The position numbers and the translations under genes are program-made. Below, one piece after another: positions 1 through 22,600 of a stretch of DNA of 22,600 bases; position 1 is the stretch's first letter; each line of letters begins with the position of its first letter. Under the pieces are notes generated by a model. The model saw nothing but the letters and a program-made list of their open reading frames with translations. It was not told the DNA's origin and did not search any database. Source of the DNA: a virus; the IMG/VR virus record IMGVR_UViG_3300020205_001405, positions 1 to 22,600 of that record; one strand, 5' to 3'.

Positions 1-227
1 GGCTGTGGAGATGGTTGGCTCCAAGCGTATGTAGCAATGTTGGCGTAGTACGCCTCATCCAGCACTGTGGATGCTGTTGGGTCATTTGGAATTAAGACAC
101 AACGCCAGTAAGTTGATGAGATGACTTCCCCGTCCTTAAGAACATCGGTGGTCTTGCGAACACCAATGCAACCATTAGGCTGAATGTCAAATTGAGAGAT
201 GTAAACAACTTCGGTGAATGTAGACAT
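1..227 (-). CDS. Partial gene downstream of the tail fibre, unknown function
   Basis: The ATG is at 227-225 and the frame stays open to the window edge, giving at least 75 residues that begin MSTFTEVVYISQFDIQPNGC. An AAAGGA ribosome binding site lies about 8 bases upstream of the ATG, in the 20-base gap after the fibre stop. The visible part is a soluble, mixed alpha/beta-looking segment rich in beta-branched residues, with no signal peptide or membrane segment. Its place directly after a tail fibre gene, in the same direction, suggests a fibre-associated or tail-assembly accessory protein. That is inference from position, and I do not recognise a named family. The C-terminus is outside the window. 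Confidence 0.8.
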   Translation of the reverse strand, partial: MSTFTEVVYISQFDIQPNGCIGVRKTTDVLKDGEVISSTYWRCVLIPNDPTASTVLDEAYYANIATYAWSQPSPQ

Positions 228-247
228 GATTGTTTCCTTTTAGTTAA

Positions 248-3200
248 TTAAATCGAGCCTGTTATTGAAAAAATAATAAATTTATTCGTTACATTGCCTG
301 TTGATATTGCAATAGATGATGAGCCAATTTTATAAAATTGAACTTCTGTAGCACTAGCAACCCATGCGGATAGATTTCCATCGGTTGTAACATCCCAATA
401 TCCTATTGATCCAGAGTTACCATAAACACCAGTAGCAAGGTCAAAAGGTAAAGAAGCAACTTGTATTCCTGATGCGTTAGATGTTCCAGAAAATTGCAGA
501 TAACAAGTTAGGGTAACTAACCGACCTACTTTTGTGTATCTTCCGTTTTGGATGGCGTATGTAACACCTGTGTATCCGCTATTTACGACAGGTGTCCAAG
601 TCCCCTCCTCATAGTCATCCAAAGTATTAGCGTTTGATGATGCTGATTGAGTTGCGGGGAATGTGATGCCTGTGCCTGTTTGAATAGACGCATTGGGAAG
701 CGCCCATGTGTATCCGGGGGCAGTGTCAAACACCACACTTTGTTGTCCATCAGCCAATATAACCCTGTTATTTTCTGTGGTCAGTCCGTTGTAATAACCG
801 ACTATGGTGTTGAACTGCCCAGTCGTGATTGCCTTGCCTGAGTTGTATCCAACAGCCGTATTGTTATTTCCTGTGGAATTTTCTAACGCAGAATGTCCAA
901 CTGCCACATTAGAAGCTCCAGTAGCACAGGTTGCTAAAGCAAACGAACCAACCGCAACGTTAACAGTGCCTGTAGTTAAAGCTACCCCTGCCTGATAACC
1001 CAGTCCAGTATTGTAAGCACCAGTAGTGTTGGCATATAACGCTTGGTATCCTAACGCAACTAAATTAGTTCCTGTGGTGTTGCTAAACACTGCCTGATAA
1101 CCTACGGCAGTATTGTATGAAGCTGTGGTGTTGGAATAAAGAGAACGATAACCTAAAGCAGTGTTGCCAGAGCCTGTAGAGCTTACAAATAAAGCCTGTA
1201 AGCCAAACGCAACATTGTAAGAGCCCGTTAGATTTGAATACAACGCCTGATAACCAAAAGCATTGTTTTGAGCGCCAGTGGTGTTAGCACCCAATGCGCC
1301 ATTACCAAAGGCGCTGTGGTATGAGCCAGTTGTATTTGAATACAAAGTTGGAAGAATTTCCGAAAGGTTGCCACCACCAACTGCTACGTTGTTAAAACCA
1401 GTAGTGTTGCTATACCCAACCTGATAACCTACAGCAGTGTTGTTTGATGCTGTGGTGTTAGAGCCAAGCGCATCTCTACCTACAGCCACGTTATAATTGC
1501 CCGTAGTGTTTACATCAAGTGCGGCATAACCTATAGCAATATTGAATTCGCCTGTGGTGTTGGAATAAAGAGAATACGCACCATAAGCGGTGTTATAACT
1601 ACCAGTAGTGTTTAGATAACCAGAACGAAAGCCTGAGAAAGTAAGGCTTACGCCTGTGGTGTTTGCATACCCCGCATCTACACCAACAGCAGTATTTTGA
1701 GAGGATGTGGTGTTGGAGACAAGAGCGTTATAACCAAGTGCAGTATTATTTCCACCAGTTGTATTGGAAAACAATGCCGCTGTGCCTACGCTTGTGTTGT
1801 TGCCGCCCGTGGTGTTTGTATAGCCAGCCTCTATACCAATGGCTACGTTGTATGAACCAGTTGTATTGTTATACCCAGCAGTCTTGCCAATAGCAACAAG
1901 CCCTGCGCCTGTGGTATTGGCTTGAAGTGTGTATAGGCCCAATGCAGTGTTATTTGATCCTGTAGTATTGTTCTGCATGGCATAGTAACCAACGACAGTG
2001 TTATTATCACCAGTTGTATTCGCTCTTAAAGCTCCTGCGCCAAATGCAGTTACTCCACCAGTTGTATTATTGTAAGCCGCCTGATAACCTACTGCGGTGT
2101 TATATGATGCTGTGGTGTTGGATACAAGTGCACTATCCCCAACGGCGGTGTTGTAAGAACCTGTGCTGTTGATATATAGGGCTTCCATACCAAGAGCGGT
2201 ATTAGAAGAACCTGTGGTGTTGTAATACATAGTCGTTCTACCGAAAACAGCATTTCGTGTTCCAGTAGTGTTTGTGTAAGCCGCCTGATAACCTACAGCA
2301 GTATTGTTAGAGGCTGTGGTGTTGGCTTGGAGGGCCGCTTGACCAACGGCAGTATTGTTTGCACCTGTGGTATTAGATAATAGGGATTCTTCGCCGTAAG
2401 CAGAGTTGTTTGCACCCGTTGTATTAGAAGCAAGCGAGTAGTAGCCAGTGGCGGTATTGTTATTGGCTGTTGTATTTGCCGCAAGTGCTTGCCTACCGAT
2501 TGCTGTGTTAGAAGTGCCAGTAGTGTTTGCGTAAGCCGCCTGATAACCTACTGCCGTGTTGTTTGATGCTGTGGTGTTGGAGTACAGAGCAGTCCAACCA
2601 ACAGCAACATTATTAGCGCCAGTTGTGTTTGAAAATGCAGATGCATATCCAAGACCCGTGTTATAGCTACCTGTTGTAGTTGCTTCTAAAGACCTACCGC
2701 CAAAAGAAGAATTTTGAGTTCCAGTAGTATTGGAATACCCCGCTTGATAACCTACAGCAGTATTAAAATCTGCTGTAGTGTTGGAGTAAAGGGCGGCATT
2801 ACCAACGGCAGTGTTGCTACCACCAGTTGTACCTAACACCAAAGAGTTATAGCCTATAGCCGTGTTATTGCTACCAGTTGTGTTTGTCCCTAAAGCATTT
2901 CTACCATACGCAGAGTTGTATCCGCCCGTGGTATTGGCAGACATTACGTCTGCGCCCATAGCTGTATTAGCTAAACCTGTAGTATTAACGACTAAAGCAT
3001 TTACGCCTAAAACAGTGTTAGTAGTAATGTTACCTGCACCGCGACCTACAGTCATTCCGCGAATTAGTCCGTCAGTAGCCGCAGAGTCCTTTAGCAACTT
3101 ACCTGTCGTGCCATCAAAGAGGGCGATACCGTTTGCAGTAGCAGAAGCTGGGCCGTACACATCACCAGAAGCCGCTGTAGACCAAGACAGACCACCAGAG

Positions 3201-4018
3201 CCGTCCGTAATCAGAGCCTGACCGCTTGTGCCGTCATCTGCGGGGAATGTCAGTGTGTAGCTTGCACCCAAAGATGCTGGCGAACGAAGGCCAACATACT
3301 CACCACCTGTGGTGTCCTGAAGACGTAGTGGGCCTTGAGCCGTAATGTCAATCTGCGTGGCAGATAAAGATGTACCGTTCCATGTCAGGTTAGCAGAGTC
3401 AGTTAAGTTACCAGCCGTTCCCGCAAAGACCACTCGCGTAGCAGTCAAAGAAGAATCAGTCAAGTCATTAACAGTCAGCGTAGTGCCGTTGAATGTCATG
3501 TTGGCAGAACCAGCCAAAATGCCGGAACTGTTGAACTGAACCTGAGTGTTAGAACCACCAGCCGCGCCAGCCGTAGCCGTGCCGACAATCTTCACATAGT
3601 CTGTGCCATTGAAGTAAACAAAAGCTGACTCGCCTACAGCAACAGAAACACCAGTCTGGCCTGATGCTTTGAACGTCACGATACCGCCAGTAGCAGCGTT
3701 CACCACTGTGTATGTCTTGCTGTAGCTTGGGCCTGTGACCACTTTAGCAACTGTTAATGTGCCTGTGACTCTAACAATGGCAAACTGCGCTGTAACCGTG
3801 CCCGCGCCCGTGAGGGTGGATGTGACATTAGAGGCTGAAGCGTCACCTGTCGTATTCGCCAGAGTAACTGCGCCATCATTTGTTAGGGTCAAAGTGCCTG
3901 CAATAGCAATATTGATGTACTGCGTTAGACCATTGTTAACAGTATCGCCCCATGTGCCAGAGAGTTCACCCTGTACTGGAAGAGCTAAACCTAGTTGTCC
4001 CGTTGCGCCTGTAGTCAT
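248..4018 (-). CDS. Tail fibre protein with about 43 tandem 17-residue repeats
   Basis: This 1256-residue protein is almost certainly the host-recognition fibre. Residues 1-150 form a virion-attachment-like region with LPVQGELSGTWGDTVN near the start, a motif seen at the N-terminus of many phage fibres. Residues 150-330 form a beta-rich shaft with NTQVQFNSSG-type motifs. Residues about 332-1080 are tandem repeats with consensus NTTGxxNTAVGYxALYx. The last 150 residues hold the motif LDDYEEGTWTPVV, known from the tips of phage fibres, followed by a Gly/Ser/Thr-rich beta domain. The repeats resemble a degenerate YadA-head-type beta roll, so a trimeric shaft is plausible. The start is supported by TAGGAG placed 7 bases before the ATG. 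There is no S74 chaperone domain and no signal peptide. It follows the 260-residue repeat protein in the late operon. Confidence 0.9.
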   Translation of the reverse strand: MTTGATGQLGLALPVQGELSGTWGDTVNNGLTQYINIAIAGTLTLTNDGAVTLANTTGDASASNVTSTLTGAGTVTAQFAIVRVTGTLTVAKVVTGPSYSKTYTVVNAATGGIVTFKASGQTGVSVAVGESAFVYFNGTDYVKIVGTATAGAAGGSNTQVQFNSSGILAGSANMTFNGTTLTVNDLTDSSLTATRVVFAGTAGNLTDSANLTWNGTSLSATQIDITAQGPLRLQDTTGGEYVGLRSPASLGASYTLTFPADDGTSGQALITDGSGGLSWSTAASGDVYGPASATANGIALFDGTTGKLLKDSAATDGLIRGMTVGRGAGNITTNTVLGVNALVVNTTGLANTAMGADVMSANTTGGYNSAYGRNALGTNTTGSNNTAIGYNSLVLGTTGGSNTAVGNAALYSNTTADFNTAVGYQAGYSNTTGTQNSSFGGRSLEATTTGSYNTGLGYASAFSNTTGANNVAVGWTALYSNTTASNNTAVGYQAAYANTTGTSNTAIGRQALAANTTANNNTATGYYSLASNTTGANNSAYGEESLLSNTTGANNTAVGQAALQANTTASNNTAVGYQAAYTNTTGTRNAVFGRTTMYYNTTGSSNTALGMEALYINSTGSYNTAVGDSALVSNTTASYNTAVGYQAAYNNTTGGVTAFGAGALRANTTGDNNTVVGYYAMQNNTTGSNNTALGLYTLQANTTGAGLVAIGKTAGYNNTTGSYNVAIGIEAGYTNTTGGNNTSVGTAALFSNTTGGNNTALGYNALVSNTTSSQNTAVGVDAGYANTTGVSLTFSGFRSGYLNTTGSYNTAYGAYSLYSNTTGEFNIAIGYAALDVNTTGNYNVAVGRDALGSNTTASNNTAVGYQVGYSNTTGFNNVAVGGGNLSEILPTLYSNTTGSYHSAFGNGALGANTTGAQNNAFGYQALYSNLTGSYNVAFGLQALFVSSTGSGNTALGYRSLYSNTTASYNTAVGYQAVFSNTTGTNLVALGYQALYANTTGAYNTGLGYQAGVALTTGTVNVAVGSFALATCATGASNVAVGHSALENSTGNNNTAVGYNSGKAITTGQFNTIVGYYNGLTTENNRVILADGQQSVVFDTAPGYTWALPNASIQTGTGITFPATQSASSNANTLDDYEEGTWTPVVNSGYTGVTYAIQNGRYTKVGRLVTLTCYLQFSGTSNASGIQVASLPFDLATGVYGNSGSIGYWDVTTDGNLSAWVASATEVQFYKIGSSSIAISTGNVTNKFIIFSITGSI
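780..3030 (-). repeat. 51-bp tandem repeats within the tail fibre gene
   Basis: About 43 consecutive copies of a 51-bp unit encode the 17-residue NTTGxxNTAVGYxALYx motif. Most units keep exact length. One lacks a codon (near 2050), and one carries extra residues reading GGGNLSEILPT (near 1360). On the plus strand a highly similar stretch starting CTGATAACCTAC (or TTGATAACCTAC) begins at about 1094, 1421, 2081, 2285, 2540 and 2744. The spacings of 204, 255 and 204 bases are exact multiples of 51. Copies differ mostly by scattered substitutions, so the array is old but has been partly homogenised. The boundaries given are approximate. Confidence 0.92.
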
Positions 4019-4028
4019 TTAAAAGCTC

Positions 4029-4811
4029 CTAATTCGTGTCGATTTGTGTCCAGCCCGGATTCTGGGTGTCACTCACCTGTGTCCAGCCCGGAGACTGAAC
4101 GTTGTTGATATTTTGCCAGTTTGCGGTCTGCGTGTCATCAATAATTTCCCACAAAGGCCGTCCCATTACTAAATCAGATATTGTTGCCAACTCTACAACA
4201 GAAGCCATGAATGTTGCTTCCGCCGCATCCACATCACTGATCGTTGCCGCCTCAGAGATCACACCCTTAAATGTAACCCCAGCCGCTACAGAATCAGACC
4301 CCGTTGCACTCTCACTTACAGAAGCATTTACCGCTGTGCTTGAACTTACGCTGTCCGATCCAGTTGCTGTCTCAACAATAAACGCCAAGAACGTGAACGC
4401 TGAACTTGTCTCATCTGTAATTGTCGCTGTCTCAAGTATCTGACCCAAGAAGTTAGCAAACGCCGCCGTTGAATCTGACCCCGTAGCAGTCTCACTGACT
4501 GACACCCCGTATGTCGGAATGGCGCTTATTGCATCACTACCTGTCGCTGACTCACTGACCGCAGACCCAAATGTTGCTAACGCACTGACATCATCTGACC
4601 CTGTACTTGTCTCACTTACTGCCGCACCGAACGTAGCCAGTGCGCTAATCTCATCCGATCCCGTGGCAGTCTCACTGACACTTGCTAAAACCGTGGTTGC
4701 CGCAGAGACAACATCTGTCCCTGTCGCAGTTTCATCGACAACCCGGTCATAGACTGAATCACCCCAGCCAGCCTGACCCCATGTGCCAGAACCCCAGCCG
4801 CCTTCAGCCAT
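4029..4811 (-). CDS. Repeat-rich virion protein (20-residue repeats), probable tail or fibre component
   Basis: This 260-residue protein has three clear parts. Residues 1-26 contain a WG-rich start with Trp at 6, 11 and 16. Residues 27-217 hold nine complete 20-residue repeats and a partial tenth, consensus ETATGSDxxSAxATFxAxVS. Residues 226-260 carry three 11-residue repeats with Trp at 232, 243 and 254 in the pattern QxPGWTQ. Low Lys and Arg content and many Ser, Thr, Ala and Asp residues fit an extended, exposed beta structure. A GAGG site lies 7 bases before the ATG, and the stop is 10 bases from the fibre start, so the two are co-transcribed and probably co-assembled. It may be a fibre-like or baseplate-associated protein. 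No enzymatic motif is visible and the exact role is unknown. Confidence 0.8.
   Translation of the reverse strand: MAEGGWGSGTWGQAGWGDSVYDRVVDETATGTDVVSAATTVLASVSETATGSDEISALATFGAAVSETSTGSDDVSALATFGSAVSESATGSDAISAIPTYGVSVSETATGSDSTAAFANFLGQILETATITDETSSAFTFLAFIVETATGSDSVSSSTAVNASVSESATGSDSVAAGVTFKGVISEAATISDVDAAEATFMASVVELATISDLVMGRPLWEIIDDTQTANWQNINNVQSPGWTQVSDTQNPGWTQIDTN
4167..4733 (-). repeat. 60-bp tandem repeats (nine full copies and one partial)
   Basis: The repeats encode residues 27-217 of the 260-residue protein. Each copy is exactly 20 codons and begins at an E(T/S/A/L)(A/S)T(G/I)(S/T)D motif. The fifth and sixth units are the most diverged in their second half (AFANFLGQIL, SAFTFLAFIV), while the acidic first half is held throughout. 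The exact register over nine copies points to unit duplication and a strict structural period. Confidence 0.92.
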
Positions 4812-4818
4812 TTAGACC

Positions 4819-5397
4819 TCAAGCAGCCAAACTGAACGTGTAGGTAACAGAGATAATGTCGCCAGATACCACAGAGCGATCACCGGGAGCCGCAAAGTCA
4901 GCCGCTGAAAACAATGTACCTGTCGTGCCACTCTTAGCACTACCGCTTGTCAAAAACGCACCGCCAACAGTGGAAGTCGCGTTGATGTTAAACGTAGCAG
5001 GAGAAGCCGCATTGGTCACCACAGAAGGATTAGCAGTCGTAGCCGTAACAAACGTAGCCGCTACACGGGTTGCATTGCTGTAAGGCACAACTTCAGTCCA
5101 TCCAGCGTGGGAAGCCATCGTGTCACCGGCCGCAGGTGTGTTCGATGCACCAGCACCGTACAGGCCGATGTACCAAGTGGTAATTTGGGCAACAGAAGTC
5201 AAAGCAGTACCGGCCATGTAAGCCAGACCAGCGTTAACTACCAAGTTCTTAGACTCAGCAGACCACTTGAGCTTGCCGTCTTTATCATGGCATTCAACGT
5301 AGTAAACGCCTGTAGCCTTGGCTTGTTCGCCTGACTGAGTGCCAGCAATAAGACCGCTAGAAATGTGGTCGGTTACTTTGAGTTTTTCTGTGGTCAT
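4819..5397 (-). CDS. Phage structural protein of unknown role (192 aa)
   Basis: The protein is 192 residues long. Its first 35 residues are charged and hydrophilic and end near VYYVECHDKDGKLKWSAESK. An Ala/Thr/Ser/Gly-rich beta-looking domain follows, with an AGDTMASHAGWTEV motif near residues 90-103. This arrangement is familiar from uncharacterised virion proteins of uncultured phages. I cannot assign a named family with confidence. AAGGAG lies 5 bases upstream of the ATG, and the gene is 10 bases after the preceding 138-residue gene. Its place between the adaptor genes and the fibre genes suggests a tail or head-surface component. There is no membrane segment, signal peptide or catalytic motif. 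Confidence 0.8.
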   Translation of the reverse strand: MTTEKLKVTDHISSGLIAGTQSGEQAKATGVYYVECHDKDGKLKWSAESKNLVVNAGLAYMAGTALTSVAQITTWYIGLYGAGASNTPAAGDTMASHAGWTEVVPYSNATRVAATFVTATTANPSVVTNAASPATFNINATSTVGGAFLTSGSAKSGTTGTLFSAADFAAPGDRSVVSGDIISVTYTFSLAA

Positions 5398-5406
5398 ATT
5401 GACTCC

Positions 5407-5823
5407 TTAAGTGATGCGTATTAATGCGGTTTCTGGATCATCAGTGGGCAACTGAATGATGAATTCTTGGCCAAGCATGGTCTGGTCAATACCAAAATTC
5501 AACACGCCCACCGACTTATTGCTCTTTGAAGAGTTATAGATCAATGCGCCGCGTGTTGCAAACGTGGACCCGGGCCATGCAGGGTTGGTAAAACTGACAT
5601 ACGCAATTCCCATCCCCAAGTTGACTGTGACGTTTAGCAGAATCTGACCCGGTGCGGTGTATCCTGTTCCAGACACCTCGCCCACACTGGTGTAGACCGT
5701 TGTTGTAGGGCCAAGCACCGCTGACGAAGTGTAGAGCGCAATTTTAAAGACATCCGTCTCAAAATCATGCACACCAAGGAGCAATTGCTCCTTGAAACTG
5801 TCGGTAAGTCCTGCTGTAATCAT
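5407..5823 (-). CDS. Small beta-rich virion protein of unknown role (138 aa)
   Basis: This 138-residue protein begins MITAGLTDSFKEQLLLGVHDF. It is largely beta-strand-like, with motifs such as FKIALYTSSAVLG, GTGYTAPGQ and RGALIYNSSKSNKSVGVLNFG. Proteins with this pattern recur among tail-region genes of uncultured phages and are usually unannotated, so a minor structural role is likely but not proven. Its ATG lies 3 bases after the TAA of the adaptor gene, with only a weak GGTGAG site, so it is probably translated by coupling. No transmembrane, signal or catalytic features are visible. Confidence 0.8.
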   Translation of the reverse strand: MITAGLTDSFKEQLLLGVHDFETDVFKIALYTSSAVLGPTTTVYTSVGEVSGTGYTAPGQILLNVTVNLGMGIAYVSFTNPAWPGSTFATRGALIYNSSKSNKSVGVLNFGIDQTMLGQEFIIQLPTDDPETALIRIT

Positions 5824-5826
5824 GCG

Positions 5827-6669
5827 TTATCTCACCGGTAGTTTGACTTGACCATCGCGATAAGCATCGCCACGTTGCTTGCCATCGCCCAAATTCTTCA
5901 AGAGCATCAGCGCCTCTTTGTACTTGGTGTCGTACAAAACCATCATGTCCTGCTCGCCCTTCATGAACGTATACGCTTCAACTAAGCAGCCATACAAAAG
6001 CGCAGAGTCGAAGTTGTCCCCTAACCATGTTGTTCCTGCGTCCACAATTGACTCAGGGTAGTAGTAATAATGCAACTCTGCATAATACTGAGCGTCTGGC
6101 GTAGGGCCTAAAATGAACGACAACTCCGTCTGATTTGCAGACTGAGGGCCAAAGATGGCATAGTATTTTGGAAGGGACAACTCACGTGGGTTTGGATAAA
6201 CCTCACGTATAAAGTTGACATCCTTGTTGAGCAAATAAGTGTAGTCACCTTGGAACGTAATCGCCCCTGACACAGCACCACTATTGGCCACACTCAACGT
6301 GATTGTTGTTCCGTTGATTAAAGACACAATCGCTTCTGTACCAATACCTGTTCCAGAAGCATACTGACCAACCACAATACCCGAAGCACTGGCTACAACA
6401 ATGGTGAATGCACCAGAGGATCCTGTTGCCGTAGTGCTTACATAAGGATAAATGGCCAATGAATAGCTAGACAAGTAGTCCGTGGGGCACTCTAAATACT
6501 TGTTACCGGTCGTCAAAATACCAGTCACATTCTTACGCAAATTGGCAATTTGCACCGAATTGTAAATACGCTGCTCCGCTTGACGCGTGAACGTGTCCAA
6601 GTTATCAGTGCTGAAGCCCTGATTCTCGGTGTATGCAATGATTGCAGCTTTTAATTCCGTATATGTCAT
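5827..6669 (-). CDS. Head-to-tail adaptor protein with an inserted beta domain
   Basis: The 280-residue product begins MTYTELKAAIIAYTENQGFS. The start is fixed by an ATGA overlap with the upstream zinc-ribbon gene; a start 14 codons earlier would overlap that gene by 46 bases. The N-terminal helices (AEQRIYNSVQIANLRKNVTG) and the C-terminal part (KDVNFIREVYPNPREL, then LHYYYYPESIV and GDNFDSALLYGCLVEAYTFMKG) match the pattern of phage adaptor proteins (SU10 or T7 gp11-like) that dock beneath the portal. Residues about 79-141 form a Gly/Ser/Thr/Val-rich segment with GIVVGQYASGTGIGTEAIV and INGTTITLSVANSGAVSG. This looks like a separate beta domain inserted into the helical adaptor. The adaptor role is good family-level inference, but I cannot name a close homologue. 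Confidence 0.8.
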   Translation of the reverse strand: MTYTELKAAIIAYTENQGFSTDNLDTFTRQAEQRIYNSVQIANLRKNVTGILTTGNKYLECPTDYLSSYSLAIYPYVSTTATGSSGAFTIVVASASGIVVGQYASGTGIGTEAIVSLINGTTITLSVANSGAVSGAITFQGDYTYLLNKDVNFIREVYPNPRELSLPKYYAIFGPQSANQTELSFILGPTPDAQYYAELHYYYYPESIVDAGTTWLGDNFDSALLYGCLVEAYTFMKGEQDMMVLYDTKYKEALMLLKNLGDGKQRGDAYRDGQVKLPVR

Positions 6670-6995
6670 ATGATGCTCGTTTTGACCGGTGAAAGCACCG
6701 CGGCAGCCCACAAAGGCTTCGCATAGGGCATCGGCATCATCCCAATACTAGCAAACGAAGTATCAGCCGTGAACCCGACGTAGACGGTAACCGCAAGTCT
6801 ACTCTCTGGGCGAGGCTGATGCAAGGCCTGTGGCTCATTTATCGTTCGCTTTGGTTCCAACTGTGGGTGCTTAGGCTCATAGCACTCAGGACAAACTTTA
6901 AAGCCTGTCCATTCCTTGATAAGCGTATTGAGTTTGTACCGTTGGCCACACCTGTCGCACAGCGCAATTGCAAATTTGCCTGATACATAGGCCAT
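6666..6995 (-). CDS. Small zinc-ribbon protein
   Basis: This 109-residue protein has a four-cysteine zinc site near its N-terminus: C13-X2-C16, then C35-X2-C38, the second pair in the context KVCPECYEPKHP. It resembles a zinc ribbon. The remaining 65 residues are Pro-rich and then moderately hydrophobic, with no recognised domain. An AGAGG site lies about 6 bases before the ATG and just 3 bases separate it from the connector gene. Its stop overlaps the adaptor start as ATGA, so the two proteins are made in a fixed ratio. It may bind a virion protein or nucleic acid. Small zinc ribbons in tail modules are known, but their role is mostly unclear. Confidence 0.82.
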   Translation of the reverse strand: MAYVSGKFAIALCDRCGQRYKLNTLIKEWTGFKVCPECYEPKHPQLEPKRTINEPQALHQPRPESRLAVTVYVGFTADTSFASIGMMPMPYAKPLWAAAVLSPVKTSII

Positions 6996-6998
6996 GGG

Positions 6999-7676
6999 TT
7001 ACCTCTGCGTGTACGTAGGTACCACAAAGAAGCCTGAACGCTCACGGTCTTCAGAAGCTGCACGCATAAACTCTTCTTCGTACATCTGCTTAAGCAGCAT
7101 GACGCGATCAGGCGCTTTCTTGACCGACAGATAGTACGCCAAAGCCGCTACCAAGCACGGCAGGAAGCGGAAAGAGATGTCCGCTGTATTGCTAAACCCA
7201 CCAGCATTGTCCATGCGACGAATTGCATAGTAGACAAACGTCCACGTCTGCGTTGCATCAGGAGATGGGTACAGAAACACCTTAGCCGGCACCGTGCGTT
7301 GAATGTAGTACTGCGCAGGGCGTGACTGAGTCAACTTATTGGGCACATGGAGCCACTCAGCGCGGCCTATGCGGTCAATTGTGATGTCCTGCTGGGTAGA
7401 CTGGCCTGCATTGGTCCGAATCACGGCGGAGAGGCCATCAATCGTATCTGAGGGCAGGTCATACTCGTACACACCCGGCGTCAGCACCTGCTGGCGCTGC
7501 TCAATCGTCCACAAATTAAGACCGCGATTAGCCCACTCTGCAAAAATCAAGTTGACGGAGCGTAGCGCCGTCTTCATGTCGTAACCGTCGCGCACCTCAA
7601 TACCGCAGCGCTCATACGCCTCAGCTATGAGGTCGTCAAACTGCAGATCGAAATCGGATACGCCGGAAACAGCCAT
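6999..7676 (-). CDS. Head-tail connector or DNA-stabilising tail accessory protein (P22 gp4-like fold suspected)
   Basis: This is a 225-residue protein. The N-terminal segment IAEAYERCGIEVRDGYDMKTALRSVNLIFAEWANRGLNLW (residues about 17-56) is the helical pattern typical of head-completion proteins that plug the portal after packaging, such as P22 gp4. A beta-rich middle (VLTPGVYEYDLPSD, YYIQRTVPAKVFLYPSP) and a helical C-terminus follow. ATG follows the upstream TGA by one base (TGATATG) with no good ribosome binding site, so translation is probably coupled. Its place just before the zinc-ribbon and adaptor genes fits assembly of the portal-tail junction. The assignment rests on pattern recognition of the family; a profile search would confirm or reject it. 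Confidence 0.78.
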   Translation of the reverse strand: MAVSGVSDFDLQFDDLIAEAYERCGIEVRDGYDMKTALRSVNLIFAEWANRGLNLWTIEQRQQVLTPGVYEYDLPSDTIDGLSAVIRTNAGQSTQQDITIDRIGRAEWLHVPNKLTQSRPAQYYIQRTVPAKVFLYPSPDATQTWTFVYYAIRRMDNAGGFSNTADISFRFLPCLVAALAYYLSVKKAPDRVMLLKQMYEEEFMRAASEDRERSGFFVVPTYTQR

Positions 7677-7677
7677 A

Positions 7678-7884
7678 TCAATAGATCATTGCTGTGCGGG
7701 CACGGGCTGCACCAACACCACGGACGGCAACTTTGTCACCATGAACGCTCTTTTTAACGTTCTCGCTAAGCGTTTCACCTTGTGATTGGCCAACACCCGC
7801 AACCATGCCGCCTTTAGCAAAGCCTTTTTTGGCAATGCCTTCGCCTTTTTTAGCAAGGCCACCATCTTTGTATCCATGTTTCAT
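7678..7884 (-). CDS. Small Lys/Gly-rich protein with GGMV motif (68 aa)
   Basis: This 68-residue basic protein begins MKHGYKDGGLAKKGEGIAKK, followed by FAKGGMVAGVGQ. Lys-Gly-rich segments are repeated in the first 30 residues, and the rest includes an acidic-polar stretch and an Arg/Ala-rich end. AAAGGA sits about 7 bases before the ATG. It belongs to the cluster of four small genes between the head and tail modules. Short phage proteins with K-GG-M/L-V motifs are common in aquatic phage genomes but uncharacterised. A minor virion or DNA-associated role is possible. A second frame on the same strand is also open here because of the Lys/Ala repeats; I take it as a shadow. Confidence 0.72.
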   Translation of the reverse strand: MKHGYKDGGLAKKGEGIAKKGFAKGGMVAGVGQSQGETLSENVKKSVHGDKVAVRGVGAARARTAMIY

Positions 7885-7888
7885 TTTG

Positions 7889-8131
7889 CTATCCTTTTAA
7901 AGTTGTTGCCATTAAACGATCTAACTTTTCGTCCAATCTGTCTAACCTGTCCAAAACACGGTTGATGTCTGCATGGACTTCGGCTTTGGTCACATATTCC
8001 TTGGCAATTTCTTCGCGTGTACGATTGAGCAGGATCTGAAGACGATTAATCTCAGATGCCTTGTCGCGCAATACCCAACCCACGAATCCTATACCTGCCG
8101 TTAGGATCATGTTCCAAACAACGCCTTCCAT
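7889..8131 (-). CDS. Small membrane-anchored coiled-coil protein, holin- or spanin-like possibility
   Basis: The 80-residue protein has one likely membrane segment at residues about 4-21 (VVWNMILTAGIGFVGWVL). After a short Arg/Asp step comes a long heptad-like helix, ending in ADINRVLDRLDRLDEKLDRL. This one-segment plus coiled-coil design is seen in small phage lysis or virion-membrane proteins (the XhlA type has the reverse order). Its ATG directly abuts the TAA of the upstream gene (TAAATG), so it is translationally coupled. A lysis role is only a guess: no endolysin gene is seen in the window apart from the virion transglycosylase domain. The topology and coiled coil themselves are clear. 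Confidence 0.75.
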   Translation of the reverse strand: MEGVVWNMILTAGIGFVGWVLRDKASEINRLQILLNRTREEIAKEYVTKAEVHADINRVLDRLDRLDEKLDRLMATTLKG

Positions 8132-8386
8132 TTAGCACTTCCACTTCCGTAGGCTCTTATTAATCCGGCTATTCGGATCTTTGGCAGTCTTCTCGCTTGT
8201 ATTCTTCTTTCGCATGCCTTCCATACGGGCACAGAATGAATCTTTACGAGGACCTCCCTCTGGCTGCGGGGCCTTTAATCCGGGTTTACCCGGATTAGCC
8301 TTGTTGTAAGAAGCGCGGCCCTTGGCGTTTAATCCGCCGCTAGGACTTTTGCCCTCTTTCCGCTGCCAAGCGGGAGACTTAGCCAT
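8132..8386 (-). CDS. Small basic protein, DUF6321-like (84 aa)
   Basis: This 84-residue, strongly basic protein contains PAWQRKEGKSPSGGLNAKGR, then KANPGKPGLKAPQPEGGPRK, FCARMEGMRKK and a C-terminal SLRKWKC. I recall a family of small phage proteins with the KEGK...GGLNAKGRASYN pattern listed as DUF6321, but have not verified this. It contains two cysteines and no membrane segment. Its ATG follows the TAA of the previous gene by two bases, with no strong ribosome binding site, so coupling is likely. The charge suggests binding to DNA or to acidic virion proteins. The function is unknown. Confidence 0.78.
   Translation of the reverse strand: MAKSPAWQRKEGKSPSGGLNAKGRASYNKANPGKPGLKAPQPEGGPRKDSFCARMEGMRKKNTSEKTAKDPNSRINKSLRKWKC
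8276..8297 (-). other. Perfect inverted repeat inside a small gene
   Basis: TAATCCGGGT is followed after two bases by its exact reverse complement ACCCGGATTA, giving a 10-bp stem with a 2-base gap (realistically 9 bp with a 4-base loop). It codes for the NPGKPG segment of the 84-residue protein. The repetitive Pro-Gly coding could make part of it by chance. Confidence 0.7.
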
Positions 8387-8388
8387 GA

Positions 8389-8571
8389 TTAATACATCTT
8401 GCAGGGCTTGTTACGGGCCAAGCCTACACCACGGGGCGTAGTGGAACCAGAAGGAGCCACTGTCTTACGTGCTGTTTGCTTAGGGCCGCCTTTAGCCATG
8501 TCTTGCTTCTGTGCACCGGGCTGAACTTCGCCTTGGTACTGATCGTCTGCCATTTTTGCTGCTCGTCCCAT
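8389..8571 (-). CDS. Small Lys/Gly-rich protein with AKGG motif (60 aa)
   Basis: This 60-residue basic, probably disordered protein begins MGRAAKMADDQYQGEVQPGA. It contains MAKGGPKQTARKTVAPSGST and ends ARNKPCKMY. A strong AAGGAG lies 6 bases before the ATG at 8571, so this start is preferred over the internal Met at residue 7. It shares the KGG element with the 68-residue protein downstream and opens a cluster of four very small genes with tight or coupled spacing. I recognise no domain. It may be a minor virion protein. Confidence 0.72.
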   Translation of the reverse strand: MGRAAKMADDQYQGEVQPGAQKQDMAKGGPKQTARKTVAPSGSTTPRGVGLARNKPCKMY

Positions 8572-8581
8572 TTTGGACTCC

Positions 8582-9091
8582 TTATCCGTAATAAATGTTT
8601 ACTGCCGCTAAGTTTGTCATATACGCGTATATGCCATATCTAGCTACCACACCATCATTTGGAATAACAGGAGCATTGTTAAATGTGTCCCCTGCACTGA
8701 CGTCGTATGTCAACAACCAACGCGTTGCATACACCATGGCCGCCCCTGCTGTGATGCTGCCGGAATTGATGTCGGTAATTGTAAAAGTACTTGAGTTTGT
8801 GACCGTTACGGAATAGTTTCCGTTTGTAGCCGTTCCCCCTGTTCCTGCTGCAAAATCCGCACCAATTGTATCCCCTGTGGCCAAACCATGGCCAGCTTGA
8901 GTAATGGTCACTGTATTGCCAGAACGCCCATAAGTAGCAGTCGTAATTGGAGCGGTGGCTGTGTCAAACAGAGACACCGCCCCTGCCGTAGCAGTACCCA
9001 CGTAGGATATGCCTTTAACACGGTTTCTTCCTTGCACCAAAAAACCACTAGCGTTTATGTGCGCTTGTTTTACGTCATACTGAAAGGTCAT
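8582..9091 (-). CDS. Beta-rich structural protein with a FCCH/Ig-like repeat domain (169 aa)
   Basis: This protein has 169 residues. Residues about 50-122 contain TYGRSGNTVTITQAGHGLATGD and NGNYSVTVTNSSTFTITD. This is the 'HGL.TGD...NG.Y.VT...TFT' pattern that in many phage structural proteins resembles the small beta domain named after the FCCH part of E1 enzymes. The flanks (VQGRNRVKGISYVGTA and FNNAPVIPNDGVVARYGIYA) look like a common scaffold into which this domain is placed. AAGGAG lies 7 bases before the ATG. A strong GC hairpin separates it from the previous gene. The role may be capsid decoration or tail structure; the sequence does not decide. Confidence 0.8.
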   Translation of the reverse strand: MTFQYDVKQAHINASGFLVQGRNRVKGISYVGTATAGAVSLFDTATAPITTATYGRSGNTVTITQAGHGLATGDTIGADFAAGTGGTATNGNYSVTVTNSSTFTITDINSGSITAGAAMVYATRWLLTYDVSAGDTFNNAPVIPNDGVVARYGIYAYMTNLAAVNIYYG

Positions 9092-9110
9092 AATTAATCT
9101 CCTTGTAAAC

Positions 9111-9126
9111 GGGGGCCTCGGCCCCC
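9111..9126 (-). terminator. GC-rich intercistronic hairpin, weak terminator or RNA-stability element
   Basis: GGGGGC and GCCCCC flank a 4-base loop between two structural genes. On the minus strand only GTTTAC follows the stem, so the U-run is poor and termination would be weak. The hairpin ends just 20 bases before the next ATG and may instead tune mRNA stability or reduce read-through. The stem itself is clear; its job is inference. Confidence 0.6.
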
Positions 9127-9134
9127 TAGATCAA

Positions 9135-9653
9135 TTAAGCAGTACGGGTAAACACGTAGGCTGTTGCGCTGGAGAACATGATAGTGAAACGGGCAAGGCC
9201 AGTTGCACCAGCAGCAATTGTCAGGTCACCGAAACTGCCGGGAGTGTCAGCAGCAGCGCTAGACAGGATGCCGTTGGTTGCAACAGCAATTGTCACCACG
9301 CTTGCGCCAGCAGTGTTATCAACGTACAGATCCATCACTGTGCCACGGGTTGCGCTTAAAGCAGCACCAAGCAACGTGCCTGTGGGCAACGTAATGGTTG
9401 TAGTAGCGGCAGATGTGGAGGTGATGTAGCCTGTAGCAACTTGTGCTGCAGTAGCCACCGCCGTAGCGTTAATCGCAGCAGTTGTGGGGTGGTTTTGATC
9501 TTGAAAAACCAAATTTGTGGTAGTCAGGTTAGTTACGCTGGTGGTAGCACCAAATGTAGCGTCAACGGTGACTGCGCCAGTGGTGGCACTGATAGAAATG
9601 TCTTGAAAACCATTTACGGAACGAACTGGTCCATTAAACGTGGTATTTGCCAT
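9135..9653 (-). CDS. Virion structural protein, probable head decoration or fibre-like (172 aa)
   Basis: This 172-residue protein starts MANTTFNGPVRSVNGFQDIS and is dominated by Ala, Thr, Ser, Gly and Val in alternating patterns such as TGAVTVDATFGATTSVTNL and AAATTTITLPTGTLLG-like strands. That composition is typical of exposed beta-sheet virion proteins. AAGGA is 6 bases before the ATG. It is the first gene after the capsid-gene terminator and has a structured leader of about 100 bases, which may control its level. No membrane, enzymatic or signal motif is visible. I infer a head-surface or minor structural role from composition and position. Confidence 0.78.
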   Translation of the reverse strand: MANTTFNGPVRSVNGFQDISISATTGAVTVDATFGATTSVTNLTTTNLVFQDQNHPTTAAINATAVATAAQVATGYITSTSAATTTITLPTGTLLGAALSATRGTVMDLYVDNTAGASVVTIAVATNGILSSAAADTPGSFGDLTIAAGATGLARFTIMFSSATAYVFTRTA

Positions 9654-9664
9654 GATTTTTCCTT

Positions 9665-9720
9665 ACATACAAGTGGAGTGCATCAATCTGTATGTCGTCA
9701 GCCGGGACTGTTTGATGCAC
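9665..9720 (-). promoter_or_regulatory. Structured 5' leader with interleaved inverted repeats
   Basis: A 9-bp perfect inverted repeat (GTGCATCAA at 9678-9686 and TTGATGCAC at 9712-9720) encloses a 25-base loop. A second 7-bp pair (ACATACA at 9665-9671, TGTATGT at 9689-9695) interleaves with it, which is an H-type pseudoknot order. On the minus-strand RNA the last arm touches the AAGGA ribosome binding site of the 172-residue protein. I could not find a convincing -35/-10 promoter in the same leader. Confidence 0.45.
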
Positions 9721-9756
9721 CGGATTACCCCGGAGTGATTGCAATATACACCAAAT

Positions 9757-9782
9757 AAAAAGGGAGCACAAGGCTCCCTTTT
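9757..9782 (-). terminator. Rho-independent terminator after the major capsid gene
   Basis: AAAAGGGAGC and GCTCCCTTTT form a perfect 10-bp stem with a 5-base loop. On the minus strand the stem is followed by TTTTTATTT. It lies about 20 bases after the capsid stop and should end or reduce transcription of the head block. Because the stem is flanked by A and T on both sides it could also act on the opposite strand. Confidence 0.9.
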
Positions 9783-9784
9783 CA

Positions 9785-9804
9785 AATATTTCCGAAGAAA
9801 TATT
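9785..9804 (-). other. UUCG-tetraloop hairpin overlapping the capsid stop codon
   Basis: On the minus strand AATATTTC and GAAATATT pair around a TTCG loop, giving the very stable C(UUCG)G closing arrangement with an 8-bp stem. The stop codon TAA overlaps the first arm. It precedes the terminator by two bases and may protect the abundant capsid mRNA from 3' decay. That role is inference. Confidence 0.75.
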
Positions 9805-10714
9805 ATGCGCCGGGCGAACCGTAAGCGCCACGTGGGTCAGACCAGCCGAAGCTGTAACGCTCACGAGCCTTGTAACGAACGTTACCTGTGTCAAAGTCGC
9901 CTTCAAAGGCGGTCTTGATGGGTGAACGCTGGAACATTTTCAAGCCGTTAGGTGCATCAGTGATGATGAACCAAGCATTGACGTCAGTCAGGTAGTGATT
10001 GACGGCATAGCCTTCTGGGAGCATGCCCATGGACTTGATAGCGTTGACATCATTGTCAGCAGTGCCAGTGCGCAAAGTGCTCTTCATCAGGCGCTCTGCA
10101 GTGAACTGCAGTTCCTTAGGAACAATCATCTTGCGACCAGTCAAAGCGACCTTCAAACCACGCTCGTCGATGAACGCGGCGATGTCGATCAACGCTTGCT
10201 CCAACGATGTCTCGTTCAAATCTGCAGGCACTGCGGGAGTGTTTGCATAGTTGGAAGACAAAGCAGTTGGGTGGGCTGTAGAGAACAATGCAACGCCGTC
10301 GCCGCCGGCATAGTTGCCGCCAGTGAAACCGTTGTTCAACACAGAAGCAGCTTTTACTTGCTTTGTGAAGCTCATTGAACGAGCCATAGCTTTGGTGTAA
10401 CGACCTGACAAGCGGTCATACAAGTTATCTTCCACGGCTTCCTCTGTCAACGCGAAAGCCATAGCAATGGTTTCGTGTGTGTAGCGGGCTGTGAAGGATT
10501 CCAGTGCTGTGTCGTACTGAACACCGGCACCCTCGGTTTTCACCGGGGCTTGACCGAAGCCAGTCAACATGACCTCTTCTTCAAATGCACGATCAGATGT
10601 CTCAATAGAGAAAATCTCTTCGTGCTCGTTTTCGTAACGCTTGTACTCTAAACCGAACAGTGCGTTCAGGCCGGGCTCAAGTTCTTTTACCAGTTGGGAA
10701 CGTGTAATAGCCAT
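9803..10714 (-). CDS. Major capsid protein (HK97-fold, Mu gpT-like type suspected)
   Basis: This 303-residue protein builds the icosahedral shell. Recognisable parts are an N-terminal arm with LVKELEPGLNALFGLEYKRY, an ETIAMAFALTEEAVEDNLYDRL segment near residues 80-101, LFSTAHPTALSSNYANTP with the following LNETSLEQALIDIAAF helix, GRKMIVPKELQFTAERLMKS, and a C-terminal AWFIITDAPNGLKMFQRSP. This order is that of HK97-fold capsid proteins of the Mu gpT-like group. No delta domain or protease gene is visible, in keeping with a separate scaffold gene upstream. GGAG sits 7 bases before the ATG, inside the 3' end of the decoration gene, only 2 bases after that gene's stop. A terminator follows. Confidence 0.9.
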   Translation of the reverse strand: MAITRSQLVKELEPGLNALFGLEYKRYENEHEEIFSIETSDRAFEEEVMLTGFGQAPVKTEGAGVQYDTALESFTARYTHETIAMAFALTEEAVEDNLYDRLSGRYTKAMARSMSFTKQVKAASVLNNGFTGGNYAGGDGVALFSTAHPTALSSNYANTPAVPADLNETSLEQALIDIAAFIDERGLKVALTGRKMIVPKELQFTAERLMKSTLRTGTADNDVNAIKSMGMLPEGYAVNHYLTDVNAWFIITDAPNGLKMFQRSPIKTAFEGDFDTGNVRYKARERYSFGWSDPRGAYGSPGA

Positions 10715-10716
10715 GA

Positions 10717-11304
10717 TTATGCTCCGTCAGCAGCAACACCGACGCTACCGTACTGGTGTTGATTAAGTTTAACAACAACAACTGTATAGGTACCTATTTC
10801 GTTGTCGGGCTGCTCGCTCACACCAACAATCTTGAATGTCAAGGCTTGTGTTTTTGCGATAGAGGCAGAGCTCAATGAACCAGCAGAAACACCAGTCGTT
10901 GTGCTACCAGTTGTGGAAGCAGTAGGATCAGCGTTCTTGCCAATATTGGCCTGAGTAATTGCACCGTCGGCTTGCACCAAGAACAGTTGTGATGGGTCAT
11001 CCAACACTTCACAAGCAATAATGCCTTGTGTGATGTTGACACTACCGGGGTAGAAGTTTTTCCATGTGGGCTTGCCCGCACGGGTTGGGTCATAGTACTG
11101 GCAACCGTTGAACACGCCTGTGGGGGCAGTGTGCGTAGCCGCGTCGTACTTAATGATGTAGCCGTCGTATACGACAACTAAATCGCCTTGGTAAATTGCT
11201 CCGGCTTGATTATCCTCAATCTGATAACCGTACTGCTTCTGGGCTCCAGTAGCAGACAGGTTACCAACGGGACGCAAACCAAAAGGCTTATTAACGTTTG
11301 CCAT
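10717..11304 (-). CDS. Probable capsid decoration or cement protein
   Basis: This 195-residue protein begins MANVNKPFGLRPVGNLSATG, a start I associate with uncharacterised head proteins encoded next to phage capsid genes. It is beta-rich, with IYQGDLVVVYDGYIIKYD, a flexible Ser/Thr/Gly stretch near residues 125-150 and a final TYTVVVVKLNQHQYGSVGV strand region. It sits directly before the capsid gene, separated by 2 bases, which is the usual place of head decoration proteins. AGGAG lies just before the ATG but is itself inside a small hairpin. The decoration role is inferred from size, fold impression and location. Confidence 0.78.
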   Translation of the reverse strand: MANVNKPFGLRPVGNLSATGAQKQYGYQIEDNQAGAIYQGDLVVVYDGYIIKYDAATHTAPTGVFNGCQYYDPTRAGKPTWKNFYPGSVNITQGIIACEVLDDPSQLFLVQADGAITQANIGKNADPTASTTGSTTTGVSAGSLSSASIAKTQALTFKIVGVSEQPDNEIGTYTVVVVKLNQHQYGSVGVAADGA

Positions 11305-11320
11305 TTGTAGCTCCTACAAA
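11304..11320 (-). promoter_or_regulatory. Hairpin that can hide the ribosome binding site of the decoration gene
   Basis: On the minus strand TTTGTAG and CTACAAA form a perfect 7-bp stem around GAG. The AGGAG Shine-Dalgarno core spans arm and loop, and the A of the ATG is the last base of the second arm. Only two pairs are GC, so the hairpin is modest, but its placement is exact. Confidence 0.6.
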
Positions 11321-11338
11321 AATTAAAGAATCAACTTT

Positions 11339-11803
11339 TTAGGGTTGACGGAATGAAGTGCGCGAGCTCCTCTCGGGGCTCTGAATCCGCATTGTAGAGT
11401 GAGCGTTTTCTCGCATCATCTCGTTGTCAACAGCGTGTAACTGGTCCTGAGCCTTACGACGGTAATACTCGTTTCGTTCTGCAATAGTCTCATCGGGAAC
11501 TCTTGCAAGCAAAAGTCCACCTACAGAAACAACTCCAGCATGCTTACCGTCATCAACGGTAGGCATCATGCCTTGATATTCTTCGGGCAACTCTTCTAGA
11601 CGGACTAGTTCATAGCCTTCACGAAGACGACTGTAGACGTTAGCCTTGTCCAATTGTCCGTTTACTTCAGCACGAATCCAACGATGCTTAAACCCTTCAG
11701 GGGCAGGAGGCGCGTCAAGACGTGAGGGAGGGGTCCAAGGACGGCGACGTTTTTCCGTATCGCGTGTTGCGCGAGGGGCTTTGTCGATAGTAACTTTAGT
11801 CAT
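11339..11803 (-). CDS. Head-module protein of unknown role (154 aa)
   Basis: The chosen start (MTKVTIDKAPRATRDTEKRR) has AAGGAG 7 bases upstream, overlapping the stop of the scaffold gene; a longer frame starting 12 codons earlier lacks this support. The first 45 residues are very basic and Pro-rich, and the middle has HRWIRAEVNGQLDKANVYSRLREGYELVRLEELP. The C-terminal 50 residues are helical and charged (ERNEYYRRKAQDQLHAVDNEMMREN). It lies between scaffold and decoration genes, so a head-assembly or minor capsid role is likely. I do not recognise the family. Confidence 0.8.
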   Translation of the reverse strand: MTKVTIDKAPRATRDTEKRRRPWTPPSRLDAPPAPEGFKHRWIRAEVNGQLDKANVYSRLREGYELVRLEELPEEYQGMMPTVDDGKHAGVVSVGGLLLARVPDETIAERNEYYRRKAQDQLHAVDNEMMRENAHSTMRIQSPERSSRTSFRQP

Positions 11804-11807
11804 TGTT

Positions 11808-12716
11808 TCACTCCTTAACATACTTGGCATACTCTTCAAGAGGAACGCCCAGTTTTTTTGCTATAGCAACCTGACTCGGCGAAAGCCGGACAGTACGGCG
11901 CGCACTATTAATTCCCGAACTACGGGCGGCAGGGGCAACAGCAGGCGCGGAACGCTGTTGTCTGGATTGGCTAAACTTGTCTGGAAAAGTACTCCGAACA
12001 CGTTTGTCAAGTTCAGTATAGTACTCATCTGAACTGGGGTCAACACCTTCTTGTTCAACAAGTGTTTGATGTATGCCCCAAGCAGCATAAGTCATCACGC
12101 GGTCTTGTCCAAACCAAGAGTTTTGCTCTGCCCATTCCTCTGCACGAGGGCTAGGAGCAGGGCGCTGTGGCTGCGGAGCAGGTGCTGGTTGCGCTTGCTG
12201 GTATTGCTGCTGTTGAACAACTTCTTGCTGCGACTGCAACCAACCTGCTACTTGACGCTGCTCACCACTTAAAGCAGACAAGCGCTCTTGTGCTTCCAAC
12301 TCAGTGTTGACATCGTTTTCTTCACGTGCCTTGGCAATGATTTGGCGCAACTGGACTTGCTGTGTATCCAGACGGGTCTTGGCTTCGCTTAAGCGGCTGT
12401 AATCCGTCTGTACAAGCTTTTGCTGGAGGTTCTGCGTCTGGTTCTGCAGTCCTTTGGCGTACTCAAGGGCTGCCTGCTCACGGCGCTCGGCCTCGCGCAT
12501 GCGCGCAGTGAGTTTAGAGATGCGCTTTTGCACACCTTCACTGATCTCATCCAACTCATTTTTGGGAGCAGACTCTTCCTTTTGGAAGATTTTTGTCTCT
12601 GGCTCAATTACCGAAGGACTCTCGTCGCCTTCAGGACGGTCAAAGCTCACATCTGTGGCCTTCTCCCCTTCCCCAAGGTCAAACTCAAGTTGCGAGTCGT
12701 TCATTACTTGTGTCAT
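11808..12716 (-). CDS. Capsid assembly scaffolding-like protein
   Basis: This 302-residue protein has an acidic N-terminus (residues 1-53) and a long coiled-coil region from about 54 to 170, rich in Gln, Glu, Arg and Ala. A Gln/Pro/Ala linker to about 190 follows, then a compact part with WAEQNSWFGQDRVM and EGVDPSSDEYYTELDKRVRSTFPDKF, and a basic C-terminus with RRTVRLSPSQVAIAKKLGVPLEEYAKYV. This acidic-coil-basic plan is that of phage scaffolding proteins, whose basic C-terminal helices contact the capsid protein. AAGGA is near the ATG and 8 bases separate it from the GroES-like gene. It precedes the capsid genes, as expected. The assignment is strong by architecture, though no catalytic or single diagnostic motif exists. 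Confidence 0.85.
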   Translation of the reverse strand: MTQVMNDSQLEFDLGEGEKATDVSFDRPEGDESPSVIEPETKIFQKEESAPKNELDEISEGVQKRISKLTARMREAERREQAALEYAKGLQNQTQNLQQKLVQTDYSRLSEAKTRLDTQQVQLRQIIAKAREENDVNTELEAQERLSALSGEQRQVAGWLQSQQEVVQQQQYQQAQPAPAPQPQRPAPSPRAEEWAEQNSWFGQDRVMTYAAWGIHQTLVEQEGVDPSSDEYYTELDKRVRSTFPDKFSQSRQQRSAPAVAPAARSSGINSARRTVRLSPSQVAIAKKLGVPLEEYAKYVKE

Positions 12717-12724
12717 ATGCTTCC

Positions 12725-13183
12725 TTACATGTGCAGAATGTCATCTGGGTCGCTAATACGAGCCAGAATTTCGTCATCATTGAGAATACGGATCTCTCCG
12801 CCATCAATGCCCATACGTGCGCCTGCGTAACGACCAAAAATGATCCAATCGCCTTCTTTACACCAAGGACCGTCCGGAAACTTGTCGGTGTCTTTGTAAG
12901 CGAGTGGGCCAACGGCCAAAACGTAAGCACATGTGGTTGTGAGTTGCTGTCGTTCCAAGGTTTCTTCGGCAAGTTCAATGCCGCCCTTGGTTTTCTTAGC
13001 GCCTCTGTAGGGCAACACGACAATCCGCCAGCCGGTAGGCTGTGGAAGGTGGTCCTTGATGTTTTCGATGCGTTGCTCTTTTTCTGCCGCTTCAATCTTG
13101 GCAGCCTCAGCAGCAGAAGCTTCAGCGGCGGCTTTTTCAACCGCTTCCTCAGCCCATCGTTTCTCTAATGCAGTCATTTCCAT
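12725..13183 (-). CDS. GroES-like co-chaperonin with N-terminal coiled coil
   Basis: This 152-residue protein has two parts. Residues 1-45 are an Ala/Glu/Lys-rich helix likely to form a coiled coil. Residues about 47-145 match the cpn10 pattern: PTGWRIVVLPY, then a mobile-loop-like GAKKTKGGIELAEE (compare GGIVL in GroES), VLAVGPLAY, WCKEGDWIIFGRYAG and GEIRILNDDEILARI. It should bind the host GroEL ring and help fold phage proteins, most likely the capsid protein, as T4 gp31 does. An AAGGA site lies upstream of the first ATG. The gene directly precedes the scaffold and capsid genes. At 152 residues it is longer than the usual 95-100 because of the extra coil. The loop residue Glu in place of Val is notable. 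Confidence 0.9.
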   Translation of the reverse strand: MEMTALEKRWAEEAVEKAAAEASAAEAAKIEAAEKEQRIENIKDHLPQPTGWRIVVLPYRGAKKTKGGIELAEETLERQQLTTTCAYVLAVGPLAYKDTDKFPDGPWCKEGDWIIFGRYAGARMGIDGGEIRILNDDEILARISDPDDILHM

Positions 13184-13195
13184 CTGTTTGGTCCT

Positions 13196-13381
13196 TTATT
13201 GATCAGAGTTCTTGTTCAAAAGGTCCTGTATGGACTCCTGAACAAACGCATAACCCTCTAACCGGCCCATCAAATGTTTGTACTGCTCCATCGACTTGAC
13301 ATTGCCGCTGCTAACGAAGTCTTTAGTTTCGTTTTCAAGCCTGCGAATGGCAAACATGACTTTCTCTGCAAATTCAAGCAT
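13196..13381 (-). CDS. Small helical protein of unknown role (61 aa)
   Basis: The start at 13381 (MLEFAEKVMFAIRRLENETK) is chosen because GGAG lies 6 bases upstream. A TTG start four codons earlier is open but has no such site. The 61-residue product is charged and helical with a regular hydrophobic spacing, ending GYAFVQESIQDLLNKNSDQ. No membrane segment is present. It sits upstream of the GroES-like gene with a 12-base gap, so it probably belongs to head assembly. The function is unknown. Confidence 0.75.
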   Translation of the reverse strand: MLEFAEKVMFAIRRLENETKDFVSSGNVKSMEQYKHLMGRLEGYAFVQESIQDLLNKNSDQ

Positions 13382-13428
13382 GGATAACTCCAATGAAGCA
13401 GACAGATAGACCCCTGTCCGAAGGTTAC

Positions 13429-13445
13429 GTGTGCATTATGCACAC
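13429..13445. other. Perfect short inverted repeat in a small intergenic gap
   Basis: GTGTGCA and TGCACAC pair around TTA in the 66-base space between the 47-residue and 61-residue genes. The surrounding bases show no T-run on the minus strand, so it does not look like a terminator. It may be an operator half-site pair or an mRNA hairpin. Next to it GACAG and CTGTC (13401-13418) could form a weaker second stem. Confidence 0.55.
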
Positions 13446-13447
13446 TA

Positions 13448-13591
13448 TTACGCTAGTTTTACCTTCTTAAATGCATCTTTTCGGTAAACATACGTTACAC
13501 GTGGATCATTTTGTGGTGTTTTTACACGTTTTGGCGCTCCGGACATTTCCTTAGGCGCTTTTTTAGGACTTTTTGCTGCTTTGGTTTGCAT
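13448..13591 (-). CDS. Small basic protein overlapping the portal gene end (47 aa)
   Basis: The start at 13591 (MQTKAAKSPKKAPKEMSGAP) has AAGGAG 6 bases upstream. The longer open frame of 88 residues lies in the portal sequence without such a site. The 47-residue product is strongly Lys-rich and ends TYVYRKDAFKKVKLA. It overlaps the portal 3' end by 29 bases. Tiny basic proteins next to portal genes are common in phages and may bind DNA or an acidic virion protein. No family is recognised. Confidence 0.65.
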   Translation of the reverse strand: MQTKAAKSPKKAPKEMSGAPKRVKTPQNDPRVTYVYRKDAFKKVKLA

Positions 13592-15947
13592 TTTTTGCTC
13601 CTTGTTGGGCATTTCGTATGGCATCTTGTGAATTCTTCTGTGCAGCCGCCTGTTGTTGCAGTGCCAAACGAGCAGAATCAAACTGAACATCGGCCTGCTC
13701 CTTCTGTTGATCAAGGCTGATGCGCTGTTGATCCATCTGAAGCTTGGCTTGATCGCGCTGAGCGCTCTGAGAAAGTTCTTGCTTCTTCAATTCCACCAAA
13801 GGATCAGTCTGTGGACCCTGCAATTGCTGTTGCAAAGCCTTAACTTCTTGGAAACCCTGCGCAACCTTGATTGCAATCATTGCTTCACGCTGCAAAGAGG
13901 AGATAAGCTGGTCAGGGTCTGTGCCGTACTGTTGGAACAACTCGGCTTCCACCTCTTCTTCCGCCTTCAAACGGATGTGATCAAAGATGTGCTTTTGCAA
14001 AGTGACTGCAACATTAGGCATGCCCTGCATCATGGGGCTCATACCAAATAAGATATGGGTCAAGATGTGCGCATCGTGTTGCTGACCAGCAAAAGCCTTC
14101 AGTGGTGAGCCGTCCAGCGCCTGTGCATTCTCGCTTGCAGGATCCTTTGGCTTATCAACCTGCTGTGTGTTCAAAATGGTGTCGATATCACGCACACCAA
14201 TGGCTTCATACATGCGGCGATAGGCCTCATACATGTTGTGCATCTGCGGTGCGCTCTGAGCCAGTTGCAACTGCGTCTGCGCCATCGTAATACGTTGTGC
14301 AACAGAGAAGATGTTGGGGTCAGAAACAGGCAAGACATCAATGCGGTCATCAAAGTCTCGCGCCTTGATCCTGCGGCTCTCACCGGGCACATCGTATGGG
14401 TACTCAGTAGGCAAGTAGTCTGCAAAACCTTTAGCCAACAACTGAAATTCCATGCGTTGGCTGTAATGCAAACGCTTGTGGATAGCGGACATCACCGCAC
14501 TGCCCTTTTCAAGCAATGCAATCGTCGTTCCCACAGCAGCATTCTGGTTGCTGTCACCAACTTGCATATCGGTAATGCTTGCCAAACGGCGGCCAGCATC
14601 TACGCAGAAACCAAGAAGCGCAAACAAGGTCTGGCTTGGCTCTTTGTACGGCAATGGAAGTAATGATGCAGACAACTCCGCACCACCAGCGTCCATGTCC
14701 CTAAACTCACCGGGTGACAAAGGTGTATCGTCGTTCGCAATGCGCGCACCCTTGGCTTTAAAGCCTGCTGGCAGGTTAGCCAGCGTTCCAGCGTCCACCA
14801 ATTGCTGCAATGCAGAAGTAGCTGTCTTTGTCAAACCGCCAACCAAGTGCAAGAAGCCCAAGCCATACGCACCGGGGCCTTGAACCAGCAAGTAATGCAC
14901 GTAGTACTGCTTGCGGGCAAACAGGGGATCGCCCTCTTTCCAGTTACGGCGCACACCCACCACAGATTGAGAGATCTCATCAATGGTGACGATGTATGGC
15001 AGCTTGATGCCTGTCTCTTCGCCGTCTTCATCCTTGTGCTCAAAGCCCCTGATGTCCAAATCAACCAAGAACTCCAACAAACAGATCTCTTCTTCCACAC
15101 CAGTAGGATCCACGCCCGTTGTGCGGTCTGTTTCCTTCTTGATAATGCTCTGGCCAGTCTCTGCCGCAGTCGTCATCTGCGCTGTATCCAAGTACTGACC
15201 ACGGATCACTGCTTTGCGGTAATCGTTGGTGGACATCGGAACGCGGTGCGTGATCCGCTGGCACTCGCTCATCACAGAAGAGCCGGTGTACGGGATATAA
15301 AGGTTATCAGGCAGCACCAAAGCGCTCACCATGCGGCCCTTGGTCTCGTCGTAATAGACTTTCTTGAAGGCTGACCCACCAAAACCAACATAGAACAACA
15401 ACTGATCAAAGTCAGGGGTGTACTCTTCCATCACTGTCGTGATTTGGTAGTTCATGAAGTCACGCACGCGGTCCGCTTGCATCAACTTCTCACGTGTCTC
15501 CTTGCCCAGCACTTGCGTGCGCACAGGACCGCCCGCAGGCATCAATTCTTTCAGCGCTTGGGCTTGGAACTGCACAATACTCTCTGTCAAAAGTGGGTGC
15601 TGCACGCCGCACGCGCCCTTGAACGGCTTGGTACGCTCTTCAAACGTGAAGCCCAGCATCTTCATGCCCTTGCTGTACTGCTCTTCCCACTCTTTGCGTG
15701 AAGATTTGTCAGCATCAAACAGCGACATCAAGTCAGACGAGATAAGCTGCAAGACATCAGGCTCAATGATCTCGGCTAAATTGCTGTCATAGGCAACATC
15801 ATCGTCTTCTGCACCAATATTCACGACCACCGCACCGGTCTCTGCGTCAAACTCAATGTCAATATCTGACGGCAACTCATCTTCCATCTCAATGGCGACA
15901 TCGCCCCCGGGCAAGTCGTCGATTGTCATGTTCTTTTCAATTGGCAT
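13563..15947 (-). CDS. Portal protein
   Basis: The 794-residue protein forms the dodecameric ring at the capsid vertex through which DNA passes. An acidic N-terminal extension (residues 1-60, rich in Asp and Glu) precedes a helical and beta core with QYSKGMKMLGFTFEERTKPF, then FVDLDI-like strands, a wing-region-like YYVHYLLVQGPGAYGLGFLHL, and a helical stretch with GFCVDAGRRLASITDMQVGD. Residues about 700-794 are a Gln/Ala-rich coiled coil (DQAKLQMDQQRISLDQQKEQ), suggesting a barrel like that of P22 portals. AAGGA precedes the ATG by 6 bases and only 9 bases separate it from the giant gene. The length is near that of large podovirus portals. The assignment is supported by architecture and place next to terminase. 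Confidence 0.88.
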   Translation of the reverse strand: MPIEKNMTIDDLPGGDVAIEMEDELPSDIDIEFDAETGAVVVNIGAEDDDVAYDSNLAEIIEPDVLQLISSDLMSLFDADKSSRKEWEEQYSKGMKMLGFTFEERTKPFKGACGVQHPLLTESIVQFQAQALKELMPAGGPVRTQVLGKETREKLMQADRVRDFMNYQITTVMEEYTPDFDQLLFYVGFGGSAFKKVYYDETKGRMVSALVLPDNLYIPYTGSSVMSECQRITHRVPMSTNDYRKAVIRGQYLDTAQMTTAAETGQSIIKKETDRTTGVDPTGVEEEICLLEFLVDLDIRGFEHKDEDGEETGIKLPYIVTIDEISQSVVGVRRNWKEGDPLFARKQYYVHYLLVQGPGAYGLGFLHLVGGLTKTATSALQQLVDAGTLANLPAGFKAKGARIANDDTPLSPGEFRDMDAGGAELSASLLPLPYKEPSQTLFALLGFCVDAGRRLASITDMQVGDSNQNAAVGTTIALLEKGSAVMSAIHKRLHYSQRMEFQLLAKGFADYLPTEYPYDVPGESRRIKARDFDDRIDVLPVSDPNIFSVAQRITMAQTQLQLAQSAPQMHNMYEAYRRMYEAIGVRDIDTILNTQQVDKPKDPASENAQALDGSPLKAFAGQQHDAHILTHILFGMSPMMQGMPNVAVTLQKHIFDHIRLKAEEEVEAELFQQYGTDPDQLISSLQREAMIAIKVAQGFQEVKALQQQLQGPQTDPLVELKKQELSQSAQRDQAKLQMDQQRISLDQQKEQADVQFDSARLALQQQAAAQKNSQDAIRNAQQGAKNANQSSKKS

Positions 15948-15956
15948 GTTGTGTCC

Positions 15957-18900
15957 TTACAGATATCTGCGGTTATCAGTGGGCTGGCGCTCAACCATTC
16001 CACCTTTGTTGAATGGTACGCCTTTTTCTATGGCTTTAGCGGCGGTTGCTGGTGACCACACTACGCCCCAGACTGTTGGCGAATCCCCATTTGGATTTGG
16101 CAGTGTAATGGGTTTAATCTCAAATCCCGCTTTTTCTCCACCTAAGTCTTTGACGGCTTGCTTCAAGTTTGGCAAAAGTTTTTCGTACAGTGCTGGTTTA
16201 GCTGACTCTTTGCCGGGGAATGTTACAAAGTCTTGGCCTGCACGTATTGAAGACTGTATCGCATTTTTAATCAACAGTTGCATACGAACCGGAGAATTTG
16301 TTTCAAAATTAGCAAAGGGTTCCTCTAGGAAATATTTTCCTATAACAGGATCTCCTGCCCTAGGCGGTGTTATGCGGGCCTTTAAAAGTTTTTTGCGTTG
16401 GTCTATTTTTTTAATTTCTGCGTCTAACGCAGAAAGATTGCTTTTTGTTTTTTGTAACAATGGATCAGTATCTGGCATGGCTACAAATCGAGTAGTTAGG
16501 TCGCTAGACTCCTGCATTAGCTTTGTTTGCTTATCCAACAAGTTGTCTAATTCTTTTTGGTCTTTTTCTACAGAACCGCCTTTAGGGCCTAGTACTTTCA
16601 TGTCCTTAGAAAGGTCGGACTGCAGTTCATGTACGTGACGGCCTTTTAACTGCTGGCCATTCATGTCAACCGTATGTTCTGTAAACCGAGAAAAACCAAT
16701 TGGCATGTTTTCACTATTAGTAGCTTGACGATGCCTACCCCCGTAACCGGTAAACGGTTGCAATGCTTCCTCTAGTTTGCGAAAATCTGGACGTAAGCTT
16801 TGTTGGATTTTTTCTAAAGCCGATTTAACTCCTTTTTCTATTGGCGTAGAAATGTCTTTTAATTCTTTTTGTAAAACATCATCATCAAAAGCTCTATTAG
16901 CAACGCTTTGTGTACGAGGCTGCATTACTCCGCCGGGCCCCATTGGTATTGGTTCAAGGAAACCGTTTCTTGTCATATACCCAGTGACATCTATTGGCTG
17001 GCCCCCAAGTGCAACTAATTTATCTGAGCCTTTTTGCATTAGCTCTTGTACTAATTTTGGCTCTTCTGTTACCCTAAAATTGTTTTCTACTACTCGTTTT
17101 GCAAGACCATTTGGCATTCCCTCTGTTGCAACGGCTGCACGGCGATCAAGTTCTCTCCAATAATTAAAGCCATCTTTGTTGTAAGAAAGTGGAAAGCTAA
17201 TTAAAGCTCTAGCTTCGTCTAACTCATCGCTTATTTTGCCAAATCTTGTAACTGTTGGAAGAGCATCTTGCAATCTCTGCTGTAACATGCCAAATTCAGC
17301 AACTCTTACAGCAAGTGGACTCTTTGCTAAAAATTCATTTATATTTTTAATTTTTTCAGGGTTAGGAAAACCATAAAGAACATTGGTTAGCTCTTGTTTA
17401 ACTTTTGCTATTTCATCCATATTTGAAAGCAGTTCAGGCGATTCTCTTAAATACAAATTCATTGCCCCTGTTATTTTTTTGTCTGGAAAGAAAACGTTAT
17501 CTGACGAGTCATACATAGAACCTGTTGAAGGAATCTCTGCAGAACGGAAACGGTTTGGCGAATATGTATTGGCCAACGCTTCTTGCAACACGGCCGGCGT
17601 TACTTTATCTTTTGGGCCCAATCCAACCAGTGCCGCTTCAAGGCGCGCAACATCCTGCTCACGGAACTTGCTCTTGACCTGATTGATCAACTGCTCCTTC
17701 TGTGCCGGACCTTTCATGCTCGCTGCAAACTCATCCAAGCGCCCAACAAACGGAAACTCTGCACTAACCGGCACTGCTACAGGAGGTGCAACGGGGGCCG
17801 CAACGGGTAATTGGGCTGCAGGCCTTGTTTCAGCAACTGCTGGCGGTTCCGCTACTACCTCTGGCGTAGGATTTTGACGCCTGATTGCAAAAGGACGAGG
17901 ACGAGCCGCAGCTTCTTCAAACAAACGTAACTGCGTTTGCGCATCTGCCGGCAGTCTAGCAATGTTTTGTTCTGCTTCAAGAAGCGCGGGCCTTGGAGCA
18001 AGAGATTGTGGCAGTCTTCCCGCCGCTACATCTGCTGCAATCTGTCGTTGATTAACGCCTGCCATGTTATCAAACACCGCATTAATAGCGCGCTGCTCGG
18101 CTTCTTCTTGAGCAGCCGTTCTTGTTGGTGCTTCAACCCTCTGACCAGTCATCAAGTCGGTCATTCCGGGCTTCTCGGCTCTGCCTGCCTTGAAACCAGC
18201 CAACGCATCCTTTGCTGCGACCTTCAAAGCCTGTGCACCTTCAATGATCTTGCCGGGAGCCATCATCCCCGCACCAAACTCACCAAGGTAATGAAAACCT
18301 TTGAGTGTCGGGTCCTCGGTCATGGGCTTGCGAATGCCGGCTTCCGTCGCTTTTTCCTTCAGGTACTCGCTACCCAGCATTGGCTTCTGGTTGCTATAAC
18401 CAAAAGGACGCATCGCCATGGTTGTCAAGTCAACAGGCAAACCAGCAAGGTCGTAAGGCACATCATTGATGCCCGCCACAATCGCTGGATAGGCTGTGCC
18501 CGTGTTCAAGGCATTGGAAATATTTCCCGCTTTGCGACCAATACCGGACTTGGAGGTAATAAACGCCGCTGTGCTGGCCTGCTCCCTAGCTGCTGCTTCT
18601 TGGGCCGCGATCCGTTCTATCTGCTGCGGGGTCAGGCGCTCGCCCTCTTCAGGACTTCCGTCTGCACGGTGAACAATACCGCCATGCGCATACCCGTCAT
18701 ACTCCACATCGCCAACATAACGATCTGGGCGTGAACCCATTTTGTTCATTTCCAAAATATTCTTTGGATCAACACCCAACTGCTGCATCGATACCTCAAG
18801 CGGCGTTGCTTTTAACTGCTCAGGTGACAAGTTGCTCCGCACACGAACCAACTCCGCCTGCACTTCACCCGGCATATGGCGATACAAAGTCTCCCCAACA

Positions 18901-21005
18901 TACCTGTCAGGGTCACTCACCACATATTTCATGTACTTATCCGCCTGCAAACGTGTTGTGAAGTTGTCCGCAACACTAGCAAGGTTTGGATACGCTCTTT
19001 CCATCTCCCGAATGACGTTAGCATTCACCGTAGGATCAGGGTTGTACTTGCCCTGACGCGCCTTGACGTAAGCAATGAAAGCTCCGGGATTTGCACCCTC
19101 CGTAAAACCTTCTGCCGACTGAATTGCATGCTGGCCTTCGTGCAACACAGTCCCGCGGACCATGCTCCTCGCATCATCTTCAGGCAAATCACGTATCCGA
19201 CCACTGATCATGTTGTTCTGAACATCAAAATTACCCATGGCCAACGGCGCACCCTTGCGCTTTGTTGTCTCCATCATCACCTGAGGCATGTCATAGGTCG
19301 GGTAAATGCTCTCCAACTCAGGATGTTTAAGCATCTCGTAGAAATTACGCGGCACAGAAGCTGTCTTTTGCTGCAAAACCGCCGGCGCATCACTGATTTC
19401 TTCAAGCAAATTACCGCGGTTATCAACCAAAGTTAAATTCTGCGCACGAATCTGCTCAGGAGACAAACCTTGAGCTTGCAGGTCCGCGTGCCGCGCTGCT
19501 GCTTCCGGCCTTGCACGAACAAACATAAACTTAGGTTGAGCCGGGGCTGTGAACATATCCAGCAATGTGCCGGGGCGCTCACCCATCAAAGCAGCATTAA
19601 ATTCCTGACCCGCCATATTACCCAGCATCTTTGCCGCTTTTCCGCCGCCAAGAGCTTGAACAGCAGGAGCCATCTGCAAAGCTGTGCCCGCTGCAAAAGC
19701 AGGATTGGCTACATCACGAATTTCTTGATACTTCGGGTGCAAGACACTGAAACCCATTTGATCGGGCCGTGTGCCAAGGGCCCCGGCTACCGCTGCGTAG
19801 GTCTTGGGATCGGGTAATGTGTTGACATCCCGCATCGCAGCAAGTCTCCTTGCCGCCTCGCCTTGCTTTCTGATATTCGGATTGCCAAAGGATGGCTTCG
19901 TTAAATCCTCACCTTCTTCGGGGCTGCCATTAGCGCGCCGGAGAGGAGGCAACCCAACAGAAATTGGTTCAGAAATTGTCTCAGAACCTGTATCGGTTTC
20001 AGGGTTTAAACTTTCATAAGCGGCTTTGTCTAAATCCCTTAGTGGATCCTTGCCTGTTACGTACTGATAAGTCCCATAACCTGCATTTAAAAGAACACCT
20101 AAGGGGCTAAGAGGGCGAGCTCGAACTAAAGCAGGGTTGTCCGAAATAAGCTGATTAAATCTTTCCATTAGATTTTTAGCTTTTGGCTCTTCAAAAGATT
20201 GTGACCCCTCCGTCACATAACTTTCCATCTGCTGCGGTGTTAGTCTTCTTTCTGCCCTTCTTGGTACTAATCTTTCAAACGAACTAGCTTCCCCACCATC
20301 CTTCATCATCACAGGCGTAACGCTTAGATCAAGAGAGGCTAATTTATTGACAGGCTTGTAGTTGGCAAAGAACTCTTCTGTCTCGGTAGACTTGTTCTCG
20401 TTGTATACCCGATCATCCTCTTCGTCCTGCGCATCAGCCAAAGCAGCTAAAGCAAAAGCGGCCTGATAACTGGCAGGCATGCTTTTGATATCCGGCAAGT
20501 TCTTGCCGCTGGCCATTGCCACGGTTGCCGCGGGGGCGGACTGATCGGCTTTTGCCATTGGAGGCAGGGACTCGGGCAACGGCTCACGTTCCTTTTTTGC
20601 CATTGTTTCACGTGGAACATCTTTGCCAAGAAGTCCCTTGACGCGCTGGACATACGTCCTTGTCTCTTGGGGCAGAGCTTCGGGTTTGGCACCAGAAGCT
20701 AACCATTTGTCCGTGGCTCCCGGTCCCCAGTTGTACGCAACCAAAGCTTTCTCTGTATCGCCGTACTTACCCAACATCGCTTGAAGATAGTCTCTTCCAA
20801 CCCTTGCAATCTCATCGGGGGACTTATCCTTAGCAGGGGCTACACCAAAGCCGGGATCTGTAATGGTTTTGGGCATGACCTGCATTTCACCAAGGGCACC
20901 CTTAGGACTTGTGGTCAGAGTTTTACCGTCTGCTGCGTAACGCTTGCCGCGGCTCTCCGCTTGCTTAACAGCAGCAACTATCTCTTCAAAAGTCTGTTGG
21001 GCCAT
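15957..21005 (-). CDS. Giant virion protein: lytic transglycosylase domain plus polyvalent-type regions
   Basis: This 1682-residue protein starts with an SLT-type lytic transglycosylase domain (residues about 1-125): catalytic E17 in QAESRG, GALGEMQVMP at 36-45 and AYNWGPG at 90-96. It would cut peptidoglycan glycan strands during DNA entry. A zincin-like HEGQH motif lies at 622-626, in LHEGQHAIQSAEGF, and HELQSD at 1459-1464 resembles the ELQSD region of phage large polyvalent proteins. The C-terminus reads FNKGGMVERQPTDNRRYL. There is no signal peptide. Two R(A)(N/D)GSPEEGE segments (about 356-366 and 780-788) mark linkers. AAGGA lies about 9 bases before the ATG. The gene sits between terminase and portal, an unusual place for an ejection protein. 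The role as an injected internal virion protein is inference; the proteolytic activity of the HExxH region is unproven. Confidence 0.85.
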   Translation of the reverse strand: MAQQTFEEIVAAVKQAESRGKRYAADGKTLTTSPKGALGEMQVMPKTITDPGFGVAPAKDKSPDEIARVGRDYLQAMLGKYGDTEKALVAYNWGPGATDKWLASGAKPEALPQETRTYVQRVKGLLGKDVPRETMAKKEREPLPESLPPMAKADQSAPAATVAMASGKNLPDIKSMPASYQAAFALAALADAQDEEDDRVYNENKSTETEEFFANYKPVNKLASLDLSVTPVMMKDGGEASSFERLVPRRAERRLTPQQMESYVTEGSQSFEEPKAKNLMERFNQLISDNPALVRARPLSPLGVLLNAGYGTYQYVTGKDPLRDLDKAAYESLNPETDTGSETISEPISVGLPPLRRANGSPEEGEDLTKPSFGNPNIRKQGEAARRLAAMRDVNTLPDPKTYAAVAGALGTRPDQMGFSVLHPKYQEIRDVANPAFAAGTALQMAPAVQALGGGKAAKMLGNMAGQEFNAALMGERPGTLLDMFTAPAQPKFMFVRARPEAAARHADLQAQGLSPEQIRAQNLTLVDNRGNLLEEISDAPAVLQQKTASVPRNFYEMLKHPELESIYPTYDMPQVMMETTKRKGAPLAMGNFDVQNNMISGRIRDLPEDDARSMVRGTVLHEGQHAIQSAEGFTEGANPGAFIAYVKARQGKYNPDPTVNANVIREMERAYPNLASVADNFTTRLQADKYMKYVVSDPDRYVGETLYRHMPGEVQAELVRVRSNLSPEQLKATPLEVSMQQLGVDPKNILEMNKMGSRPDRYVGDVEYDGYAHGGIVHRADGSPEEGERLTPQQIERIAAQEAAAREQASTAAFITSKSGIGRKAGNISNALNTGTAYPAIVAGINDVPYDLAGLPVDLTTMAMRPFGYSNQKPMLGSEYLKEKATEAGIRKPMTEDPTLKGFHYLGEFGAGMMAPGKIIEGAQALKVAAKDALAGFKAGRAEKPGMTDLMTGQRVEAPTRTAAQEEAEQRAINAVFDNMAGVNQRQIAADVAAGRLPQSLAPRPALLEAEQNIARLPADAQTQLRLFEEAAARPRPFAIRRQNPTPEVVAEPPAVAETRPAAQLPVAAPVAPPVAVPVSAEFPFVGRLDEFAASMKGPAQKEQLINQVKSKFREQDVARLEAALVGLGPKDKVTPAVLQEALANTYSPNRFRSAEIPSTGSMYDSSDNVFFPDKKITGAMNLYLRESPELLSNMDEIAKVKQELTNVLYGFPNPEKIKNINEFLAKSPLAVRVAEFGMLQQRLQDALPTVTRFGKISDELDEARALISFPLSYNKDGFNYWRELDRRAAVATEGMPNGLAKRVVENNFRVTEEPKLVQELMQKGSDKLVALGGQPIDVTGYMTRNGFLEPIPMGPGGVMQPRTQSVANRAFDDDVLQKELKDISTPIEKGVKSALEKIQQSLRPDFRKLEEALQPFTGYGGRHRQATNSENMPIGFSRFTEHTVDMNGQQLKGRHVHELQSDLSKDMKVLGPKGGSVEKDQKELDNLLDKQTKLMQESSDLTTRFVAMPDTDPLLQKTKSNLSALDAEIKKIDQRKKLLKARITPPRAGDPVIGKYFLEEPFANFETNSPVRMQLLIKNAIQSSIRAGQDFVTFPGKESAKPALYEKLLPNLKQAVKDLGGEKAGFEIKPITLPNPNGDSPTVWGVVWSPATAAKAIEKGVPFNKGGMVERQPTDNRRYL

Positions 21006-21051
21006 GGTCCGAGGTCCTTGATCAAATATTCAAGACATTTTATGCGGCATT

Positions 21052-22521
21052 TCAATAATACTCAACCGGTGATGTATCAGGCTCAGTCTCTTCATTATCG
21101 TCAGACTCCAACGCAATAAAGTTGCCCGCCCTAAATCTCGTCCAAGCCATCACCGCGGTATCCACTTGGTCGTCATTGTTGCCATTAGGAAAAGCCGCGC
21201 ATTCCTCTACAAGGTCCTCGGCCCACTCCTTACCCTCAGGATACCAGATCATTCCAGACTCCAAGAGCGGAGCAACAGCATTGGCTCGGCTGACCTTATC
21301 TTGTCCTGACTTACGACCACCGGGCGAGAACATCGTGACAGGGATGCCCATCTTCCGTAGTTCCTGCTGGAGCGGCGTACCAGTAGCCTTGGCTTCAATC
21401 AAAACATTATCAGGCTGCCAATACATGTATTCATCCTTGGCCATTCGCTTGAGTTCAGGAAAGTCCCAACGACCCTTGCGCACGTTCAAGAGCATCAGAT
21501 TCGCACCAGAGTCAGCATCAGGATAGAAGACGCCCCACGTCGAGATAACAGAAAAGTCAGCAGTCTCTTTCTTTGAGTATGCTGTGTCGTAGACCTGAAT
21601 CAAATACTCACACTCTGGTGGATCATCGTACTTCCACTTGCGCCACCAGTTACGCTTCAGGATCGCACCCTCATCATTCGTTGGCTGCTGCTGCCACTGG
21701 GCGTTCCACTTCTTCAAGCCAATAGAAACCTTGACCTTTTCTAATTCATCAAGGCTCCAGTAGTCAGGCCACAGGGGTTTACCGGACGGCAGGATGGCAG
21801 GGAACTCCAAGATCTCCCACTGGTCAGACTTTAAATAACCCTGTTGTTTCAAAAGGCGACCAGACAGGTCATCTGTCTTCCAACGCGTATTAATAACAAT
21901 GATCGCGCCGCCCGGTTGCAGACGCTGGCGAGGACCAGACGTGTACCACTCCCACGTGTTCTCCATCGCAGTTTCAGACACAGCATCCTGCTCGTCCAAA
22001 ATATCATCCAGCACGACAACATTACCACCACGGCCCGTCATCGCACCGCCCTTACCAATGAAGAACGCTTCACCGCCTTGGGCCGTGTTCCACCGACCGG
22101 CGGCCTTGCTGTCAACAGAGAGCGCCATCTTTGGGAACAACTCCTTGTACTTCTCGTCATCGACAAGGTTACGGATCATCCTACCGAAGCGTTGAGCAAG
22201 CTCCGCGGTGTGGGAGCCGACAATGAGTTTAGTGTCAGGGTTCCGGCCCATCAGATATGCTGGGAACAGATAACTCCCAAGCTGGGACTTGCCGTGACGG
22301 GGAGGCATCGCGATCATCAGGCGTTTGCACTCGCCGGTTATTACCCGATCAAGGGCTTTGGCGATTCGTTTGTGGTGTTCCCCAACGAGCATCTCGGGCC
22401 AGACGTACTGACAGAAGGACAGAAAGTCAGTGGTTGCACGCTCCTGTGCTTCAAGAAGTTTTAAGCGTAGCTCAAGGCGTAGCTGTTCGTCTTGGACATC
22501 GTCGGGTTTTGTAGAGTGCAT
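21052..22521 (-). CDS. Terminase large subunit (packaging ATPase and nuclease)
   Basis: This 489-residue motor protein pumps and cuts DNA at the portal. The ATPase has a Walker A-like PPRHGKSQ (residues 73-80), Walker B VVVLDDI (168-174, followed by an acidic stretch) and motif III INTRW (210-214). The C-terminal RNase H-like nuclease shows acidic residues in QVYDTAYS, VLIEAKATG and DDQVDTAVMAW. The length is normal for the family. The listed ATG (MHSTKPDDVQ) has no good ribosome binding site. The frame stays open upstream to the window edge at 22600 without a stop, so translation may begin further upstream, outside the window. The 46-base gap after its stop leads into the giant gene. No terminase small subunit gene is visible; it may lie beyond the edge. 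Confidence 0.95.
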   Translation of the reverse strand: MHSTKPDDVQDEQLRLELRLKLLEAQERATTDFLSFCQYVWPEMLVGEHHKRIAKALDRVITGECKRLMIAMPPRHGKSQLGSYLFPAYLMGRNPDTKLIVGSHTAELAQRFGRMIRNLVDDEKYKELFPKMALSVDSKAAGRWNTAQGGEAFFIGKGGAMTGRGGNVVVLDDILDEQDAVSETAMENTWEWYTSGPRQRLQPGGAIIVINTRWKTDDLSGRLLKQQGYLKSDQWEILEFPAILPSGKPLWPDYWSLDELEKVKVSIGLKKWNAQWQQQPTNDEGAILKRNWWRKWKYDDPPECEYLIQVYDTAYSKKETADFSVISTWGVFYPDADSGANLMLLNVRKGRWDFPELKRMAKDEYMYWQPDNVLIEAKATGTPLQQELRKMGIPVTMFSPGGRKSGQDKVSRANAVAPLLESGMIWYPEGKEWAEDLVEECAAFPNGNNDDQVDTAVMAWTRFRAGNFIALESDDNEETEPDTSPVEYY

Positions 22522-22600
22522 AGGCCACGTTTTGAAATTTGCATAAATATAACCCCTGATTGCATTTAAAACAACAAGGGGGGTCTTTTGGGGAGGCCAA

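Follow-up and report, generated by a model that had tools for sequence, protein, structure and literature searches.

Polyvalent proteins of phages and conjugative elements were described by Iyer, Burroughs, Anand, de Souza and Aravind (Iyer et al., 2017; PMC5512222), and passages of that study deal with packaging in portal/terminase phages and propose processing by zincins. Polymorphic phage toxins were proposed in a study of MuF proteins in temperate phages (PMC5576092). Cargo-loading peptides are described for encapsulins, which have HK97-fold shells (PMC8346489). Here we compare with these systems a large protein encoded between the terminase and portal genes of a virus, the main features of which are interchangeable units, a repeated linker and a common C-terminal peptide.

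The window, that is, the whole stretch of viral DNA that was analysed, comprises 22.6 kb (positions 1 to 22,600 of IMG/VR record IMGVR_UViG_3300020205_001405) and is part of a phage late region. The original prediction placed a 1682-residue open reading frame between terminase and portal, and PHROG matches of both neighbours confirmed this arrangement (Table 1). We found 55 relatives of the protein in IMG/VR, indicating that the features of the reading frame are more than chance. The gene had also been thought to interrupt a packaging block. This was incorrect, because the terminase-portal gap is a regular accessory slot in relatives; it is empty in CRP-901 and Pag-Yong1 and is filled by other genes in DSL-LC04, HTVC027P and HTVC023P. 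The portal protein of the window was 64% identical to that of the lake phage genome DSL-LC04, 46-47% identical to those of the pelagiphages HTVC027P and HTVC023P, and 38-39% identical to those of the Roseobacter phages CRP-901/902. The phage group that carries the slot protein is aquatic. HTVC027P is a cultured phage; DSL-LC04 and the phage of the window are known from metagenomes. In Caulobacter phage GB2A, the gap holds a tRNA-Val gene (L275:5329-5402). Elsewhere in the window, the minus strand encodes a GroES-like co-chaperonin within the head gene block (12725-13183; Cpn10, E=6e-10) and two separate genes that each match the SU10 adaptor family (5827-6711 and 6999-7676).

Table 1. Positions in the window of the slot protein gene, its neighbours and the features of the encoded protein.
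Feature	Position	Strand	Basis or remark
Terminase large subunit gene	21052..22521	minus	phrog_38, E=5e-113
Modular slot protein gene, 1682 aa, ATG start	15957..21005	minus	Order of parts: SLT unit, linker, B unit (HEGQH), linker, C module, D module (HELQSD), tail
SLT lytic transglycosylase domain, residues 7-105 (E17, GALGEMQVMP, AYNWGPG)	20691..20987	minus	Pfam PF01464
Degenerate junction after SLT unit, residues 236-260 (KDGG...LTPQQM)	20226..20300	minus	Sequence; relatives have a module border near residue 241
Junction linker RRANGSPEEGE, residues 356-366, without GG part	19908..19940	minus	Comparison with relatives
B1 domain, residues about 366-459	19629..19910	minus	N-terminal part of separate genes in other phages
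Zincin-like region, residues about 555-735	18801..19343	minus	HExxH and conserved Glu; low-confidence model; weak Pfam matches of homologues
HEGQH, residues 622-626	19128..19142	minus	Invariant in 22 homologues except third position (G or A)
E714, candidate for third ligand of zinc	18864..18866	minus	Invariant in homologues
Full junction linker GGIVHRADGSPEEGER, residues 775-790	18636..18683	minus	Comparison with relatives
C module, residues 801-935	18201..18605	minus	Found in most architectures
D module, comprising a helical part (about 1085-1415) and the ELQSD domain (about 1430-1665), which has a coiled-coil insert	16005..17753	minus	AlphaFold2; 46-sequence alignment
HELQSD motif, residues 1459-1464	16614..16631	minus	Alignment
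C-terminal tail GGMVERQPTDNRRYL, 15 residues, 1668-1682	15960..16004	minus	Disordered in D model
TAAGGA, stop codon overlapping Shine-Dalgarno-like site for portal gene	15954..15959	minus	Sequence
Portal gene	13563..15947	minus	phrog_1216, E=1e-38

The SLT domain expected at the N-terminus was borne out by the Pfam match (E=2.2e-13; 50.2 bits against a cut-off of 21.3), which includes the catalytic Glu region. The SLT unit as a whole, defined by comparison with relatives, spans residues 1-241. No Pfam match at E up to 1 was found in the rest of the 1682 residues, and the PHROG matches of the protein, several of which are virion proteins, all fell on the SLT part. In two relatives of approximately 61 kb (G001 and G002), the slot protein gene gave the sole SLT match; in DSL-LC04, no SLT match was found and the slot protein is PcfJ-like. 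G001 and G002 further possess, far from the slot, a block of large internal-protein candidates that includes a match to a DNA ejection protein, suggesting that the slot protein is an additional internal protein candidate. We also noted in G001 a 1161-aa internal or tape-measure-like protein with AKGGIAEL, GGEVQHFADGG and GGIAGLAQGG repeats (L281:14979-18461; G001 33979-37461), and such GG-hydrophobic motifs may therefore be common to the internal proteins of these phages. A 72-aa reading frame with two GG motifs (KDGGLAKKGEGIAKKGFAKGGMVAG) at 7681-7896 on the minus strand of the window, which is also present in G001 and G002, had no PHROG match.

The B unit (residues about 348-790 by comparison with relatives) carries the HEGQH motif at the predicted residues. 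All of 22 homologues have H622, E623, H626 and E714, including two with an identity of only 38%. With respect to the zincin fold and third ligand to be expected there, E714 provides a conserved candidate for the ligand; the fold was left unconfirmed by a structure model with a pLDDT of 41. The order of elements in this model, namely three strands, the HExxH helix and a later helix with E714, is that expected for the minimal zincin core, as described in a passage of PMC5512222. Stand-alone homologues of the B unit (L226 and L227) gave weak, below-cut-off matches to LPD23 (E=5e-4) and Tox-MPTase2, and other homologues gave below-cut-off matches to DUF6782. The HEGQH unit is likely an active peptidase. 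That it is instead the remnant of a zincin that has lost catalysis, or is no zincin at all, is improbable: the absence of a significant Pfam match in this unit of the window sequence and the low pLDDT are consistent with such a relic, whereas the invariance of the four residues down to 38% identity, and the fact that the weak metallopeptidase matches of homologues span the HExxH region, argue against it. The first part of the unit, the B1 domain, may be a carrier domain of its own. Two short genes (L237, 5979-7221; L253, 2806-3928) have B1 at the N-terminus and a C-terminal part that resembles ADP-ribosyltransferases, in which YHGTPH...GTRNFVVF is presumably an ADP-ribosyltransferase-like motif.

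Comparison with relatives placed the borders of the C module at 778-934 and assigned residues 935-1682 to the D module. The HELQSD motif, which had been predicted near residue 1459, was present, and its Q, S and D were invariant in 46 sequences with a mean column identity of about 30%. The AlphaFold2 model of the D module based on these sequences had a pLDDT of 91. No relative of the window D module was found in Pfam, PHROGs, PDB sequences, 84,980 GTDB genomes or 50,697 phage records. A fold search of the PDB with the model yielded no match with E up to 0.001, and in a second structural comparison the coiled-coil insert outweighed the rest. At E below 0.001, seven predicted viral proteins resembled the same model, and the annotation of one of them is large polyvalent protein associated domain. 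For the polyvalent match originally predicted in the C-terminal part, there is a resemblance by fold search to this annotated protein and no match in Pfam or PHROGs. The order of strands and helices after HELQSD recalls GNATs, which we treat as a lead only; no GNAT match was found for the ELQSD domain in the 46 members.

The 49 distinct full-length relatives represented 25 coarse architectures, a count that depends on the labels chosen and on metagenome assemblies, which can contain chimeras; the same units recurred across many independent contigs. One or two HExxH motifs, of the kinds HEGQH, HEMTH/HEVTH, HETEH, HELEH and HEMQH, were found in 33 of the 49 proteins and none in 16, and the B unit was replaced or missing in many relatives. 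There were three main C-terminal families; in relatives, at least two C-terminal families other than its own take the place of the D module. The HExxH and ELQSD units are thus separable in relatives and, with the SLT unit, amount to two or more unrelated domains in one chain. Accordingly, the earlier description as a multi-domain polyvalent-type protein is a fair label for this SLT-bearing product of a terminase/portal phage. We rejected a single family for the I and J types of C-terminal module, because the sole profile similarity detected was in the common 39 residues before the tail. We also did not classify J as PcfJ-like, since its match to the DSL-LC04 protein was unconvincing.

The borders of units repeatedly bear the linker GGxV[YH]RA[DEN]GSPxxGE, which is related to the tail and also occurs in more distant phages with unrelated flanks. 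The linker had a pS of 0.66 and a pN of 0.20, and where the same linker peptide recurred, it was encoded by six different DNA forms in six of six cases. The H4 unit (HETEH) is internal in some proteins; elsewhere it forms a stand-alone gene (258-274 aa) located in this slot. When both forms were aligned, the start codon of the stand-alone gene fell on the preceding internal linker and its tag, GG[MAP]VERxxxDNRRYL, fell on the following one. Further, the B1 domain starts genes of other phages, in which it is followed by different domains, and in the window it starts just after a linker. Together, these alignments and the position of B1 make the large protein look like whole genes fused end to end. 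Tandem pairs of tagged genes were observed in the terminase-portal slot of L026 (1879-8473), L073, L099, L121 and L133, the second gene encoding 244-274 aa with its own tag.

The tail, GG[MV..]VERxxxDNRRY[LM], ended every complete close relative irrespective of the C-terminal module. The DNA pattern of the whole tail was found in 95 stretches, and the pattern of a DNRRY end followed by a stop codon and GGA in at least 99 distinct places; although the GG part (GGxxER) is not included in the latter pattern, it was present in 98 of 98 in-frame DNRRY ends among the matches listed. After removal of the 45 residues before the tail, the tail-bearing C-termini fell into five sequence groups (ELQSD, PcfJ-like, J type, the H4 zincin-like unit and one orphan). 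In the AlphaFold2 model of the D module, the tail was disordered and the remainder was confident. The tail is therefore a short, conserved, disordered terminal peptide on unrelated proteins, as cargo-loading peptides are. Its synonymous sites were near saturation (pS 0.546) while the amino acids were kept (pN 0.111), indicating selection on the peptide; in the 15 codons upstream, pN/pS was 0.87. Conservation of the tail only as DNA was rejected by this test. The last six codons had a somewhat lower pS (0.43) and TAAGGA overlaps the stop codon, which leaves room for a minor contribution at the DNA level. Tail variants that end in AFIKAH, FIKKVL or xKYI occur with the ELQSD modules of more distant phages; AFIKAH is common to several unrelated C-terminal families, including two beyond the five. 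Two findings count against reading the tail as a tag, namely that it is absent from some linker-bearing slot proteins and that the variants outside the main clade differ considerably. In L065 (1-2037), the last part of the slot protein before the tag is a glycine-rich repeat stretch.

We mapped tail types on a FastTree phylogeny of 113 portal sequences, which replaced a single-linkage clustering that merged all portals. Tail type required 13 changes, compared with 36 (31-38) when shuffled, and the C-terminal family required 40, compared with 51 (42-56). Thus, tail type follows the phage clade and the modules do not. A distance of 9-12 nt separates the tail from the start of the portal gene, and this linkage could by itself make tail types agree with the portal tree. 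In about five loci, a tagged gene is not directly upstream of the portal gene (L026, L073, L099, L121 and L133; L094 repeats L026), and these tagged genes further upstream in the slot had the same tail type, although such cases are few.

The explanation that we favour, with about an even chance, is that the slot encodes variable particle cargo made of fused, exchangeable units, with the tail as the loading signal. The modularity, the geometry of fusion, the conservation of the tail as a peptide and its association with phage clade are observed, and from here on we infer loading, packaging, delivery and enzyme activities. Units that were once separate, namely a peptidoglycan-cutting SLT unit, a peptidase unit of zincin-like type and the ELQSD unit at the C-terminus, would have been fused end to end, and related phages would exchange such units and keep the short disordered peptide GGxVERxxxDNRRYL. 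This peptide would bind a component of the particle, which may be the portal, the capsid interior or another internal protein; any product encoded upstream of it would then be packaged and would accompany the DNA into the host. The SLT domain would aid passage through the wall, and host molecules would be the targets of the remaining units. The internal linkers would be remains of tags, or of a tag and the start of the next unit, after gene fusion, and may double as cleavage sites.

Such cleavage is central to another explanation, in which the product is a polyprotein and a protease (its own zincin units or the prohead protease) recognises the linkers, perhaps also the tail, and frees effectors before or after delivery. 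The positions of the linkers coincide with the unit borders and their conservation is at the peptide level, most architectures possess at least one HExxH unit, and the processing by zincins proposed in PMC5512222 concerned polyvalent proteins. However, some of the 16 full-length proteins without HExxH are linker-bearing, and the linkers matched none of the protease sites tried. We consider a polyprotein rather unlikely, and proteolytic release at linkers is compatible with the cargo explanation as an addition to it. It is also possible that the protein belongs to the ordinary structural ejection proteins (internal core proteins) such as T7 gp16, in which case SLT serves wall passage and the remainder is structural without effector activity. 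The N-terminal SLT domain, the large size and the PHROG virion-protein matches, which all lie over the SLT part, are in line with this. In contrast, a DNA ejection protein and large internal or tape-measure-like proteins are encoded in a block of their own in related genomes, the turnover of HExxH and PcfJ-like units is extreme, and the DSL-LC04 slot protein is without SLT, and we therefore regard an ejection protein as unlikely.

The tail and linkers might further be conserved as DNA, either as recombination joints for module exchange or as an element that couples ribosomes to the portal gene. The tail adjoins the portal start, and both the TAAGGA overlap and the lower pS of the last six codons fit such a role. 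On the other hand, pS of 0.55-0.66 is near saturation with the amino acids kept, the recurring linker peptide differed in DNA form in every case, and the tail is retained in tagged genes that do not adjoin the portal gene. A role as DNA is thus very unlikely. The cargo explanation can be extended to a general loading system, in which a C-terminal peptide that can be transplanted, and whose variants in each clade fit a receptor in the particle, packages any enzyme encoded in the slot, and in which fusion of tagged genes gives rise to polyvalent proteins with the old tags as linkers. We propose this extension tentatively, as having somewhat less than an even chance.

To our knowledge, how polyvalent and other internal proteins are selected for packaging is not known in most phages. 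Because the tag is short, occurs on unrelated proteins in one slot and has clade variants, the choice of cargo is directly testable with one reporter fusion. If the proposal is correct, the tail and linker motifs would provide a sequence handle for injected phage effectors in uncultured phages. It would also point to the fusion of adjacent tagged genes as a route by which polyvalent proteins originate. In our searches of open-licence papers, neither the tail nor the linker was described.

Like the window protein, the polyvalent proteins in the passages of PMC5512222 considered here are large multi-domain chains of terminase/portal phages that combine lysozyme-type, zincin-like and other domains, and extensive domain shuffling is reported there for Helicobacter jhp1044. 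In contrast, the relatives of the window protein share a tail even where their end domains are unrelated, and a linker recurs at their unit borders. Neither feature is mentioned in those passages, the word linker being absent from that paper, and the D module of the window belongs to no Pfam or PHROG family. The slot protein of DSL-LC04 (WJZ48068.1, annotated as PcfJ-like) shares the terminase-portal position with the window protein and has the linker RRAEGSPEYGE; the PcfJ-like part of the chain gives a match to C-terminal modules of the I type. Unlike the window protein, it is without SLT, HExxH unit and DNRRYL tail, and the window has the ELQSD module instead of PcfJ. The cargo-loading peptides of encapsulins and the capsid-targeting sequences of T4 resemble the tail in that a short peptide is carried by unrelated cargo of an HK97-fold shell, which we take as a functional analogy only; the T4 sequences are N-terminal. 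MuF polymorphic toxins are said to be phage-encoded chains with constant and variable parts, encoded near the portal gene. No MuF domain was found in the window protein with Pfam at E up to 1, and the constant parts in its family are instead the N-terminal SLT unit, the C module and the C-terminal peptide.
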